In this document: positions 1 through 64,000 of the stretch, piece by piece | Position numbering within the stretch: the first letter of the stretch is position 1 | How the letters are laid out: each line of letters opens with the position of its first letter | Source: Micromonospora luteifusca | Lineage (GTDB): Bacteria; Actinomycetota; Actinomycetes; Mycobacteriales; Micromonosporaceae | Assembly: GCF_016907275.1 (NCBI RefSeq) | Contig: NZ_JAFBBP010000001.1 | Coordinates: 6,996,001-7,060,000 of the forward strand | Direction of reading: 5' to 3' | DNA: 64,000 nt | Notes under the pieces: generated by a model | What the model was told of the DNA's origin: nothing | Databases searched by the model: none | What the model saw: the letters and a program-made list of their open reading frames with translations, nothing else | Made by a program: the position numbers and the translations under genes

Positions 1-190
1 TCTGGTAGTCGGTGGCGCCGTCGACGGGTTGCCAGGCAAGGGTGGCGAACCCGTCGGCCTGGCGGACGGTGAGAGCGTTGACCTGGTTCGGCTCCGCGGC
101 GCGTTGGGCGTTGGCGGGGCTGGGCGCGGTGGTGAGGGTGATGGCGATGAGTGTTGATACGGCGATGAGGGTGGGTCGCTTGCGTCTCAT
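1..190 (-). CDS. Secreted protein, N-terminal fragment (FnIII-like start)
   Basis: The gene runs off the left edge; 63 residues are visible. The ATG at 190 has a GGAGG five bases upstream. Residues 1-27 form a signal peptide: basic start MRRKR, a hydrophobic stretch rich in Leu/Ile/Thr, and a PSPANA cleavage region. After it comes a segment ending TLAWQPVDGATDYQ, which resembles the first strands of a fibronectin type III domain. The product is therefore exported. The catalytic or binding domain, if any, lies outside the window, so no function can be given. Confidence 0.7.
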   Translation of the reverse strand, partial: MRRKRPTLIAVSTLIAITLTTAPSPANAQRAAEPNQVNALTVRQADGFATLAWQPVDGATDYQ

Positions 191-308
191 GTGGCCTCCG
201 ACGAGATGATCGTGGCGTGTATCGGCCAGCATGATCGTCGGCGTCCGTCGATGCAATGATCTTGAGGAAATCTTGCGATTCGGGCGTCGCGTTATCGGGT
301 GACGGCTC

Positions 309-1088
309 TCAGCCGAGGTCGACGAGCAGGGGGCGGTGGTCGGAGATGGCGGATGGCGGTGCGGTGACGGCCCGCACGGGTGGGAGCTGTGCGAGGGCGT
401 GCCGGTCGGCGAGGATGTGGTCGAGTTGGACGCGGGGCTGCCCGGAGGGGTAGGTGGGGCGTCGGCCCAGCGGGTGCCAGCCGGAGATGAGCCGGGCCGC
501 GCCTGCGGGCATGTTGAGGTCGCCGAGCAGGACGCGGGGGGCGGGCAACACGCGCAGGGCGCGGACGGTCTGGCGGAGTTGGCGGGCGTTCCAGCCGGGC
601 ACGAAGGACAGGTGCGTCGCGGCGACGGTGAGCGGGCCGTGTGGGGTGTCCAGGATGGCGGCGAGGACGACGCGAGGTTCGTCGTGCAGCAGGATGAGCC
701 CGCCGCGGGGGCCGGGGACGTAGACCGGTGAGCGGACGGGGGCGGGCTTGAGTCGGGTGACGTGCCAGCTGCGGACCGGGTGTCGGCTGATCAGGCCGAT
801 GCCGTAGCAGGGTTCGCCGTGCCCGTCGTCGTCGTGGCGCAGCGGCCGGAACCGTTCGCCGGGGGTGCCGACGACGGCGGCGGCGAAGCGGTGGTGTGGG
901 GCGTCGAGAGCGCGGGCGGCGATGGCGGTGAGGTCGAGGTTGCCGCTGCGGTGTTGGTCGCGGTCGACCTCCTGCAGGGCGAGCACGTCGGCGTCGAGGG
1001 CGCGCACGGCGGCGGCCAGTCGGTCGGAGTTGACGAGCCCGTCGGTGAGGGACCGTCCGTGCAGCAGGTTGAAGGTGGCCAGGCGCAC
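309..1088 (-). CDS. Endonuclease/exonuclease/phosphatase family protein
   Basis: A 259-residue metal-dependent hydrolase of the EEP fold (DNase I, exonuclease III, inositol phosphatases). Visible family motifs are TFNLLHG near the start, LQEVD (metal-binding Glu), the LLGDLNMP motif (catalytic Asp/Asn), QLDHIL and the terminal SDHRPLLVDL motif with the catalytic Asp-His pair. No signal peptide or membrane segment is seen, so it is probably cytoplasmic. The substrate (nucleic acid, phospholipid or phosphosugar) cannot be told from sequence. It is divergent from the TSUP transporter at 1273. Confidence 0.88.
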   Translation of the reverse strand: MRLATFNLLHGRSLTDGLVNSDRLAAAVRALDADVLALQEVDRDQHRSGNLDLTAIAARALDAPHHRFAAAVVGTPGERFRPLRHDDDGHGEPCYGIGLISRHPVRSWHVTRLKPAPVRSPVYVPGPRGGLILLHDEPRVVLAAILDTPHGPLTVAATHLSFVPGWNARQLRQTVRALRVLPAPRVLLGDLNMPAGAARLISGWHPLGRRPTYPSGQPRVQLDHILADRHALAQLPPVRAVTAPPSAISDHRPLLVDLG

Positions 1089-1272
1089 TCCTGCACCTTA
1101 CGTCCCCGTGTCATGGTTGCCCGGTGGTGAAGGTGTTGCTGTGTTCCGTGCTGGTGTTCGTGGCGGTTGGCGCGTTGGGGGTGTGGTTGCGGCGTATGCG
1201 GGGTCGCTGAGCGGGTGAGGCTGGCCACTCCGGTGCCGGTCGCGGGCACCCCGGTGGGGAGAATTGCCGTCC

Positions 1273-2046
1273 GTGGACGCCGTATCGCTGAGTACTCTGC
1301 TGGCCGCTGCCGCGATGGCCGGGTGGGTCGACGCCGTGGTCGGCGGTGGTGGGTTGTTGCTGTTGCCGGTGTTGCTGGTGGCTGCCCCGGGGTTGCCGGT
1401 GGCGACCGCGTTGGGCACGAACAAGTTGGCCGCGATCTTCGGTACGACCACGGCGGCGGCGACGTACGCCCGGCGAACCAAGGTCGACTGGCGGGTGGTG
1501 GCGCCGGCGGCGGGGTTGGCGGTGGTCAGCGCGGGTGTGGGTGCCGCGCTCGCCGGGTCGGTGCCGGCGTCGGCGTACCGGCCGGTGGTGCTGGTCGTGC
1601 TGGTGTCGGTGGCGGTGTTCGTGTTGCTGCGCCCCCGGCTGGGGGTGGTGGCCCAACCGCAGCGGCGTACTCCGGTGCGGGTGGTGGCGGTGATCGCGGT
1701 GGCTGGGGTGGGCATCGCCCTGTACGACGGGTTGATCGGTCCGGGCACCGGCACGTTCCTGGTGTTGGCGTTCACGGCGCTGGTGGGCGCGGACTTCGTG
1801 CACGGCTCGGCGATGGCGAAGGTCGTCAACGCGGGTACGAATCTGGGTGCGTTGGTGGTGTTCGGGGTGACCGGGCACGTGTGGTGGTTGCTGGGTGCGG
1901 GGATGGCGGTGTGCAACATCGCCGGCGCGGTGCTGGGGGCGCGGATGGCGTTGAGCCGCGGGTCGGGTTTCGTGCGGGTGGTGCTGCTGGTGGTGGTGTT
2001 GGCGTTGGTCGCGAAGCTGGGCCATGACCAGTGGGTGGCCCGCTGA
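1273..2046 (+). CDS. TSUP family (TauE/SafE-like) membrane transporter
   Basis: A 257-residue integral membrane protein with about eight hydrophobic segments in two homologous halves, as in the TauE/SafE/TSUP anion exporter family. The first half has the family signature around VGGGGLLLLPVLL and ALGTNKLAAIFGT; the second half has DGLIGPGTGTF and the repeated NAGTNLGAL. Members move sulfite, sulfoacetate or related organic anions; the substrate here is unknown. I chose the GTG at 1273, since a GGGGAG lies 11 bases upstream; the TTG at 1264 is too close to it. The stop overlaps the start of the acetyltransferase gene (TGATG), so the two are co-translated. Confidence 0.85.
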   Translation: MDAVSLSTLLAAAAMAGWVDAVVGGGGLLLLPVLLVAAPGLPVATALGTNKLAAIFGTTTAAATYARRTKVDWRVVAPAAGLAVVSAGVGAALAGSVPASAYRPVVLVVLVSVAVFVLLRPRLGVVAQPQRRTPVRVVAVIAVAGVGIALYDGLIGPGTGTFLVLAFTALVGADFVHGSAMAKVVNAGTNLGALVVFGVTGHVWWLLGAGMAVCNIAGAVLGARMALSRGSGFVRVVLLVVVLALVAKLGHDQWVAR

Positions 2047-2831
2047 TGCCGGTTCGTGCCGAGCACGACCGTGGGGTGCTGGCGCGGTTGCTGGGGCGTG
2101 ACCCGGTGCTGCACGCCTACCAGTTGGGCGACCTGGACGACTTCTTCTGGCCGTACACGTCGTGGTTTCGCCGGGGTGAGCAGGTCGCGTTGCTGTACCA
2201 CGGCGTCGACCTGCCGACGCTGCTGGCGTTCGCCGCGCCGGCGGACACGGGGGCGTTGGCGGTGTTGCTGGCGGAGGTGGCGCCGGTGCTGCCCGCCCGC
2301 CTGTACGCGCACCTGTCCCCCGGGCTGGCCGATGCCCTGTCGGGGTCGTTCCGGTTGGCGTCCGGTGGCCGCCACCACCGGATGGCGTTGACCGATCCGG
2401 TGCGGCTGGGCGGGGTGGCCCCGGCGGGTGTGGTGCTCGGCGCGGCGGACCTGCCGCAGGTGCGGGAGTTGTACGCGCGGGCGTATCCCGGCAACTGGTT
2501 CGACGAGCGGATGCTGCAGACCGGGCAGTACCTGGGGGTACGCGACGGTGGCGCGTTGGTCGCGGTGGCCGGGGTGCACGTGTTCTCGCCGGTGTACCGG
2601 GTGGCGGCCCTGGGCAACGTCACGACGCATCCGGCCTGGCGGGGGCGGGGGCTGGGCGCGTCGGTGGTGGCGGCGTTGTGCGCCCGGCTGCGGGAGACCG
2701 TCGAGCACGTCACGCTCAATGTGAAGGCGGACAACGTGGCCGCGGTGCGCCTGTACGAGCGGGTGGGTTTCACCCGGGTCGCCGATTACGACGAGTGGAC
2801 GTTGACCGCGCTAGCGGCGGCGGCTGGGTGA
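2046..2831 (+). CDS. GNAT family N-acetyltransferase
   Basis: A 261-residue protein. The C-terminal half is a GNAT fold with the acetyl-CoA pyrophosphate loop in WRGRGLGASVVAAL and the following strand NVKADNVAAVRLYERVGF typical of the family. The N-terminal half (about residues 1-120) is a second, degenerate GNAT-like or DUF4081-type domain starting RGVLARLLGRDPVLHAYQLGDL. The ATG overlaps the stop of the upstream transporter. The 3' end overlaps the convergent peptide deformylase gene by 21 bases. The acceptor substrate is unknown. Confidence 0.85.
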   Translation: MPVRAEHDRGVLARLLGRDPVLHAYQLGDLDDFFWPYTSWFRRGEQVALLYHGVDLPTLLAFAAPADTGALAVLLAEVAPVLPARLYAHLSPGLADALSGSFRLASGGRHHRMALTDPVRLGGVAPAGVVLGAADLPQVRELYARAYPGNWFDERMLQTGQYLGVRDGGALVAVAGVHVFSPVYRVAALGNVTTHPAWRGRGLGASVVAALCARLRETVEHVTLNVKADNVAAVRLYERVGFTRVADYDEWTLTALAAAAG

Positions 2832-3320
2832 GTCGAAGCGGCCGGCGCGGATCTCGCGTAGGGCACGGCGGCGGGTGTCGCCGCGCAGGGTGTCGACGTA
2901 GAGGGTGCCGCGCAGGTGATCGGTCTCGTGTTGCAGCGCTCGGGCGAGGAACCCGCTACCGGTGATGCTGAGCGGCTCACCGTGCTGGTCGACGCCGTGG
3001 GCGGTGGCGTGCAGGGCCCGTACGGTCGGGAAGTACAGCCCGGGGATGGACAGGCAGCCCTCTTCGTCGTCCTGGACGTCGTCGGACAGCTCCAGGGTCG
3101 GGTTGATCAGGTGGCCGCGGTGCCCGTCGGCGTCGTAGACGAACACCTGGGCGCTGACGCCGATCTGCGGTGCGGCGACGCCGGCGCGGCCGGGTGCGCC
3201 GAGCAGGGTGTCCATCAGGTCGGTGACGAGGGCACGCAGCTCGGCGTCGAAGGTGGTGACCGGCTCGCACTCGGTACGCAGGACGGGGTCGCCGATGATC
3301 CGGATGGGCCGCATGGTCAT
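2811..3320 (-). CDS. def: Peptide deformylase
   Basis: A 169-residue Fe/Zn hydrolase that removes the formyl group from the initiating Met of nascent proteins at the ribosome exit. All three family motifs are present: motif I GVAAPQIG, motif II EGCLSIP (metal-binding Cys) and motif III QHETDHLRG (two metal-binding His and the catalytic Glu). The length is normal. It lies 31 bases downstream of pabB on the same strand, probably in one transcript. Two in-frame ATGs (3320, 3314) are possible and neither has a strong ribosome site. The 3' end overlaps the convergent acetyltransferase gene. Confidence 0.96.
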   Translation of the reverse strand: MTMRPIRIIGDPVLRTECEPVTTFDAELRALVTDLMDTLLGAPGRAGVAAPQIGVSAQVFVYDADGHRGHLINPTLELSDDVQDDEEGCLSIPGLYFPTVRALHATAHGVDQHGEPLSITGSGFLARALQHETDHLRGTLYVDTLRGDTRRRALREIRAGRFDSPSRRR

Positions 3321-3351
3321 GCGGGTCAGCGTATCGCCGGTGGTGGTGGGG

Positions 3352-4572
3352 TCAGCGTCCGGCCAGGGTGGCGCGGATCGGTGCGGTCTTCGCGGCGGCT
3401 TCGGCGACCTCGGCGTGCGGGTCGCTGTCCCAGGTGATGCCGCCGCCGGCCCAGGTGTGCAGCAACTCGCCGTCGGCGGCGGCGGTGCGGATGGTCAGGC
3501 CGAGGTCGACGCGGCCGGGGGCGACCCAGCCCAACGCGCCCATGCTGGCGCCCCGACCGACGGGTTCGAGGGCGCTGATCTGGGTCAGGGCGGCGTGTTT
3601 CGGGGCGCCGGTGACGGAGCCGCCGGGGCAGGTGGCGCGCAGCAGGTCGGCGAGGCCGAGGCCGTCGGCGGCGGCGGCGCGGACGGTCGATTCGGCCTGC
3701 CACAGGTCGCACCAGCGGCGCACGGCGAACAGGTCGTCGACGCGAACGGTGCCGGTGCGGGCGATGCGGGCGAGGTCGTTGCGTTCCAGGTCGACGATCA
3801 TGATGTGTTCGGCGCGTTCCTTGGCGCTGGCGAGCAGTTCGCTGCGGCCGGCGGCGGTGGCCGGGCGGGTGCCCTTGATGGGGCGGGTGATCAGGTGCCC
3901 GTCGGTGACTTCGACGAGGGTTTCCGGGGAGGCGCAGCCGATCGCCCAGCCGTCGCCGGTGAGGACGCCGCCGTAGCGGGCGCCGGGGAGCGTGCCGAGG
4001 CGGCTCAGGGCGGGCAGTGGGTCACCGCTGTAGCGGGCGGCGGCGTGCCCGACGAGGTTGGTCTGGTAGACGTCGCCGCGGCCGATGGCGGCGCGGACCG
4101 CGTCGACGGCGTCGGCGTGCTGGCGGGGGGTCCAGCTTTCGGTCCACGTGCCGAGCCACCACGGCGGTGGTGGGCCCGCCGGGGTGGCCCGGGTGCGGCC
4201 GTGGTCGTAGACGACCACGGCGAGGTCGGGCAGCGCCGGTGCCGGTTCGGGTGCCGTGGTGGTTGCGCCGGCCAGGTGGGCCCCGGCCGCGGCGGACAGG
4301 TAGAGCGCGGCGCCGCAGGCCCCGGTGTCGTGGTGGGCGGGAGCGGGTCGGGTCAGGTCGTGCAGTGCCAAGCCGTGCGCGGCGAGGAACTCCTCGGCGA
4401 GGGCGGCGGGGTCGCCGCCGTCGCCGAGGCGCCACTGCAGGCGGGCGCGTTCGGTGAGGGCGCTTCGGCACGCGGCGGGTGCCGCGGGTACGTCGACTGC
4501 CGTAGCCGGGCCGCAGTACGCGGCGCACACCTTTGGGAGCGTTTCCACGCCGTACGGTCCGACCTTCCTCAT
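3352..4572 (-). CDS. pabB: Aminodeoxychorismate synthase component I
   Basis: A 406-residue chorismate-binding enzyme. With a glutamine amidotransferase partner (PabA) it converts chorismate to 4-amino-4-deoxychorismate, the p-aminobenzoate precursor of folate. The C-terminal two thirds carry the anthranilate-synthase-I/PabB signatures: GDVYQTNL, the PIKGTRP loop, DLERNDLARI and CPGGSVTGAPKHAA. The PIKGTRP lysine favours PabB over anthranilate synthase. No amidotransferase domain is fused. It is divergent from the DUF5999 gene and upstream of def. An isochorismate-type enzyme is a less likely alternative. Confidence 0.88.
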   Translation of the reverse strand: MRKVGPYGVETLPKVCAAYCGPATAVDVPAAPAACRSALTERARLQWRLGDGGDPAALAEEFLAAHGLALHDLTRPAPAHHDTGACGAALYLSAAAGAHLAGATTTAPEPAPALPDLAVVVYDHGRTRATPAGPPPPWWLGTWTESWTPRQHADAVDAVRAAIGRGDVYQTNLVGHAAARYSGDPLPALSRLGTLPGARYGGVLTGDGWAIGCASPETLVEVTDGHLITRPIKGTRPATAAGRSELLASAKERAEHIMIVDLERNDLARIARTGTVRVDDLFAVRRWCDLWQAESTVRAAAADGLGLADLLRATCPGGSVTGAPKHAALTQISALEPVGRGASMGALGWVAPGRVDLGLTIRTAAADGELLHTWAGGGITWDSDPHAEVAEAAAKTAPIRATLAGR

Positions 4573-4695
4573 CCGTTCAGTGGATTTCCCGTGCGCCAGG
4601 CCGACACCTGCTCGATGCTGGACACTTTCGCTTGGTACTGTGCGTCACTGGTCATGTGAACCATGACACAGTGCCCCCACAGTCCGGAGACCCTG

Positions 4696-4896
4696 ATGTG
4701 CCAGCACCAACCGACCTGCCCCTCCGCTGAAGCCACCGACCGGGAAGCCGCACGGGTCCTCGCCTGCTTCCGTGAGCAGGGCTGGAGCCTGCTCTGCAAC
4801 GGTGTGATCGTCTTCGAGGACACCGGCGAGCTGCTCCCCGACGGCAGCAGCATCGCACCGCACCGCGGGCCCGCCCGCCACGCCCTCGTGGCCTGA
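4696..4896 (+). CDS. DUF5999 family small protein
   Basis: A 66-residue protein starting MCQHQPTCPSAEATDREAAR and containing QGWSLLCNGVIVFEDTGELLPDG. This matches the small actinomycete family DUF5999, which has a conserved N-terminal Cys/His pair (MCQHxPxCP) and no assigned function. I chose the ATG at 4696, since the family begins there and GGAG lies just upstream; an ATG at 4663 would add 11 residues. It is transcribed away from pabB. Confidence 0.82.
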   Translation: MCQHQPTCPSAEATDREAARVLACFREQGWSLLCNGVIVFEDTGELLPDGSSIAPHRGPARHALVA

Positions 4897-5020
4897 TCGA
4901 CCACCCAGCGTCACCACATAGCCGCCGTCGACCCAGGCTAGTCCCCCGGTAAGGGACGTCCCCGCCCAGGTCGCGGCGCCCGCCGGGGCGGCCACACCGC
5001 CCGCCCCGGCTCGCCCGTTG

Positions 5021-7843
5021 TCAGTCCTCGAAGGCCTCCGGCGACGGGCACGAGCAGACCAGGTTCCGGTCGCCGTACGCGCCGTCGATCCGCCGCACCG
5101 GCGGCCAGTACTTCCCGGCCCGGTCCACCCCGCCCGGGTACGCGCCCACCGACCGCGGGTACGGGCGCGGCCACTCGTCACCGCTGACCATCGCCGCGGT
5201 GTGCGGCGCGTTGGCGAGAGGGTTGTCCCCCGCCGGCCACTCCCCGGAGCCCACCTGCTCGATCTCGGCCCGGATCGCGATCATCGCCTCGCAGAACCGG
5301 TCCAGCTCGGCCAGGTCCTCACTCTCGGTCGGCTCCACCATCAGCGTCCCCGCCACCGGGAACGACATCGTCGGCGCGTGGAAGCCGTAGTCGATCAGCC
5401 GCTTCGCCACGTCGTCGACGCTCACCCCGGTCGCCTTCGTCAACGGCCGCAGGTCGAGGATGCACTCGTGCGCCACCAGGCCCTTGTTGCCGGTGTACAG
5501 CACCGGGAAGTGCCCCCGCAGCCGCGCCGCCACGTAGTTCGCCGCGAGGACCGCCACGCCCGTCGCCCGGGTCAGCCCCTCGGCGCCCATCATCCGCAGG
5601 TACGCCCACGGGATCGGCAGAATCCCCGCCGACCCGTACTTCGCCGCCGAGATCGCCGGCGTCGAGTCCACGTGCGCGCCCAGCGGGTCACCCGGCAGGA
5701 ACGGCGCCAGGTGCGCGCGCACCGCCACCGGACCCACACCGGGGCCGCCACCACCGTGCGGGATGCAGAACGTCTTGTGCAGGTTCAGGTGCGACACGTC
5801 CGCCCCGAACTTGCCCGGCTTCGCGAAACCGACCAGGGCGTTGAGGTTCGCCCCGTCGACGTACACCTGACCACCGGCGTCGTGGACCTTCGCGCACAGC
5901 GACGCGATGCCCGTCTCGTACACCCCGTGCGTCGACGGGTACGTCACCATGATCCCGGCGAGCGCGTCCCGATGCTTCTCGATCTTCGCGTCGAGGTCGA
6001 CCAGGTCGACGTTGCCGTCGTCGTCGCAGGCCACCACGACGACCCGCATACCGGCCATCACCGCCGACGCCGCGTTCGTGCCGTGCGCCGACGACGGGAT
6101 CAGGCACACGTCGCGGTGCGACTCACCCCGCGACGCGTGGTACGAGCGGATCGCGAGCAACCCGGCCAGCTCACCCTGCGACCCGGCGTTGGGCTGCACG
6201 CTGACCGCGTCGTAACCGGTCACCTCCGCCAGCCACGACTCCAGCTGACCGATCATCTCCCGGTACCCGACGGTCTGGTCGTCCGGCGCGAACGGGTGGA
6301 TGTGCGCGAACTCCGCCCAGCTGACCGGCTCCATCTCCGTGGTGGCGTTCAGCTTCATCGTGCACGACCCGAGGGGGATCATGCCCCGGTCCAGGGCGTA
6401 GTCGAAGTCCGACAACCGCCGCAGGTAGCGCAGCATCGCCGTCTCCGAGTGGTGGCTGCGGAACACCGGGTGGGTGAGGAAGTCACTGGCGCGGGCCAGG
6501 TCGACAGGCAGGGCCGCGTCCACGGCCCCGTCGAACGCGGGCACCCCGAACGCCGCCCACACCCGCGCCAGATGCGCGAGCGTGGTGGTCTCGTCGCAGG
6601 ACACGCCCACCCGGTCGGCGTCGACCAGTCGCAGGTTCACGCCCCGCTCGGCGGCCGCCGCGACGACCTGCGCCGCCCGGCCCGGCACACTCGCGGTCAC
6701 GGTGTCGAAGAACGCGACGTCCGCGACGTCCACGCCACCGGCGCGCAGCCCGGCCGCGAGCCGCGCCGCCATGTCATGGGTACGCGTCGCGATGTCGCGC
6801 AGCCCGTCCGGGCCGTGGTAGACCGCGTACATGCCGGCCATCACCGCGAGCAGCACCTGTGCGGTGCAGATGTTGCTGGTCGCCTTCTCCCGCCGGATGT
6901 GCTGCTCACGGGTCTGCAACGCCAGCCGGTAGGCCGGGTTGCCGTCCGCGTCGCGCGACACCCCGACCAGACGCCCGGGCAGCATCCGCTCCAGGCCGGA
7001 GCGCACCGCCAGGTAACCGGCGTGCGGCCCACCGAAGCCCATGGGTACGCCGAACCGCTGCGTGGTGCCGGCGGCGATGTCCGCGCCGATCTCCCCCGGT
7101 GCGCGCAGCAGCGTCAACGCCAGCAGATCCGCGGCGACGGTCACCAGGGCGCCGACGGCGTGCGCCGCCTCGACGAGCGTCGCGTGGTCGCGCACCGCAC
7201 CCGAGGCGCCGGGGTACTGCAGGTGCAGGCCGAAGAACTCCGCCGGCAACTCGTCGCGCTCGACGTCGAGGACCCGCACGTCGATGCCGAGCGGCTCCGC
7301 CCGGCTGGTGATCACCGCGATGGTCTGCGGCAACGCGTCGGCGTCGACGACGTACACCGGGCTCTTGCTCTTGGACGCCCGGCGGGCGAGGGTCATCGCC
7401 TCCGCGGCGGCGGTGCCCTCGTCGAGCATGGAGGCGTTCGCGGTCGCCAACCCGGTCAGGTCGGTGACCATCGTCTGGAAGTTCAGCAACGCCTCGAGGC
7501 GACCCTGGCTGATCTCCGGCTGGTACGGGGTGTACGCCGTGTACCAGGCCGGGTCCTCCAGCACGTTACGGCGGATCACCGCCGGGGTGTGCGTGCCGTG
7601 GTAACCCAACCCGATCATGGAGACGGCGACGGTGTTGCGCGCCGCCAGGGCCCGCAGCTCGGCGATCGTCTCCGCCTCGGTCGCCGGGTCCGGCAGGTCG
7701 AGGGTGCCGTGCCAGCGGATCACTTCGGGGATCGCGGCGTCCATCAGCTCGTCGATCGAGTCGTGCCCGACGACCTCCAACATCCGACGCTCATCGTCGG
7801 GGCCGGGACCGATGTGACGGGTGGCGAACTGCTCTACGGTCAT
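5021..7843 (-). CDS. gcvP: Glycine dehydrogenase (decarboxylating), P-protein
   Basis: A 940-residue PLP enzyme of the glycine cleavage system. It decarboxylates glycine and passes the aminomethyl group to lipoyl-GcvH. The start [14 protein letters not shown] and the PLP-lysine region [16 protein letters not shown] are diagnostic. The length shows the fused one-chain form found in actinobacteria, plants and E. coli, not the split two-subunit form. It stands alone here: its partner gcvH is at 16932, and gcvT is not in the window. The transcript is preceded by a glycine riboswitch (7921-8011), so expression should follow glycine level. Confidence 0.97.
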
Positions 7844-7920
7844 GGGGGCACTCCCGGGGCGAGGTCGACGTGTCGGCCTCCCCCTCTGTCACACCCCGCA
7901 GGAGTGCTCCACAGTGCCTG

Positions 7921-8011
7921 CCCACGAGGTCCTTTTGCCTGAGAGGTTCCGGGGAGGATTTGCCCCTTCGGCGCCGCCCTGCGTGCTGTCGGGCGGTCTC
8001 TCCCACGTGGG
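7921..8011 (-). promoter_or_regulatory. Glycine riboswitch (single aptamer) upstream of gcvP
   Basis: Read on the minus strand the leader shows the conserved glycine-aptamer core in order: GGGAGAGACC, then CGCCGAAGGGGCAAA, then CTCTCAGGCAAAAGGACC. The ends pair as CCCACG/CGTGGG (8011-8006 with 7926-7921), giving the P1 stem. Only one aptamer is seen; there is no second copy before or after it. It lies 78 bases upstream of gcvP. By family knowledge a gene for glycine breakdown downstream implies an ON switch. Confidence 0.93.
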
Positions 8012-8102
8012 TGTTACCGGCATGGTCAACGCTACCAGCGCCGGTGTTTCCGGCAGATGTCCCACCCAGGGGCCGAGCCCACCGCGCTGCGCGCCTGCGC
8101 CG

Positions 8103-8954
8103 TCACACCCCGACCGCCGTCGCCGCCTCACCGGCGACCCGCGCGGCCAACTCCGGCAACAACGCACCCAGCGGCGCGTCGACACATACCGTGGCGTAGC
8201 CGTCGCCACGGGTCGGCCCCTGGTTGACGATCGCGACGGGAATGCCCAGTTTCGCCGCCCGAATCACGAAACGGCGCCCGGACATCACCGTCAACGACGA
8301 CCCGAGCACCAGCAACGACCGGGCCTGCTCCACGGCCGCGAAGCAGCGCTGCACCCGCTGCGGCGGCACCGTCTCCCCGAAGAACACCACGTCCGGCTTC
8401 AACATCCCGGTGCCGCAGATCCCGCAGTCCACCGGCCGGAACGCCGCCACCTGCTCGTCGGGGAGATCAACATCACCGTCCGGGTTCACCGCGGCGACCT
8501 GCGCCACGAAGTCCGGGTTGGCCTCGCGTAGTCGCCGGTCCAACTCCTCCCGGGAAGTCAGGTTGCCGCAGTCCAGGCAGGTCACCTCATCCAGACGGCC
8601 ATGCAACTCGATCACCGACGTGCTGCCCGCCGCACCGTGCAGACCGTCGACGTTCTGGGTGATCACCGTGTCGACCAGACCGGCGTGCTGCAGCCCCGCC
8701 ACCGCCCGGTGCCCGGCGTTCGGTGCCGCACCCGCGATCAACCGCCACCCCAGGTGGCTACGCGCCCAGTAGCGCCGCCGTGCGAGGGGATCGCGGGTGA
8801 ACGCCTGGAAGGTCATCGGGGTGTGCCGCCGGGCCACGCCGCTGGGCCCCCGATAATCCGGGATGCCCGACTCGGTGGACAGGCCGGCACCGCTGAGCAC
8901 CACCACCCCACCCCCGGCCAGCAGCGAGGTCAACGCGTCGAGGCTCTCCGTCAC
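8103..8954 (-). CDS. NAD-dependent protein deacylase (Sir2 family)
   Basis: A 283-residue sirtuin that removes acyl groups from protein lysines using NAD. Visible motifs: GAGLSTESGIPDYRG (NAD binding), TQNVDGLH (catalytic His region), a zinc site made by CLDCG and CGICG, and VLGSSLTV near the C-terminus. The Ala/Tyr/Arg pattern for class III desuccinylases is not clear, so the acyl preference is open. It is about 90 bases upstream of the glycine riboswitch start on the same strand and is probably a separate transcript. Confidence 0.93.
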   Translation of the reverse strand: MTESLDALTSLLAGGGVVVLSGAGLSTESGIPDYRGPSGVARRHTPMTFQAFTRDPLARRRYWARSHLGWRLIAGAAPNAGHRAVAGLQHAGLVDTVITQNVDGLHGAAGSTSVIELHGRLDEVTCLDCGNLTSREELDRRLREANPDFVAQVAAVNPDGDVDLPDEQVAAFRPVDCGICGTGMLKPDVVFFGETVPPQRVQRCFAAVEQARSLLVLGSSLTVMSGRRFVIRAAKLGIPVAIVNQGPTRGDGYATVCVDAPLGALLPELAARVAGEAATAVGV

Positions 8955-9050
8955 CCCTCAATGCTGCCTCAACCCACCCGCCGACGCCGAACCCCCGGCC
9001 ACCCGCCGTTCGCCGGACGGTCGCAGGTCGGGGATTCGGCCTCGCGTGGG

Positions 9051-9197
9051 CGTCGCGCTTTGCGCGGCGTGGGCGGCTCAGCGTCGTGCTTTGCGCGGCG
9101 TGGGCGGCTCAGCGTCGCGGTCAGCGCGGCGCGGGCGCCTCGAAGTCGCGGTCAGCGCGGCGTGGGCGGCTCGGCGTCGCGCTGACCGCGCCGACGG
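9051..9197. repeat. 31-bp tandem repeat, four copies plus a partial
   Basis: Units start at 9051, 9082, 9113 and 9144, each 31 bases, followed by a partial unit at 9175-9197. Copies share the core GCGCGGCGTGGGCGGCTC with a few substitutions. The array lies between the sirtuin start and the end of the MerR-PP2C gene and is not part of either. It has no spacer structure like a CRISPR array. Confidence 0.8.
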
Positions 9198-9214
9198 CCG
9201 GTGGCTGTCGCGCT

Positions 9215-10282
9215 CTACGCGGCGACGGTGTCGGCGACGACGCAGGCGATGTTGTCCGGCGCCCCTGCGGTCTCGGCCAGACCGATCAGTGTCCGCACCG
9301 CCTGCTCGGGATCGGTTGCCGTGTTCAGCGTCGACCGCAGGTCGGCACGATCGACGACGGCGGACAGCCCGTCGGAGCACAGCAGGTACCGATCACCGGG
9401 CAGGGCGGTGCGGAGCGCAAGATCCGCCTCGGCCTGCTGGCCGCCGCCGAGGGCGCGCACCAGCACGGCGCGCTGCGGATGCGCGGCGGCCTGGTCCCGG
9501 TCGAGCCTGCCCTGCTCCACCTGGGCCTGCACCCAGGTGTGATCCTGGGTGAGCAGGGACAACTCACCGCCGCGCAGGAGGTAAGCCCGGGTGTCACCGA
9601 CGTGCACCAGGGCCAGTTGGGAGCCACTGAACAGCAGAGCCGTCAGCGTGGTGACCGGCTGGTACTCGTCGGTCTCCAACGCGCGCACGGTGCGCTCGGC
9701 GTCGGTGACCGCACCAGCGAGCATCGTCAGCAGGTCGGCGGCCGGAACGTCGGCCAGTTCCAACGGTCGCAGGGCGTCGATGGCGGCAGCGCTGGCGGCA
9801 GCGCCACCGGGTCCTCGCATACCGTCGGCGACGGCCAGCAACCGTCCGCTGGCGTACGCGGCGTCCTCGTTGCTGTCGCGCACGGCCCCGGTCTCACAAC
9901 CAGCGGCGTAGCGGACGGCAAGGGCGGGTTTCGCCTCAGACATGGTGGTGCCCCCTTCACACAGGTGGTCCACGAGGACGGTGGCGAGCCGCGCCCGAGC
10001 CGCGGTATCGGCGGTGACCTGCTGCCAGTACGCGGTGATCGCCTCCGCCGCCGCCGCCGGCTCCAAGGCACACACGGCGCGGATCTTCGCCAACGGCATA
10101 CCGATGCGGCGCAACTGGGCGACCAACCGCGCCAACGGCAACTGGTCCGGGTCGTAGAGCCGGTACCCGGACTCGGGATCGACCGCGGCCGGCGGCAGGA
10201 GCCCCACCTGGTCGTACAGGCGCAGCGCCTTCGGCGTCAGCCTCGCCGCCTGCGCGAACGCCCCGATGGTCAACAACTCCAC
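9215..10282 (-). CDS. MerR-type regulator fused to PP2C serine/threonine phosphatase
   Basis: A 355-residue two-domain protein. Residues 1-70 are a MerR winged helix-turn-helix (LTIGAFAQAARLTPKALRLYD, then SGYRLYDPDQL). Residues from about 115 to the end are a PP2C phosphatase with its metal motifs: DSNEDA, VADGM, HVGDTRAYLL, CSDGLSAVV and PDNIACVV. The start is the GTG at 10282, with AGGAGG eight bases upstream; a longer frame to 10459 would add residues not found in MerR domains. The architecture suggests a transcription factor carrying its own dephosphorylation activity; target and signal are unknown. It is divergent from the NAD-binding protein gene. Confidence 0.85.
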   Translation of the reverse strand: MELLTIGAFAQAARLTPKALRLYDQVGLLPPAAVDPESGYRLYDPDQLPLARLVAQLRRIGMPLAKIRAVCALEPAAAAEAITAYWQQVTADTAARARLATVLVDHLCEGGTTMSEAKPALAVRYAAGCETGAVRDSNEDAAYASGRLLAVADGMRGPGGAAASAAAIDALRPLELADVPAADLLTMLAGAVTDAERTVRALETDEYQPVTTLTALLFSGSQLALVHVGDTRAYLLRGGELSLLTQDHTWVQAQVEQGRLDRDQAAAHPQRAVLVRALGGGQQAEADLALRTALPGDRYLLCSDGLSAVVDRADLRSTLNTATDPEQAVRTLIGLAETAGAPDNIACVVADTVAA

Positions 10283-10342
10283 GTCGACATCCTCCTCGTG
10301 CCGGTCACCGTGACCGGTACGCACCAGGCTGGGGGTTACCCA

Positions 10343-10360
10343 AAGGTCAAGGTCAAGGTC
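10343..10360. promoter_or_regulatory. Triple AAGGTC direct repeat between divergent genes
   Basis: Three exact head-to-tail AAGGTC hexamers (10343, 10349, 10355) lie in the 150-base gap between the MerR-PP2C gene and the NAD-binding protein gene, 61-78 bases upstream of the MerR start. Read on the minus strand they give TTGACCTTGACCTTTGGG, similar to MerR-family operator and -35 sequences. An autoregulatory operator is plausible but unproven. Confidence 0.35.
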
Positions 10361-10432
10361 GCCGGCCAGGAAACCACCCCCGGCGCCCTCCAGCGTCGCC
10401 ACTGCCACCGACACCGCCGGTAGGTTGGGCGT

Positions 10433-11089
10433 ATGCGTGTCGTCATCGCCGGAGGCCACGGCAAGATCGCCCTACTGCTGCAACGCCACCTCGCCGGACG
10501 CGGCGACACCGCCGTCGGGCTGATCCGCAACCCCGCGCAGGCCGCCACGCTGCGCGCCGCCGGTGCCACCCCCGTCGTGTGCGACCTGGAACACGCCGAC
10601 GCCGCGGAGGTCGCCGCGCACCTCACCGACGCCGACGCCGTGGTCTTCGCCGCGGGTGCCGGCCCCGGCAGCGGCGCCGCGCGCAAGGACACCGTCGACC
10701 GGGGCGCCGCCGCGCTGCTCGCTGACGCCGCCACCCGCGCCGGTGTCCACCGCTACCTGCTGGTCTCCTCGATGGGCGTGGACGCCCCACCCTCCGCCGG
10801 CACCGACGACGTGTGGGCGGCGTACCTGCGGGCGAAGAAGGCCGCCGAGGACGACCTGCGCGGCCGCGACCTGGCCTGGACGGTGCTACGCCCCGGGCGG
10901 CTCACCGACGATGAGCCCACCGGCCGGGTCACCCTCACCCGACACGCGGGCCGGGGCGCGATCAGCCGCGCCGACGTCGCCGACGTCCTCGTCGCCCTGC
11001 TCGACGAACCAGGCACCACCGCAGCGACCCTGGAACTCGTCGGCGGGTCCACACCGATCGTCGACGCCATCCACGCCGTCACGACCTGA
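10433..11089 (+). CDS. NAD(P)-binding atypical SDR family protein
   Basis: A 218-residue Rossmann-fold protein of the NAD(P)H-binding, YwnB/YtfG-like atypical SDR type. The N-terminal MRVVIAGGHGKIALLLQRHL holds the glycine-rich nucleotide loop, followed by a DAVVFAAGAGPGSG segment and a YLLVSSMG strand. A classical SDR Tyr-x3-Lys is replaced by YLRAKKAAED. It likely binds NAD(P)H and reduces or senses a small molecule; the substrate is unknown. DUF1905 follows 21 bases downstream on the same strand. Confidence 0.83.
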   Translation: MRVVIAGGHGKIALLLQRHLAGRGDTAVGLIRNPAQAATLRAAGATPVVCDLEHADAAEVAAHLTDADAVVFAAGAGPGSGAARKDTVDRGAAALLADAATRAGVHRYLLVSSMGVDAPPSAGTDDVWAAYLRAKKAAEDDLRGRDLAWTVLRPGRLTDDEPTGRVTLTRHAGRGAISRADVADVLVALLDEPGTTAATLELVGGSTPIVDAIHAVTT

Positions 11090-11110
11090 CCGGCCCCACG
11101 GAGGAGAGCA

Positions 11111-11389
11111 ATGGACCCGCAACCACTCGACCACCGCTTCACCGCGCCCATCGAGAAGGACGGCGCGTTCGCCACCTACGTGACCGTGCCCGACTCCGCG
11201 GAGCTGCTCGGCACCCGCCGCGCCGTCAAGGTCACCGGGACGATCGACGGCCACCCGTTCAACGCCACCCTCATGCCCTCCGGCGTCGGCCCGCACTGGC
11301 TGCCCATCCGGGCCGCACTGTGCAAGGCCATCGGCAAGAGCGAAGCCGGCGCCGAGGTCACCTTCCACCTCGAGCAACGCCTCAGCTGA
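11111..11389 (+). CDS. DUF1905 domain protein
   Basis: A 92-residue protein consisting of a single DUF1905 domain: a small beta barrel with the family pattern VKVTGTIDGHPFNATLMPSGVG and a C-terminal GAEVTFHLE. A GGAGGAG lies just before the ATG. It is a short stand-alone form; in many bacteria the domain is fused to a YdeI-like OmpD-associated domain, which is absent here. Function unknown. It is probably co-transcribed with the upstream SDR-like gene. Confidence 0.85.
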   Translation: MDPQPLDHRFTAPIEKDGAFATYVTVPDSAELLGTRRAVKVTGTIDGHPFNATLMPSGVGPHWLPIRAALCKAIGKSEAGAEVTFHLEQRLS

Positions 11390-11434
11390 CCACCACGGGT
11401 GGGGTCCCCTCAGGTGACCCCACCCGTGCGGTGA

Positions 11435-12130
11435 TCACCGATGCTGGTGGCGCGGCAACTCCGACTGCCCCACCACACCGCCGACGAACGGCGCGCCCGG
11501 CGTCTCCGCCGCGATCCGGTCCATCGTGCGGGCCAACTGCTCACTGCCGTCGTCGAGATGCCGCGCCGCCGCCTGCATGTGCGACACCATCATCTCGCCG
11601 AAAATCCGCAACGCCTCGCGCGTCGCCACCGTGTCGTCGAAGCTCGACCCCGCCGCGCTGCGGTACTCCGTCACCGCCCGCTCCGCCTCCCGCTTCGCCT
11701 CCGCCTCCGCCGCGTGCATGTAACTCTCGTACTGCACCCGGGCGTACTCGGCGACCCGCCGCGCGTAGTCATGCGCCTGCGCGATGATCTGCTCCGCCTC
11801 CCGCTGCGCCGCGGACAGCAGATTCACCTCCCGCGCCGCCGGGACCTTCGCCGCCGCCCCCGTGCTCGGGATGACCCCGTGCCGGTGCAACTCCACCCGG
11901 TCGGTCAGCCGCTCATTCTCCGCCCGCAACGTCGCGATCTGCGTCGCCAGGAGATCCAACTCGTCGGCGACCTGCACCCGGAAGCGGTCCACGTCGGCGT
12001 TGTCATAGCCACGCCGCGCGAACGACGCGGCACCGAACTCCCACCTCCGGACCCGGTCGGAGGTCATCCGCACCTGCACACCGCCGGATACCTGTATCCC
12101 GTCGTACCGGCTGATCGGGGTCGCGCTCAC
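11435..12130 (-). CDS. DivIVA domain coiled-coil protein
   Basis: A 231-residue cytoplasmic protein. Residues 28-60 match the DivIVA N-terminal domain (FGAASFARRGYDNADVDRF), which recognises curved membrane. A long coiled coil follows (about 60-190), rich in Ala, Glu and Arg. It is likely a paralogue of Wag31/DivIVA acting in polar growth or cell-envelope organisation, not the essential copy, which normally sits in the ftsZ region. The GTG start at 12130 lies in the edge of a repeat element whose GGAGG supplies the ribosome site. It is downstream of the globin operon. Confidence 0.82.
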   Translation of the reverse strand: MSATPISRYDGIQVSGGVQVRMTSDRVRRWEFGAASFARRGYDNADVDRFRVQVADELDLLATQIATLRAENERLTDRVELHRHGVIPSTGAAAKVPAAREVNLLSAAQREAEQIIAQAHDYARRVAEYARVQYESYMHAAEAEAKREAERAVTEYRSAAGSSFDDTVATREALRIFGEMMVSHMQAAARHLDDGSEQLARTMDRIAAETPGAPFVGGVVGQSELPRHQHR

Positions 12131-12242
12131 CTGTGCTCGCCTCCGTTCGCGACTGCGGGGCTCGCAAGCTCACTCCTCGCGCTCACCGCGCCCGCCTTTC
12201 GTTCGCGACTGCGGGGCTCGCAAGCTCACTCCTCGCGCTCAC
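12131..12242. repeat. 56-bp intergenic repeat, two tandem units
   Basis: Two 56-base units fill the junction between the flavohemoprotein gene and divIVA. On the minus strand each unit starts GGTGAGCGCGAGGAGTGAGC and then has TTGCGAGCCCCGCAGTCGCG. A 16-base direct repeat (GCACAGGTGAGCGCGA on the minus strand, 12121-12136 and 12233-12248) brackets the two units. The stop TGA of the upstream gene and the GTG start of divIVA both lie in copies of GGTGAGCGCGA. The same core recurs at 63561-63700. Confidence 0.85.
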
Positions 12243-13420
12243 CTGTGCCCACCTCCCGAAGTGTCACCGACGGGCGCCTGCTGCACCGCCGTACGCCAGG
12301 CCGGGCCGTACCACTGATCACCCAGGCCTTCGTGGTGCACCTGACCCGCGTGGAAACCCGCCTGGCCCAACGTCTGGACCGCGTGCGAAACCATCTGGTC
12401 CGATCCGCACACGAACACGTGCCGGGAACGCCAGTCGCCGTCGGCCAACGCCCGGTCCACCGCTTGCACGAACTCCCCCGGCCGGTTCACATCGGCACCC
12501 ACCACGTAGGTCACCGTCAACCACGGGTACGACGACGCCATCTTGTCGATCGCGTCGCTGTCGTAGAGCTCGCTGCGGGAACGGGCCCCCACGTACAGGT
12601 CCACCCGGCGGCGGGAACCCTCCGCCGCGACCTGCTCCACCAACGCCTTCATCGGCGCCCAGCCGGTCCCCGCGACCAGCAACAACAGATCACTGGAACC
12701 CGCCGACCACAAGCCCAGTCGGTCTCCGACCGGTGCGGCCAGGTGGATCCGATCACCCACCGCCGACCCATACACCAGCCGCGACGACACCGCGCCGCCC
12801 GGCGCGGCCCGCACATGCAACTCCAGGGTGCCGTCCGCGCGGGGGGCGTTCGCCGGCGAGTAGTACCGCCACGAACGCACCGACGGGTGCGACACCCCGA
12901 TCGACTGACCCGGGGTGAACGGCAACAGGTACTGCGGACGCACCGTCAACACCGCCACGTCGAACGCCCGCCGCTCGTGCGCCACGATCTCGGAAACCCA
13001 CCACGGCGGGTTCACCGCCTCGGCGGCCTGCGCCGCCTCCGTCATCACCTGCGCGATCAACCCGTACGCGGCTGTCCACTCCTGAGCCAACTCGTCGGTC
13101 CACTGCTCCCCGAGGAAATGCTGCAGCGTCGCCAGCAGCGCCTCACCGACCGCCGGGTAGTGCTCCGCGCGTACCGCGAACTTGCGGTGGTCCGCGCCGA
13201 GGTCCTGCAGGAAACCCACCAGCTGATCCAACTGGTCCACGTTGGACACGATGTGCCCCAACGCGGTCACGAGGCGGTCCCGCTGCCCGGCCATGTTCGT
13301 CGGGAACATCTGCCGCGTCTCAGGATGAGCGAGGAACAACGTCGAGTAGAAATAGAGCGGCACCTGGTCGCCGTGGCCGGCGACCAGGGACCAGCTCTGC
13401 TTGAGTCGGGCCGCGTCCAC
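12239..13420 (-). CDS. Flavohemoprotein-like globin with FAD/NAD reductase domain
   Basis: A 393-residue protein with flavohemoglobin architecture: globin (about 1-135) with the proximal-His segment AEHYPAVGEALL, an FAD-binding barrel with RYYSPA (RxYS motif), and an NAD-binding domain with VAGTGWAP and VFVCGSDQM. Such proteins convert nitric oxide to nitrate with O2 and NAD(P)H in the cytoplasm. It starts two bases after the stop of the truncated hemoglobin gene, so both are on one transcript and likely cooperate in NO detoxification. Its stop lies in the first unit of a repeat. Confidence 0.9.
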   Translation of the reverse strand: MDAARLKQSWSLVAGHGDQVPLYFYSTLFLAHPETRQMFPTNMAGQRDRLVTALGHIVSNVDQLDQLVGFLQDLGADHRKFAVRAEHYPAVGEALLATLQHFLGEQWTDELAQEWTAAYGLIAQVMTEAAQAAEAVNPPWWVSEIVAHERRAFDVAVLTVRPQYLLPFTPGQSIGVSHPSVRSWRYYSPANAPRADGTLELHVRAAPGGAVSSRLVYGSAVGDRIHLAAPVGDRLGLWSAGSSDLLLLVAGTGWAPMKALVEQVAAEGSRRRVDLYVGARSRSELYDSDAIDKMASSYPWLTVTYVVGADVNRPGEFVQAVDRALADGDWRSRHVFVCGSDQMVSHAVQTLGQAGFHAGQVHHEGLGDQWYGPAWRTAVQQAPVGDTSGGGHR

Positions 13421-13422
13421 GC

Positions 13423-13821
13423 TCAGACGCCCGACCGGTTTCCGGAGGCCACCACCTGGTCCTGCACCTGCCCCAGCACGGTCTGCACGTCAGCGAGGAT
13501 GTCCGCCGGCACACCCAGCTCGGTCAGCGTCGCCGTCAGGTGCACGCCCACCTTCGCGTAGTGCTCCACCGGGATGTTCAACGGCTGGTGCGCCTCGGCC
13601 AACCCACGGCCGGTGTACTCGTTCGGCCCACCCAGCACCACGGTCAACATCAACGCCAGGTGCCGCCGCTGACCAGCCATGTCCACACTGGTGAAGTAAC
13701 CCGCCAAGTCCGGGTCCGCCAGCACCTTGTCGTAGAACAGCTCAACAGCCGCCTTGACCGAACTGGCACCGCCAATGCGCGCGTAGTGCGAAGCGGGAGC
13801 CGTTTCTTCCGTAACCGTCAC
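13423..13821 (-). CDS. Group I truncated hemoglobin (trHbN-like)
   Basis: A 132-residue heme protein of the 2-over-2 globin fold. It contains ELFYDKVLADPDL (B helix with the Tyr that ligates O2), the E-helix region GRGLAEAHQPLNI and the proximal His in VEHYAKVGVHL. Length and pattern match group I, whose mycobacterial member dioxygenates NO to nitrate. It is first in an operon with the flavohemoprotein, which could act as its reductase. About 260 bases without a gene lie upstream, presumably with the promoter. Confidence 0.9.
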   Translation of the reverse strand: MTVTEETAPASHYARIGGASSVKAAVELFYDKVLADPDLAGYFTSVDMAGQRRHLALMLTVVLGGPNEYTGRGLAEAHQPLNIPVEHYAKVGVHLTATLTELGVPADILADVQTVLGQVQDQVVASGNRSGV

Positions 13822-14081
13822 GGTAGTTCCTCCGGGGGGTGAAGGGTCCAGAACCGTGAGGGACCATAGCGTGTCAACCGCCTCCGGTCAGCGCCCCGGT
13901 ATCGGATTCCCGACAGGCGGACGAACACGCTCCGTCACCACTACCGGCTGGTATTTCCACAACCGGCCACCACAGCGACACCCACCGTATCCACAAGGGA
14001 GCGCACCGGCCTGTCAGGCCCTGCCACCGTCACCGACGGTCGCGAGAAAACCAATCGGAAAAAAACCGGAAAACGCGCCGC

Positions 14082-14678
14082 TCAGCCGGCCCGGCGCCGC
14101 GCCCGCCGCGCCGCCAACTCATCGCCCACCGGATCCGACTCCGGCGCCACCGCCGGCTCCACCGGGCCGCTCGTCGCCGGCTCCGCCGGCAGATGCGACA
14201 ACGACCCCTGGATCTCCTTGAAAGCCCCACCGATCGCGATCCCGAAGACACCCTGGCCACCCTGCAACAGGTCGACCACCTCCTCGGGGGACCGGCACTC
14301 ATAGACCGTCGTCCCATCAGAGATGAGCGTGATCCCGGCCAGATCCTCCACACCACGCGACCGCAGCGCCTCAATCGCCTTACGGATGTTCTGCAGGGAC
14401 ACCCCCGCGTCCAACAACCGCTTCACGACCTTCAACACCACCAGGTCCCGGAACGAATACAACCGCTGCGTCCCCGAACCAGAGGCGTCACGCACGCTCG
14501 GCACCACCAGCGTCGTCCGCGCCCAGTAATCCAACTGCCGGTAACTGATGCCCACCGCATGGCAGGCCGTCACACCCCGGTAGCCGACCGAACCGTCACC
14601 CTCAGCCGCCACAGCTGGCGACGAGGCACCCGGCTCGTTCAACTCTCTACCCGGATCGGAATCCTGCGGCTCGTGCAT
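14082..14678 (-). CDS. MerR family transcriptional regulator (Rv1830-like)
   Basis: A 198-residue regulator. Residues 35-110 hold a MerR winged helix (YRGVTACHAVGISYRQLDYWAR, then RLYSFRDLVVLKVVKRLL); the C-terminal part has no metal-binding Cys pattern, so it is not a metal sensor. It is the last gene of the block matching Mycobacterium Rv1822-Rv1830; the equivalent there is Rv1830. I chose the ATG at 14678, preceded by GGGGAGG; a longer frame to 14756 adds a non-conserved arginine-rich stretch. The Ala/Glu-rich tail after residue 165 is likely disordered. Confidence 0.88.
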   Translation of the reverse strand: MHEPQDSDPGRELNEPGASSPAVAAEGDGSVGYRGVTACHAVGISYRQLDYWARTTLVVPSVRDASGSGTQRLYSFRDLVVLKVVKRLLDAGVSLQNIRKAIEALRSRGVEDLAGITLISDGTTVYECRSPEEVVDLLQGGQGVFGIAIGGAFKEIQGSLSHLPAEPATSGPVEPAVAPESDPVGDELAARRARRRAG

Positions 14679-14862
14679 CCGGACAACCTCCCCGTCAGTG
14701 TGGCGACGCGTCGTTTCCGGGACGCGCACCCCTCGACAAGGAAACCCTATAGGCACCGTCAGGGGTTACCACGGAGGAACCGACGCGACACGCCGCGCAG
14801 CCACCGAGAAAGATCACCAACCGCACCGGAATCACCCACAGTGACCGCCGGGAGCAGCAGCC

Positions 14863-15327
14863 TCAGCCCGCGAAATCCTCCGGACGCACCTGGTCCAGGA
14901 ACTCACGGAACTTCTCCACCTCGTCCTCCTGCTCATCAGGGATGACGATCCCCGCCTCGCTGAGGACCTGCTCCGCACAACGAATCGGCGCACCGACACG
15001 CAACGCCAACGCGATCGAATCGCTCGGCCGCGCCGACACCCGCACCCCGTCGCCGATCAACAGGTCCGCGTAGAACACGTTCTCCTTGAGTTCGGTGATC
15101 TCCACCGCCTGCAAGGGCGCCTTCAACGCCGCCAACACGTCCCGCAGAAGATCATGCGTCAACGGCCGGGCCGGCTTGACCCCCTGCTGCTCATAAGCGA
15201 TAGCCGTGGCCTCGACCGCGCCGATCCAGATCGGCAGATAGCGGTCCCCCTCGACCTCCCTGAGCAGGACGATCGGTTGGTTGCTGGGCAGCTCCACCCG
15301 AACTCCGACCACGCTCAGCTCGCGCAC
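14863..15327 (-). CDS. Bifunctional nuclease family protein (DUF151)
   Basis: A 154-residue protein of the DUF151 (bifunctional nuclease) family, equivalent in position to Mycobacterium Rv1829. Family features are RELSVVGVRVE at the start, PIVLLREVEGDRYLPIWIGAVEA, DLLRDVLAAL and RPSDSIALALRVGAPI. Some family members have RNase/DNase activity in vitro; the cellular role in actinobacteria is not settled. I chose the GTG at 15327 with GGAGG five bases upstream; a frame reaching 15408 would add 27 atypical residues. It lies between two merR-type genes. Confidence 0.9.
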   Translation of the reverse strand: MRELSVVGVRVELPSNQPIVLLREVEGDRYLPIWIGAVEATAIAYEQQGVKPARPLTHDLLRDVLAALKAPLQAVEITELKENVFYADLLIGDGVRVSARPSDSIALALRVGAPIRCAEQVLSEAGIVIPDEQEDEVEKFREFLDQVRPEDFAG

Positions 15328-15512
15328 CGCCGCCTCCGTGTCGTTGTCACCTACGCCGCACCGCACCCTTCCCTGCACGGTACACGGACCGCGACACGGC
15401 CGTCCCATGCGCTACAGCACCACGTCCGCGCCAGAAAGGGGTTACCCCGGCAAGCCTACGGCACGCTTCCCGGAAGAGATCTTTCCGCTCAGCCACCGCC
15501 CGCCGGGCACCC

Positions 15513-16268
15513 TCACCGACCCAACGTCGAACGCAAACCCACCCGCACCAACGCCGCGTGCAACTGCTCCGACAACGCCACCAACTCACGCGCCGTCTCC
15601 GCCGCCCGCGCCCGCGCCGCCGGATCACTCTGCCGCGCCAACGGCGCCACCAACTGCGCGAACAAACCGACCTCACGGTCCGCCGCCGTCCGATAACCCC
15701 GCAGGTGCCGCGGCTCCAACCCGTACGACGCCAAACCCGCCACCGCCGACGCGATGATCAACGCGTCCGCGTCATACCACCCCGGCGGATCCGACACCAG
15801 CACACCGAGCCGCTCCAACTCCACAAGCGTCGACTCGTCGATCCCACTACGCGCCACCAGGTCCGCCCGGCCGAGTCGCACCTGCGACGACTCGGCCGGC
15901 TCCACCGACTCACGACCCGGCACCGCACCATCGGGACCAACCGCCACCAACGCCGGACGCGACCGCCCCGGCTGCTCACCGGACGAGTCCCACTCCGCCA
16001 ACTGCTCACGGATCACCCGCAACGGCAGGTACTTGTCCCGCTGCGCGGTCAACACGAACCGCAACCGCGCCACATCGTCCCAGCTGTACTTCCGGTAACC
16101 CGCCGCCGTCCGCTGCGGCTCGACCAGACCCTCGGCCTCAAGGAACCGCAGCTTCGAAATCGTGGTGTCCGGAAAATCCACCCGCAACTGCCCAAGCACC
16201 TCACCGATGCTCATCAGCGGCTGAGACCGAGCCGCCCCGGGTGACGTGGAGGCCGCAGGCTCGTTCAC
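15513..16268 (-). CDS. ftsR: MerR-like transcriptional regulator FtsR
   Basis: A 251-residue regulator equivalent to Mycobacterium Rv1828 and Corynebacterium FtsR, which controls ftsZ. Residues 15-90 are a winged helix of MerR type (MSIGEVLGQLRVDFPDTTIS, then RFLEAEGLVEPQRT and GYRKYSWDDVARL). A second helical domain follows after a variable linker (about 95-130) and ends LVALSEQLHAALVRVGLRS. The start overlaps the stop of garA by four bases (ATGA), showing translational coupling. Its target here cannot be seen, because ftsZ is not in the window. Confidence 0.9.
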   Translation of the reverse strand: MNEPAASTSPGAARSQPLMSIGEVLGQLRVDFPDTTISKLRFLEAEGLVEPQRTAAGYRKYSWDDVARLRFVLTAQRDKYLPLRVIREQLAEWDSSGEQPGRSRPALVAVGPDGAVPGRESVEPAESSQVRLGRADLVARSGIDESTLVELERLGVLVSDPPGWYDADALIIASAVAGLASYGLEPRHLRGYRTAADREVGLFAQLVAPLARQSDPAARARAAETARELVALSEQLHAALVRVGLRSTLGR

Positions 16269-16717
16269 CCCCGGCCGGCCTCCTCCTCCGGGCGCGGACC
16301 GGCGATGAACACCACCCGGAACTTACCGATCTGAACCTCGTCACCATTGCTCAGCGTGGCCGCCTCGACCCGCTCACGATTCACGTACGTGCCATTCAGG
16401 CTGCCCACGTCGCGCACCGTGAACGTCCCACCGTCACGGTGGAACTCCGCGTGCCGACGCGACACCGTCACGTCATCGAGGAAGATGTCACTGTCCGGGT
16501 GCCGGCCACTGGTCGTCACATCGTGGTCCAACAGGAACCGGGCACCCGCATTCGGGCCTCGACGAACCACCAGCAGCGCCATACCCGGCGGCAACGAACC
16601 GGACATCCGGCTCGGCACCACATCGGTGTCCGGCCCCTCCAGCACTTCGTCGAGCGAACCGAGATTGAGCGTCGAAGTGACGTCGAGTGGGGGGAACTCG
16701 TCGTCTGGCCGCGTCAT
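16265..16717 (-). CDS. garA: FHA domain protein GarA/OdhI
   Basis: A 150-residue regulator of central metabolism. The FHA domain (about 50-130) has the phosphothreonine-binding signature GRHPDSDIFLDDVTVSRRHAE and SLNGTYVN. The N-terminal tail has DVTSTLNLGSLDE, where T14/T16 correspond to the threonines phosphorylated by Pkn kinases in mycobacteria. Unphosphorylated GarA/OdhI binds 2-oxoglutarate dehydrogenase and glutamate dehydrogenase; phosphorylation makes the tail bind its own FHA domain. No such kinase is in the window. It overlaps ftsR by four bases; gcvH is 214 bases upstream. Confidence 0.92.
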   Translation of the reverse strand: MTRPDDEFPPLDVTSTLNLGSLDEVLEGPDTDVVPSRMSGSLPPGMALLVVRRGPNAGARFLLDHDVTTSGRHPDSDIFLDDVTVSRRHAEFHRDGGTFTVRDVGSLNGTYVNRERVEAATLSNGDEVQIGKFRVVFIAGPRPEEEAGRG

Positions 16718-16931
16718 GGGACCACCTCACGGATCTGTTCGGTCGGCGTCGGGTAATGGCGGGTCTGGCCGCCGGGCGCTCGTTCACCCGGCGGCTGGCT
16801 CCCCGTGCCCGGGAAGGCAATTCCGCAACGCTCAACTATTGGGTTCTCGGTCGACTGGGCGAGCCTAGCCAGCGCCGAAATGCAGGGCAACCGGACGCGC
16901 GCAGACAGCCCACGCACCGGAACAAGCACAC

Positions 16932-17312
16932 TCAGCCTTCGGTGATCTTCTGATAAGCGCCCGCCGTCAGCAACCCGTCCGTCGCCGTCGGATCATTCGG
17001 CGTGATCTCCACCAACCAACCCTCACCGTACGGATCAGTGTTGATCAGCTCAGGCGTGTCACCCAACGCCTCGTTGCGCGCCGAAACCGTACCGGCCACC
17101 GGCGCGTAGATCTCCGACACACTCTTGGTCGACTCGATCTCACCCAGCGAATCACCGGCCGCGACCACCGCACCCGCCTCGGGCAACTGCACGTACACGA
17201 TGTCACCCAGCGCGTCCTGCGCGAAGTGCGTGATGCCGACCCGGATCGAACCCGTGCCGTCACCCGCCACCCACTCGTGCTCGGCGGTGTATCGCAGATC
17301 CTCAGGAATCAC
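16932..17312 (-). CDS. gcvH: Glycine cleavage system H protein
   Basis: A 126-residue lipoyl carrier that shuttles the aminomethyl group of glycine between the P, T and L proteins. The lipoylated lysine is K63 in ESTKSVSEIYAP, with the usual HEWV near the start and GEGWLVEI near the end. The GTG at 17312 has AAGGA eight bases before it. It is placed between DUF881 and garA, as in Mycobacterium (Rv1826). The P protein is encoded 9 kb away at 5021 with its own riboswitch. Confidence 0.96.
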   Translation of the reverse strand: MIPEDLRYTAEHEWVAGDGTGSIRVGITHFAQDALGDIVYVQLPEAGAVVAAGDSLGEIESTKSVSEIYAPVAGTVSARNEALGDTPELINTDPYGEGWLVEITPNDPTATDGLLTAGAYQKITEG

Positions 17313-17372
17313 CAGACGCGTCCTTCATCCATCGGTGCCCCGGACCACCCGGGCCCGGCGCGGCCGCGCCGG

Positions 17373-18455
17373 TCAGGAGACCGGACGGGCGTGTTCCAAC
17401 TTGATCGGAGCGTGCAGCGCCGAAACCTCGGCAACCTCACGCTCCCCAAACGTCACGTTACCGCCGACGCCCCGGACCGACGCCACCACCCCACCAGGAA
17501 TGTTCAACGCCGTACGCATCGTCGCCGGATCACCGATCACCGTGATCGTGTACGGCCCCGTCAACCGACGCCCCTCCACCACCAACGACCCGTTGTCATC
17601 GAGGAAGTACGTCGACGCGATGACCCGCACCGTCGCCCGGTCACCACCGGAGATCTGCATCGCCTCCGCACCCGCACCCCGCAGCTCCTGCACCGCGTCC
17701 AACACCCGGTTCGCCGTGATCGGCTGGACACCCGCATCGAACTGCACCGTCAGCCCCGGCCCGACCGCCGGCAACGTACCCGCCAGGATGCCCAGCTCGT
17801 CCGCCCGCCGCGTCGCCTCGTCCAACGCCGCCTGACGGCCCTGCTCACCCGAGTGCAACTGCCGCTGACTGTCCTCCAACGCACGAATGTCCTGCTGGAG
17901 ACGACTCTCCCGCGCATCCAGATCCGACAGGATCCGGACCAGGTCCTCCTGGCGCGTCGCCCCCAACGTCGGATCCGTCGACGTCGTCTTCAACTGCACC
18001 ACCAACGTGAAGCCCAACAACGCCAACAACGCCACGATCATCACCCCGGCGCCACTCCACCGGGACCGACCCGCCGCCACCGGCGCCACCGACTCCCCGG
18101 CCGGCTCCGGCTCCCCGGCCGGCTCCGGCTCCCCGGCCGGCTCCGGCTCCCCGGTCGGCTCCGGCTCCCCCGCAGGCTCCGCCAACCCGTCGGAACCCGC
18201 CACCGGCTCCCCCGACCGCGACATGGCGCTCAGGTCCACCGTCGCACCGTCATCGACCGGCTCCGCACCCGGCTCCACAGCGGGATCCGCGTCCGGCCGC
18301 TCCGGCTCCACGGGCTCCTGCGGGACCAACGGGCTCAACTCGTCCGGATCCGGCGAATCCGGCCGCGGATCCGGCTCACCCGCCGGCCCACCCGGCCGCG
18401 CCGGACCCGCCGGCTGCGGCCACCCGGTCCCCGTGTCGGTCTGCTCGTCACTCAT
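17373..18455 (-). CDS. DUF881 membrane protein (second copy)
   Basis: A 360-residue protein: residues 1-133 are a Pro/Glu/Ala-rich cytoplasmic tail with a six-residue repeat (EPAGEP, 4-5 copies), residues 134-156 a transmembrane helix (GVMIVALLALLGFTLVVQL), then a coiled coil (about 165-225) and the extracytoplasmic DUF881 domain (VGPGLTVQFDAG, ISGGDRATVRVIASTYFL, GPYTITVIGD). DUF881 pairs with the small basic protein in the same order as Rv1823-Rv1825. Function unknown; context suggests envelope or division. I chose the ATG at 18455; a TTG at 18464 is possible. Confidence 0.87.
   Translation of the reverse strand: MSDEQTDTGTGWPQPAGPARPGGPAGEPDPRPDSPDPDELSPLVPQEPVEPERPDADPAVEPGAEPVDDGATVDLSAMSRSGEPVAGSDGLAEPAGEPEPTGEPEPAGEPEPAGEPEPAGESVAPVAAGRSRWSGAGVMIVALLALLGFTLVVQLKTTSTDPTLGATRQEDLVRILSDLDARESRLQQDIRALEDSQRQLHSGEQGRQAALDEATRRADELGILAGTLPAVGPGLTVQFDAGVQPITANRVLDAVQELRGAGAEAMQISGGDRATVRVIASTYFLDDNGSLVVEGRRLTGPYTITVIGDPATMRTALNIPGGVVASVRGVGGNVTFGEREVAEVSALHAPIKLEHARPVS
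18093..18180. repeat. 18-bp in-frame tandem repeat inside DUF881 gene
   Basis: Four full copies of an 18-base unit (starts 18093, 18111, 18129, 18147) plus a partial copy. On the coding strand it encodes repeated EPAGEP/EPTGEP in the cytoplasmic tail. The first three copies are identical at the DNA level, which suggests recent slippage and possible length variation between strains. Confidence 0.9.
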
Positions 18456-18466
18456 CGCCGTCAAAC

Positions 18467-18799
18467 CTACGCCCGGAACAGGTGCCGACGGATCGCCGCC
18501 ACGTTGCCGAAGATGCGGACGCCCAACACGACGACCACACCGGTGGACAACTGCCCGCCCACCCCCAACTGGTCACCCAGATACACGATCAGACCGGCAA
18601 CCAGCACGTTCGAGATGAACGACACGACGAACTGCTTGTCGTCGAAGATGCGGTCCAACCGGGCCCGCACACCACCGAACACCGCGTCCAACGCGGCAAC
18701 CACCGCGATCGGCAGGTACGGCTGCAACGCCGCCGGTACTGTGGGATCAAGCCACACACCGAGCACCACACCGGCGAGCAACGCCAGCACCGCGATCAT
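18467..18799 (-). CDS. sbp: Small basic family protein (Sbp, DUF1290)
   Basis: A 110-residue membrane protein with about three hydrophobic helices: IAVLALLAGVVLGVWL, YLPIAVVAALDAVFGGVRA and the pair VVSFISNVLVAGLIVYL / GVVVVLGVRIFGNVAAI. The central FGGVRARLD motif and the C-terminal RIFGNVAAIRRHLF are typical of the family. It is sandwiched between two DUF881 genes: four-base overlap with the upstream one and a short gap to the downstream one. The function is unknown; the conserved trio probably forms a membrane complex. Confidence 0.9.
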   Translation of the reverse strand: MIAVLALLAGVVLGVWLDPTVPAALQPYLPIAVVAALDAVFGGVRARLDRIFDDKQFVVSFISNVLVAGLIVYLGDQLGVGGQLSTGVVVVLGVRIFGNVAAIRRHLFRA

Positions 18800-19740
18800 C
18801 GGCCACCTCCGGAGGGGCTAGTGGTCGTCTTCGGGCCGGACGACCCGGGACTGCCGGACCGGACACCCGACGCGGAAGGGCTCGGACTGACCGACGGCTT
18901 CGCGTAGCGTAGCTGCGGCTCCGGAGCCGCCGGCAGGGTGAGGTCGTCCGACTCCCGCACACCGAACGACAACCCGGTCGTCTGCGCGACCTCCCGCATC
19001 AACGCCGCGTTACGGCTGTCCGCGAACTTGCGCCGCAGCGAACCCGGACCGATCGCCGACACCTCGTACGGCCCGGTCACCGGCCGGAAATCCACAAGCA
19101 TCGCCTCACCCGCCGAACGGATCGTCGACGTCGCCGTCAACCGCTGCCCGTTGATGGCGATCGCCTCCGCGCCGGCACTCCACAACGCGTTCGCCACCCC
19201 CTGCAGGTCGCTGTAGAGCACCCGCGACGGCCCAGCGCCGGCACCGGTCACCGCGTCCGCGTTGTCCGGTGCGTCCGCCAACCGCACCACCACACCATCG
19301 CCGCGCACCCGACCCAGCCCCGTGCTCGCCTCCAGGTCCCGCAGCCGGGCGGCGGCCGACCCGCTCAACGCCGCGTCCCGCTGCCGACTGACCTCTTCAC
19401 GCAGCTGGTCCGCTCGCGTGGACAACCGATCGGTCTGGCTCTCCCGCTCCTTGATCTGCGCCACCAGACCGGAACGGGCCTGGCTGCGCCCCGGCTCGTC
19501 CGCGATCGTCTGCCGGTACGCGACCGCGAACAGGAAACCGAGCATCACCACCACGACCAGGCTGACCGACCGGGTCGGCCAGGCACGCCACCCCCGGGCC
19601 GGCGTGGCGGACGCGGAACGACGGCGGGCGGCCGCCGCGTCCGCGTACCCCGGATCCAGCGGGTTGCGAAACAGTTCGGTGAGGAAGTCCGGCGCGTACA
19701 CCCGGTCCTGGCGGGGCTTCTCGGGCCGCGGGGCGCTCAC
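18796..19740 (-). CDS. DUF881 membrane protein (first copy)
   Basis: A 314-residue protein: short cytoplasmic N-terminus, one transmembrane helix (SVSLVVVVMLGFLFAVAY), a coiled coil (KERESQTDRLSTRADQLREE), the DUF881 domain (GVVVRLADAPDN, ALWSAGAEAIAINGQRL, RPVTGPYEVSAIGPG) and a Ser/Pro-rich tail. The GTG start at 19740 overlaps the stop of the phosphatidyltransferase gene (GTGA) and its stop overlaps sbp, so the three are tightly coupled. Longer starts up to 19884 lie inside the upstream gene and are unlikely. Confidence 0.87.
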   Translation of the reverse strand: MSAPRPEKPRQDRVYAPDFLTELFRNPLDPGYADAAAARRRSASATPARGWRAWPTRSVSLVVVVMLGFLFAVAYRQTIADEPGRSQARSGLVAQIKERESQTDRLSTRADQLREEVSRQRDAALSGSAAARLRDLEASTGLGRVRGDGVVVRLADAPDNADAVTGAGAGPSRVLYSDLQGVANALWSAGAEAIAINGQRLTATSTIRSAGEAMLVDFRPVTGPYEVSAIGPGSLRRKFADSRNAALMREVAQTTGLSFGVRESDDLTLPAAPEPQLRYAKPSVSPSPSASGVRSGSPGSSGPKTTTSPSGGGR

Positions 19741-20369
19741 TGCGCCGCTCCCCGGCCACGCGCGGCGCGCACCAGCCGAGCCGCCTGCACCACGTACATC
19801 CCGCCGGCCACCCAGTAGAGCACCAGCCCCCACCAGGCCAACGCCCAACCGATCGCGGCCGTCGCCGTCGCCGCCGCGCTCCACTCGGTGGCCAGCAGCA
19901 GCACCGGGAACGCCGCGAGCAGCAGGAAGGTGGCGGTCTTGCCCACGTAGTGCACCGGCGGCGGCCCGTAGCCGAAGCGGCGCAGCACCGCCAGCGAGCC
20001 GAGCAGCAGCAGTTCACGGGCCAGCAGCGCCGCGGTGAACTGCCACGGCACCACCTCCCGCGCGGTGAAGGCGACCAGGGTGGCAAGGATGTAGAGCCGG
20101 TCGGCGAACGGGTCGAGCAGCTCCCCGAGTCGACTCACCTGGTGCAGGCGGCGGGCGATCCAACCGTCGACCCAGTCCGTGGTGCCGCCGATGGCCAGGA
20201 CGATGATCGCCGCCACGTCGGCCCGCTCGACGAGGAACAGGTAGAGGAACAGGGGTACGCCCAGCAGCCGCACGAAGCTGATCAGGTTGGCCAGGGTGAG
20301 CACCTGGTTGCCGAGGGCCTCGTCACCGGTGTCCCTCGGTTGCTCTGCCCGAGCCGGCCGACGCGACAC
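19737..20369 (-). CDS. CDP-alcohol phosphatidyltransferase (Rv1822/PgsA2-like)
   Basis: A 210-residue membrane enzyme that transfers a phosphatidyl group from CDP-diacylglycerol to an alcohol. The family signature D-G-x2-A-R-x8-G-x3-D-x3-D is complete in VDGWIARRLHQVSRLGELLDPFAD. About five further hydrophobic helices follow. Position at the head of the DUF881-sbp block corresponds to Rv1822 (annotated pgsA2) in Mycobacterium; the acceptor (glycerol phosphate, phosphatidylglycerol or inositol phosphate) cannot be told from sequence. This is the first gene of the cluster on this strand, with 292 bases of upstream non-coding DNA. Confidence 0.9.
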   Translation of the reverse strand: MSRRPARAEQPRDTGDEALGNQVLTLANLISFVRLLGVPLFLYLFLVERADVAAIIVLAIGGTTDWVDGWIARRLHQVSRLGELLDPFADRLYILATLVAFTAREVVPWQFTAALLARELLLLGSLAVLRRFGYGPPPVHYVGKTATFLLLAAFPVLLLATEWSAAATATAAIGWALAWWGLVLYWVAGGMYVVQAARLVRAARGRGAAQ

Positions 20370-20493
20370 CGATCCTCCTCCACGGCACGCAGGCCCCCCG
20401 GCCGACGTCGGGCGCGGCGGAGGGTCGTACGCGCTGTCGGGCCGGCCATCGCCGGCTCCCCCTGCGGCCCCGGGCGGGGCCTCTTCCCTGATG

Positions 20494-20523
20494 CGGCCCG
20501 TGATCTTCGAAGATCACGGGCCG
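20494..20523. promoter_or_regulatory. Perfect 30-base palindrome (hairpin or operator)
   Basis: Both halves (20494-20508 and 20509-20523) are exact reverse complements, centred on TTCGAA. As RNA it would form a strong hairpin, but no T-run follows on either strand. It lies 125 bases upstream of the phosphatidyltransferase start and 139 bases beyond the MarR stop, both read on the minus strand. It could end the MarR/phosphatase transcript or serve as a dimer-binding operator. Confidence 0.6.
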
Positions 20524-20622
20524 GCTAAGTGCGTTGTCACTATATCGGGCTTCCCCCAGCGCCTCGGGCGCCGCCGGTGCGGCTTGGTGCGGCTTTGCGC
20601 ACTGTGGTGTGGATCACCACGC

Positions 20623-20639
20623 GTAGAGCGTCCTAGGAT
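20623..20639. repeat. 17-base motif shared with 45990-46006 (copy 1)
   Basis: The 17 bases GTAGAGCGTCCTAGGAT occur exactly here and again at 45990-46006. The core TCCTAGGA is palindromic. Here the motif is 254 bases upstream of the phosphatidyltransferase gene and 23 bases after the MarR stop (minus-strand reading). A protein-binding site or promoter element is possible; no known site is assigned. Confidence 0.55.
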
Positions 20640-20661
20640 ACTAGAGGACAGGGTGGACCGC

Positions 20662-21186
20662 TCAGGCCGTCTGCACCACCACGTCGGGCTGTTGCTCGGG
20701 CACCGCCTGGGTCGCCGCCCGACCGAACGCAACCAACGCCACCAACAGATCGTGCTGCATCCGCGCCGGCATCCGATCCAGCACCGACTGCACCGCTCGC
20801 TGCCGCTGCTCGGCCAACTGCCGCAGCAGGGTCAGCGCCGCCGCGGTCGCCACCAACCGCACCTCACGCCGGTCGCGCGGATCGGGCACCCGGCGCAGCA
20901 GGCCGGTCGCCTCCAGCCGGTCGCAGAGGCGGCTCGCCGACGACGGCACCACATCCAGCAGCTCCGCCAACCCGTTGACATTGGTCTCCGGTCGACTGCT
21001 GATCAGGGTCAGCACCCGCAACTGCGTGGGCGGCACCTGGTGCCGCGCCGCGGCCGAGTCGAGCACGGCGATCAACGTCCCGGCGGCCGCGTCGATCGCC
21101 GCGGCGAGATCCGCAGGTCGCTCCACCCGATGTCCCCTGCCGTCGTCGCGCTGGTGCCCACCGGACGGAACGGTGGCGACCCTCAC
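20662..21186 (-). CDS. MarR family transcriptional regulator
   Basis: A 174-residue regulator with a MarR winged helix at about 45-150: VPPTQLRVLTLISSRPETNV, then LAELLDVVPSSASRLCDRLEA and the wing GLLRRVPDPRDRREVRLV. The GTG start at 21186 overlaps the stop of the upstream phosphatase gene by four bases (GTGA), so the two are co-translated. An anti-sigma phosphatase and a MarR repressor on one transcript suggest a shared stress or signal response. The DNA target is unknown. Confidence 0.88.
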   Translation of the reverse strand: MRVATVPSGGHQRDDGRGHRVERPADLAAAIDAAAGTLIAVLDSAAARHQVPPTQLRVLTLISSRPETNVNGLAELLDVVPSSASRLCDRLEATGLLRRVPDPRDRREVRLVATAAALTLLRQLAEQRQRAVQSVLDRMPARMQHDLLVALVAFGRAATQAVPEQQPDVVVQTA

Positions 21187-22361
21187 TCGTTGCCCCGCTC
21201 ACGCGGACCGTGCCAGTCCAGACAGACCACGACGGCGTCGTCGCGCAGATCGGAGTCCGCGTGGTAGGCGTGCAGTTCGCGCATCACCGTACCAACCGCC
21301 TCAGCCGCCGGCTGCAACCGTGTGGCGCGCAGGGAGCGGGCCATCACCCGTTGCCCGTACGGCTCCTGGCCCGGTGGTTCGGCGGCCCACACCCCGTCGC
21401 TGACCACGAAGAGGCGGTCACCCGGCGTGAGTTGCAGCTCCTGCAGCTCGTAGCGGGTCTCCGCGAACATGCCCAGCGGCAACTGCTGATCCAGCTTGAT
21501 CGGCTCCACCACCGCCCCGCGCATCCGCAGCAGGTGCGGGGAGCCCGCGTCGACCGCCCGCACCCGGCCGGTGCGAGTGTCCACTTCGAGCAGCAGGGTG
21601 GACACGTACCGGCGGCCCCGGTGCTGGTAGAAGACCGTGTCCGAGGCAAGCTCGGCCTGCTCCACCAGGCCGCCACCGGAGCGACGCGCGTTGCGCATCG
21701 CGTTCACCGTGACGGCCGTCAGCATCGACGCGGCCAGACCACTGCCCTCGCCGTTGAGCACGGTCACGGTGAGCCGATCGCCGTCCAGCGACCAGTCGAA
21801 GTGGTCCCCACCCACGGTGTACGCCGGCTCGAGTTGCCCGGCCAGGTGGAACGCGTCGTGCGCCACGCCGCGCCCGGGCAGCAGATCCCACTGCATCTCG
21901 GCGGCCATCGTCAGCCGCTCACGGCGACGGGCCCGCCGGTAACGGTCGGTCTCCCGGTCCGCCGCACGCATCGCCACCGCGAGAGCACCGGCGATGTCGG
22001 CCGCGTGGCCGGTGACGGTCGGACCCGGGACGGCGGGAAGCTCGATCATCAGCACCCCCAGCCGCTCCCCCCACACCGTCAACGGCAGGTAAAGCCGGCA
22101 GGGGCCCTCGGCGGCGCTGTCGCGCACCGGTTGCTGGCTGCTGAAGCACCGCTGGGCCACGGTGTGGCAGGCCAGGAACCCGGCCGCCGGCAGGTCCGGA
22201 TCCAGCACCGGCCAGAGCCCGCTGATCCGGTAGTCGGCGACGAACACGTCGGTGCGCAGCGCGCCCAGCGTCGACCGGATCGCCCGGTCCGCCGCCTCCG
22301 CCAACTGGTCGGGCGGGGCCTCGCGCAGCGCGCGCGACACCACGTCCGGCGGGTCCACCAT
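21183..22361 (-). CDS. GAF-SpoIIE type PP2C phosphatase
   Basis: A 392-residue cytoplasmic signalling protein. Residues 25-150 form a GAF-like sensor domain (FVADYRISGLWPVLD, ACHTVAQRCF, RLYLPLTVWGERLGVLMIEL). Residues 165-385 are an SpoIIE/RsbU-type PP2C phosphatase with AAEMQWDLLPGRGV, VGGDHFDW, NGEGSGLAASM, FVVSDGVWAAEP and DDAVVVCLDW. Such enzymes dephosphorylate anti-anti-sigma proteins to release alternative sigma factors. The ATG at 22361 has GAGAGG six bases upstream. The marR gene overlaps its 3' end. Confidence 0.9.
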   Translation of the reverse strand: MVDPPDVVSRALREAPPDQLAEAADRAIRSTLGALRTDVFVADYRISGLWPVLDPDLPAAGFLACHTVAQRCFSSQQPVRDSAAEGPCRLYLPLTVWGERLGVLMIELPAVPGPTVTGHAADIAGALAVAMRAADRETDRYRRARRRERLTMAAEMQWDLLPGRGVAHDAFHLAGQLEPAYTVGGDHFDWSLDGDRLTVTVLNGEGSGLAASMLTAVTVNAMRNARRSGGGLVEQAELASDTVFYQHRGRRYVSTLLLEVDTRTGRVRAVDAGSPHLLRMRGAVVEPIKLDQQLPLGMFAETRYELQELQLTPGDRLFVVSDGVWAAEPPGQEPYGQRVMARSLRATRLQPAAEAVGTVMRELHAYHADSDLRDDAVVVCLDWHGPRERGNE

Positions 22362-22432
22362 GGTCGTCCTCTCCAGAAGCTTGCTACAGGGCAAGCATCA
22401 TACGGACGACCCCGGACGGCGAACCCGCGCGG

Positions 22433-23179
22433 TCAGTCGCCACCACGGGTCGCGAGCACACCGTGAAACGCGTCGGGCACCTGCACCGGTGCGCCCTCCG
22501 GCCTCCACTGGGCGACCGGGACGATCCCGTCCGCCGTCGGCGCCCACCGACCCAGCAGCGGCGCGAACGCCGCCGGTGGACGCATCCGGAACTGCGGCCC
22601 CATCATCGCCAGCGCCTGTGGATGACCCGCCAGTTCCTCGGTATCGAAGTCCACGGCCAGCAGGCTGCCCGGCGCCGCGCCGGCGTACAACTCGTCGAGC
22701 GTGCGGGTCAGCGTAGCGTCGTCGAGGAACGCGGCGAGCCCGAGAAAGACCACGCCGACCGGCCTGCGGCCCCAACCCGGAACGAACCGGTGCAGCTGCG
22801 CCGGGTCGATCGTGCCGATGTCGGTCGCGTCACCGAAGCCGTAACCGGCCCGGTCGCTGCCGGCGAGGATGCTCTGCCCCAGCCGGATGGTCACCGGGTC
22901 GACGTCGGTGTAGAGCACGGTCGCGTCGGTGGCGACCTCGTGCACGTTGCCCATCGTGGGCACCCCGGCGCCGAACACCAGAAAACCGTCCACGCCGTGG
23001 GCGACCATGGCCCGCACCGTCCGGCCCAGGAACTCCCGCAACTCCCGGAACACCGGCGCGCACGGCCCGTACGCCTGCTCGAACGCGCTCGCGGCGGCCA
23101 CGTCGACCGGGAAGTGGTGCTCCCCACCGAGCCAAAAGTCGATCATGCGTGCGGTGCTCGGCTGCTCCGGTTCACCCAT
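22433..23179 (-). CDS. SAM-dependent methyltransferase (DUF574)
   Basis: A 248-residue protein of the DUF574 family, a SAM-dependent methyltransferase fold expanded in actinomycetes. Features: ARMIDFWLGGEHHFPVD at the start, FLVFGAGVPTMGNVHEVA in place of the family GTGLPT loop, VLYTDVDPVTIRLGQ, and the core strand GVVFLGLAAFLDD. The substrate is unknown for the whole family. The ATG at 23179 has GGGAG upstream. It is divergent from the universal stress protein gene. Confidence 0.83.
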   Translation of the reverse strand: MGEPEQPSTARMIDFWLGGEHHFPVDVAAASAFEQAYGPCAPVFRELREFLGRTVRAMVAHGVDGFLVFGAGVPTMGNVHEVATDATVLYTDVDPVTIRLGQSILAGSDRAGYGFGDATDIGTIDPAQLHRFVPGWGRRPVGVVFLGLAAFLDDATLTRTLDELYAGAAPGSLLAVDFDTEELAGHPQALAMMGPQFRMRPPAAFAPLLGRWAPTADGIVPVAQWRPEGAPVQVPDAFHGVLATRGGD

Positions 23180-23296
23180 CGACAACGCTCCCTTCCCGGC
23201 CGGTCGTCGCCAGCGTACCGACCCCGGCGCACTCGGCGGTATCGCGGCGCGAAGGCGATCGCGCCCGCGATACTGGCCCCGGGCGGGAGGTGGGCG

Positions 23297-24178
23297 GTGA
23301 ACTCGGCGAACAGCGCAGCGGTCGTGGTGGGCGTGGACGGCTCGGAGCCGGCGCTGCGCGCCGTACGCCTCGCCGCCACGGAGGCGGCGCGCCGGCAGCG
23401 GCCACTACGGGTCGTACACGGGTTCATCTGGCCGCTGCTGCACGTGCCGGCCTCCCCCGCCCCGGACGCGCCGCCCGGCGGTGGGCTGCGCCAGCGGGCC
23501 GAGGAACTGGTCCGAGCCGCGGTGGCCGAGGCCGAGGCGACCGTACCCGGGCTGTCGATCTCCGGAGAGATCATCGACGGTGAGGCCGCCGCCGTCCTGG
23601 TGGGTGAGTCGCCCACCGCCGCGCTCATCGTGCTCGGCGACCGCGGGTTGGGTGGCTTCTCCGCGCTGGTCGTCGGCTCGGTCGCGGTGCAGGTCGCCGC
23701 GTACGCCGACTGCCCGGTGCTGGTGGCCCGCGGCGCGCAACGACCCGACGAGCCGGTGCTGGTCGCGGTGGACGGTTCGCCGGCCTCCGGGCTGGCCGCC
23801 GACTTCGCCGCCGACACCGCCGTGTCGCGCGGCGTGCCGCTGGTGGCGGTGCACGCCTACCGGCACCCGGGCAGCAGCGGCCCAGGCGACATGCAACCCC
23901 TGGTGTACGACGAGGCGAAGCTGCACGCCGAGCAGGAGCGGATGCTCGCCGAGTGGGTGACCGGGCTGACCGAGGACCACCGGGAGCTGCGGCTGACCTG
24001 CCGGGCGGTACGTGGCCGGCCCGGAGCCGTGCTCGCCGAGGCGTCCCGCTCGGCCCAACTGGCGGTGGTGGGTGGGCAGGGGCGCGGCGAGGTGACCGGG
24101 TTGCTGCTGGGGTCGGTGAGCCAGTCGATGCTGCACCACGCGCAGTGCCCCGTCGCTGTCGTCCACGCACCCCGGTAG
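23297..24178 (+). CDS. Universal stress protein, two tandem Usp domains
   Basis: A 293-residue cytoplasmic protein made of two Usp domains. Each has the start VVVGVDGSE / VLVAVDGSP and the ATP-binding pattern G-2x-G-9x-G-[ST]: GDRGLGGFSALVVGS in the first and GGQGRGEVTGLLLGS in the second, so it is of the ATP-binding type. The start is the GTG at 23297, with GGGAGG six bases before it; the open frame continues far upstream over the methyltransferase gene but that part is not coding. Tandem Usp proteins are linked to hypoxia and stress in actinobacteria. Confidence 0.92.
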   Translation: MNSANSAAVVVGVDGSEPALRAVRLAATEAARRQRPLRVVHGFIWPLLHVPASPAPDAPPGGGLRQRAEELVRAAVAEAEATVPGLSISGEIIDGEAAAVLVGESPTAALIVLGDRGLGGFSALVVGSVAVQVAAYADCPVLVARGAQRPDEPVLVAVDGSPASGLAADFAADTAVSRGVPLVAVHAYRHPGSSGPGDMQPLVYDEAKLHAEQERMLAEWVTGLTEDHRELRLTCRAVRGRPGAVLAEASRSAQLAVVGGQGRGEVTGLLLGSVSQSMLHHAQCPVAVVHAPR

Positions 24179-24249
24179 GACCCGAGGTTGGCGCGCCACC
24201 AGACGGGTAGACGGCCGCGGTACGCCCATGGCGACGAGGGAGGCTCCAG

Positions 24250-24462
24250 ATGCCAGGACCACGGCCCGGCAGCAACGCCTACGACAAGCAGCGGGCGCGG
24301 ATGCGCAACGCGATCGACGACTCCGGCCGTCGGGTACCCGACGGCAAGGCCAACCAGGTCGCCAACAGGATCCTCCAGGAGGATCGCGGCCAGCGGGGTG
24401 TGGTGCGCGGCGAGCGCACGTACGGCCCGAAGAGCGAGCGCGAACCAGGCGACCCGAAGTGA
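24250..24462 (+). CDS. Conserved small hydrophilic protein
   Basis: A 70-residue basic protein, MPGPRPGSNAYDKQRARMRN and later RGVVRGERTYGPKSERE. GGAGG lies just upstream of the ATG. The composition (many Arg, Gly, Asn) and lack of hydrophobic core suggest an intrinsically disordered or nucleic-acid-binding protein. I do not recognise a named domain. It is followed 11 bases later by the membrane protein gene at 24474, with which it likely forms a transcript. Confidence 0.7.
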   Translation: MPGPRPGSNAYDKQRARMRNAIDDSGRRVPDGKANQVANRILQEDRGQRGVVRGERTYGPKSEREPGDPK

Positions 24463-24473
24463 GGAGGGTCGAC

Positions 24474-24935
24474 GTGGCCGACGGCGCCATCGCAGGCGCC
24501 GTCGGCAGCACCGCGCTGAACGTGCTCGGCTACCTCGACATCGCGTTGCGGGGACGGCCGGAGAGCAACGTTCCGCAGGAGACCGTCGACCGGCTGGCCG
24601 GGATCGCGCACGTGGACCTGGGGTCCGGGGACCAGGCGGCGAACCGCCGCTCGGGCCTCGGGCCCCTGATCGGCTACGGGCTGGGCATCACCGCGGGCAT
24701 CGCGTTCGCGCTCTACGCGGGTGGTCGGCGCCAGCCGTTGCCGATGGCCACCGGCCTGCTCGGCGCCGGCGTGATGGCCATGACCGACGGGTCGATCACC
24801 GCCCTGGGGATCAGTGACCCGCGCACGTGGCGGCGCTCCGACTGGATCTCCGACATCATTCCGCACCTGGCGTACGGGCTGACGGCCGCCGCAACCTGGA
24901 ACAGGTTGCGGCGGCCGTCACGTCGGGGTCGCTAG
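24474..24935 (+). CDS. Small membrane protein, unknown function
   Basis: A 153-residue protein starting at the GTG at 24474, preceded by GAGGAGGG. It has an N-terminal amphipathic segment (IAGAVGSTALNVLGYLDIAL) and hydrophobic stretches at about 62-80 (LIGYGLGITAGIAFALYAG) and 85-100, ending in a basic RLRRPSRRGR tail. No named domain is recognised. Its stop abuts the stop of the convergent gene at 24936 with no gap. Confidence 0.7.
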   Translation: MADGAIAGAVGSTALNVLGYLDIALRGRPESNVPQETVDRLAGIAHVDLGSGDQAANRRSGLGPLIGYGLGITAGIAFALYAGGRRQPLPMATGLLGAGVMAMTDGSITALGISDPRTWRRSDWISDIIPHLAYGLTAAATWNRLRRPSRRGR

Positions 24936-25139
24936 TTACCGGGTGTCGCTGTCGTCGTCGGCCACCGGTTCACCGGCCGGCCCGTACGGCGACACCTGCC
25001 CCTTGGGCACCGGCCGACCGGCATCGCCGCGCGACGTGCCACTGTTGAGCGGGTGCCCGGTCGGCTTGGGCCCCTTGCTGTCCTGGCTGGTGGCTCCCTT
25101 GGCGTTGCGCCGGAACTCCTCCTGCTGCGGGTTGACCAC
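24936..25139 (-). CDS. Small hydrophilic protein, unknown function
   Basis: A 67-residue polar protein (NPQQEEFRRNAKGATSQDSK and a C-terminal ADDDSDTR), with no predicted membrane segment and a low-complexity, Gly/Pro/Asp-rich sequence, probably disordered. I chose the GTG at 25139, preceded by GGGAGA; another GTG-like start at 25184 adds 15 residues. It is divergent from the HhH-GPD gene and convergent with the membrane protein gene. No function can be assigned. Confidence 0.6.
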   Translation of the reverse strand: MVNPQQEEFRRNAKGATSQDSKGPKPTGHPLNSGTSRGDAGRPVPKGQVSPYGPAGEPVADDDSDTR

Positions 25140-25273
25140 GGTGTCTCCCTTCCGGGTACGGCAGACGGCATCGACCGCCTCCACACCCCGGCATACCCGC
25201 CCGCTCGGGCGGCATTCCGGCCCCGCTCACCGGCGAAACGGCTAGCGGGGCGCGGATCGGGTACCCCGTCGGT

Positions 25274-25924
25274 GTGGGCAACGATCGAACGGTGGTGCGA
25301 GTCCTGCTGGACCGGCGTGGCCGCACGTACGCGGAGGAGGCCGGCATCCGGCTCTCCGACCGCCCCGGGCCGCTCTACCAGTTGTTGGTGCTGGCCACCC
25401 TGCTGAGCACCCGGATCCGGGCGTGCCTGGCGGTGGACGCCGCGCGGGAGCTGTTCGCCGCGGGCTACCGCACACCACAGGCGATGGAGGCGGCCACCTG
25501 GCAGGAACGCGTCGACGCGTTGGGCCGGGCCCACTACCGCCGCTACGACGAGCGGACCGCCACCATGCTCGGCACCGGCGCCCGGCTGTGCCTGGACCGC
25601 TGGCACGGTGACCTGCGCCGGCTGCACCGGGAGGCGCGGGGTGACCCGGCGGGGCTGCGTCGGCGGCTCACCGAGTTTCCCGGCATCGGCCCCACCGGGG
25701 CGGACATCTACCTGCGCGAGGCCCAGGCGGTCTGGTCGGACCTGCGCCCGTACGTCGACCGTCGGGCGCTGGCCGGGGCGAAGCGGCTGGGTCTGCCGGG
25801 CTCTCCGGACAGGTTGGCCGGCCTCGTCGAGGAACCGGACTTCGGCCGGCTCGCCTCCGCGCTGGTTCGGGTGGCGCTCGGCGAGGAGTCCGCCGGCGAG
25901 GTCACCCGCGTCGCCGCCCGTTGA
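25274..25924 (+). CDS. HhH-GPD (endonuclease III-like) protein
   Basis: A 216-residue helix-hairpin-helix DNA glycosylase-like protein. The hairpin is FPGIGPTGADIYL and the conserved Asp is in PYVDRRAL. Compared with endonuclease III, the catalytic lysine position in the hairpin (GVGRKTA) holds Thr, and the C-terminal four-Cys iron-sulfur loop is absent. It may therefore be a monofunctional glycosylase or a non-catalytic DNA-binding protein. The start is the GTG at 25274. Confidence 0.8.
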   Translation: MGNDRTVVRVLLDRRGRTYAEEAGIRLSDRPGPLYQLLVLATLLSTRIRACLAVDAARELFAAGYRTPQAMEAATWQERVDALGRAHYRRYDERTATMLGTGARLCLDRWHGDLRRLHREARGDPAGLRRRLTEFPGIGPTGADIYLREAQAVWSDLRPYVDRRALAGAKRLGLPGSPDRLAGLVEEPDFGRLASALVRVALGEESAGEVTRVAAR

Positions 25925-25929
25925 GGTGT

Positions 25930-26124
25930 CTACTTCACCGTCTTGTCCCCCGGCCGGGTCAGGTGCCACACCAGCAACGCGGCGAGCAACGCCAGGATCA
26001 CCACCCCGCCGGAGATGCCTCGGCCCTCCTCGGGGCTGCGGCCGGTGCTGCCGAAGTAGATGACCGCGAGGCCGGCCAGCACCGTGACGAACGTACGCAA
26101 CCCTCGGTCCTTCACGTCTCGCAC
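25930..26124 (-). CDS. Small membrane protein
   Basis: A 64-residue protein with two hydrophobic helices: FVTVLAGLAVIYFGSTG (about 12-28) and ISGGVVILALLAALLVWHL (about 37-56), and a basic tail. It starts at GTG 26124; the GTG at 26115 is an alternative, and no good ribosome site is visible. No family recognised. It is convergent with the HhH-GPD gene, five bases apart. Confidence 0.6.
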   Translation of the reverse strand: MRDVKDRGLRTFVTVLAGLAVIYFGSTGRSPEEGRGISGGVVILALLAALLVWHLTRPGDKTVK

Positions 26125-26186
26125 CGTAAACGGGACGCTTCCACCCGAGGCGGCATTTGGGCTTGTTGTCCCTCTTCTGGGGGAGG

Positions 26187-27464
26187 TCAGCGGTCGGGGG
26201 TGAACCCGCGCAGCCGCACCCGACGTACCGCCCGGTCGCCGACCTCCACCACCTCCAGGGTCAACCCGGGCAGCCGCACCGTCTCCCCCGGTTCGTCCGG
26301 CAGGTGCCGCAGCCGGGCCAGGACCAGCCCCGCCACGGTGGTGTAGTCCCGTGCCAACGGGAAGCTCAGTCGCACCCCCAGGTCGGGCAGGTCGTGCAGC
26401 GGGAAGTCACCGGGCACCAGCAGGGATCCGTCCGACTCCCGGGTCACCCCGCGCACGTCGCGGTCGGTCTCGTCGTACAACTCGCCGACCACCTCGGCCA
26501 ACAGGTCTTCCATGGTGACCATGCCGTCGATGCCGCCGTGCTCGTCGACCACCAGGGCCAGTTGCTGATGCTCCTGGCGGAGCTGACGCAACGCGTCGGC
26601 GACCGGCAGGGTGACCGGCAGCAGCAACGGCGACCGGACCCGCTCGCCCACCGAGGCGGAGCCGGCCTGCACCAGGTCGCGGATGTGCACCACCCCGAGC
26701 ACCTCGTCGAGGCCGCCGGGGCCGGTGACGGGGGCGCGGGACCGCCCGGCGGCGGCGAGCTGCCGCACCCCCTCGTCGGCGGTCAGGTCGGCCGGCAGTG
26801 TCGTCACCTCCCGCCGGGCCACCAGAATCTCCCGCAACGTCCGGCCGGCGATGTCGAACGCGCCGGTCAGGATCTCCCGCTGCTGGGCCGACAGGCCGCG
26901 CTGGCTGGCCAGCATCTCCCGCAGCTCCTCCTCGGTCATCTCCTGACGGTTGGCCCGCGGGTCACCGCCGGCCAACCGGACGACCGCGTCGGTGGCCCGG
27001 CTGAGCAGCCACACCGCCGGGCGGGACACGCGGGCGAGCAGGTCCAGTGGGCCGGCGCTCAGCAGCGCCCAGCGTTCTGCCCGTTGCATGGCCAACCGCT
27101 TCGGGGCCAACTCGCCGAACACCAGCGTCACGAACGTCAGCAGCACGGTCACCAACAGCACCGCGGCCGAGCGGGCCAACCCGCCGAGGAAGCTCAACGG
27201 CCCGACCAGTGGCTCGGCCAACGACACCGCGGCCGCCGCCGAGGCGAGGAACCCGGCCAGGGTGATGCCGAGCTGAATCGTGGCCAGGTACCGGTTCGGG
27301 TCGCGGGACAGCTGCACCAACCGGTCACCGGCGCGGGTCCGTCGGCCCAGCCGCCGCAGTTGCCCCTCGCGCAACGTCACCAACGCCATCTCACTGCCGG
27401 ACAGCGCGGCGTTGACCAGCACCAGCACGGCCACCAGCGCCAGCTGCCCGAGCTGACCGCCCAT
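26187..27464 (-). CDS. CorC/CNNM-type membrane protein (DUF21, CBS pair, CorC_HlyC)
   Basis: A 425-residue hemolysin-family protein. Residues 1-180 are a DUF21/CNNM membrane domain with NAALSGSEMALVTL, TIQLGITLAGFLAS and FGELAPKRLA. Residues 200-330 are a CBS pair (LGVVHIRDLV, LALVVDEHGGIDGMVTMEDL). Residues 345-420 are the CorC_HlyC domain. Members are linked to magnesium or other divalent cation efflux; no toxin role is implied by the old hemolysin name. A second DUF21 gene, often found next to it, is not present. Confidence 0.9.
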   Translation of the reverse strand: MGGQLGQLALVAVLVLVNAALSGSEMALVTLREGQLRRLGRRTRAGDRLVQLSRDPNRYLATIQLGITLAGFLASAAAAVSLAEPLVGPLSFLGGLARSAAVLLVTVLLTFVTLVFGELAPKRLAMQRAERWALLSAGPLDLLARVSRPAVWLLSRATDAVVRLAGGDPRANRQEMTEEELREMLASQRGLSAQQREILTGAFDIAGRTLREILVARREVTTLPADLTADEGVRQLAAAGRSRAPVTGPGGLDEVLGVVHIRDLVQAGSASVGERVRSPLLLPVTLPVADALRQLRQEHQQLALVVDEHGGIDGMVTMEDLLAEVVGELYDETDRDVRGVTRESDGSLLVPGDFPLHDLPDLGVRLSFPLARDYTTVAGLVLARLRHLPDEPGETVRLPGLTLEVVEVGDRAVRRVRLRGFTPDR

Positions 27465-27537
27465 CGCGCACCCCCGTCCGCCGCCTCAGGTCACTCAACC
27501 GCAGCGCGGCCGGCTCCGGGCCCGTTTCCGCCCTCGC

Positions 27538-27735
27538 TCAGTCGACCTCCAGGTCGTCCAGCGAGATGGCGTGGGTCATCAACCAGCGGGCCAGCGCCGA
27601 CATACCGAACAACCAGAGCGGCACGGATTCGGTGGGGCCGTTGGTGGCGTAGATGGCGAAGCGCAGGTCAGGGGCGCGGTACGCCTCGATCCGCCATCGG
27701 TGCTGCCGGTCCCGCCAGACCGCCGAAGGGTCCAT
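27538..27735 (-). CDS. Small conserved protein, unknown function
   Basis: A 65-residue protein (VWRDRQHRWRIEAYRAPDLR, then SVPLWLFGMSALARWLMTHA) with an alternating beta-like N-terminus and an amphipathic C-terminal helix. The ATG at 27735 lies 40 bases from the stop of the upstream membrane protein gene on the same strand. I do not recognise a domain. Confidence 0.6.
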   Translation of the reverse strand: MDPSAVWRDRQHRWRIEAYRAPDLRFAIYATNGPTESVPLWLFGMSALARWLMTHAISLDDLEVD

Positions 27736-27774
27736 GGCGTCACCGTAGGTGACCGTCGACGACCCGGGGGCCGG

Positions 27775-28524
27775 TTAGCCCGGCACCACCGTCGTCCCGA
27801 ACACGATGCGGGCAACGGACACCAGAAGGCTGATCCCGACTGCGGCAAGGATCAGCCAGCCGAACCCACGCCACCCCGAGCCACGGCCGGGCACCGGCAC
27901 CGGCGGTGGTCTCCACAGCTCCCGGTACGTCCAGGCCAGCACACCCACCCCGAACGGCAGAAGGCCGACCCAGAACCAGAACCACCGGGTGCCGACCAGC
28001 GGCGGCGCGCCACCGATCAACCGGCCCAGCCAGAGCACGGTCAGCACACCAGCGAGCAGCGCCGCGGCGTTCCCGATCCGGTGCGCGCGGCCGCTGTCCG
28101 CGGGCCCGGTGTCAGAAATGGCGGCGAGCTGGGTGTCCCGCCAGCTCGGCCCGGCACCCGCCGACGGGTCTGGCTCGGCGAGGTACGAGTCCGAGGCGGG
28201 CGGTGCACCGAAGGTGTACCGGCTCTGGCCGTTCGGCACGGTCCAGACAAGCATCCCGCCGTTCGTCGCATGCTGCGGCCGAGGCCGGCTACCCCAGTAC
28301 GAGCCGTTGTCGGCCCAGCCGGACGCCCGCTGGAAGTCCACCACCTGGCCAGTCGCGAGATCGCGGTCGAGCTGGGCCTCGGTGGACTCGCGCGGCTCGG
28401 CCCACCACGCCAGAGACGCCCACAGCACCCAGAGCAGCGGCAGCGCCCAGCGCAGCACCACCGGGACGACCTCACGCCACCGGCGGCGGGAGGCTCGTGA
28501 CCGGGTGGGGATCGCCTCGACCAT
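27775..28524 (-). CDS. Membrane protein with four predicted helices
   Basis: A 249-residue protein with hydrophobic helices near residues 24-42 (LRWALPLLWVLWASLAWWA), 155-175, 183-203 (WFWFWVGLLPFGVGVLAW) and 222-242. A soluble, extracytoplasmic region of about 110 residues lies between the first and second helix and includes GGMLVWTVPNGQSRYTFG. No named domain is recognised. I chose the ATG at 28524; more upstream starts give an arginine/serine-rich stretch without hydrophobicity. It is transcribed after the TetR gene on the same strand. Confidence 0.65.
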   Translation of the reverse strand: MVEAIPTRSRASRRRWREVVPVVLRWALPLLWVLWASLAWWAEPRESTEAQLDRDLATGQVVDFQRASGWADNGSYWGSRPRPQHATNGGMLVWTVPNGQSRYTFGAPPASDSYLAEPDPSAGAGPSWRDTQLAAISDTGPADSGRAHRIGNAAALLAGVLTVLWLGRLIGGAPPLVGTRWFWFWVGLLPFGVGVLAWTYRELWRPPPVPVPGRGSGWRGFGWLILAAVGISLLVSVARIVFGTTVVPG

Positions 28525-28594
28525 CAGCCCACCGTCGCACCTCGGCGCACTGTTGTCAGCCCCGGATCGGCCGCGACTGACGGCCGTGCGGTGG

Positions 28595-29203
28595 TCAACG
28601 GTCCGGTTGATCCTGGTCCCTCGGCACAGTGGCTCGCCGAACGCAGTCGCGCAGCAGGGCGCGGCGTTGATCATGAACGTCGTCGGGTTCCTGGTTGCTG
28701 GCCGCGTAGACGTTGCTGACCGGCGACCAGGCCATGGACATGGCGATGACCAGAGCCATGAGGTCGAACGGGTCGCCCGCACGTACCCGCCCGGCGGCCT
28801 GCGCCTCGGCGATGGCCGTCAGCTTGCGATCGTCGTAGTGCTGGTGGGTCTCGACTAGGTGCCCGGCGGGCCGGCGCTCCAGTCGCGTCCAGGTCGCGAG
28901 GCGGATGAGGTCGGGGCGGCGCAGGTATTCGTCGTAGAGGCGAACGGCCCAGTCGGCAAGATCGTCAGCGTCGATCGGCACCACGTTCGTGATGCGCTCC
29001 AGTGAGCTGAGGAAGATCGCGTCGAAGAGCCGTTCCTTGTCGCCGAAGTAGCCGTAGAGCTGCGCCTTGTTGGTGCGCGCCGCCGTCACGATGCGTTCGA
29101 TGCGCGCTCCGGCGATGCCGTGCTGGGCGAACTCCTCGGTGGCGGCGTCCAGGATGCGCTGGTAGGTCGCGGTGCCGCGCGAGGTCAGGGGCTGCTCCGG
29201 CAT
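28595..29203 (-). CDS. TetR family transcriptional regulator
   Basis: A 202-residue repressor with an N-terminal TetR helix-turn-helix: YQRILDAATEEFAQHGIAGA, then RIVTAARTNKAQLYGYFGDKERLF. The C-terminal ligand domain is of the TetR_C_33 type (RLYDEYLRRPDLIRLATW). It is divergent from an alcohol dehydrogenase gene; palindromic sites lie in the 93-base gap, so it most likely represses that gene and itself. The ligand is probably an aldehyde, quinone or related electrophile. Confidence 0.9.
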   Translation of the reverse strand: MPEQPLTSRGTATYQRILDAATEEFAQHGIAGARIERIVTAARTNKAQLYGYFGDKERLFDAIFLSSLERITNVVPIDADDLADWAVRLYDEYLRRPDLIRLATWTRLERRPAGHLVETHQHYDDRKLTAIAEAQAAGRVRAGDPFDLMALVIAMSMAWSPVSNVYAASNQEPDDVHDQRRALLRDCVRRATVPRDQDQPDR

Positions 29204-29263
29204 GCCGCCACTCTAGCAACAGAACAGTTGGTTTGCTTCTCTCCGCGACCAGCGCTACGGTCG

Positions 29264-29281
29264 ACAGACCGAACAGTCTGT
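29264..29281. promoter_or_regulatory. Probable TetR operator
   Basis: The inverted repeat ACAGAC-N6-GTCTGT lies 16-33 bases upstream of the alcohol dehydrogenase ATG and about 60 bases from the tetR start. The core GAACAGT inside it recurs at 29222-29228, near the tetR side. The size and symmetry fit a TetR-dimer site that would block the dehydrogenase promoter. Confidence 0.55.
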
Positions 29282-29296
29282 TTAAGGAATGTGTGT

Positions 29297-30337
29297 ATGC
29301 GAACGACCATCGGATGGCGGGCGAGCGGCCCGACGGCGCTGCGGCGTACGTCGCTGGAACGCCGTGACCTGCGTTCAGACGATCTGGCGGTGCGAGTCGA
29401 CTACTGCGGCGTGTGCCACACCGACCTGCACTCCCTGCGCGACCATGACCAGCATGCGAAGGCGCCTCTGGTGCCCGGTCACGAATTCACCGGTGTGGTG
29501 ACCGGGACCGGGGCCGAGGTGACTGCCTTCTCGGTCGGCGACCGCGTCGCGGTGGGCAATATCGTCGATTCCTGCGGCACCTGTGCCATGTGTCGAGCAG
29601 GACAGGAGAACTTCTGCCACTCCTTCCCGACTCTCACCTACGGCGGCACCGACCGGCGGGACGGGTCGACCACCTTGGGCGCCTTCTCCCGCGAGTACGT
29701 CGTGCGGGACCGCTTCGCCTACCCGCTCCCCTCCGGCCTCGACCCGGCCGCAGCCGCCCCGCTGATGTGCGCCGGCGTCACCGTCTGGGAACCGCTGCGT
29801 TCCCTCGGTGTGGGCTCCGGCAGTCGCGTCGCCGTGGCCGGGCTCGGCGGCCTGGGTCACCTCGCGGTCAAGATGGCCGTGGCACTCGGCGCCACCACGA
29901 CCGTCATCAGCCGCACCCAGGAGAAGCGCGACGATGCCCTCCGGCTCGGCGCACACGATCTCCTGGACTCCACCGACACCCGCCAGATGGCAGCGACACG
30001 CGACACCTTCGACGTCGTCATCGACACCATCTCCGCTTCGCACGACCTTGCCCCGTACCTGAAGGTGGTGGCGATGGACGGCACCCTCAGCCTGCTCGGA
30101 TACCTGGGCCCGGTCACCGTCGAGGCGATGGACCTGCTTGTCGGCCGCAAGAAGCTCAGCTCCGCCGGCAGCGGAGGCCGCCGTTCAACAGCCGAGATGC
30201 TCCAGTTCTGCGCCGACAACGGCATCGCCGCCGACGTCGAGGTGCTCCCGTCGGCGCAGGTGGAGACGGCACTCGACCGCCTCCGGCGAAACGACGTCCG
30301 CTACCGCTTCGTGCTCGACATGTCCGACCTGGACTGA
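29297..30337 (+). CDS. Zinc-dependent NAD(P) alcohol dehydrogenase
   Basis: A 346-residue medium-chain dehydrogenase. The catalytic zinc site is in CGVCHTDLH and GHEF, the structural zinc site in CGTCAMCRAGQENFC, and the cofactor loop in GLGGLGHLAVK. The pattern is closest to the cinnamyl/YahK-like aldehyde reductase group, which is usually NADPH-dependent. I chose the ATG at 29297, since an in-frame extension to 29120 would run over tetR. Regulation by the divergent TetR protein is likely. Confidence 0.92.
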   Translation: MRTTIGWRASGPTALRRTSLERRDLRSDDLAVRVDYCGVCHTDLHSLRDHDQHAKAPLVPGHEFTGVVTGTGAEVTAFSVGDRVAVGNIVDSCGTCAMCRAGQENFCHSFPTLTYGGTDRRDGSTTLGAFSREYVVRDRFAYPLPSGLDPAAAAPLMCAGVTVWEPLRSLGVGSGSRVAVAGLGGLGHLAVKMAVALGATTTVISRTQEKRDDALRLGAHDLLDSTDTRQMAATRDTFDVVIDTISASHDLAPYLKVVAMDGTLSLLGYLGPVTVEAMDLLVGRKKLSSAGSGGRRSTAEMLQFCADNGIAADVEVLPSAQVETALDRLRRNDVRYRFVLDMSDLD

Positions 30338-30366
30338 CAGCGGTTGACCCGGCGCGCGCTACGCCC

Positions 30367-32121
30367 TCAGGTGACGACGATGCGGGCGTCGTCGGGCAGC
30401 CGGCGGGTCGCGCCCCGCCGGTCCAGCAGCTCCAGCAGGGGCACCGCCACCCGGCGCGTGGTGTCCAACGCCTGCCGGGCCGCCGACAAGGTGAACGGCT
30501 GCGGCAGCCCGGCCAACACCCGGACCGCGTCGTCGAGCGCGTCGGGCAGCAGCACCACGTTGTCGGCCAGCCGCAGCAGGGCGCCGGCCCGCACCGCCGC
30601 GCCGATCTCCCGGGGCCCCAGACCGAGGTCGACGAGGTGGTCCGCCTCGGGGGCGCGGAACGGCCGGTCACCGTACTCGGCGCGGACCCGCCGCACGGCC
30701 CGGGCCACCGGCTCGGGCAGCGCGTCGGCGCCCGCCGCCCCGACCCGCCCGGCGTGCATTCGCAGCGGCGGCCGGACCAGCGCCTCGACCAGCACCCGGT
30801 CGGGCAGGGCCAGGCGCTGGCGCAACGCGTCCACCGGCATCCCAGGCTCCAACGGGTGGTCCCGGGCGTAGCGGGCGACCTCCTCGGTCACCTGGTCGCC
30901 GAGTCGCCGCCAGTGCGCGGGGTCGGCCAACCAGTCGCCGGCGACCGGTGCGACGTGCACCGGCACGCCCATCCGGATCAACGTGCCGGCCTGGATCAGC
31001 CGGCGGCGGCGCAGCTCACCGGCCAGATCGGGGTGACCGTCCAGTTCGGCGAGGACCTGTGCGCGGGCGACGGCGGCCCCTCGGCGGGCCAGCGGTGGCG
31101 GTGCCACGTCCAGCACCCGCACCCCGCCGGCCACGTGGTGGCGGCCCGGGTCCCGCAGCAGAGCCCGGTCGCCGACCAGCAGCGGCAGGGGGCGGGCCAG
31201 TCGCAGCCGTACGGTGTCCGGGCCGAGCGGGCGGACCCGTACCGGCACCGCCGCCGACCCGAGGTGCAGGGTGAGGGTGGCCGGCAGGTCGGCGGCCGGG
31301 TCGCCGGTGAGCCGGACGTCGACGAGATCGGTGTGGTGGAACCGGCCGGGGGTGAGCAGCGCGTCGCCGCGGCCGAGTCGGTCACGGGACGTACCGCGCA
31401 GGTTGACCGCCACCCGGGCCACCGCCGTCGCCTCCGATCGCGCCTCGCCGAGGGAGTGCAGGCCACGGACCCGGACCGGTTCGTCGGCGCCGGCCAACTC
31501 CAGCTCGTCACCCACCCGCAGACGACCGGCGCCGAGGGTGCCGGTGACGACGGTGCCACTGCCCCGCACGGTGAAACTACGGTCGACCCAGAGCCGGACC
31601 GGGTCGTGCACCGTGGGGGCCGGCAGTCGGGCGGCGAGCCGGTCCAGGGCGGTACGCAGCTCCGGCAGACCCGCGCCGGTCAGGCCGCTGACCGCGACCG
31701 CCTCCACCGTGCCGAGGCTGGTCGCGGCGATCTGGGCCTGGGCGTGGGCCGTCGCCGGTCCCGGGTCGGCCAGGTCCGAGCGGGTCACCACCAGCAGTCC
31801 GTACGCGACACCGAGCGCGTCGAGCGCGGCCAGGTGCTCGGCGGACTGCGGCATCCACCCCTCGTCGGCGGCCACCACGATCAGCGCCGCCGGCACCGGG
31901 CCGACCCCGGCGAGCATGTTCGGCACGAACCGCTCATGCCCGGGCACGTCGACGAACGCGACCGTGCCACCGGACGGCAGCGTCGTCCAGGCGAAGCCCA
32001 GGTCGATGGTCATGCCCCGGCGGCGTTCCTCGGCCCACCGGTCGGGTTCCATCCCGGTCAACGCCCGGACCAGTGTCGACTTGCCGTGGTCGACGTGCCC
32101 GGCGGTGGCGACGACGAACAC
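30367..32121 (-). CDS. selB: Selenocysteine-specific elongation factor SelB
   Basis: A 584-residue translation GTPase that carries Sec-tRNA to UGA codons marked by a SECIS hairpin. GTPase motifs: GHVDHGKST (G1), DVPGHE (G3) and TRSD in the NKxD place (G4). EF-Tu-like beta barrels follow (SFTVRGSGTVVTGTL), and the C-terminal 200 residues are the winged-helix domains that bind SECIS RNA. GTG start at 32121, three bases after the selA stop. With selC, selA and the UGA-containing fdhA it makes a self-consistent module. Confidence 0.96.
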   Translation of the reverse strand: MFVVATAGHVDHGKSTLVRALTGMEPDRWAEERRRGMTIDLGFAWTTLPSGGTVAFVDVPGHERFVPNMLAGVGPVPAALIVVAADEGWMPQSAEHLAALDALGVAYGLLVVTRSDLADPGPATAHAQAQIAATSLGTVEAVAVSGLTGAGLPELRTALDRLAARLPAPTVHDPVRLWVDRSFTVRGSGTVVTGTLGAGRLRVGDELELAGADEPVRVRGLHSLGEARSEATAVARVAVNLRGTSRDRLGRGDALLTPGRFHHTDLVDVRLTGDPAADLPATLTLHLGSAAVPVRVRPLGPDTVRLRLARPLPLLVGDRALLRDPGRHHVAGGVRVLDVAPPPLARRGAAVARAQVLAELDGHPDLAGELRRRRLIQAGTLIRMGVPVHVAPVAGDWLADPAHWRRLGDQVTEEVARYARDHPLEPGMPVDALRQRLALPDRVLVEALVRPPLRMHAGRVGAAGADALPEPVARAVRRVRAEYGDRPFRAPEADHLVDLGLGPREIGAAVRAGALLRLADNVVLLPDALDDAVRVLAGLPQPFTLSAARQALDTTRRVAVPLLELLDRRGATRRLPDDARIVVT

Positions 32122-32124
32122 GGC

Positions 32125-33429
32125 TCAGTCGTCCCCGGGCACGCGCAGCACGGCCTGTCGGACGGCCTCGTCGGCGTCGGCGGGCACACAGCGCAGGTCG
32201 AGCAGAAGCCGGCCCCGCACCACCCGACCGAGGACCGGTTGGTCGCCGGTGCGCAGCGGCGCGGCGTAGCGCTCGGGCAGGCTCAGCGCCCACGAGTCCA
32301 ACTCCACCCCGGGGGCGCCGCCGCCGCCGACCACCGCGACGGCCGGCACCACCTCCGCCTTGCGGCCGTCCGCGCCGAGCCGGTCACGCAGCCGCTCCAC
32401 CCGCTCGCGCAGGGCGGCCGGATCGGCGTGCAGGGCTGTCCGGGTGGGGGTGTCCGGTCGGTGCAGGGTGGCGGCCAGCGCGGCCAGGGTGATCTTGTCC
32501 ACGCGCAGCGCTCGGGCCAGCGGGTGTCGGCGCAGCCGGTCGATCAGGTCCGCGGCACCGAGCAGCAGCCCCGCCTGTGGGCCGCCGAGTAGCTTGTCGC
32601 CGCTGGCGGTCACCAGTGCGGCGCCGGCGCGAAGGGTGCTGGCGGCGTCCGGCTCGTCGGGCAGCAGCGGGTCGGCGGCGAGCAGGCCGGAGCCGATGTC
32701 GGCGACCACCGGCACGCCGAGGGTGGCCAGTTGCCGGACGGGTGTGGCGGAGGTGAAGCCGGTGACCTGGAAGTTCGACGGGTGCACCTTGAGCACGAAA
32801 CCGGTCTGCGGGCCGAGGGCGGCGGCGTAGTCCGCGAGCGCGGTGCGGTTGGTGGTGCCCACCTCCCGCAGTCGGGCGCCGGTGCTCTCCAACAGGTCGG
32901 GTAGGCGGAAGCCGTCGCCGATCTCGACGAGTTCGCCTCGGCTGACCACGATCTCCCGGCCGGCGGCCAACGCGGTCGCGGCCAGCACCAGCGCGGCAGC
33001 GCCGTTGTTGACCACGTGCACGGCGTCCGCGTCGGGCACGGCGGCGGCCAGCGCGTCGAGTGCGTCGCGGCCCCGCCGGGCCCGCCGGCCGGTGGTCAGG
33101 TCCAGCTCGACGTCGGTGTGCCCGGCGGCGGCCACCACCGCGGCGACCGCGGCGGGCGACAAGGGTGCCCGGCCCAGGTTCGTGTGCAGCACCACGCCGG
33201 TGGCGTTGAGCACCGCGCGAGGACCGGGCGCGGGCAACGCCGCGACCGCGGCGTCGCGTACCTCGTCGGGGTTGATCTCGCCGCGACGGGCCCGGTCCTG
33301 CGCCTGCGCGACGACCGCCTTGACCTGGTCTCGGCCCAGCGTCGCGGTGGCCGCGGCCAGCAGCGGGTCGGCGAGCAGCGTGTCGGTGCGGGGCACCCGG
33401 CGTCGCGGGTCCACCGGGCCGTCGCCCAT
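32125..33429 (-). CDS. selA: L-seryl-tRNA(Sec) selenium transferase SelA
   Basis: A 434-residue PLP enzyme that converts Ser-tRNA(Sec) to Sec-tRNA(Sec) using selenophosphate. Diagnostic segments: NATGVVLHTNLGRAPLS, KVHPSNFQVTGFT and the PLP-lysine motif SGDKLLGGPQAG. I chose the ATG at 33429 with GGAG eight bases upstream; a frame extending to 33564 would run over the tRNA-Sec gene. It lies directly between selC and selB. The selenophosphate donor enzyme gene selD is not in the window. Confidence 0.96.
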   Translation of the reverse strand: MGDGPVDPRRRVPRTDTLLADPLLAAATATLGRDQVKAVVAQAQDRARRGEINPDEVRDAAVAALPAPGPRAVLNATGVVLHTNLGRAPLSPAAVAAVVAAAGHTDVELDLTTGRRARRGRDALDALAAAVPDADAVHVVNNGAAALVLAATALAAGREIVVSRGELVEIGDGFRLPDLLESTGARLREVGTTNRTALADYAAALGPQTGFVLKVHPSNFQVTGFTSATPVRQLATLGVPVVADIGSGLLAADPLLPDEPDAASTLRAGAALVTASGDKLLGGPQAGLLLGAADLIDRLRRHPLARALRVDKITLAALAATLHRPDTPTRTALHADPAALRERVERLRDRLGADGRKAEVVPAVAVVGGGGAPGVELDSWALSLPERYAAPLRTGDQPVLGRVVRGRLLLDLRCVPADADEAVRQAVLRVPGDD

Positions 33430-33451
33430 CGCGTCATCTCCTGCAACCGTT

Positions 33452-33547
33452 TGGCGGAGACGGACGGGAATCGAACCCGCCTGGCCCGGGTCCCGGACCA
33501 CTCCGGTTTTGAAGACCGGGAGGGGCACCAGCCTCCTGAACGCCTCC
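33452..33547 (-). tRNA. selC: tRNA-Sec (anticodon UCA)
   Basis: 96 nucleotides including an encoded CCA (33454-33452). The anticodon stem CCGGT/ACCGG encloses the loop CTTCAAA with anticodon TCA at 33512-33510. It has the hallmarks of a bacterial Sec tRNA: a long variable arm of eight pairs (TGGTCCGG with CCGGGCCA, one G-U), a long D stem, and a T arm with TTCGATT. The acceptor strand GGAGGCGT pairs with CCGTCTCC except for the eighth pair (U opposite C) and one G-U. It lies 22 bases before selA. Confidence 0.95.
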
Positions 33548-33585
33548 GTCCGACATTCGATCACAACACCGGTGTGGCCGCTCAG

Positions 33586-34749
33586 TCAGCCGCCAGATCC
33601 GCCTCCGGTCCGCCGAGCGTTCACCCGCTCGCGTTGCGGCACCACCGTGTACCGAGGGTCGCGGGCGGAGGCGACGCCGCCGTAGAAGATGCCGAACCGG
33701 GTCACCACCGACGCGGCCAGCAGCGCAGCGCCGGACAGCGCGCCGACCAGTCGGCTGCGCCGGCCGAGCAGAGCACCGGCGACCCCGCTGACGGTGAGCA
33801 GCCGACCGGCGCGCAGCAGCCGACCGGGCTGGCCCAGCCGGTAGGGCTCGCTGAGCAGGCCGAGGCGGGTCTCCACCCGATGCGCGCCGTACAGCTCCAG
33901 CGCCGCGCCGGCCACCGCCATCCGCCGGGCCGGCCCGGCCTGGGCCGGCGGCGCGGCGAGCAGACCGACGCCGGCGCCGCTGGCCAGCGCGCTGCCCGCG
34001 AAGATGACCGGCAGCTCGGGGTACGCCTCATGCCAGGACGGCACCGCCGTGTCGGCGAGCAGCACCCCGGTGTACGTGGCCAGCGCGGGCGCGGTGCCGG
34101 CGGCGAGCAGCCCAGCGGCGTGCCCGACCGACGGCAACGCCCGACCGACCAGCCCGAACCGGCCGTGGCGGGGCAGCCGACCGGCGGCCTCGGCGATCGC
34201 GGCGACACCGGCGGCCGGCCCGTACGCCGTGAGGATCCACGTGCCCATCGACATCGGTGACGTCGGCTTGGCCACGCGGAGCATGTGGTGGAACCGCGCC
34301 GGTCTGCCCAGGTCCCTGACCAGGAACACGGCACTGGCGCTGACGGCGGCCAACGCCGTGACCCGACCGGCACGGCGCAGCGCCGGACGCCCGGTGAGCT
34401 GCCCACCCGCGGCGAGCAGCGACGAACCGGCGGCCAGCCCGCCGGTGAACAGGTACGCGGCGATGTCCCACTTCCAGACCGGCGCCTTCAGGATGGGCCG
34501 ACCGTAGTACGACGTGAACTCCGCCTCCGGCACCCGCAGTTCCTCGCCGCCGCCGCGACGCCCGCCCCGGCGGCCAGCCCGCCGGCCGGGGAGTTCGGCG
34601 GTCCGCTGCGGCGCGATCAGGCCGGCCCGATCGTCGGTGCCCGCCGGTCCGCCGTGGACGGCGGCCTCCGGACGGTCGGAGCCCTCGGCGGCCAACCGGT
34701 CGCGGAAGCGGCGGAAAAGGTCACCGACCGGGGGACGGTCTGGACTCAC
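33586..34749 (-). CDS. NrfD/PsrC-like membrane subunit of formate dehydrogenase
   Basis: A 387-residue protein. Residues 1-75 are an Arg/Gly-rich soluble tail; from about 95 there are eight to nine hydrophobic helices of the NrfD family, starting WKWDIAAYLFTGGLAAGSSLLA and including FHHMLRVAKPTSPMSMGTW. This subunit anchors the complex in the membrane and passes electrons to menaquinone; unlike FdnI it carries no heme. The GTG start overlaps the stop of fdhB by four bases. It ends 38 bases before tRNA-Sec. Confidence 0.88.
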   Translation of the reverse strand: MSPDRPPVGDLFRRFRDRLAAEGSDRPEAAVHGGPAGTDDRAGLIAPQRTAELPGRRAGRRGGRRGGGEELRVPEAEFTSYYGRPILKAPVWKWDIAAYLFTGGLAAGSSLLAAGGQLTGRPALRRAGRVTALAAVSASAVFLVRDLGRPARFHHMLRVAKPTSPMSMGTWILTAYGPAAGVAAIAEAAGRLPRHGRFGLVGRALPSVGHAAGLLAAGTAPALATYTGVLLADTAVPSWHEAYPELPVIFAGSALASGAGVGLLAAPPAQAGPARRMAVAGAALELYGAHRVETRLGLLSEPYRLGQPGRLLRAGRLLTVSGVAGALLGRRSRLVGALSGAALLAASVVTRFGIFYGGVASARDPRYTVVPQRERVNARRTGGGSGG

Positions 34750-35675
34750 GAGGAACCTCCGACGAACGCGGCGACGGTCGCCGCCGCCATGGCCAGCGCG
34801 GCGAGGCCAGCGCGTTTCCACATCTTCGGCAGGTCGCGGGTGGTCACGACCGGGTCGGGTGGCAGCCCGTACACCTCGGGCTCGTCGAGGAGCAGGAAGA
34901 ACGCGCCGTCCCCGCCCACCCCGTCGGCCGGGTCATGACCGTACAGGCGCGCCTCGGGGACCCCCCGCTCGTGCAGCGTCCCGACCCGCGCGGCGGCCCG
35001 CTCCCGCAACTCGTCCAGCGGCCCGTACTGGATCGACTCGGTGGGACACGCCTGGGCACAGGCCGGGGTCATGCCCGCACCCAACCGGTCATAGCAGAGG
35101 GTGCACTTCCACGCCCTGCCGTCGTCCTTGCGTTGATCGATCACGCCGTAGGGGCAGGCGGAGATGCAGTAGCCGCAGCCGTTGCAGATGTCCTCCTGGA
35201 CCACCACCGTGCCGAACTCGGTGCGGAACAGCGAACCCGTCGGGCAGACGTCCAGGCAGGCCGCATGGGTGCAGTGCTTGCACACGTCGGACATCATCAG
35301 CCAGCGGAAGTCCGTACGACCCTGCGCACCGGACCCCCGCCCCGGCGGCTGCGACCCCGGCATCCCGAGGAACTGCGGACCCGCGCCGGTGGCGACCGGC
35401 TCACCCAGCACGTCGGCCGGGCGGGGTTGCTCGACGAACGCGACGTGCCGCCACGAGTTCGCGGTCAACGCCCCGGTGTTGTCGTACGACATCCCGAGCA
35501 GGTCGAGCCCGTTCTCCGGGACGCCGTTCCACTCCTTGCAGGCGACCTCACAGGCTTTGCAGCCGATGCAGACGCTGGTGTCGGTGAAGAACCCCATCCT
35601 CGGTGGCGCGTCCTCGTAGCCCGCTTCCGGCGCCGGATCGAGCGGCCCGTACAGGCTGTTCGGGTCAGGAAGCAC
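34746..35675 (-). CDS. fdhB: Formate dehydrogenase iron-sulfur subunit
   Basis: A 309-residue electron-transfer protein with four [4Fe-4S] cluster motifs: CIGCKACEVAC, CKHCTHAACLDVCP, CNGCGYCISACP and a CTLC...CAQACP set. This is the FdnH/HybA-type ferredoxin subunit that links the catalytic subunit to the membrane anchor. A hydrophobic C-terminal helix (AGLAALAMAAATVAAFVG) may tether it to the membrane. The GTG at 35675 has AAAGGAG four bases upstream; it overlaps the end of fdhA by 11 bases. Confidence 0.93.
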   Translation of the reverse strand: MLPDPNSLYGPLDPAPEAGYEDAPPRMGFFTDTSVCIGCKACEVACKEWNGVPENGLDLLGMSYDNTGALTANSWRHVAFVEQPRPADVLGEPVATGAGPQFLGMPGSQPPGRGSGAQGRTDFRWLMMSDVCKHCTHAACLDVCPTGSLFRTEFGTVVVQEDICNGCGYCISACPYGVIDQRKDDGRAWKCTLCYDRLGAGMTPACAQACPTESIQYGPLDELRERAAARVGTLHERGVPEARLYGHDPADGVGGDGAFFLLLDEPEVYGLPPDPVVTTRDLPKMWKRAGLAALAMAAATVAAFVGGSS

Positions 35676-38600
35676 CGCGCTCCTTTCCCGCGCTGTCGGT
35701 GGTGACCGCCGGAGCGTTCTGACCCGGGACGATCCCGGCACGCCGCTGATAACCGGCGACCAGATCGAGCAGGTCGGTTCCCCTCGGCCGCCGGCCCGCT
35801 CGGATGTCACAGGTGCCGACCTTGCTCTCCTGGATCAGCACGTTCGGGTCGAGGCTGATCCCGAACAGGTCGTTGGCCGAGTCACCGGTCACCAAACCCT
35901 CGAAACCAAAGTGGTACGGCAACCACACCTGGTGGATAACCCGGCCGTCGACCCGCAGCGGAGTGAGCCGATCCGTCACCAACACCTTCGCCTCGATCGC
36001 CGCCCGGGCGGTGACCAGATGAGCCCAGCCCAGGTGGTCGAGGCCGCGTTCGACCGCCAACTCCGGCGACACCTCGACGAACATCTCCGGTTGCAACTCC
36101 GCCAACGGGCTCACCGTTCGGCTCATCCCACCGGCCGTGTGATGCTCGGTGAGCCGGCTGACCGTGAACACGTACGGGAACACCTGGCTGTGCTCCTCCG
36201 GCGGGCTCGGGTTCACCGAGTTCACCGGATGCGCGTACATCTTGCGAGTCGGGTTGGCCTGCTGGCCGTAGAACGGGTTACGCACCGGCGACTCGACCGG
36301 CTCGTAGTGGGTGGGCAACGGGCCGTCCAGGACACCGCTGGGCGCGTACAGCCAGCCCTTGCCGTCGCCCTGCATGACGAACGGATCATCGCCGGCGATG
36401 CCCTCCGTCCCCGAGACGCCAGGTGGCGGTCGGTACGACGGCGGCTTGGTCTTCTCGAAGTCCGGCACGTCGTAGCCGGTCCACTCGGCCTTCTCCGCGT
36501 CCCACCAGACGTAGCGCTTGCGCTCACTCCACGGATTGCCGTCCGGGTCCGCGGAGGCACGGTTGTAGAGGATCCGCCGGTTCGCCGGCCAGGCCCAACC
36601 CCACTCGGCGGCCACCCAGTCCTGCTCGTGTCGGGACTTGCGCCGAGCGGCCTGGTTCACACCGTCCGCGTACACCCCGGTGTAGATCCAGCAGCCGATC
36701 GCGGTGGAGCCGTCCGCGCGGGCCTCGGCGAAGCTGGACAGCGGGCGGCCGCTCGCCACGTCGTACCCGTTGATCTCACGCAGCACCGACTCGGCGCTCG
36801 GCTCCGCGTTCGGACCGTGCGTGGGGTAGTCCCAGGTCAGGTCGAGCAGCGCCCGGTCGCGCGGCAGCTTCGAGTCGGCCAGCTTCTCCCGCAGTTTGCG
36901 GCCCAGGTGGTAGAAGAACCACAGCTCGGAACGGGCGTCGCCCGGTGGCTCGACGGCCTTCTCCCGCCACTGCAACAGACGCTGCGTCTGGGTGAACGTG
37001 CCCTCCTTCTCCACATGGGAGGCGGCGGGCAGGAAGAACACCTCGGTGCGGCACTCCTCCGGCACGATCTCACCGGTGGTCACCTCCGGGCCGTTCTGCC
37101 AGAAGGTCGCACTCTCGATCATGAAGAGGTCCCGGACCACCAACCAGTCGAGGTTGGCCATGCCGAGCCGCTGCGCCCGACCATGCGCCGACCCGACCGC
37201 CGGGTTCTGGCCCAGCAGGAAGTACCCCTTGATCTTCCCGTCGATCATGTTCAGCACCTGCTGATAGGTGCCGTGATCACCGGTCAGCCGGGGTAGGTAG
37301 CCGTAGCAGTAGTCGTTCTCCGGGGTCGCCGCGTCACCCCAGTACGCCTTGAGCAGGCTGGCGGCGAACGACCGCGCGTTGCCCCAGAACCCCTTCTGCC
37401 CCGGGTGCCGGATGCTGTCCACCCACTCGTCGAAGCTCGGGTGATCGGCGTGGTGCGGCATCGGCAGATAGCCGGGCAGCAGGTTGAACAGCGTCGGAAT
37501 GTCCGTCGAGCCCTGGATGCTGGCGTGCCCGCGCAACGCCATGATGCCGCCACCCGGCCGACCCATGTTGCCCAGCAACAGCTGAATGATCGCCCCGGTT
37601 CGGATGTACTGCACACCCACACTGTGCTGCGTCCAACCGACCGAGTAGATCAGCATTCCGGTGCGTTCCCGGCCCGAGTTCTCCGTCCACGCCCGCGCCA
37701 ACTCCAGGAACTTCTCCTGCGGGATACCGCAGACCCGTTCCACCATCTCCGGGGTGTAGCGGGAAAAGTGTCGCTTGAGGATCTGGTAGACGCACCGCGG
37801 ATGCTGCAACGTCTCGTCACGCTGGGTCTGCCCGCCCACCGGAGCGCCGTGCGACTCGTGCGTCAACCCTGCGGCGCTGTCCCGCTCCTGGGCGGTGTGC
37901 CCGCTGCCCGACGAGCCCTCGTGCCCCTCGTACTGCCAGCTGTCCTGCACGTAGGTGCCGGTCTCCGGGTCGAACCCGGAGAAGAAGCCGTCGCCGTCCT
38001 CGGTGTCGCTGAACTCCGCACTGACGATCGTCGCCGCGTTGGTGTACGACAACACGTACTCCCGGAAGTCCAACTCGTTGTCCAGGATGTAGCGCACCAC
38101 CCCACCGAGCAGCGCGATGTCCGTGCCCGCCCGGATCGACAGGAACGAGTCGGCCAGGGCGCTGGTCCGGGTGAACCGTGGGTCGACGTGGAAGACCTTC
38201 GCCCCGCGGCGCTTGGCCTCCATGACCCACTGGAAGCCCACCGGATGGGCCTCAGCCATGTTCGAACCCTGAATGACGATGACGTCAGCGTTGGCGATGT
38301 CCTGCTGGAAATCCGTCGCACCGCCACGACCGAAGCTGGCCCCCAGACCGGGGACGGTGGCGGAGTGTCAAATACGGGCCTGGTTCTCGATCTGAAGCGC
38401 CCCCATCGCGGTGAACAACTTCTTGATGAGGTAGTTCTCCTCGTTGTCCAGCGTCGCCCCACCCAGGCTGGAGAAACCCAGCGTCCGGTTGAGCGGCCGA
38501 CCCCGCGTGTCGACGTCCTCCCAGGTCTGCTCACGAGCCGCGAGCATCCGGTCGGCGATCATGTCGAGCGCGGTGTCGAGCTCCAGATCCTCCCACTGCG

Positions 38601-38937
38601 TCGAGTACGGACGGCGGTAACGGACCTTCGTCTGCCGCAGCGGACTCGTCACCAGACTCTTGCTCGCCGCGCCCTTCGGACACAGCCGACCCCGCGAGAT
38701 CGGGCTGTCCGGATCGCCCTCGATCTGACTGACCTGCCCGTCCTTGACGAACACCCGCTGACCACAACCCACCGCGCAGTACGGGCACACCGAACGGGCC
38801 ACACTGTCAGCGTCCTCGGTACGGGCCGTCAGCCCCGCCGAACGGGCCGACTTGGCCGCGACTCCCCGACCGAGCGGGTCAGTGCCGGTGAGCTGCCGGT
38901 AGACCGGCCAACCCTCAATGAAGGTACGCACACCCAT
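35665..38937 (-). CDS. fdhA: Formate dehydrogenase catalytic subunit, selenoprotein (Sec190)
   Basis: A 1090-residue molybdenum (or tungsten) bis-MGD enzyme oxidising formate to CO2. The frame has one TGA at 38370-38368, which reads as selenocysteine 190 in the context QARI-U-HSATVPGLGASF, the place where this family has its metal-ligating Sec or Cys. An N-terminal [4Fe-4S] motif is present (CPYCAVGCG...LCPKG). There is no twin-arginine signal, so the active site is likely cytoplasmic. The ATG at 38937 has GGGAGG upstream. The gene is not broken: the reading frame continues unchanged after the TGA for 900 conserved codons. Confidence 0.95.
38340..38370 (-). promoter_or_regulatory. Sec UGA codon with SECIS-like hairpin in fdhA
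   Basis: The UGA (38370-38368) is followed by a stem CCCC/GGGG (38353-38350 and 38344-38341) closing the loop GGUCU (38349-38345). The loop begins exactly 18 nucleotides after the UGA, with the same apical sequence GGUCU and the same distance as in the E. coli fdhF SECIS element. An outer stem CCGCCAC/GTGGCGG extends it. This is the element recognised by SelB. Confidence 0.88.
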
Positions 38938-39017
38938 GCCCCGACACCCCCTCCCACGCGAGCGACCCCATGAACATAGGTCAACTGAGGCATGTTCGCG
39001 AGTGGGGGGCGGTCAGA

Positions 39018-39054
39018 CAGCGCCGCCCCCGGCCATCGGTCGGGGGCGGCGCTG
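39018..39054. terminator. Hairpin upstream of fdhA
   Basis: A 14-bp perfect stem (39018-39031 with 39041-39054) and nine-base loop lie 81 bases upstream of the fdhA start in a 404-base gene-free stretch (38938-39341). There is no T-run. It could stop read-through from the secreted protein gene at 39342 or fold in the fdhA leader. Otherwise that stretch holds only the hairpin at 39283-39322; no further gene is seen. Confidence 0.5.
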
Positions 39055-39282
39055 GTGTCGGTGTGCAGGTCGCCTCTCGGCGAGTGGCGCGACGCGGCTC
39101 CAGCCGAACGGTATTCCGCGAAGGCAATATTAGGTGAGGCCCGGGGACACTGAGTCACACCGACACTGTCCACAACCAGCCCGACCCCCACGATGTTCCC
39201 GACCGGGGCTGCCCGGACACGTGCGCGGCCTGGGCACGGGCACAGCCCGGGGCGGCGCAGGCGCCGTGCGGGTGTGGGTATG

Positions 39283-39322
39283 CCGGTGGCCGGCACCCCG
39301 GGTTGGGGGTGCCGGCCACCGG
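39283..39322. terminator. Terminator hairpin after secreted transglycosylase-like gene 1
   Basis: A perfect 17-bp stem (39283-39299 with 39306-39322) with loop GGGTTG, 20 bases beyond the stop of the gene at 39342. No U-run follows, as is common in high-GC actinomycetes. A near-identical hairpin follows copy 2 at 49078-49113. Confidence 0.8.
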
Positions 39323-39341
39323 TCGGGTGTTCGTGTGGGGG

Positions 39342-39929
39342 TCAGCTGTTCCAGTGCTGGCCGACGAGGTCGGCGGCCTGCTGCTCCCACTGGGCGTACG
39401 CGTCCGGGTAAGCGGAGACCTGCACGGTCTGCGCGGCCTGGGTCAGGGGCATGTCCTGCCACCCGTCAACCTGCCGCAGACCCTTCAGGAACGCCGTCGT
39501 CGAGTAAGCCGGATCAGTGATCTGCTCCGGAGTACCCCAACCCGAACTCGGGCGCTGCTGGAACAGGCCCAGCGAGTCGTGGTCGTTCATGTCACCCAGG
39601 TGACCCAGGTTCTCCAACTTCGACTCCTGCAAGCTCGTCGCGATGGAGATGACCGCGGCCCGCTCCGGCAGACCGGCCTTCTTCGTGGCGGCGATGATCG
39701 CCTTCGCGTTGCCGACCTGCTCATCGTTCAGGGTGATGCGCGACTGATCACCCTGCGTGCCGTGCGGGATCAACTTGCTCATGTCGGGCTTGTCGGCCTG
39801 CACGGCCACGGCGACGGGCTTGGCATCCACAGCCGGGTTGGCGTGAGCGGCGATCGGACCGGCGAACACACCACCGGCGAACGCGAGACCAGCAACAGAC
39901 AGCACGCTCTTACGCATGATCGTGTTCAT
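39342..39929 (-). CDS. Secreted transglycosylase-like protein, copy 1
   Basis: A 195-residue exported protein. The signal peptide (about 1-30, RKSVLSVAGLAFAGGVFAG ending AAHA) is followed by a lysozyme/SLT-like domain (about 68-160) with IATSLQESKLENLGHLGDM, SLGLFQQRPSSGWG and a C-terminal YAQWEQQAADLV. E102 in the LQES motif is the candidate catalytic acid. Likely role: cleavage of peptidoglycan outside the cell. The ATG at 39929 has AAGGAG eight bases upstream. It is paralogous to 49141-49725 (one residue longer), and the surrounding DNA is duplicated too. Four tandem ECF-type promoter signatures precede it. Confidence 0.85.
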   Translation of the reverse strand: MNTIMRKSVLSVAGLAFAGGVFAGPIAAHANPAVDAKPVAVAVQADKPDMSKLIPHGTQGDQSRITLNDEQVGNAKAIIAATKKAGLPERAAVISIATSLQESKLENLGHLGDMNDHDSLGLFQQRPSSGWGTPEQITDPAYSTTAFLKGLRQVDGWQDMPLTQAAQTVQVSAYPDAYAQWEQQAADLVGQHWNS

Positions 39930-39970
39930 GGGGGTAGCTCCTTCGGGGGTAGGAACACCCACACACCCAT
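39926..39970 (-). CDS. Possible 14-residue leader peptide (copy 1)
   Basis: An ATG at 39970 opens the frame MGVWVFLPPKELPP; its stop TGA overlaps the ATG of the secreted protein gene (ATGA), and its KEL codons contain the AAGGAG ribosome site of that gene. The counterpart before copy 2 (49722-49766) is the same except Trp4 to Arg. No ribosome site precedes the ATG itself, so translation is uncertain; conservation may only reflect the recent duplication. Confidence 0.25.
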   Translation of the reverse strand: MGVWVFLPPKELPP

Positions 39971-40109
39971 AAGGGGAAAGGCGTGCCGGGTGCGAGCACC
40001 TCGTCCGGCGCTGCAACAAACAAGGGGAAAAGTCTTCAAAGGGGGTCGGCGCTGATGGCGCCGGGGGCGGCGGCCTACAAGCGGGGGGCTTGTCGCGCCG
40101 GGTCCATGT

Positions 40110-40383
40110 GTAACGACCGGGGGTCCGGGGTCATTCCCGGGCGGGTGGGCCACGAGCCGGGGGCTTGTGGCACCGGGTCTCTGTGTAACGACCCGAGGTC
40201 CGGGGTCATTCCGGGGGCGGCCCGTCCATCGGCACCGACTGGAGGTCGTGGCCGGGCGGTCGTTCGTGGGGACTGTAACGACCGGGCCGGGGCCGGCATT
40301 CCAACCCCGCGGCCAGCACCCCAACCCGCGGGTGGTGCTGCGATCGTCAGGGTATGTAACGACCCCGACCCGGCCATGATTCC
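40110..40383 (-). promoter_or_regulatory. Array of four tandem ECF (SigR/SigH-type) promoter signatures, copy 1
   Basis: Four sites on the minus strand have -35 GGAAT and -10 GTTAC separated by exactly 18 bases: 40383-40356, 40302-40275, 40212-40185 and 40137-40110. GGAAT-N18-GTT is the known consensus of the thiol-stress sigma factors SigR (Streptomyces) and SigH (mycobacteria). All four end in TCGTTACA. They are 75-90 bases apart and drive toward the gene at 39929. Short hairpins follow the two proximal sites. Whether all four are active cannot be seen; they could instead be repeated binding sites. Confidence 0.72.
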
Positions 40384-40706
40384 GGGCCAGAGATGCCACC
40401 GGTCACAGGCCAGAGAGCCCCAGACCGGGCAAATCACCCAGGAGTCAGGCCGGCTGGCACGAGACCACCGGACCCCACGGACATCGCAGACATGGCAGAC
40501 ATGGCAGCGTCCGCAGCGCTGAGACGACCCGATCTCTCCGGGGCCAGGTCGACCGTGGGGCGCGAGGGCTCGAGGGCGTAGGGCGCGGAGACGGGAGCGC
40601 GATCGCGGTTGGGCCGTGCGGAACGCGGGTCAAACCCGGCAAACCAAACCCGGCAAACCACGCTACAGAACCCACCACGCCGGGCGTTCTCGTCCTGACC
40701 GTAGGA
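40384..40706. other. Gene-free stretch upstream of promoter array 1
   Basis: The first 50 bases are still part of the sequence duplicated at 50192-50240. The rest has short direct repeats (CAGACATGG at 40488-40505, a CAAACCCGGCAAACC pair near 40630-40660) but no frame with a start, ribosome site and recognisable protein. I see no RNA gene in it. Confidence 0.4.
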
Positions 40707-40780
40707 GATCGACTCCATATCGCCGACATGGGGGTATCCGGGCGCAAGGACACCCCCATGTCGGCGATATGGAGTCGATC
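40707..40780. repeat. Perfect inverted repeat, 29-base arms, 16-base loop
   Basis: The left arm (40707-40735) starts GATCGACTCCATATCGCCG; the right arm (40752-40780) is its exact reverse complement. The loop is 40736-40751. Two degraded relatives with the same arm sequence lie at 50343-50420 and 50489-50543, so it belongs to a dispersed family rather than being a simple terminator. It lies 97 bases upstream of the alpha/beta hydrolase. Confidence 0.88.
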
Positions 40781-40876
40781 ATGAACACGTCGGCTCTGAC
40801 ACCCCATTTCGGGCCACACGAGACCGGGGACAAAGCCGGGTGCATGCGCGGCAGCCAAGATCTACTATCCCCGGTC

Positions 40877-41638
40877 ATGCGTGGGTTCTTCGTGGTTGAG
40901 GGTCGGCGGCTTTCGTATCTGGACTTTGGTGGTCCGGGTATCCCACTGCTGGCTTTGCACGGGCACTACAACGAAGCGTCGGCCTGGGCGCCGCTGGCTG
41001 AGTCGTTGGCACCGCAGTGGCGGGTGATCGCGCTCGATCAGCGTGGGCATGGAGCGTCAGACCGCGCCGAAAGTTACGAGCGGGACGACTATGTTGCCGA
41101 CGTCGCCGCCTTTCACCAACATCTGGGCGTCGGCCCCGTGGCGGTGCTGGGCCACTCACTCGGCGGAGTGAACGCCTACCAGTACGCCGCCCGGCACGCG
41201 GATCAGGTCACCGCATTGATCGTCGAGGACATCGGCGCGGTTGTGGAGTGCGACTGGGTCTTCACCACCAAGCTCCCCCGCCACGCGCCATCGCGCGAGG
41301 CGCTGGCCTCGGCCCTGGGCACGGCGGCCCCCTACCTGGAGTCTTCCTTCCGGCCGACGGAGGACGGCTGGGGCTTGTCGTTCGACATGGATGACACGGT
41401 GGCATCCCAGCAGGCACTCAACGGTGACCACTGGAAGGACTGGGTATCGGTAAGCAGCCCAACCCTCCTGATCCGTGGAACGCGCAGCGACGAACTGACC
41501 GCTGCCCACGCTCGCGAGATGATCGCCCGTCATAGCGGCCAGGCCCATCTTGTCGAGCTGCCCGCCGGTCACGTGGTGCACCACGACGCTCAAATGCGGT
41601 TCGCCACTGCTGTCCGCGCCTTTCTGGGATCGTCCTGA
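40877..41638 (+). CDS. Alpha/beta hydrolase
   Basis: A 253-residue hydrolase. It has the oxyanion region ALHGHYNEASAW, the nucleophile elbow GHSLGG (Ser), a mid-chain Asp near LLIRGTRSDEL, and the catalytic His in AGHVVHHD. Substrate unknown; no signal peptide is present. I chose the ATG at 40877: a -10-like TACTAT ends nine bases upstream, so the mRNA may be leaderless. In-frame ATGs at 40844 and 40781 would add 11 or 32 residues without clear family support. Confidence 0.85.
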   Translation: MRGFFVVEGRRLSYLDFGGPGIPLLALHGHYNEASAWAPLAESLAPQWRVIALDQRGHGASDRAESYERDDYVADVAAFHQHLGVGPVAVLGHSLGGVNAYQYAARHADQVTALIVEDIGAVVECDWVFTTKLPRHAPSREALASALGTAAPYLESSFRPTEDGWGLSFDMDDTVASQQALNGDHWKDWVSVSSPTLLIRGTRSDELTAAHAREMIARHSGQAHLVELPAGHVVHHDAQMRFATAVRAFLGSS

Positions 41639-41673
41639 GCGACACCGCCTCCGGCGGGCGTTACCCTGACACC

Positions 41674-42015
41674 ATGCAGGCCGTCTCCCCCACCCCGACC
41701 GGCGTGACCTTCCTGGCACGTCCAGGTCGCCCTGCCGTGGTGGCGAGGACGCTCGCCGAGCTGGGTGGGCCTACCCGGGGCGTGGTGGAGCTGCCGGTGC
41801 GGTTGATGTGGAACGCCGAGCGCACCTTCGACCTCGGCGACCCCGACCAGCTGCTCTGGATGTACGAGAACGTGCTCCGCGAGACCACCCGCGCCGAGGA
41901 CCTGCGTGCCCTGATCAACGGGCGGACGCTGCGCCGGGTGTGGCGACTGCTCAACCTGCCCCGGGGCGTACGCCAGGCGTGGGAGAGCCGACACCGCGGC
42001 CTGCGCGCGGCGTGA
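41674..42015 (+). CDS. Conserved protein paired with nucleotidyltransferase
   Basis: A 113-residue cytoplasmic protein (FLARPGRPAVVARTLAELGG, RTFDLGDPDQLLWMYENVLRE, then a basic LRRVWRLLNLPRGVRQAWES). I see no helix-turn-helix like that of AbiEi antitoxins and no named domain. Its stop overlaps the GTG of the nucleotidyltransferase gene (GTGA), so the two proteins are made in a coupled way. By position it is the candidate antitoxin or partner of that enzyme. Confidence 0.7.
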   Translation: MQAVSPTPTGVTFLARPGRPAVVARTLAELGGPTRGVVELPVRLMWNAERTFDLGDPDQLLWMYENVLRETTRAEDLRALINGRTLRRVWRLLNLPRGVRQAWESRHRGLRAA

Positions 42016-42671
42016 TCGGCCCTCATCTGCACGAGTTCTACCGGGAGGTGGCCCGCGTGGCGCTGACCGCCGCCGGGCCGTACCGGTTCGTGTTGGGTGG
42101 CGGGGTGGCCTGGGCTGCGCACGGGTTGGTCGCCCGCCCGACGGAGGACGTCGACCTGTTCGCAGACGTGGAGGGCGCCGCCGCGGCAGCGTCCGCCGGG
42201 GTGCGGGGTGCCCTGGAGCGGGCTGGGTTCGTCGTCAGCGACGCTGACCCGGACAGTGAGCTGCACGAGCTGTTCGACGGGTACGAGCAGGACATGAAGG
42301 ACTTCGTGGTGAGCCGTGACGGACGGCAGATCCGGCTCAGCCTCGCCCGACTGGACCGCCAGCAGAGTCCAGTGGTGATGGACCTGGGCCCGGTGATGGA
42401 CGTCCGTGACCTGGTCGCCAACAAGATCGCGGCGTTGGTCAACCGGCGGGAGGTCCGCGACTTCATCGACGTGGCCGCGGCGCTGGAGCATTACGACGTG
42501 ACCGAGCTGTTGATGCTGGCGCGGCAGGTCGACCCCGTGCTGGATCCGGCGGACGTGCGGGCCGCCGGCCGCTACCTGGATCGACTCTCCGACCAACGCT
42601 TCGGCCGCTACGGCTTGGGCACCGCCGACGTCGCCCAGATCCGCCGCCGCTTCGCCGCCTGGCCGCGCTGA
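42012..42671 (+). CDS. AbiEii/AbiGii-like nucleotidyltransferase
   Basis: A 219-residue protein of the DNA polymerase beta-type nucleotidyltransferase fold found in AbiEii/MenA-type toxins. Key segment: FVLGGGVAWAAHGL followed by RPTEDVDLFADV, holding the GG motif and the metal-binding D-x-D. Later VMDVRDLVANKIAALVNR and EVRDFIDVAAAL fit the family helical domain. Relatives block growth by adding nucleotides to tRNA, but solitary non-toxic members exist. The GTG start overlaps the upstream small gene. Confidence 0.82.
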   Translation: MIGPHLHEFYREVARVALTAAGPYRFVLGGGVAWAAHGLVARPTEDVDLFADVEGAAAAASAGVRGALERAGFVVSDADPDSELHELFDGYEQDMKDFVVSRDGRQIRLSLARLDRQQSPVVMDLGPVMDVRDLVANKIAALVNRREVRDFIDVAAALEHYDVTELLMLARQVDPVLDPADVRAAGRYLDRLSDQRFGRYGLGTADVAQIRRRFAAWPR

Positions 42672-42808
42672 GCCGACACCAAACCGCCGACCGCCAACCG
42701 GCGACGGCGAAAACCCGGGACACGCCGCGCCGCCCAATACGAGCCGCACCGCCGGGACAAGCCGTGCCGCCGGGTGGGCGACGCGAAGAGCAGCCACGCG
42801 GCGACGGT

Positions 42809-43711
42809 TCACTTGGTCGGTCGACCGCCCGTGACCCCCAGGATTTCGCCTGTGACATAGCTGGACTCCTGCGAGGCGAAGAAGACGTACGCCGGAGCCA
42901 GCTCCGCCGGTTGGCCGGCGCGGCCCTCCGGGGTGTCGGTACCGAACTGCTTCACCTTCGCCTCCGGCATGGTGGACGGGATCAGCGGCGTCCAGACCGG
43001 GCCCGGTGCGACCGCGTTGACCCGGATGCCCTGCTCGGCCAGGTTGGCGGCGAGTGCCTTGGTGAAGTTGGCAATCCCCGCCTTGGTGGTGGCGTAGTCG
43101 AGCAGCTGCGGCGATGGGTCGAACGCCTGGATGGACGAGGTGTTGATGATCACTGACCCCTCGGCCAGGTGGGGGATGGCGGCCTTGCAGAGCCAGAACA
43201 TCGCGTACAGGTTGGTCTTGAGCACCCGGTCGAACTGCTCGGTGCTGATGCCGAGGATCCCCTTGTCCTGCGACATCTGGTAGGCCGCGTTGTTGACCAG
43301 GATGTCGAGGCCGCCCAGGTCACGCACCGCCCGATCGACCAACTCCTGGCAGTGTGCCTCGTCGGTGACGTCACCGCGTACCGCGACGCCCCGCCGGCCG
43401 GCGTCCTCGACCAGCCGCACGGTTTCCTGGGCGTCGGCGTCCTCCTCCTCGCTCAGGTACGAGATGAGCACGTCCGCGCCCTCGCGGGCGAAGGCGATCG
43501 CCACCGCCCTGCCGATCCCCGAGTCACCACCGGTGATCAGCGCCCGCTTGCCGTCGAGCTTGCCGCTGCCCCGGTACGACTTCTCGCCGTGGTCGGGCTT
43601 CGGAGTCATCTTCCCGGTCGAGCCGGGCGCTGACTGCTGCTGAGCGGGCTGGCCGGACTGCTGCCCGTACTGATTGGTCGGGTCCTGCTGGGTGTGCTGG
43701 TCTTCGCTCAC
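42809..43711 (-). CDS. SDR family oxidoreductase (YhdF-like, with disordered N-terminus)
   Basis: A 300-residue short-chain dehydrogenase. Residues 1-45 are Gln-rich and disordered. The Rossmann motif is ITGGDSGIGRAVAIAFAREG, followed by LVNNAA, a catalytic Ser in IINTSS, the Tyr-Lys pair in DYATTKAG, and TGEILGVTGG at the end. This subgroup is often stress-induced; the substrate is unknown. I chose the GTG at 43711 because GAGGAG lies six bases upstream; the ATG at 43717 touches that site. It is divergent from the 5'-nucleotidase gene. Confidence 0.9.
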   Translation of the reverse strand: MSEDQHTQQDPTNQYGQQSGQPAQQQSAPGSTGKMTPKPDHGEKSYRGSGKLDGKRALITGGDSGIGRAVAIAFAREGADVLISYLSEEEDADAQETVRLVEDAGRRGVAVRGDVTDEAHCQELVDRAVRDLGGLDILVNNAAYQMSQDKGILGISTEQFDRVLKTNLYAMFWLCKAAIPHLAEGSVIINTSSIQAFDPSPQLLDYATTKAGIANFTKALAANLAEQGIRVNAVAPGPVWTPLIPSTMPEAKVKQFGTDTPEGRAGQPAELAPAYVFFASQESSYVTGEILGVTGGRPTK

Positions 43712-43895
43712 CGACATCTCCTCGCGCCGCGCGGAAGCGGGGCCGCTCCCACGATTCTCGTCCCTGAGCCCCCTACCCTGCGGCGGCATGCGGAAACCGC
43801 GTGACGATCAGGGCTGGCGTGGCGGGAGTGTCGACCGCTGGTTATGGTGCGCGAGGCGCCCACAAGGCGCGTCTACCCCCATGGAAAGGCACGTC

Positions 43896-45689
43896 ATGAC
43901 CTCTCCCTCCGGCCCGTCGCGCCGTCAGGTGCTCGTCGCCGCCGCGGCGGCGGCCTCCGCCCCGCTGATCGCCGCCGCACCCGCGCAGGCAGCCGGCCCG
44001 GCCCGTCCCCGCACCTGGGACCTCACCCTTCTGGGCACCTCGGACACCCACGGCAACGTCTACAACTGGGACTACTACCGCGACGCCGAGTACGACGACA
44101 GCAAGCAGAACGACATCGGCGTCGCGAAACTGGCGACCCTGATCAACCAGATCCGTCGGGAGCGGCGCGGCAAGGCGACGCTGGTGCTCGACGCCGGCGA
44201 CACCATCCAGGGCACGCCGTTGGCCACGTACTACGCCAAGCAGGAGCCGATCACCGCCACCGGGGAGAAGCACCCGATGGCGCGGGCGATGAACGTCATC
44301 GACTACGACGCGGTGACGCTGGGCAACCACGAGTTCAACTACGGTCTGCCGCTGCTGGACCTGTGGATCCGTCAGCTCGGCTTTCCGGCGCTCGCCGCGA
44401 ACGCGGTCAACGCGAAGACCGGCAAGCCGGCCTTCCTGCCGTACGTCATCAAGAAGGTCTCCCTCGGTTTCGCCGCGCCGACCCTGCGGGTCGGCATCCT
44501 GGGGCTGACCAACCCCGGTGTGGCCATCTGGGACAAGGGCAACGTCGAGGGCAAGCTGCGTTTCGACGACATGGTGGCGACCGCCGCGAAGTGGGTGCCG
44601 ATCATGCGGGCGCGCGGCGCGGACCTCGTCCTGATCTCGGCGCACGGCGGTGACAGCGGCACCTCCAGCTACGGCCCGGAGTTGCCGAACGAGAACCCGG
44701 TAGCGCTGATCGCCCAGCAGGTGCCGGGGATCGACGCGATCCTCTTCGGTCACGCGCACAACGAGGTGGTCGAGCGGTTCGTCACCAACGAGCAGACCGG
44801 CGCGCAGGTGCTGCTCTCCGAGCCGTCGAAGTGGGGCCAGCGGCTGACCCGGATGGACTTCACCCTCGCCCGTGAGCGTGGCCGGTGGACGATCACCAAG
44901 AAGGCCGCCACCATGCTGAACACCAACACGGTGGTCGAGGACCCGAAGGTGCTCGCCGCCGTGCGGGCCCAGCACCAGAAGACCGTGGCGTACGTCAACC
45001 AGGTCGTGGCACAGGCCACGGTCGAGATGTCCACCGTCGAGTCGCGGTACAAGGACACCCCGATCCTGGACTTCATCAACCACGTTCAGGCCGAGGCGGT
45101 CACCACTGCGCTGGCCGGCACGCCGTACGCCAGCCTGCCGGTGCTGTCGCAGGCCTCGCCGTTCAGCCGCACGGCGGTCTTCCCGGCGGGTGACGTGAAG
45201 ATCCGCGACGTCGCCGGGCTGTACGTCTTCGACAACACCCTCGAGGCGGTCGTGCTCAGCGGCGCTGAGGTGCGCGCGTACCTGGAGTACTCGGCGAAGT
45301 ACTTCCGGACGTTCGCGCCGGGCGCCCCCGTCGACCCCGAGCAGATTAGCGACTCGCCGACGGTGCCGGACTACAACTACGACGTGATTTCCGGCCTGGA
45401 CTACGACATCGACATCTCGAAGCCGGTCGGCCAGCGGATCACCCGCCTGGTGCTGGCCGGGACCGACACCCCGGTGGCCGACAACGCGCAGTTCGTGGTG
45501 GCGGTGAACAACTACCGGCGCAGCGGCGGTGGCAACTTCCCCGGCATCGTGAAGACGCAGGTCTACAACGCGCAGCAGGAGATCCGTCAGCTGCTCATCG
45601 ACTGGGCGCAGGCCAAGGGGACGATCAACCCGGACGACTTCTTCCAGCCCAACTGGCGGCTGGTCCGCGAGGGCGTGCCGGTCTTCTGA
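43896..45689 (+). CDS. Tat-exported 5'-nucleotidase/metallophosphatase
   Basis: A 597-residue secreted bifunctional UDP-sugar hydrolase/5'-nucleotidase family protein. The N-terminus has a twin-arginine signal (SRRQVLVAAAAAASAP, cleavage near AQAA). The metallophosphatase domain has TSDTHGNV, DAGDTIQG, GNHEFNYG and GHAHNE for two metal ions. The C-terminal nucleotidase domain (about 400-590) has SQASPFSR and the NNYRRSGGGNFPG motif for base and ribose binding. Likely role: salvage of phosphate and nucleosides outside the cell. The ATG at 43896 has AAAGG before it. Confidence 0.93.
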   Translation: MTSPSGPSRRQVLVAAAAAASAPLIAAAPAQAAGPARPRTWDLTLLGTSDTHGNVYNWDYYRDAEYDDSKQNDIGVAKLATLINQIRRERRGKATLVLDAGDTIQGTPLATYYAKQEPITATGEKHPMARAMNVIDYDAVTLGNHEFNYGLPLLDLWIRQLGFPALAANAVNAKTGKPAFLPYVIKKVSLGFAAPTLRVGILGLTNPGVAIWDKGNVEGKLRFDDMVATAAKWVPIMRARGADLVLISAHGGDSGTSSYGPELPNENPVALIAQQVPGIDAILFGHAHNEVVERFVTNEQTGAQVLLSEPSKWGQRLTRMDFTLARERGRWTITKKAATMLNTNTVVEDPKVLAAVRAQHQKTVAYVNQVVAQATVEMSTVESRYKDTPILDFINHVQAEAVTTALAGTPYASLPVLSQASPFSRTAVFPAGDVKIRDVAGLYVFDNTLEAVVLSGAEVRAYLEYSAKYFRTFAPGAPVDPEQISDSPTVPDYNYDVISGLDYDIDISKPVGQRITRLVLAGTDTPVADNAQFVVAVNNYRRSGGGNFPGIVKTQVYNAQQEIRQLLIDWAQAKGTINPDDFFQPNWRLVREGVPVF

Positions 45690-45743
45690 TCGCAGACCGT
45701 CGACGGGCCGTGGGTGACGACACCCGCGGCCCGTTGCGCGTTC

Positions 45744-45917
45744 TCAGCCCTGCACGTTCCAGCGGACCGGGTCCTCGGCCTCCTCCGGCCGGTCACGTCC
45801 GGGATCGGTCTCGGTCAGGGCGACGCGGTCCTCCGGACGCACGGCGGGCGGTAGTTCTCCGAACCGGATCTGGCGCAGGAACGCGTACTCGTCGTCGGTA
45901 AACGGCTGCTCGGCCAT
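45744..45917 (-). CDS. Small conserved acidic protein
   Basis: A 57-residue acidic protein (FTDDEYAFLRQIRFGELPPA, then ETDPGRDRPEEAEDPVRWNV). GGGAGG lies five bases before the ATG at 45917, which supports this start over the one at 45944. No domain recognised. It is convergent with the 5'-nucleotidase, 54 bases apart, and 73 bases downstream of the shared 17-base motif. Confidence 0.65.
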   Translation of the reverse strand: MAEQPFTDDEYAFLRQIRFGELPPAVRPEDRVALTETDPGRDRPEEAEDPVRWNVQG

Positions 45918-45989
45918 CAGCACCTCCCGCTGCTCCCTCGTCATTGTCCAGCGGCCGGAGTGCTCAGCACCAGTGCTCGGTCACACCGT

Positions 45990-46006
45990 GTAGAGCGTCC
46001 TAGGAT
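45990..46006. repeat. 17-base motif shared with 20623-20639 (copy 2)
   Basis: Exact second copy of GTAGAGCGTCCTAGGAT. The stop codon of the flavoprotein gene (CTA on this strand, 46000-46002) lies inside it. On the minus strand the small acidic protein gene starts 73 bases further on. Possible promoter or protein-binding site. Confidence 0.55.
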
Positions 46007-47157
46007 CCTGGGCGAACGACGGTGGGCCGGAGCGGAGCGGGTAGCCGGTCGAGCACCGCCAGGGCAGCCCGGATCGGCCGGCGTCGCAGCATCTCGTCGA
46101 AGCTCGCCCGCCCCTGACAGAACTGGACGAACATCCGCCAGCCCGGCGGGGTCGCCAACAGGGCGTGGAAAACATCCGGGCGGCGGGTGAACACGTCGAG
46201 CAGCCGGAACCCCGCTCGCATCTCCGGCACCAGGCGCTCGGCGACCGCCCGCTCGTACCCGGTCAGATCTCCACCGGCGACCGCCGTGCCGGCCAGCTCA
46301 CCGGAGCGCAACGCGAAGCTGATGCCCTCCCGGCTCCACGGCTCCAGCAACCCCGCCGCATCCCCCACCACCAGCACCCGGCCGTTGCGTAACGGCGAAT
46401 CCTCCTCGCGGCAACGGGTCAGGTGACCAGAGTCGTGCTCGGCCGGCAACCCGGTCAGCCCCAGCCGGTCGACGAACTGCCGCAGGTAGTCCCGGGTCCC
46501 CTCCCCCGCACCCCGAGCCGCGATCACACCCACGGTCAATTTGTCGTTCTTGGGAAAGACCCAGGCGTACGAGCCCGGCATCGCGCCCCAGTCAAGCAGC
46601 AGCCGCCCCCGCCACCGCTCCTGCTCCGCGGGCGGCACCGGAATCTCCAGTTCCAGACCCAGGTCCACCTGCCGGTACCGCACCCCGACATGCCGGGCGG
46701 TCACCCCTGAGGAACCGTCCGCCCCGATCACCGTGCGGGCCGCGATCGTCGTACCGTCGGCCAGCCGCAGGCGTACCCCCTCGGGGTCCTGCTCGATCGC
46801 GCGGACGGCGACCCGCTCCCGCATCTGCGCGCCGGCGGCGACCGCTGCCGCGCGCAGCCGGTCGTCGAACTCCTCGCGGCGCACCATCGTCACCACTGGA
46901 CTGTCGTTGCGGCGGGTGAACTCCCGGCGGCCGTCGCGGGTGAACGTGACACGGTCCACCCGGTCGTGCGCCGGCACCTCGATCCGATCCTGAACCGCCG
47001 CCAGGGAGGTGCCGATCAGGCCACCGCCGCAGGTCTTGTAACGCGGGTGCACCGCTCGCTCGACAACCAGGGTGGAGACACCCGCGCGGGCAGCGGCGTG
47101 TGCCGCGGAGAGCCCGGCAGGGCCGGCACCGACGACGACGAGATCCCAAATGATCAC
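46000..47157 (-). CDS. Geranylgeranyl reductase family FAD-dependent oxidoreductase
   Basis: A 385-residue flavoprotein. FAD is bound by VVGAGPAGLSAAHAAARAG at the start and by GDAAGLLEPWSREGISFAL; CGGGL and the central GSYAWVFPK segment fit the geranylgeranyl reductase family. In mycobacteria and other actinobacteria such enzymes reduce isoprenoid chains, for example of menaquinone. The precise isoprenoid cannot be told here. GTG start at 47157. Confidence 0.88.
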   Translation of the reverse strand: MIIWDLVVVGAGPAGLSAAHAAARAGVSTLVVERAVHPRYKTCGGGLIGTSLAAVQDRIEVPAHDRVDRVTFTRDGRREFTRRNDSPVVTMVRREEFDDRLRAAAVAAGAQMRERVAVRAIEQDPEGVRLRLADGTTIAARTVIGADGSSGVTARHVGVRYRQVDLGLELEIPVPPAEQERWRGRLLLDWGAMPGSYAWVFPKNDKLTVGVIAARGAGEGTRDYLRQFVDRLGLTGLPAEHDSGHLTRCREEDSPLRNGRVLVVGDAAGLLEPWSREGISFALRSGELAGTAVAGGDLTGYERAVAERLVPEMRAGFRLLDVFTRRPDVFHALLATPPGWRMFVQFCQGRASFDEMLRRRPIRAALAVLDRLPAPLRPTVVRPGS

Positions 47158-47300
47158 GAAAGCAGCCTAGGGCACCACCTGAAGCGACGGCCGGTCAGCA
47201 CGCCGCGCCGACCGCCCGATCGGGTGTGCATCTTCAGCCACCGAGGGGGTAACCGGCGCGGGGCAACCGCCGCGATGGCGGGCGAGCAAAAGGAGGAACC

Positions 47301-47537
47301 ATGCAGCAGGTGCAATTGTCGGAGGCCGAGCAACGGGTGTACCAGGCGGTCACCACCCTTGAGGCACGCGGGCAGGTGCCGTACCCGGATCTGATCGCCG
47401 AAGAGTCCGGGCTGACCGCGGAGCAGGTGGGCGGCCCCCTGCACCTGCTCACCGAGAAGGGCCTGCTGCACCGCGAGGACTCGCCGATGGCGGGTCTCGA
47501 CTTCGGTCCCCGATTCTGCGCGCGCCAAATGGCGTGA
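47301..47537 (+). CDS. Small winged-helix-like protein
   Basis: A 78-residue protein with strong AAAAGGAGG before the ATG. The pattern SEAEQRVYQAVTTLEARG, then LIAEESGLTAEQVGGPLHLL and TEKGLLHRED, matches the three helices and start of the wing of a winged helix-turn-helix. It is likely a small DNA-binding or partner protein; no named family is certain. It is divergent from the flavoprotein gene and upstream of the MFS gene. Confidence 0.72.
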   Translation: MQQVQLSEAEQRVYQAVTTLEARGQVPYPDLIAEESGLTAEQVGGPLHLLTEKGLLHREDSPMAGLDFGPRFCARQMA

Positions 47538-47622
47538 CCTGCGGAGCCAACCGCGACTATTCGCCCCCCGACGATCCGGGTAGGGTTCAACACATCGTGA
47601 TCAACGGTCAACGGGGGGCACG

Positions 47623-49065
47623 ATGAGTGCGGCGCCAACGCCGCAGCCCGTAGACGCGGCCGAGAACCGGCGACGCTGGCAGGCCGTCGGCGTCGGACTG
47701 GTCGCCGCGTTCATGACGCTGCTCGACGTGAGCATCGTCAACGTCGCGGTGCCGTCCATCGACCGGGCGCTGCACGCCTCGTCGAGCGACCTGCAGTGGA
47801 TCCTCTCCGGGTACGCGCTCACCTTCGGCCTGGCGCTCGTGCCCGCCGGCCGTTTCGGCGACGCCCGCGGCCGGCGCAACGCGTTCGTCTTCGGCATCGC
47901 ACTGTTCACCCTGACCAGCGCGCTCGCCGGCCTCGCCACCTCCCCGACGTGGCTGGTCATCGCCCGACTGCTTCAGGGCGCCGCAGCGGGCATCGTCAAC
48001 CCGCAGGTCATCGGGCTGATCCAACAACTCTTCCGAGGACCCGAACGGGCCCGCCCGTTCGGGCTGCTCGGCGCCACCATCGGCATCTCCACCGCCGTCG
48101 GGCCACTGCTCGGCGGACTGCTCATCGCCATCGGCGGCGAGGAACACGGGTGGCGCTGGGTCTTCTTCGTCAACGTGCCGGTCGGCATCCTCGCCGTGAT
48201 CCTCGGCTGGCGTCTGCTGCCCGGCCGCCCCACCGGTCAACGCGGCTGGCACCGACTCGACCCCGTAGGCGTCCTGCTGCTCGGCGTTGGCGTGTTCCTG
48301 GTCCTGCTGCCGCTGGTGCAGGAGCAGCAGTGGCGTACCCCGTGGAAATGGGCGCTCATCCCGGTCGGCCTGGCAGTGCTGACCGCCTTCGGGCTCTGGG
48401 AGCGGAGGTACGCACGCCACTACCAACCCCTGTTCGACCTTCGGTTGTTCAACCTCCAGTCGTACACACTGGGCTCGATCATGGCGCTGGTCTACTTCGC
48501 CGGCTTCACCGCGATCTTCTTCATCTTCACCCTGTTCCTGCAGATGGGTCTCGGCTACAGCGCGCTCATCGCCGGCCTGGCCATCACCCCGTTCGCCCTG
48601 GGTTCAGCGGCCGCGGCGGTGCTGGGTGGCCGCATCGTCAACCGCATCGGCCGACCACTTGTCGCCATCGGCCTGGTCACCGTCGTGATCGGGCTGGCCG
48701 CAACGGTGGTCGCGCTACGCCTCGCGCCGGACGCCCCGGCGCCCTGGGTCACCGCCGGCCCCCTGCTCATCGCCGGCATCGGCAGTGGGCTGGTGATCGC
48801 CCCCAACCAGACGATCACCCTCTCCGAGGTGCCGGTAGAGCTCGCGGGCAGTGGCGCGGGCATGCTCCAGACCGGTCAGCGCATCGGATCCGCCGCCGGC
48901 ATCGCCGCCGTCGGCTCGCTGTTCTTCTCGTCCGTGGCCGACAGCCACGGCAACTGGACCACCGCCTTCGAACGCTCCCTCATGCTGGCCACCGGCATCA
49001 TCCTGCTCGCACTGGTCTCCGCCATGGTCGACATCGTCCGCACCCACAGACGCCAGGAGAACTGA
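47623..49065 (+). CDS. MFS exporter of the DHA2 (EmrB/QacA) family
   Basis: A 480-residue membrane transporter with 14 predicted helices. Typical segments: LLDVSIVNVAVPSID (helix 1, with the DHA2 Asp), WILSGYALTFGLALVPAGR, GDARGRR (motif A) and GPLLGGLL (motif C of drug/H+ antiporters). It probably exports a small toxic or secondary compound using the proton gradient. A GGGGGG ribosome site precedes the ATG. It ends at a hairpin (49078-49113) shared with the convergent secreted protein gene. Confidence 0.92.
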   Translation: MSAAPTPQPVDAAENRRRWQAVGVGLVAAFMTLLDVSIVNVAVPSIDRALHASSSDLQWILSGYALTFGLALVPAGRFGDARGRRNAFVFGIALFTLTSALAGLATSPTWLVIARLLQGAAAGIVNPQVIGLIQQLFRGPERARPFGLLGATIGISTAVGPLLGGLLIAIGGEEHGWRWVFFVNVPVGILAVILGWRLLPGRPTGQRGWHRLDPVGVLLLGVGVFLVLLPLVQEQQWRTPWKWALIPVGLAVLTAFGLWERRYARHYQPLFDLRLFNLQSYTLGSIMALVYFAGFTAIFFIFTLFLQMGLGYSALIAGLAITPFALGSAAAAVLGGRIVNRIGRPLVAIGLVTVVIGLAATVVALRLAPDAPAPWVTAGPLLIAGIGSGLVIAPNQTITLSEVPVELAGSGAGMLQTGQRIGSAAGIAAVGSLFFSSVADSHGNWTTAFERSLMLATGIILLALVSAMVDIVRTHRRQEN

Positions 49066-49077
49066 CGGGGGTACGCC

Positions 49078-49113
49078 GATGGCCGGCACCCCGGGTTGGG
49101 GGTGCCGGCCATC
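49078..49113. terminator. Bidirectional terminator hairpin between MFS gene and copy 2
   Basis: A perfect 15-bp stem (49078-49092 with 49099-49113) and loop GGGTTG, 12 bases after the MFS stop and 27 bases after the stop of the convergent gene. It is homologous to the hairpin at 39283-39322. Confidence 0.8.
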
Positions 49114-49140
49114 AGCAGTGTCGTTCGGGTGGTGCGGTGG

Positions 49141-49725
49141 TCAGCTGTTCCAGTGCTGGCCGACGAGGTCGGCGGCCTGCTGCTCCCACTGGGCGTAGGC
49201 GTCCGGGTAAGCGGAAACCTGCACGGTCTGCGCGGCCTGGGTCAGGGGCATGTCCTGCCACCCGTCGATCTGCCGCAGACCCTTGAGGAACGCGGTGGTG
49301 GAGTAGGCCGGGTCGGTGATCTGTTCCGGGGTGCCCCAACCCGAGCTGGGGCGCTGCTGGAACAGACCCAGCGAGTCGTGGTCGTTCATGTCGCCGAGGT
49401 GGCCCAGGTTCTCCAGCTTCGACTCCTGCAGGCTGGTGGCGATGGAGATCACCGCGGCGCGCTCCGGGAGACCGGCCTTCTTCGTGGCGGCGATGATCGC
49501 CTTCGCGTTGGCGGTCTGCTCGTCGTTGAGGGTGATGCGCGACTGATCGCCCTGGGTGCCGTGCGGGATCAGCTTGGCGGTGTCGGGCTTGTCGGCCTGC
49601 ACGGCGACGGCGACGGGCTTGGCATCGACCGGGTTGGCGTGAGCGGCGATCGGACCGGCGAACACACCACCGGCGAACGCGAGACCAGCAACGGACAGCA
49701 CACTCTTACGCATGATCGTGTTCAT
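49141..49725 (-). CDS. Secreted transglycosylase-like protein, copy 2
   Basis: A 194-residue exported protein nearly identical to the one at 39342. It differs by loss of one Ala after the signal peptide (ANPVDAKP) and by a few substitutions such as DTAKLIP for DMSKLIP and EQTANAK for EQVGNAK. The signal peptide, the lysozyme-like domain with SLQESKL (Glu candidate) and the DAYAQWEQQAAD end are unchanged, so it should be functional. The ATG at 49725 has the same AAGGAG. Its promoter region is duplicated with it. Confidence 0.85.
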   Translation of the reverse strand: MNTIMRKSVLSVAGLAFAGGVFAGPIAAHANPVDAKPVAVAVQADKPDTAKLIPHGTQGDQSRITLNDEQTANAKAIIAATKKAGLPERAAVISIATSLQESKLENLGHLGDMNDHDSLGLFQQRPSSGWGTPEQITDPAYSTTAFLKGLRQIDGWQDMPLTQAAQTVQVSAYPDAYAQWEQQAADLVGQHWNS

Positions 49726-49766
49726 GGGGGTAGCTCCTTCGGGGGTAGGAACACCCGCACACCCAT
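49722..49766 (-). CDS. Possible 14-residue leader peptide (copy 2)
   Basis: Counterpart of the leader at 39926-39970: MGVRVFLPPKELPP, with the stop overlapping the ATG of the secreted protein gene. No ribosome site precedes it. It is retained with one substitution, but the flanking duplicated DNA is similarly conserved. Confidence 0.25.
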   Translation of the reverse strand: MGVRVFLPPKELPP

Positions 49767-49909
49767 AAGGGGAAAGGCGTGCCGGGTGCGAGCACCTCGT
49801 CCGGCGCTGCAACAAACGCGGGGGAAAGTCTTCAAGGGGGTCGGCGCCTAGCTGATGGCGCCGGGATCGGCGACCTGCAAGCGGCGGGCTTGTGGCGCCG
49901 GGTCTGTGT

Positions 49910-50191
49910 GTAACGACCGGGGGTTCGGGGTCATTCCCGGGGGTGGGCCACGAGCCGGGGGCTTGTGGCGCCGGGTCTGTGTGTAACGACCCGAGGTCCG
50001 GGGTCATTCCGAGGGTTGCCCGCCCATCGGCACCCACTTGGAGGCGGCGGATGGGCGGTCGTTCGTGGGGACTGCAACGACCGCACGGGGGCCGGCATTC
50101 CAACCCCGCGGCCAGCACCCCAAACCACGGGGCCAGCCGGCGGTGCTGCGATCGTCAGGGTATGTAACGACCCCGACCCGGCCATGATTCC
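49910..50191 (-). promoter_or_regulatory. Array of four tandem ECF (SigR/SigH-type) promoter signatures, copy 2
   Basis: Four minus-strand sites with -35 GGAAT and -10 GTT at exactly 18 bases: 50191-50164, 50101-50074, 50010-49983 and 49937-49910. Three have GTTAC; the one at 50101-50074 has GTTGC, keeping the GTT core. Spacer sequences have diverged from array 1 while the -35, -10 and spacing have not. They point to the gene at 49725. Confidence 0.72.
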
Positions 50192-50342
50192 GGGCCAGAG
50201 ATGCCACCGGTCACAGGCCAGAGAGCCCCAGACCGGACAAAGCGCCCACGTCCGCGACGGGCTCGGCCAGGCCCGACATCCCTAGACCGGACAGACCACC
50301 CAGTGTGCGACATACGTAGGCCTCGCATGGCCTGCCACCCGC

Positions 50343-50420
50343 ATGATCCACTCCAGATCGCCGACATTGCGGTATCCGGGCCGGATAACACCCCAACTTC
50401 GGCGAAGTTGTGTCGATCAT
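50343..50420. repeat. Degraded relative of the 40707-40780 stem-loop
   Basis: The left part (50345-50382) matches the left arm and loop of 40707-40744 with about five mismatches, including ATCGCCGACAT and GGTATCCGGG. The outer ends still pair (ATGATC/GATCAT). The right arm has been replaced by a small hairpin CAACTTC-GGC-GAAGTTG (50394-50410). Confidence 0.65.
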
Positions 50421-50488
50421 GATCACGACACCCCGGATGATGCAAGCAAATGCGGACATAACTCCCCGCCGGGCTTGAGTGCCCAACG

Positions 50489-50543
50489 CATTGCGGTATC
50501 CGCGGCACGGGAAACCGCAACATCGCCGACCTGGAGTCGATCA
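50489..50543. repeat. Second degraded stem-loop relative
   Basis: Contains ATTGCGGTATCCG (loop side) and then ACCGCAACATCGCCGACC and TGGAGTCGATCA, matching the loop and right arm of the stem-loop family. The left arm is shortened to GCGGT, which pairs with ACCGC. Confidence 0.55.
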
Positions 50544-50803
50544 CGCGCCGCAGTCGCTGGTCAGGGCCCTGCCAGACTTGGCTGCAGCTCTCTCCGGCCT
50601 GGACCGCCACATCGAGCACCTCGACGCCGTCCACGCCGGCCGGGTGGATCCATGCTCCCGTGCTGAGCCGACGTGTGAGTCAATCGGCTCGTTCTCACTC
50701 ATTCAGCATCAGATCGGCCCGGATCTCCATAGCAAGGTGATCCGGCGCGACCTGGATGATCGGGCTTGTGGTCGGCGCCGGGAGGTCCCGCCGGGCGACG
50801 GGG

Positions 50804-50933
50804 GCGGAAGCCAGGACAAGATGGCGCGGAAGCCAGACAAGACGGCGGCGGAAGCCGGAAGGACGGGGCGGAAGCCAAGGCAAGGCAGCGCGGAAGCCAA
50901 GGCAAGGCGGCGCGGAAGCCAAGGCAGGACGGG
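50804..50933. repeat. 22-bp tandem repeat, six copies
   Basis: GCGGAAGCC begins at 50804, 50826, 50848, 50868, 50890 and 50912, a period of 22 bases except one of 20. The remainder of each unit is a variable AAGGCAAGGC-type purine-rich stretch. It lies between the degraded stem-loops and the terminator of the LPVTG gene and is not in a recognisable coding frame. Confidence 0.85.
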
Positions 50934-50968
50934 CTGGCGCCCGTCGGAGTGTTCCGACGGGCGCCAGC
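50933..50968 (-). terminator. Terminator hairpin after LPVTG protein gene
   Basis: A perfect 16-bp stem (50933-50948 with 50953-50968) and four-base loop GTGT, 36 bases beyond the stop of the gene at 51005. No U-run, as usual in this genome. It probably ends the glycosyltransferase-DUF4012-LPVTG transcript. Confidence 0.82.
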
Positions 50969-51004
50969 TTCGTGTGCAATCCGGGCACTGCCCGGTGGTG
51001 TTGA

Positions 51005-51634
51005 TCAGTGCGCAGCACCACCGAGGCGCTGGCGGCGACGCCAGGCCAGGGTCAGCAGCAGCATGACCGCTCCGGCGCCGACCAGGCCACCGCCGAGCTT
51101 CATGGGTGTACCGACGCTGTCACCGGTGACGGGCAGCGGCTGCTTCTTGTGCAGCACCCGCAGCTCCGTGCTGGCGGTACGGTCGGACTCCCGGCCGTGG
51201 GCGGTGAAGGTCAGCAGACCCGTCACCGACGGCTTGTAGCTCTTGGTGAAGCGGCCCTGGCCATCGGTGTACGCCGTGAAGTTCAGCGGCGCGCTTGCCT
51301 GGTAGGCCACCGGGGCCATCGCCACGGTGCTGCCGTCGCTACGGCGAGCCGGTGCCTGACCGCCCGCCGGAGCGGCCAGCGGGGTCACCGTCACCGAGAT
51401 GTCAACGGTCTCGTTCGGACCGAAGTTGGTACCGGTCAGCACGACGGTCTCGCCGATGAAGATCGTCGGCCGGTTGACGGTGAGCGACGGGCCGGCCGGC
51501 GTGTACACCGGCGGCTGGGGCGGGTCAGTGGTGGCACTGGGCGCCGGCTGCGGCTGTGCCGCCCCCGCTGCCGTCGGCACGGCCACCACGGCCAGGCCGA
51601 CCGTGAGCGCCATGATGATGCGGGATAGCCGCAT
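51005..51634 (-). CDS. Cell-surface protein with LPVTG sorting signal
   Basis: A 209-residue exported protein: signal peptide (about 1-25, IIMALTVGLAVVAVPTAAGA), a Pro-rich linker, an IPT/Ig-like domain (about 45-165; PTIFIGETVVLTGTNFGPNE), then LPVTG, a hydrophobic helix (LGGGLVGAGAVMLLLTLAW) and the basic tail RRRQR. This order is a sortase substrate signal, so the protein is probably linked to the cell wall. The ATG at 51634 has GGAGGG upstream. It follows the DUF4012 gene by 13 bases. Confidence 0.85.
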   Translation of the reverse strand: MRLSRIIMALTVGLAVVAVPTAAGAAQPQPAPSATTDPPQPPVYTPAGPSLTVNRPTIFIGETVVLTGTNFGPNETVDISVTVTPLAAPAGGQAPARRSDGSTVAMAPVAYQASAPLNFTAYTDGQGRFTKSYKPSVTGLLTFTAHGRESDRTASTELRVLHKKQPLPVTGDSVGTPMKLGGGLVGAGAVMLLLTLAWRRRQRLGGAAH

Positions 51635-51647
51635 GATTGGTTCCCTC

Positions 51648-53432
51648 CTACTGGTCACAGCTTGGTGCGGAATGAACTTGGGTGATCCAGGGGTTGGCGG
51701 TGGGGGTCAGCCACAGCTCGGCCTGCCCGACGCCGGTCTTGGCTGTCAGCACGGTGGCCTCCAGCACCTTCTCGGCGCCGGGGGCGACGTCGATGCTGGT
51801 GGTTGCCGCGTGACGGCGGCGTTCGGTGCCGCTGCCAAGTGCCGTCTCGACCCCGTCGAGCCGGGCCTCGACCACCGCGCCACCAGCCGGACTGAAGATC
51901 GACACCAAGGTGCGAGCGGTGTACGGGTCGCCAGCCAGACCGAGGCCGAGGACGGATTCGCTAAGTCCGGACTTCGGCGCCGTCGAGCGCAGGGTCACCC
52001 GCAGCCGGAGCTCGCGGCGACCGTCGGGTCGGCATTCGCCGACTGTCAGGTTCGCCGTCGGCCGCAGGTAGTAGCCGAGCTTCGCGCCGCTGCCGTCGTT
52101 GAGGAACACGCCGACAGTTGGCACGGTGTCCTGTTCCGGAAGCGTCCCGGCCATCCGGCTCTCGCCGAACGTCCGCTGTTCCTCAGGTCGGGCACTCCAG
52201 AACAATATGCGACGTTCGGTGATAGCACGGTCAAATGCGGACAACAACGCCCGTGGGTTGACATTCTTCTTGAAGAAGGCGTCGAACACCGAAGCCGCCG
52301 ACGCCGCGAAGAAGTCGTCCTGCTGTTTGACGTTCAGCCGCTGGTAGCTGTCGTTGAGCAGGGTCTGCACGACCTTTTCGCTGGCAAGCGGGACACCACC
52401 GGGCACCAGCACCGGACCGGTCGCCTTGAGCAGGTAGGACAGCACCACCGGGTCGACGGCGAGCACGCCGTCGACGGTGGTGCCCGTGGAGCGGCGGAAC
52501 ATCTCGCGGTACAGCGCGGCAGCGGTCGGGAAGTGCGGGGACAGATTCACGTCGGCGGGATAGATGCCGGGTAGATCGGTCCAGAGTGCCCGGATCTCGC
52601 TGGGCAGCTTCAGCGCCGGGGTGAACCGGCCGAGCGAGGCACTGCTGCCCTGCTTGCCCATCTTCACCGCGCCGTTCTCCGCCTCCAACATCGCGTACGC
52701 GCCGAACATGCCTCCGGTGGCGCGCAGCTCGGCCAGGTTCTGCGAGACCAGCAGGTATCGCCGCGGTCCGTTCGCACCGAGCAGCGGCGGCAGCAGGCGG
52801 GCCCCCTGGTCGGCGGCCGCGGTCAGGCTGGCCAGTCGGTCGATCTCGGCGCGTAGGTCGGTCAACGCCTGCCGAATCTGGCTGACGAGACTGTCGGTCG
52901 GCACCGCCGCCAGGTCCTTACGCGTGCGCTGCACCGACTCCTCCACCTGGGCCAGCTCGGCGGAGACCGCGGTGAGCCGAGCGAGATTCACCCGGCCACC
53001 GACCGGCACCAGGCTGGTCAGATCCGTCCGAAGCAGAGTCGGGAACGCCTGCCGGGCCAGCTGGTCGATGGCAACGGCGATTCGGCGGACGGCGTCGAGA
53101 TCGTCACCGGCGATCGGCGTATGCCGACCGAGCCGCCAACTTGGATCGGTGGTCGCCGCCCGGGCCGCGCCGGACTGCTCCTGCAGCGCGGCGAGCGTCC
53201 GCAGGGCGCGGTCGGTGTCCCCGCCGACCACCTGGGCGCTCAACTCCCGGGCCAGGCCGGCGGCGTTGAGCAGGTGAGCACGCGCCTGCCAGCCGCGGAA
53301 GCCGATCCACCCGCCGGTCGTCAGCAGCAGCGAGCCGACCACCAGGGCGCCGAGAAGGGCCCGTCGCAGTCGGGCCCGCCGACGACGCCGGGACCGGCTC
53401 CGTCGCCGGGTCGGCCGTTCGCTCTCCGTCAC
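51648..53432 (-). CDS. DUF4012 membrane-anchored protein
   Basis: A 594-residue protein with an Arg-rich cytoplasmic start (RRRSRSRRRRRARLRR), one transmembrane helix (ALLGALVVGSLLLTTGGWIGF) and a large extracytoplasmic part with the DUF4012 domain (RRYLLVSQNLAELRATGGMFG, DGVLAVDPVVLSYLLKATG). DUF4012 genes are usually found in surface-polysaccharide loci of actinobacteria; their biochemical role is not known. The GTG at 53432 has GGGAG six bases upstream. It lies between a glycosyltransferase and a wall-anchored protein gene. Confidence 0.87.
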   Translation of the reverse strand: MTESERPTRRRSRSRRRRRARLRRALLGALVVGSLLLTTGGWIGFRGWQARAHLLNAAGLARELSAQVVGGDTDRALRTLAALQEQSGAARAATTDPSWRLGRHTPIAGDDLDAVRRIAVAIDQLARQAFPTLLRTDLTSLVPVGGRVNLARLTAVSAELAQVEESVQRTRKDLAAVPTDSLVSQIRQALTDLRAEIDRLASLTAAADQGARLLPPLLGANGPRRYLLVSQNLAELRATGGMFGAYAMLEAENGAVKMGKQGSSASLGRFTPALKLPSEIRALWTDLPGIYPADVNLSPHFPTAAALYREMFRRSTGTTVDGVLAVDPVVLSYLLKATGPVLVPGGVPLASEKVVQTLLNDSYQRLNVKQQDDFFAASAASVFDAFFKKNVNPRALLSAFDRAITERRILFWSARPEEQRTFGESRMAGTLPEQDTVPTVGVFLNDGSGAKLGYYLRPTANLTVGECRPDGRRELRLRVTLRSTAPKSGLSESVLGLGLAGDPYTARTLVSIFSPAGGAVVEARLDGVETALGSGTERRRHAATTSIDVAPGAEKVLEATVLTAKTGVGQAELWLTPTANPWITQVHSAPSCDQ

Positions 53433-53529
53433 ACCACACTCCCGTTCACGGAATCGGACAGAAGGTCGATTCCCTGACGTTCTTAGCATGTGTCAGGGAA
53501 CTTCGTACCGTTATTGCGCTTTGCGTCCT

Positions 53530-54774
53530 TTAAGCGAGTTTCCCTCGCGGTTCGGCGGGCTCTGCGACTCGCCCCGCCGCCTCGTGCAGCAACCGCTCGA
53601 TCCGGTCCACCCCAGCGGGCAGCGACATCTCCCGCAGGTACGCCGCCCGCCCCCGACGGCCCATCTCGGTGCGGGAAGGCGGAGGAATAGTGGCGGCCAA
53701 CCAGAACCGGTCGGCCAGCGCTGCCCAGTCCTCCGGGGGGCAGGAAAGCCCTGCCCTGGCGCGTTCGACCAGCTCGGTCGTGTCCCCGCCGGCCGAAGCG
53801 ACCACCGGTGCGGCACAGGAGAGCGCGGCCTGGAGTTTGCCGGGCACCATGCCCCGCAGCTCCGGAAGGTCGCGCAGCATGATCAGCTGATAGTCGGCGG
53901 CGGCGTACAGCTCGGGCATGTCGACCGGCGACCGCCGCTGCACGAAGCGGACGTTGTCCGCGCCCAACTCGGCGGCGAGCCCTCGGACCTGCCGCTCGGC
54001 CGCGCCCGAACCGACCAGGACCAGATCCATCGTCCGATCCAGCGCCGCCGCCGCTCGGACCGCGGTTTCCAGCCCCTGCCGTGGGCCGATGGTGCCGGCG
54101 TGCATCACCACGCACCGACCGTCCCGGCGGATCAACTGGCGGGCCGCCGCGCCGGGCGTCGCCGGGTAGAAGATCCGCTCGTCGGTCCAGTTCAGCACGA
54201 GCCGGACCCGGGACGGTTCGGCGCCGGCGGCGACAACCAGATCCCGCATCGACGGCGCGGCGACGGCGATCCGCGCGGCAGCCCGGTAGATCCGGGTCGT
54301 CGCGCTGCCCATCCGCGTCACCCAGCGACCCTCGGCCGGCTCGTCGGTGCCGTCACGGGTCCAGACATCCTGGACGTGCAGCACCGCGGGCACCTGCCCG
54401 AGCAGCCGGAGCACCCCGGCGGCGGCGAACGTCGTGGCCGGAAACTGGAAGACGTACAGCGCGTCCACGCCGCTGAAATACCGGCGCGCGGCCAGGGTCG
54501 CGCTACCAGCGAACGAGAGGTAGCTGGCCATCCGGGCCCCGGTGGACGTGGCGCCTCCGGGGTAGCGGGGCACTCGTCGGACGGTCAGCCGTTCGCTGTG
54601 CGTCTCGTGGTGCCAGCGCTGCCGCCAGCCGGGATAGACGTGCCCGCCGGGGTAGTCCGGAAACCCGGTGAGCACCCGAACCTCGTGCCCCCGCGCGGCC
54701 AGCTCCTCGGCAAGGCTGCCGGGGATGAACGCGGGCTCGGGCGGAAAGTGGTAGGACAGGATGCCGATCTTCAC
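53530..54774 (-). CDS. Glycosyltransferase family 4 protein
   Basis: A 414-residue GT-B glycosyltransferase related to WbuB-type enzymes. The N-terminal domain begins KIGILSYHFPPEPAFIPGSL; the C-terminal GT4 domain has VVMHAGTIGPRQGLETAV and the donor-binding segment MVPGKLQAALSCAAPVVAS with the nearby E in TTELVERARAG. It likely transfers a sugar from an NDP donor to a lipid-linked glycan in the cytoplasm. GTG start at 54774. It opens the transcript that continues to DUF4012. Confidence 0.9.
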   Translation of the reverse strand: MKIGILSYHFPPEPAFIPGSLAEELAARGHEVRVLTGFPDYPGGHVYPGWRQRWHHETHSERLTVRRVPRYPGGATSTGARMASYLSFAGSATLAARRYFSGVDALYVFQFPATTFAAAGVLRLLGQVPAVLHVQDVWTRDGTDEPAEGRWVTRMGSATTRIYRAAARIAVAAPSMRDLVVAAGAEPSRVRLVLNWTDERIFYPATPGAAARQLIRRDGRCVVMHAGTIGPRQGLETAVRAAAALDRTMDLVLVGSGAAERQVRGLAAELGADNVRFVQRRSPVDMPELYAAADYQLIMLRDLPELRGMVPGKLQAALSCAAPVVASAGGDTTELVERARAGLSCPPEDWAALADRFWLAATIPPPSRTEMGRRGRAAYLREMSLPAGVDRIERLLHEAAGRVAEPAEPRGKLA

Positions 54775-54942
54775 TGGTACGCCCCCGTCCACTGCGGATC
54801 GACATCCTTCGGCGCGGCACCCTGACCCAGGGGTGGACCGCCCGCGTACGATGCCGACAACCCCTCCCTGCGCGGCCGCCCGCACCGACGCACCGCCCTC
54901 GCGGTGCGGCCACCCGCGTCCACACCGATGAGAGGGGCACCG

Positions 54943-55497
54943 ATGGCTGATCGCGTGTTGTTCGTCTGCCACGCCAACCTGTGCCGGTCACCGATGGCCG
55001 AGCATCTGGCCCGCCGGCTGCTGGCCGACCGGCCCGTCACGGTGGCCAGCGCCGGCACCGACGCGATGGACGGGCTCGGCATGCATCCGTACGCCATGGA
55101 GGTCGTGGCCGAGAGCGGCGCGGAGGCGGCGGCGTTCCGGACCCGAGGATTGCGGCCCGAATACCTCGCCGACGCGACGCTGGTGCTGACCGCGACGCGG
55201 CGCCAGCGCTCGGTCTGCACCGCGCTGGCACCGAGTGCACTGCACCGGACGTTCACTCTGCACCAGTTCGGCCGGCTGGCGGCGGCGGCGGAGCCGCCCG
55301 TCGACTCAGCCGACGACCCGTTGCGGGCGGCGGTCGCCGCGGCCGCCCAGGCCCGGGGACGGCTGCAACCCGCCGCCCCGGACGAGGACGACCTTCGGGA
55401 CCCGATCGGCGGCACCGCCGCCGACTTCCGACGCTGCGCCGAGGAGATCGAACGTTCGCTGCGACCCCTCGCCGCGCTCATCGGGGCAGCCGGGTGA
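54943..55497 (+). CDS. Low-molecular-weight protein tyrosine phosphatase
   Basis: A 184-residue phosphatase with the P-loop VCHANLCRSP (C9-x5-R15) at the start and the general-acid Asp-Pro in LRDPIGG. In surface-polysaccharide loci such enzymes (Wzb/PtpA type) remove phosphate from the tyrosine-rich tail of the BY-kinase. That kinase is encoded on the opposite strand immediately downstream, with a 20-base overlap of 3' ends. The ATG at 54943 has AGAGGGG upstream. Confidence 0.9.
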   Translation: MADRVLFVCHANLCRSPMAEHLARRLLADRPVTVASAGTDAMDGLGMHPYAMEVVAESGAEAAAFRTRGLRPEYLADATLVLTATRRQRSVCTALAPSALHRTFTLHQFGRLAAAAEPPVDSADDPLRAAVAAAAQARGRLQPAAPDEDDLRDPIGGTAADFRRCAEEIERSLRPLAALIGAAG

Positions 55498-56941
55498 GTT
55501 CCTGGGTGTGGTCGGCGACGCCGTTGACCCCGGTGGTGGTTCCGCTGTGCCGGCCGGACGTCGACCGTTCGGTCGGCACCGACCCCGCGGCTATCGAGGT
55601 GACCACCCGGTAGGCCTCGTACTGGTACGCCTCGGCCTTTGCCACCTTGGCCATGTTCAGCACGCAGCCGAGGAGCCGGACCGAGACCGAGTGCAGGGAG
55701 CGGGCGGCCGCGGCCACCTGGCTGCGCGAGGTACGGCCCTGCTGGGTCACCAGCAGCGCACCGTCGGCCTGTACGGCCACGACCACGCCGTCGGTCACCG
55801 CGAGCAGCGGTGCGGTGTCGATGATCACGATGTCCGCCGACTCCCGCAGCGCCAGCAGCAGGTCCGACATCGCCTTGGAGCCGAGCAGCTCGCTCGGGTT
55901 CGGCGGGGCGGAACCGCTCGGTAGCACCAGCATCGACTTGTCGCCCCAGCGCTGCACGACGTCGCCGACCTGCACGTCCCCGACGAGCACGTCGGTGAGG
56001 CCGACACCGGCGTCCAGGCCCAGGTACTCGTCGACCTTCGGGCGGCGCAGGTCCGCGTCGACGAGCAGCACGCGCCAGCCCGCCTCGGCCAGCGCGATGG
56101 CCAGGTTGCAGGAGAGCGTGGTCTTGCCCTCGCCCTGCAGGGCGCTGGTCACGGCGATGACCCGGGCCGGCTCGTGGACATCCACGAAACGCAGGTTCGT
56201 CCGCAACTTTCGGACCGCCTCGGCGCGCGCCGAGTTCGCGGCGTCGCCGATGATCAGCGGTTTGGCGCGGGCGCCGGTCTCGAAGGGGATCTCGCCGAGG
56301 AGCGGACTGCCGGTGGCCCGTTGCAGGCCGGCGGAGTCACGCAGTCGAACGTCGGCGACGCCGCGCAGGACCGCCAGGCCGACGCCGAGCACCAGGCCGA
56401 TCAAGCCACCGAGGGTGAGGTTGCGCGCCGGCTGCGGCGAGACCGGGCTGGCGCTGACCCGTGGGCCGCTGACCACCTCGATCTTGAGAGGGGCCTTACC
56501 CTCCGGGGTCGTCTCGACCTTCTCCACCAGCTCGACGAACTTCGCGGCGAGACTTTCCGTCACCCGCAACGCACGCGTCTGGTCAGTGTCATTGACCGAT
56601 GCGCGCAGCAGGACCGTGCCGGTTTCGGTGGAGGTGGTGACCCGGTTGCGCACCTCGTCAGCGGTGAGGCCCACCGGCGTCTCGGCCACCACACTCTGCG
56701 CCAGCCGGTCGCTGGTGAGCAGGTCGGCGTACGACTTGACGCGCTGTTGAAGAAAGAGACCACCCTGGTAGGCGTCACTGACGCCCGAGTTGGGGGTGGT
56801 GACGAAGAAGGTCACCGAGGCGACGTACCGGGGTTTGGCCCGTACGGTCAGGAACGCCGAGACGCCCAGGAGCACCATGACCGTGACCAGCACGACCCAC
56901 CAGTGCCGGCGCACATGGCGCAAGTGGCGGAGCAGTTCCAT
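55478..56941 (-). CDS. Polysaccharide co-polymerase/tyrosine autokinase (Wzz plus BY-kinase)
   Basis: A 487-residue inner-membrane protein. N-terminal Wzz domain with helix WWVVLVTVMVLLGVSAFLTV and a second helix near 180 (LTLGGLIGLVLGVGLAVL); cytoplasmic kinase domain with Walker A SALQGEGKTT, Walker A' VLLVDADLRRP and Walker B IVIIDTAPLL. The tail has Tyr in AEAYQYEAYRVV, fewer than in E. coli Wzc. It controls chain length and export of the polysaccharide. The ATG at 56941 has GGAGG eight bases upstream; the frame to 57010 adds a non-family stretch. Confidence 0.93.
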   Translation of the reverse strand: MELLRHLRHVRRHWWVVLVTVMVLLGVSAFLTVRAKPRYVASVTFFVTTPNSGVSDAYQGGLFLQQRVKSYADLLTSDRLAQSVVAETPVGLTADEVRNRVTTSTETGTVLLRASVNDTDQTRALRVTESLAAKFVELVEKVETTPEGKAPLKIEVVSGPRVSASPVSPQPARNLTLGGLIGLVLGVGLAVLRGVADVRLRDSAGLQRATGSPLLGEIPFETGARAKPLIIGDAANSARAEAVRKLRTNLRFVDVHEPARVIAVTSALQGEGKTTLSCNLAIALAEAGWRVLLVDADLRRPKVDEYLGLDAGVGLTDVLVGDVQVGDVVQRWGDKSMLVLPSGSAPPNPSELLGSKAMSDLLLALRESADIVIIDTAPLLAVTDGVVVAVQADGALLVTQQGRTSRSQVAAAARSLHSVSVRLLGCVLNMAKVAKAEAYQYEAYRVVTSIAAGSVPTERSTSGRHSGTTTGVNGVADHTQELTRLPR

Positions 56942-57263
56942 CAGGAGCGCCTCCGTATCGGTCCGGTTACGCCAAAAAACTTCACGAAAACCCCCAAGGT
57001 CGTCTGTCAACTCGTGAAACCATTAAAGCGGCTCATACGGCTTATGTCCGGAGTTAGGTGTTTTCTGTCTCCGACATATGCGCTCGCATAACCAACCGGA
57101 CTAGCGGGCATTCGGCTGCGGCGATGCCCGGGAAAAGTCGGCGACCGCACATCCCCGCGGTCGCCGCCGCCGGTGGACCCGGATAGGGTCGGTGACGGTG
57201 TGCCGGGAAGTCTGGTCGGCGAGTGGATTCCTGCCGTCCTGATTCCCGAGGTGAGCACCGCAG
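56942..57263. other. AT-richer divergent region between autokinase and nhaA
   Basis: A 322-base gap with a part clearly less GC-rich than the surroundings (57000-57095). It holds a perfect inverted repeat TATGCG-CT-CGCATA (57077-57090), a TTGACA hexamer on the minus strand (57010-57005) and a CATACGGCTTATG imperfect repeat. This is the likely control region of the polysaccharide kinase gene; no gene is seen in it. Confidence 0.4.
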
Positions 57264-58655
57264 ATGACCTCCCCGTCGCCCGAGGGGCGACCGCAGGCTC
57301 GACTGTTCTCGCGATCGACCTGGCCCGAGGCCCGACACCTGGCCGACGTGTTGCGCACCGAGACAGTCGGTGGCGCGTTGCTGCTGCTCGGTGCCGTGTT
57401 CGCGCTGATCTGGGCCAACTCGCCCTGGTCCGACTCGTACACCCGGCTCGGCCACTGGGTGCCCTGGCCCGGCGGCGCCCCCTGGCACCTCGACCTGGAC
57501 GTGGCCACCTGGGCGGCGGACGGCCTGCTGGCCATCTTCTTCTTCGTGGTGGGCCTGGAGCTCAAGCGGGAGTTCGTCGCCGGTGAACTCCGCGACCCGC
57601 GCAGGGCGGCGCTGCCCGTGGTGGCCGCCCTCGGCGGCATGCTGCTGCCGGCGCTGATCTACGTGGCGGTCGTCCTCGGTGCCGGCGGGGAAGGGTTGCG
57701 CGGCTGGGCCATTCCGACCGCCACCGACATCGCCTTCGCGCTCGCCGTGCTTGCCCTGGTCAGCTCCCACCTACCCCAGGGCCTACGCGCGTTCCTGCTC
57801 ACCCTCGCCGTGGTCGACGACCTGTTCGCCATCACCATCATCGCGGTCTTCTACACCGCCGACTTCCATCCCGCCCCGCTGCTCGCGGCGCTGGCGCCGA
57901 TCGGGCTCTTCGCGTTGCTGGTGCGGCGCGGCCGTACCCGGTGGTGGGCGCTGATCCCACTCGCGATCGCCGCCTGGGCGCTGGTGCACGCCTCGGGCGT
58001 GCACGCCACGGTGGCCGGCGTGCTGCTCGGCTTCACCGTCCCGGTGCTGGCCCGCCGCCAGGTGGGTGCCGGCCAGCCGACCGCCAGCGGTCACCAGGCG
58101 GTGGGTGGCGGCGAGCCGACAGCCGGCGGTACGAGGACGGACGAGGGCGGGCTCGCCGCACACCTGGAGCACCGTTGGCGGCCGGTGTCGGCCGGCATCG
58201 CGGTGCCGATCTTCGCCCTGTTCGCCGCCGGGGTCACCCTGCGCGGCGCCGACCTGGGCGCCCTGCTGACCGACCCGGTGGTGCTCGCCATCGTCGCCGG
58301 ACTGGTGCTCGGCAAGAGCATCGGCATCTTCGGCTCGACGTACCTGCTGGCCCGGTTCACCCGCGGCGAACTCGACGAGGACATCACCTGGTCGGACCTG
58401 TGCGGGATCGCCCTGCTGGCCGGCGTCGGGTTCACCGTGTCGCTGCTCATCGGCGACCTGGCCTTCGGCACCGGCAGCACGGCCGACGACCGGGTCAAGG
58501 TGGCCGTGCTGCTCGGGTCGGTCATCTCCGCCGGGTTGGCCGCCACGGTGCTCGTCCGCCGCAACACCGCGTACCGCCAGGTGGCGGAGCGGGAACGGCT
58601 GGACGCCGACGGCGACGGCGTGCCCGACGTCTACCAACGGCCTTCCGACCGCTGA
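57264..58655 (+). CDS. nhaA: Na+/H+ antiporter NhaA
   Basis: A 463-residue membrane antiporter that expels Na+ in exchange for protons at high pH or salt. Diagnostic segments: [34 protein letters not shown] and [14 protein letters not shown], where the DD pair is the ion-binding site. About 12 helices are predicted. A hydrophilic insert (about 275-310, Gly/Thr-rich) lies before the last group of helices, and the C-terminal tail has DADGDGVPD, which resembles a calcium-binding loop. ATG at 57264. Confidence 0.94.
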
Positions 58656-58682
58656 AGGCGGCGGCGCGGGCCGCAAGACGGC

Positions 58683-58880
58683 TCAGTGGCGGCGCTCGGC
58701 GGGCGGCAGGTCTTCGGTCTCCTCGACCAACGCCTCGGCCGCCGGTGCGGTGAGGTCGTCGCCCGGGACCGCCACCGCCTCGGCACGGTCCTGCTCGTCG
58801 GGCTTTCCGCGGGGCGGCGGTTCGGGAGCGGTGGGGTCACCGGAAAAGCCGTACTCGTTCGGTTCGTCGTGCCGGCTCAT
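58683..58880 (-). CDS. Small acidic hydrophilic protein
   Basis: A 65-residue acidic, proline-rich protein (MSRHDEPNEYGFSGDPTAPE, ending EDLPPAERRH), likely disordered. The ATG at 58880 has GGGAGG eight bases upstream and overlaps the stop of the upstream membrane protein gene by four bases, which supports it as real. Function unknown. It is the last gene of the DUF1622 operon and convergent with nhaA. Confidence 0.68.
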   Translation of the reverse strand: MSRHDEPNEYGFSGDPTAPEPPPRGKPDEQDRAEAVAVPGDDLTAPAAEALVEETEDLPPAERRH

Positions 58881-59209
58881 GTGGTCATCCTCCCGCTTTC
58901 CCCGGTTTCGCCTCTTAGCGCCAACGGTAGGTGCTGATCGTCCACGGCGCAGCGCGCCGGGGATTGTCGCCCGGACCACGGCGGCCGGGTGTTCAATGCC
59001 GCCCCGAGCAGTTGGCGTAGGGCGATGATCGCCGCCGCGCCGGCCAGGCCGTTCCAGCTCGGCTCGCCGACGAGCCGGAGCAGCCCGGCGGCGGTCAGCA
59101 GGTCCAGCAGCACCCGAACGGCGGCCCGCAGCGCCACGGTGGTGAGCGCGATGACCACACCGACGACCAGGGCCAGCGCGGTGACCACCGTGGTCAGGGT
59201 GCCGGTCAC
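58877..59209 (-). CDS. Small membrane protein of the DUF1622 operon
   Basis: A 110-residue protein with an N-terminal helix (TLTTVVTALALVVGVVIALTTV), a second weaker one (LLDLLTAAGLLRLV) and a third around NGLAGAAAIIALRQLLGAAL; the C-terminus is polar. It overlaps the DUF1622 gene by four bases at its start and the acidic protein gene at its end. No named domain; the overlaps make a membrane complex with DUF1622 plausible. Confidence 0.7.
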   Translation of the reverse strand: MTGTLTTVVTALALVVGVVIALTTVALRAAVRVLLDLLTAAGLLRLVGEPSWNGLAGAAAIIALRQLLGAALNTRPPWSGRQSPARCAVDDQHLPLALRGETGESGRMTT

Positions 59210-59568
59210 GTCCCGCGCTCCCGCTCGGCCACCTGCCGCTGCTCCTGGCCGATCTCCCGGCCCAGGAAGTAGTTCAGCGCCGTCCGGATCGTGGCGATCG
59301 CCGCGAGTTGGCCGATCTGATTGAACGACGGGGACACCGCCGTCCGCAGCACATCGGCCGCCAACTGGAATTCGAGGCCGAGAGTCAGGAACCGGCCCAA
59401 CGAGAGCCGGATCGGGGTGAAGACCGCGGCGGTGCGGTGTCGTAGCCCTTCGACCACGAACCGCACCGCCGCCCAGACCGCGCCGACGAAGATCACCAGA
59501 GCGCCGGCCACCTCCACCACGGCAACCAGCACCTGGTCGCCGTGTCGCAACAGCTCGGCCGGCTCCAC
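59206..59568 (-). CDS. DUF1622 membrane protein
   Basis: A 120-residue protein with the DUF1622 pattern: one helix at about 15-35 (VAVVEVAGALVIFVGAVWAAV), then RLSLGRFLTLGLEFQLAADVLRTAV and IATIRTALNYFLGREI. The last two segments are the conserved family core. Function unknown. It heads a three-gene overlap cluster with 58877 and 58683. Confidence 0.85.
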   Translation of the reverse strand: MEPAELLRHGDQVLVAVVEVAGALVIFVGAVWAAVRFVVEGLRHRTAAVFTPIRLSLGRFLTLGLEFQLAADVLRTAVSPSFNQIGQLAAIATIRTALNYFLGREIGQEQRQVAERERGT

Positions 59569-59607
59569 CCCGGGCCGTTACCCGCCCTCAGGGCAGCTAG
59601 TCGGCAC

Positions 59608-60195
59608 TCAGGTCAGCTCGTTCACCGCCTCGAGGATCAGCCAGAGACCGGAGATGGCGAACAGGATCGCGGCGCCGTACTTGATGGCCTTCTCCGGCAG
59701 CCGGCGACCCAGCATCCGGCCGACCAGGATGGCCAGCGCGTCCGCCGCCACCATGCCGATGGTCGAACCGAGCCAGGTGCCGAACCAGCCGTACTTGGTG
59801 GCGAGCGTGATCGTGGCGAGCATCGTCTTGTCGCCCAACTCGGCCAGGAAGAACGCCACCGACACCGCCACGATGGCGGTCTTGCTGGTCTTCTCCGCCT
59901 TGCGTCTCTCCTCCTCGGTGAGCTTGTCCCCGCGCAGGGTCCACGCACCGAAACCGAGGAACGCCACGCCGGCCACCAGGGAGATCCAGTCGGTGGGCAG
60001 CACCGCACCGAGACCCACACCGATGGCGACCGACGCCAGGTGCACCACCGCCGTGGCGACGGTGATGCCGATCAGCACCGGGATCGGCTTGAACCGCGTG
60101 GCGAAGGTCAACGCCATCAACTGGGACTTGTCCCCCAGCTCGGCAACGAAAATGACGCCGAAGCTGACGACCAGCGCGACGAAAAATCCCTCCAT
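59608..60195 (-). CDS. GDT1/TMEM165 family manganese exporter
   Basis: A 195-residue membrane transporter made of two inverted halves, each with the family motif E-x-G-D-[KR]-[ST]: FVAELGDKSQLMAL and FLAELGDKTMLATI. Relatives export Mn2+ (MneA) or move Ca2+/Mn2+ in eukaryotes. The ATG at 60195 has GGAAGGA upstream; an in-frame ATG at 60213 is less well placed. A Mn2+ riboswitch of the yybP-ykoY class lies directly upstream, supporting manganese export. Confidence 0.92.
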   Translation of the reverse strand: MEGFFVALVVSFGVIFVAELGDKSQLMALTFATRFKPIPVLIGITVATAVVHLASVAIGVGLGAVLPTDWISLVAGVAFLGFGAWTLRGDKLTEEERRKAEKTSKTAIVAVSVAFFLAELGDKTMLATITLATKYGWFGTWLGSTIGMVAADALAILVGRMLGRRLPEKAIKYGAAILFAISGLWLILEAVNELT

Positions 60196-60262
60196 GACAT
60201 CCTTCCCGCTCATGCCGGGAGGAGGTACAGGGGCGCCCTCGACCCGGCTGCAACAGCCTGAG

Positions 60263-60358
60263 TCGAAGGTCTCGCCCGCCCCGGAAACCGGGGCCGCGTG
60301 GCCGGATGCGGAACGCACCAGTATGTCGACCACGACATTGGGGGCTACTCCCCTTCGC
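60263..60358 (-). promoter_or_regulatory. yybP-ykoY (Mn2+) riboswitch
   Basis: Read on the minus strand, the leader has the two conserved strands: GAAGGGGAGTAGCC at the 5' side and GGCGAGACCTTCGA at the 3' side, closed by CGAAGG/CCTTCG. The central part has GTCGACATACTGGTGCG. By family knowledge Mn2+ docks the two arms and switches the downstream gene on. It lies 68 bases upstream of the GDT1-type exporter. Confidence 0.9.
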
Positions 60359-60410
60359 GCGACCAGCCTATCCGATCACCACCGACCCGGTCCGGCCTGG
60401 GTGGGCACCC

Positions 60411-61382
60411 TCACCGTGCCCGCGCCAGCGTGACCCCGAAGAGCCCGTCCACGTCGGTCCAGAACTCCGTCGTGACGAAGCCGGCCGTGGTCAGCTCCGC
60501 GGCGATCCCTTCCGGGTGGAACTTCGCCGAGACCTCGGTGCGGAGCTCCTCCCCCGCGGCGAAGTCGACGGTCACGCCCAGCATCCGCACCCGCACACGC
60601 ATCGGGCGGGTCGCCCGTAACCGCATCTCGATCCACTCCTGGGTCGGATCCCAGCGAGCGACGTGCTCGAACGCCCCCGGGTCGAAGTCGGCGCCCAACT
60701 CCCGGTTGATCACGTACAGCACGTTGCGGTTGAACTCGGCGGTGATCCCGGCGGCGTCGTCGTACGCCGGCACGATCACCGACGGGTCCTTCACCAGGTC
60801 GGTGCCGAGCAACAGCCAGTCGCCAACCTCCAGCGCGGCGCGCATCGCCGCCAGGAACTCGGCCCGCTCAGCGGGCAGCAGGTTGCCGATGGTGCCACCG
60901 AGGAACACCACCAGCCGACGGCCGCCGGTGGGCAGCCGGTCCAGTTGCCTGGTGAAGTCACCCACGATGCCCCGCACCCGCAAACCCGGATAGTCGGCGG
61001 CGATCTGGGCGGTGGACCCCCGCAGCGCGCTCACCGACACGTCGAGCGGGACGAACGTGCCCAGCCCGCCCCGACGGGCGAACGCGTCCAGCAGCAGCCG
61101 AGTCTTGTCCGACGAACCGGAGCCCAACTCGATCAAGGTCTTGGCCCCGGTCAGCGCCGCGATGTCGGGGGCGTGCTCGGCCAGCACAGCCCGCTCTGCC
61201 CGAGTCGGGTAGTACTCGGGCAGCCGGGTGATCTCCTCGAACAGCTCGCTGCCCCGGGCGTCGTAGAACCACTTCGGGGGCAGCCACTTCTGCCCGGCGC
61301 TCAGACCGGCCCGGACATCGTCGCGCAGGCCGCGCTCCAGGTCACGCTCTTCGAGATAGATCTCCAGCGGTTCCGCGGTCAT
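60411..61382 (-). CDS. egtD: L-histidine N-alpha-methyltransferase EgtD
   Basis: A 323-residue enzyme that trimethylates histidine to hercynine with SAM, the first step of ergothioneine synthesis. Features: KWLPPKWFYDARGSELFEEI near the start, SAM loop IELGSGSSDKT, FLGGTIGN, and the histidine-binding region YVINRELGADF. I chose the ATG at 61382, with GAGAGG upstream; 61406 would add eight residues. It is the last gene of the egt operon. Confidence 0.95.
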   Translation of the reverse strand: MTAEPLEIYLEERDLERGLRDDVRAGLSAGQKWLPPKWFYDARGSELFEEITRLPEYYPTRAERAVLAEHAPDIAALTGAKTLIELGSGSSDKTRLLLDAFARRGGLGTFVPLDVSVSALRGSTAQIAADYPGLRVRGIVGDFTRQLDRLPTGGRRLVVFLGGTIGNLLPAERAEFLAAMRAALEVGDWLLLGTDLVKDPSVIVPAYDDAAGITAEFNRNVLYVINRELGADFDPGAFEHVARWDPTQEWIEMRLRATRPMRVRVRMLGVTVDFAAGEELRTEVSAKFHPEGIAAELTTAGFVTTEFWTDVDGLFGVTLARAR

Positions 61383-61430
61383 CGGTTCGCCTCTCTGCTC
61401 GATCAACCGTTGCGTGCCCGACCGGTGCGC

Positions 61431-62177
61431 TCACCGCATCGGCAGTGGACGTACCAGCACCTCGCCCGCGGTGGCGGTGACCACATGCCCCTCGGGCACC
61501 GCCCGCCACCCGGGGTCGTCGTCGTGCGGCTCGGAGGCGAGCAACACCGAACCCGGCGCCTCGCGTACCGACAAGGCGTGCCCGGCCACGCTGGCCACCG
61601 CCCGGCGCCCATCGGTGAGCAGCAGATTGAGCCGTGACCCAGGGGCGGCGGCGGCGACGTCGGCCACCGTCCGACCGACCGCCTCGGCCGGATCCTCACC
61701 AGCGCGCAGCCGGTGCCGCACCAGTGCCCAGAGCAACGCCGAGTCGGTGGCGGCGTCCAGGGTGAGCAGGTCACGCACCGGCAGGTCGGCGGCGAGCGGC
61801 ACCACCGCGTCCGGCCAACCGCGGACCACACCGTTGTGGCTGAACAGCCACCGCCCCTCGGCGAAGGGCGCGGCGGCGCCGTCGAGCACTGCCATCCCGA
61901 CGGTGGCCGAACGCACTGCCGCGAGCAGCGCGCCGGTACGGGTCACCGCGGCGAGCTGAGCGATGGTCGGGTCACTCCAGATCGGCTGCGCCCGCCGGTA
62001 GCGCACCGGCTCACCGTCGCCCGGATACCAGCCGACGCCGAACCCGTCGGCATTGATGGTGCCGCCGCCACGCATGTCGCGGGGCGCCCACGACTGCCGC
62101 ACCAGCGAGTACGCGGGGTCGAACAGAACCTCGGCCAGAGTGACCGGCGGCCCCAGGTAGGCCAGGTGGCGACACAT
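61431..62177 (-). CDS. egtC: Gamma-glutamyl hercynylcysteine sulfoxide hydrolase EgtC
   Basis: A 248-residue class II glutamine-amidotransferase-fold enzyme. It begins MCRHLAYLG, so Cys2 becomes the N-terminal nucleophile after Met removal. INADGFGVGWY and FSHNGVVRGW are the other active-site segments. It removes glutamate from the EgtB product. The ATG at 62177 has GAGG upstream; the open frame continues much further but the nucleophile fixes the start. Between egtB and egtD. Confidence 0.94.
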   Translation of the reverse strand: MCRHLAYLGPPVTLAEVLFDPAYSLVRQSWAPRDMRGGGTINADGFGVGWYPGDGEPVRYRRAQPIWSDPTIAQLAAVTRTGALLAAVRSATVGMAVLDGAAAPFAEGRWLFSHNGVVRGWPDAVVPLAADLPVRDLLTLDAATDSALLWALVRHRLRAGEDPAEAVGRTVADVAAAAPGSRLNLLLTDGRRAVASVAGHALSVREAPGSVLLASEPHDDDPGWRAVPEGHVVTATAGEVLVRPLPMR

Positions 62178-62217
62178 CAGCGCACCTCGCCCGCCGGGCC
62201 ACCGGACGTGCGGCACC

Positions 62218-63555
62218 TCACCGGTACGACTCCTCCGGTCGGGCGTCACGGGCGCAGCGGAAACCGCTGAAGATCTGCCGGCGGATCGGATAGTCCCAGT
62301 TGCGGAAGGTGCCCCGACAGGCCGAACGGTCGGTGCCGAACGAGCCACCGCGCAACACCCGGTAGTCATCACCGAAGAAGACCTCCGAGTACTCGCGGTA
62401 GGGAAACGCGGTGAAGCCCGGATGCCCCGTAAACGTGGTCGACGTCCACTCCCACACGTCACCGATGAGCTGGTGCACGCCCAACGGCGAGGCACCGGCC
62501 GGGTACGCGCCCACCGGCGCCGGCCGCAGATGGCGTTGGTCGAGGTTGGCGTGGGCCTCGGTCGGGTCGTCATCGCCCCAGGGGTACCGGCGGGACCGCC
62601 CGGTCGTCGGGTCCCAACGGGCCGCCTTCTCCCACTCCGCCTCGGTCGGCAACCGCTTACCGGCCCACGCCGCGTACGCCTGCGCCTCGTACCAGCACAC
62701 GTGCACCACCGGCTCGTCGGCGCGGACCCGACTCCACTGGCCGAAACGCCGGTACGACCATTCGTCGCCGTCCCGACGCCAGTGCATCGGCGCGCTGAGC
62801 TGCTCCCGAAGCCGATGCGCCCAGCCGGCCGGGCTCCACCAGCGCTGATCGGTGTAACCACCGTCGGCCAGGAAGGCCGCGTACTGACCATTGGTGACCG
62901 GGGCGGCGTCGATGACGTACGCCGGCAGGTCGACGCGGTGCGCGGGGCGTTCGTTGTCCAGAGCCCACGGGTCGGTGTCGGTGCCCATCATGAAGTCGCC
63001 GGCCGGCACCAGCACCTCACCGCCGACCCGAGCGGACGGCTCGGGCGGCGGCGGAGCGTGCAGCACCGTCGACCCCGAGCGCAGTTGGTGGGTGGCGAGC
63101 ATGGTCTCGTCGTGCTGCTGCTCGTGCTGCACGATCATGCCGAAGGCGAACCCGTCGGCGACCAGCGGCCGCTCGGTGAAAGCCACCGTGTCGAGCAGAT
63201 CGTGCACCTTGTCCCGGACGGTGCCCAGGTAGGCGCGCGCCTCGGCGGGCGGCAGCAGCGGCAGCGCGGGGCGATCCCGTCGCGGCTGCTTGAACGCGTC
63301 GTAGAGCTCGTCGATGTCGCACCGGACCGGCTCGCGGCCCCCGAGGTCGCGGACCAGCCAGAGCTCCTCCTGGTTGCCCACGTGGGCGAGGTCCCAGACG
63401 AGCGGCGACATCAACGGTGAGTGTTGGCGCATCAGGTCGGCGTCGTCGACCACCTCGGTCAGCAGCATGGTGCGGGACCGGGCCCGAGCCAACTCCACCG
63501 CGATCCGCTCACGCAACTGTTCCCCGTCGACGTGCCCCGTCGTACTCGCGGTCAC
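62218..63555 (-). CDS. egtB: Ergothioneine synthase EgtB (sulfoxide synthase)
   Basis: A 445-residue non-heme iron enzyme that joins gamma-glutamylcysteine to hercynine with O2. The DinB-like domain carries the three iron-binding His: H58 in DLAHVG and H144/H148 in HEQQHDE. The C-terminal formylglycine-generating-enzyme-like domain has EVLVPAGDFMMGT, KRLPTEAEWEKAARW, DVWEWTSTTF and RVLRGGSFGT. The start is the GTG at 63555, with GAGGAG seven bases upstream inside a repeat. A longer frame to 63699 only translates the repeat, so it is not used. Confidence 0.95.
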   Translation of the reverse strand: MTASTTGHVDGEQLRERIAVELARARSRTMLLTEVVDDADLMRQHSPLMSPLVWDLAHVGNQEELWLVRDLGGREPVRCDIDELYDAFKQPRRDRPALPLLPPAEARAYLGTVRDKVHDLLDTVAFTERPLVADGFAFGMIVQHEQQHDETMLATHQLRSGSTVLHAPPPPEPSARVGGEVLVPAGDFMMGTDTDPWALDNERPAHRVDLPAYVIDAAPVTNGQYAAFLADGGYTDQRWWSPAGWAHRLREQLSAPMHWRRDGDEWSYRRFGQWSRVRADEPVVHVCWYEAQAYAAWAGKRLPTEAEWEKAARWDPTTGRSRRYPWGDDDPTEAHANLDQRHLRPAPVGAYPAGASPLGVHQLIGDVWEWTSTTFTGHPGFTAFPYREYSEVFFGDDYRVLRGGSFGTDRSACRGTFRNWDYPIRRQIFSGFRCARDARPEESYR

Positions 63556-63560
63556 TGATT

Positions 63561-63700
63561 CACTCCTCGCACTCACCACAGCCCCATCCGTTCGCGACTG
63601 CGGGGCTCGCAACCCCGGCTCACTCCTCGCACTCACCACAGCCCCATCCGTTCGCGACTGCGGGGCTCGCAACCCCGGCTCACTCCTCGCACTCACCACA
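63561..63700. repeat. 60-bp junction repeat, two units plus partial
   Basis: Two identical 60-base units (63561-63620, 63621-63680) and a partial unit (63681-63700) fill the egtA-egtB junction. On the minus strand each holds GTGAGTGCGAGGAGTGAGC and TTGCGAGCCCCGCAGTCGCG, the same core as at 12131-12242. The stop of egtA lies in the first unit (TGGTGAGTGCGA). Because 60 is a multiple of three, the repeat can be read in the egtB frame, giving the spurious RSEPGLRAPQSRTDGAV series. Confidence 0.88.
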
Positions 63701-64000
63701 GCCGCCTTTCCGCGGCGGCCAACCGCCGTCGTACGCCTCGGTGGATCTCGTCGTGGATGCTGGCCGGCAGGTCCAGCCGGGGCAGCGTGGTCAGGGCCAG
63801 TTCGAGCAGCGCCGCCGCGGCGGCAGCCAGCGCCGGGTCGGCGAGGCCGTGGCGGGCGGCTGCCGACCAGCGGTGCGCCACCGGTGCGGCGATCGCGTAC
63901 GCCCCGCGCACCGTGCCCGCGTCGGTGAACAGGGCGCTCAGCACCGCCAGCGGAAGCCGCCAGTCCCGGTCGGGTTGGGCGTCCAGGTAGCGCAGTTCCA
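63693..64000 (-). CDS. egtA: Glutamate-cysteine ligase EgtA, C-terminal fragment
   Basis: The last 101 codons of a gene that begins beyond the right edge. It reads ELRYLDAQPDRDWRLPLAVL, which matches the C-terminal region of EgtA/GCS2-like glutamate-cysteine ligases, then a helical end with IHDEIHRGVRRRLAAAERRLW. EgtA makes gamma-glutamylcysteine for EgtB. Its position directly before egtB supports the call. The catalytic part is not visible. Confidence 0.82.
   Translation of the reverse strand, partial: ELRYLDAQPDRDWRLPLAVLSALFTDAGTVRGAYAIAAPVAHRWSAAARHGLADPALAAAAAALLELALTTLPRLDLPASIHDEIHRGVRRRLAAAERRLW

Follow-up and report, generated by a model that had tools for sequence, protein, structure and literature searches.

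What are four copies of one promoter-like motif doing in a row ahead of a single gene? The question is raised by a 64,000-nucleotide stretch of the Micromonospora luteifusca genome (the window), whose minus strand contains exact GGAAT-N18-GTTAC at 40110-40137, 40185-40212, 40275-40302 and 40356-40383. The start-to-start steps are 75, 90 and 81, and all four sites point toward the gene at 39342-39929 on the same strand. Judging from sequence, we consider it likely that SigR, the thiol-oxidative stress sigma factor, uses all four motifs as tandem promoters to drive a secreted muramidase, and their repetition would be expected to raise output.

The array and the gene it faces

The motif is absent from 100 dinucleotide-shuffled versions of the window (mean and maximum both 0). 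Motif search and shuffles thereby confirm the preliminary description, which had reported four such sites with an 18-base spacer, spaced in steps of 75-90 and facing the gene that starts at 39929. The features of this locus and of a second locus in the window are:

40356..40383, minus strand: predicted SigR-type promoter, class A, distal; 428 nt upstream of the ATG
40275..40302, minus strand: predicted SigR-type promoter, class B, middle; 347 nt upstream of the ATG
40185..40212, minus strand: predicted SigR-type promoter, class C, second copy; 257 nt upstream of the ATG
40110..40137, minus strand: predicted SigR-type promoter, class C, proximal; -35 at the high end, GTT end 182 nt upstream of the ATG
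39930..40109, minus strand: leader between the proximal promoter and the start codon; folds better than shuffles (z -2.71), weak covariation
39342..39929, minus strand: gene of a secreted muramidase-like protein, 195 aa, faced by the array; signal peptide at about residues 1-30
50164..50191, minus strand: predicted SigR-type promoter, class A, distal, second locus; exact match
50074..50101, minus strand: predicted SigR-type promoter, class B, second locus; GTTGC variant
49983..50010, minus strand: predicted SigR-type promoter, class C, second copy, second locus; exact match
49910..49937, minus strand: predicted SigR-type promoter, class C, proximal, second locus; exact match
49141..49725, minus strand: second muramidase paralog, an ORF 97% identical to the window gene

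The second class C copy at 40185..40212 is a direct repeat of the proximal unit, with 81% identity over 75 nt. The gene start at 39929 is plausible, GAAGGAG being found ahead of the ATG. The encoded protein matches the muramidases 8B2E/8B2H, which we take to be members of family GH184, in sequence and fold over the catalytic core (mean pLDDT of the model only 60), and the acidic residues E102 and D116/D118 are conserved in 19/19 aligned proteins. The earlier suggestion of a secreted wall enzyme is supported by the signal peptide and the muramidase match, the activity itself being predicted. Compared with the fungal 8B2E/8B2H, the Micromonospora protein is a bacterial, predicted enzyme with about 30% identity and without the SH3-like domain.

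Leaders of different length follow from the site map, as had been proposed, but the accompanying idea of a separate hairpin for each start is weakly supported by folding and covariation. The proximal leaders of five muramidase paralogs fold better than shuffles (z -2.6 to -4.9). RNAalifold predicts 0 consensus pairs for 41 mixed proximal leaders, chosen from 65 distinct ones (plus the window), and a chosen subset of 33 leaders displays a 5-pair stem, 93.3% paired, with one covarying pair. Rfam searches at gathering thresholds return no riboswitch or other family at the array. Since the covariation is weak, we do not claim a regulatory hairpin.

Two further features of the window lie elsewhere. 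A selenocysteine tRNA (33456-33547) is found near two adjacent frames at 35665-38937, which read like a single putative formate dehydrogenase interrupted by a stop, the pattern that a selenocysteine codon would produce. A glycine riboswitch aptamer is present at 7917-8015.

Arrays in the genome and in relatives

The two window loci belong to a duplicated unit of ~1.2 kb (39276-40440 and 49069-50248) with 90% DNA identity. The whole 7.16 Mb genome contains 24 exact GGAAT-N18-GTTAC matches and 0 matches to the reversed-pattern control. Admitting spacers of 8-32 yields 51 matches: 24 at 18, 6 at 19, 5 at 23 (four of these five are one identical sequence) and at most 3 at any other length. Almost all of the exact matches (22/24) fall in six arrays, five located ahead of five muramidase genes with 97-98% identity and one, a pair, ahead of a C39 peptidase gene. 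We scanned the paralogs of this genome with a wider site definition (GGAA[T/C/A], spacer 17-19, GTT); one of the 12 matches to the muramidase query (L035) gave no entry, and L036, a C39 signal region, was omitted. By this definition the five near-identical muramidase genes carry 4, 3, 6, 5 and 4 sites, and the five C39 genes with arrays carry 4, 3, 3, 4 and 2. A sixth C39 gene has no such site, and neither do four of five distant muramidase paralogs scanned, the remaining one having a single site; the absence of the array from these one plus four genes counts against the SigR-array model.

Arrays of this genome follow the same order, with class A distal, then B, then one to four copies of C. 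Their spacings range from 59 to 111 (median 81, n=28 spacings), which leaves space for polymerases side by side. The preliminary description had the promoter type right and overlooked the scale: the tandem copies are real and conserved copy by copy, but they are not confined to one gene, five muramidase paralogs having arrays here. Likewise, the exact 18-base rule holds at the four window sites, but the wider set admits spacer 19, GGAAC, GTTGC and GTTAT.

Just past the distal promoter of the window array lies a 33-nt inverted repeat (40707-40780, 97% complementary, 8-nt loop). Its end, TGGAGTCGATCA, is found again near the second array, at 50344-50355 and 50532-50543, and a similar form also occurs ahead of C39 arrays.

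Elsewhere in the genome, site 6609202, about 40 nt ahead of an open frame, may be a real single target, and site 3736347, overlapping the 5' end of an opposite-strand gene, is probably due to chance. Two recurrent N19 sites were not counted as extra SigR targets: 3789327 overlaps the start codon of a gene, and 7101330 sits inside a long reverse-strand frame. A single conserved site (GGAATCGACCGACGGTGGCACTGGTTAC and variants; L055, L060 and similar matches in the genus) precedes a major-facilitator-like transporter gene, which makes this gene a possible further SigR target.

The motif is widespread in related genomes. Sixty genomes of the same genus contain 753 matches versus 23 for the reversed control, with 2 to 29 per genome, and at the family level a match is present in 127/150 genomes, mostly a few in each. 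For the muramidase locus we analyzed the best 80 of 421 relatives (79 Micromonospora, 1 Micromonosporaceae), keeping 74 of 82 upstream regions, window included, and leaving out 8 shorter than 600 nt. Spacer 18 is found in 125 exact sites of these 74 regions, spacer 17 in one and spacer 19 in two; all 125 N18 sites face the gene, and reversed orientation is encountered in none of the exact sites. The forward strand displays 125 exact, 35 one-mismatch and 50 two-mismatch sites, the reverse strand 1 one-mismatch and 6 two-mismatch sites. When GTTAC is required, 15/74 regions have no site; with spacer 17-19 and GTT[AG], 0/72 relatives are without one and 68/72 have at least two. The logo of 158 distinct sites reads GGAAT-N14-GGTCGTT(A/G)CA.

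Because a motif search returns what it asks for, conservation of each class was assessed by anchoring on the sequence downstream of it and then scoring eight core bases. Among the relatives, the core is intact in 39/41 anchored copies of class A, in 36/45 of class B, and in 43/49 and 45/49 for two class C anchors, compared with 50/1440 at random positions. Distal, middle and proximal copies differ from one another, and conservation extends to every one of them. Beyond the genus, we surveyed eight genomes chosen for high match counts and read the loci of seven. In genera g59, g63 and g64 we find tandem sites ahead of muramidase genes, and in g42 ahead of a C39 gene; a muramidase gene in g47 has a single site. 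Four g59 genomes contain 20 site pairs among the matches listed, each 85 bases apart.

These patterns bear on the possibility that the sites are SigR promoters of which a single copy, probably the proximal, is of consequence, the others having arisen as by-products when the region was duplicated locally. Such an origin would agree with the direct repetition of class C copies, with their varying number (1 to 4) among near-identical paralogs and with the recent duplication of the loci. It does not account for the intact A and B cores across species, for the retention of two or more sites in nearly all relatives, or for the several sites also kept by C39 genes and in other genera, and we regard it as unlikely.

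Probable assignment to SigR

The SigR-RsrA regulon is known in Streptomyces, and its mycobacterial counterpart is SigH. In Streptomyces, SigR targets include sigR itself, rbpA, and thioredoxin and primary-type sigma genes. The M. luteifusca genome encodes a SigR (TIGR02947, 351.9 bits) with RsrA adjoining it (TIGR03988, 106.3 bits), and one SigR above the cut-off is found in 41/41 genomes of the genus. Exactly one upstream GGAAT-N18/19-GTT is present in 30/30 Micromonospora sigR loci scanned, with spacer 19 in 26/30 and 18 in 4/30. Both sigR and rbpA of M. luteifusca (RbpA called by PF13397) carry GGAAT-N19-GTTACA, and the g59 sigR genes carry GGAAT-N18-GTTAC at two loci. GGAAT-N18-GTT also precedes a thioredoxin gene and a gene for a primary-type sigma factor, the agreement there extending to GTT only. 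The likeness to Streptomyces includes the GGAAT-N18/19-GTT motif, RsrA beside sigR, a putatively autoregulated sigR, and rbpA, thioredoxin and primary-type sigma genes among the carriers.

The array sites have the same SigR-promoter signature (GGAAT, spacer 18-19, GTT, facing the gene), and spacers 18 and 19 both occur in arrays, as they do at sigR. The preliminary assignment to the SigR/SigH type is strongly supported by this common -35, spacer and -10 at sigR and rbpA. Counting against SigR, the array sites mostly have spacer 18 and the sigR sites mostly 19. Muramidase-array sites also keep GGTC before GTT and CA after it more strongly than sigR sites do, which may reflect common ancestry or a further factor.

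This additional conservation, together with the fact that GGAA-type -35 boxes are common among ECF sigma factors, would suit promoters of another ECF factor with overlapping specificity, the inducing signal being other than thiol stress. We find this improbable, as a scan of 30 sigma loci for a sense-strand site with C or G before GTT reveals the signature at sigR only; the scan covers genes found with TIGR02947, counts one gene twice, and takes in a shorter stretch of promoter at loci matched in their 3' half only. One other sigma locus has GGAAC with CGTC. It is very improbable that the sites are operators of a dimeric regulator and not promoters: class C sites have an imperfect inverted symmetry (GGAATGACC/GGTCGTTAC, 7/9), which an operator could explain, and there is some helical phasing (R 0.34, p about 0.04 in this genome; p 1.5e-9 in relatives, though these are related sequences whose spacings are inherited together), but the aligned elements show no such symmetry in classes A and B or in C39 sites, every exact site keeps the order GGAAT then GTTAC, the spacer may be 18 or 19, and a single copy of the same site stands ahead of sigR and rbpA.

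Two enzyme families with a shared front end

The second array-bearing family is Peptidase_C39_2 (PF13529, 82.9 bits versus a cut-off of 24), for which we know of no association with SigR promoter arrays. A muramidase query matches a C39 gene over residues 4-48 only (55%, E 9.8e-5), and a C39 query picks up all five muramidases through their signal regions (48-53%, E 9e-5 to 1.4e-4), its only other matches being the six C39 genes. At the DNA level, with z-scores from mononucleotide shuffles, which flatter them, the signal region of the window gene aligns with that of one C39 gene over ~112 nt (z 18.1) and with that of a second over 60 nt (z 8.0); the arrays align weakly (z 5.9), and no alignment is found between the leaders (z -1.6) or coding bodies (z 1.1). 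As judged by these comparisons, two unrelated enzyme families have the same array type and related signal-peptide DNA. One ancestral module behind both front ends is plausible; convergence could also produce the likeness. An RWLPA extension is observed in both families in g59, and RWLPA near the N-terminus is common to proteins of the two families from several genera and to a distant M. luteifusca paralog (L271, L272, L275, L278, L289).

If the arrays are tandem SigR promoters, thiol-oxidative stress would cause RsrA to release SigR, and the SigR polymerase could initiate transcription at each of the four, a few bases past GTT. The resulting nested transcripts would have leaders of roughly 175, 250, 340 and 420 nt and all encode one enzyme. 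Repeating the promoter would capture more of a scarce sigma factor and, with additive output, deliver more of an exported product that is required in large amounts. The genome appears to use the same arrangement at five muramidase and five C39-peptidase loci, and a copy number varying from 2 to 6 fits the putative dose amplification.

Known Streptomyces SigR targets have one site each and mostly act intracellularly, whereas the Micromonospora genes encode secreted, predicted wall-active enzymes with 2-6 sites each. Tandem promoters in general, such as those of rRNA operons, likewise place several starts ahead of one gene; here, by contrast, one ECF promoter type is repeated in up to six copies and in at least two gene families. 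The per-copy conservation, the variable copy number and the occurrence of the array type, with related signal-peptide DNA, in two unrelated enzyme families are, provisionally, new.

The arrangement suggests that an oxidative-stress regulator drives wall-cutting-type enzyme genes through promoter copy number acting as a volume knob. More tentatively, and with considerable doubt, the SigR array and signal-peptide stretch could form an expression-and-export cassette placed on two unrelated wall-degrading families, its copy number evolving as a rheostat and oxidative stress releasing a lytic mix in bulk. If the SigR reading is true, a textbook redox regulator would govern how wall-active enzymes are secreted in bulk by a large, antibiotic-producing genus. 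Natural ECF arrays of 2-6 copies on near-identical genes would make the relation between promoter number and output directly measurable, and oxidative or antibiotic stress would be linked with turnover of the wall, with self-lysis or with attacks on neighbours.
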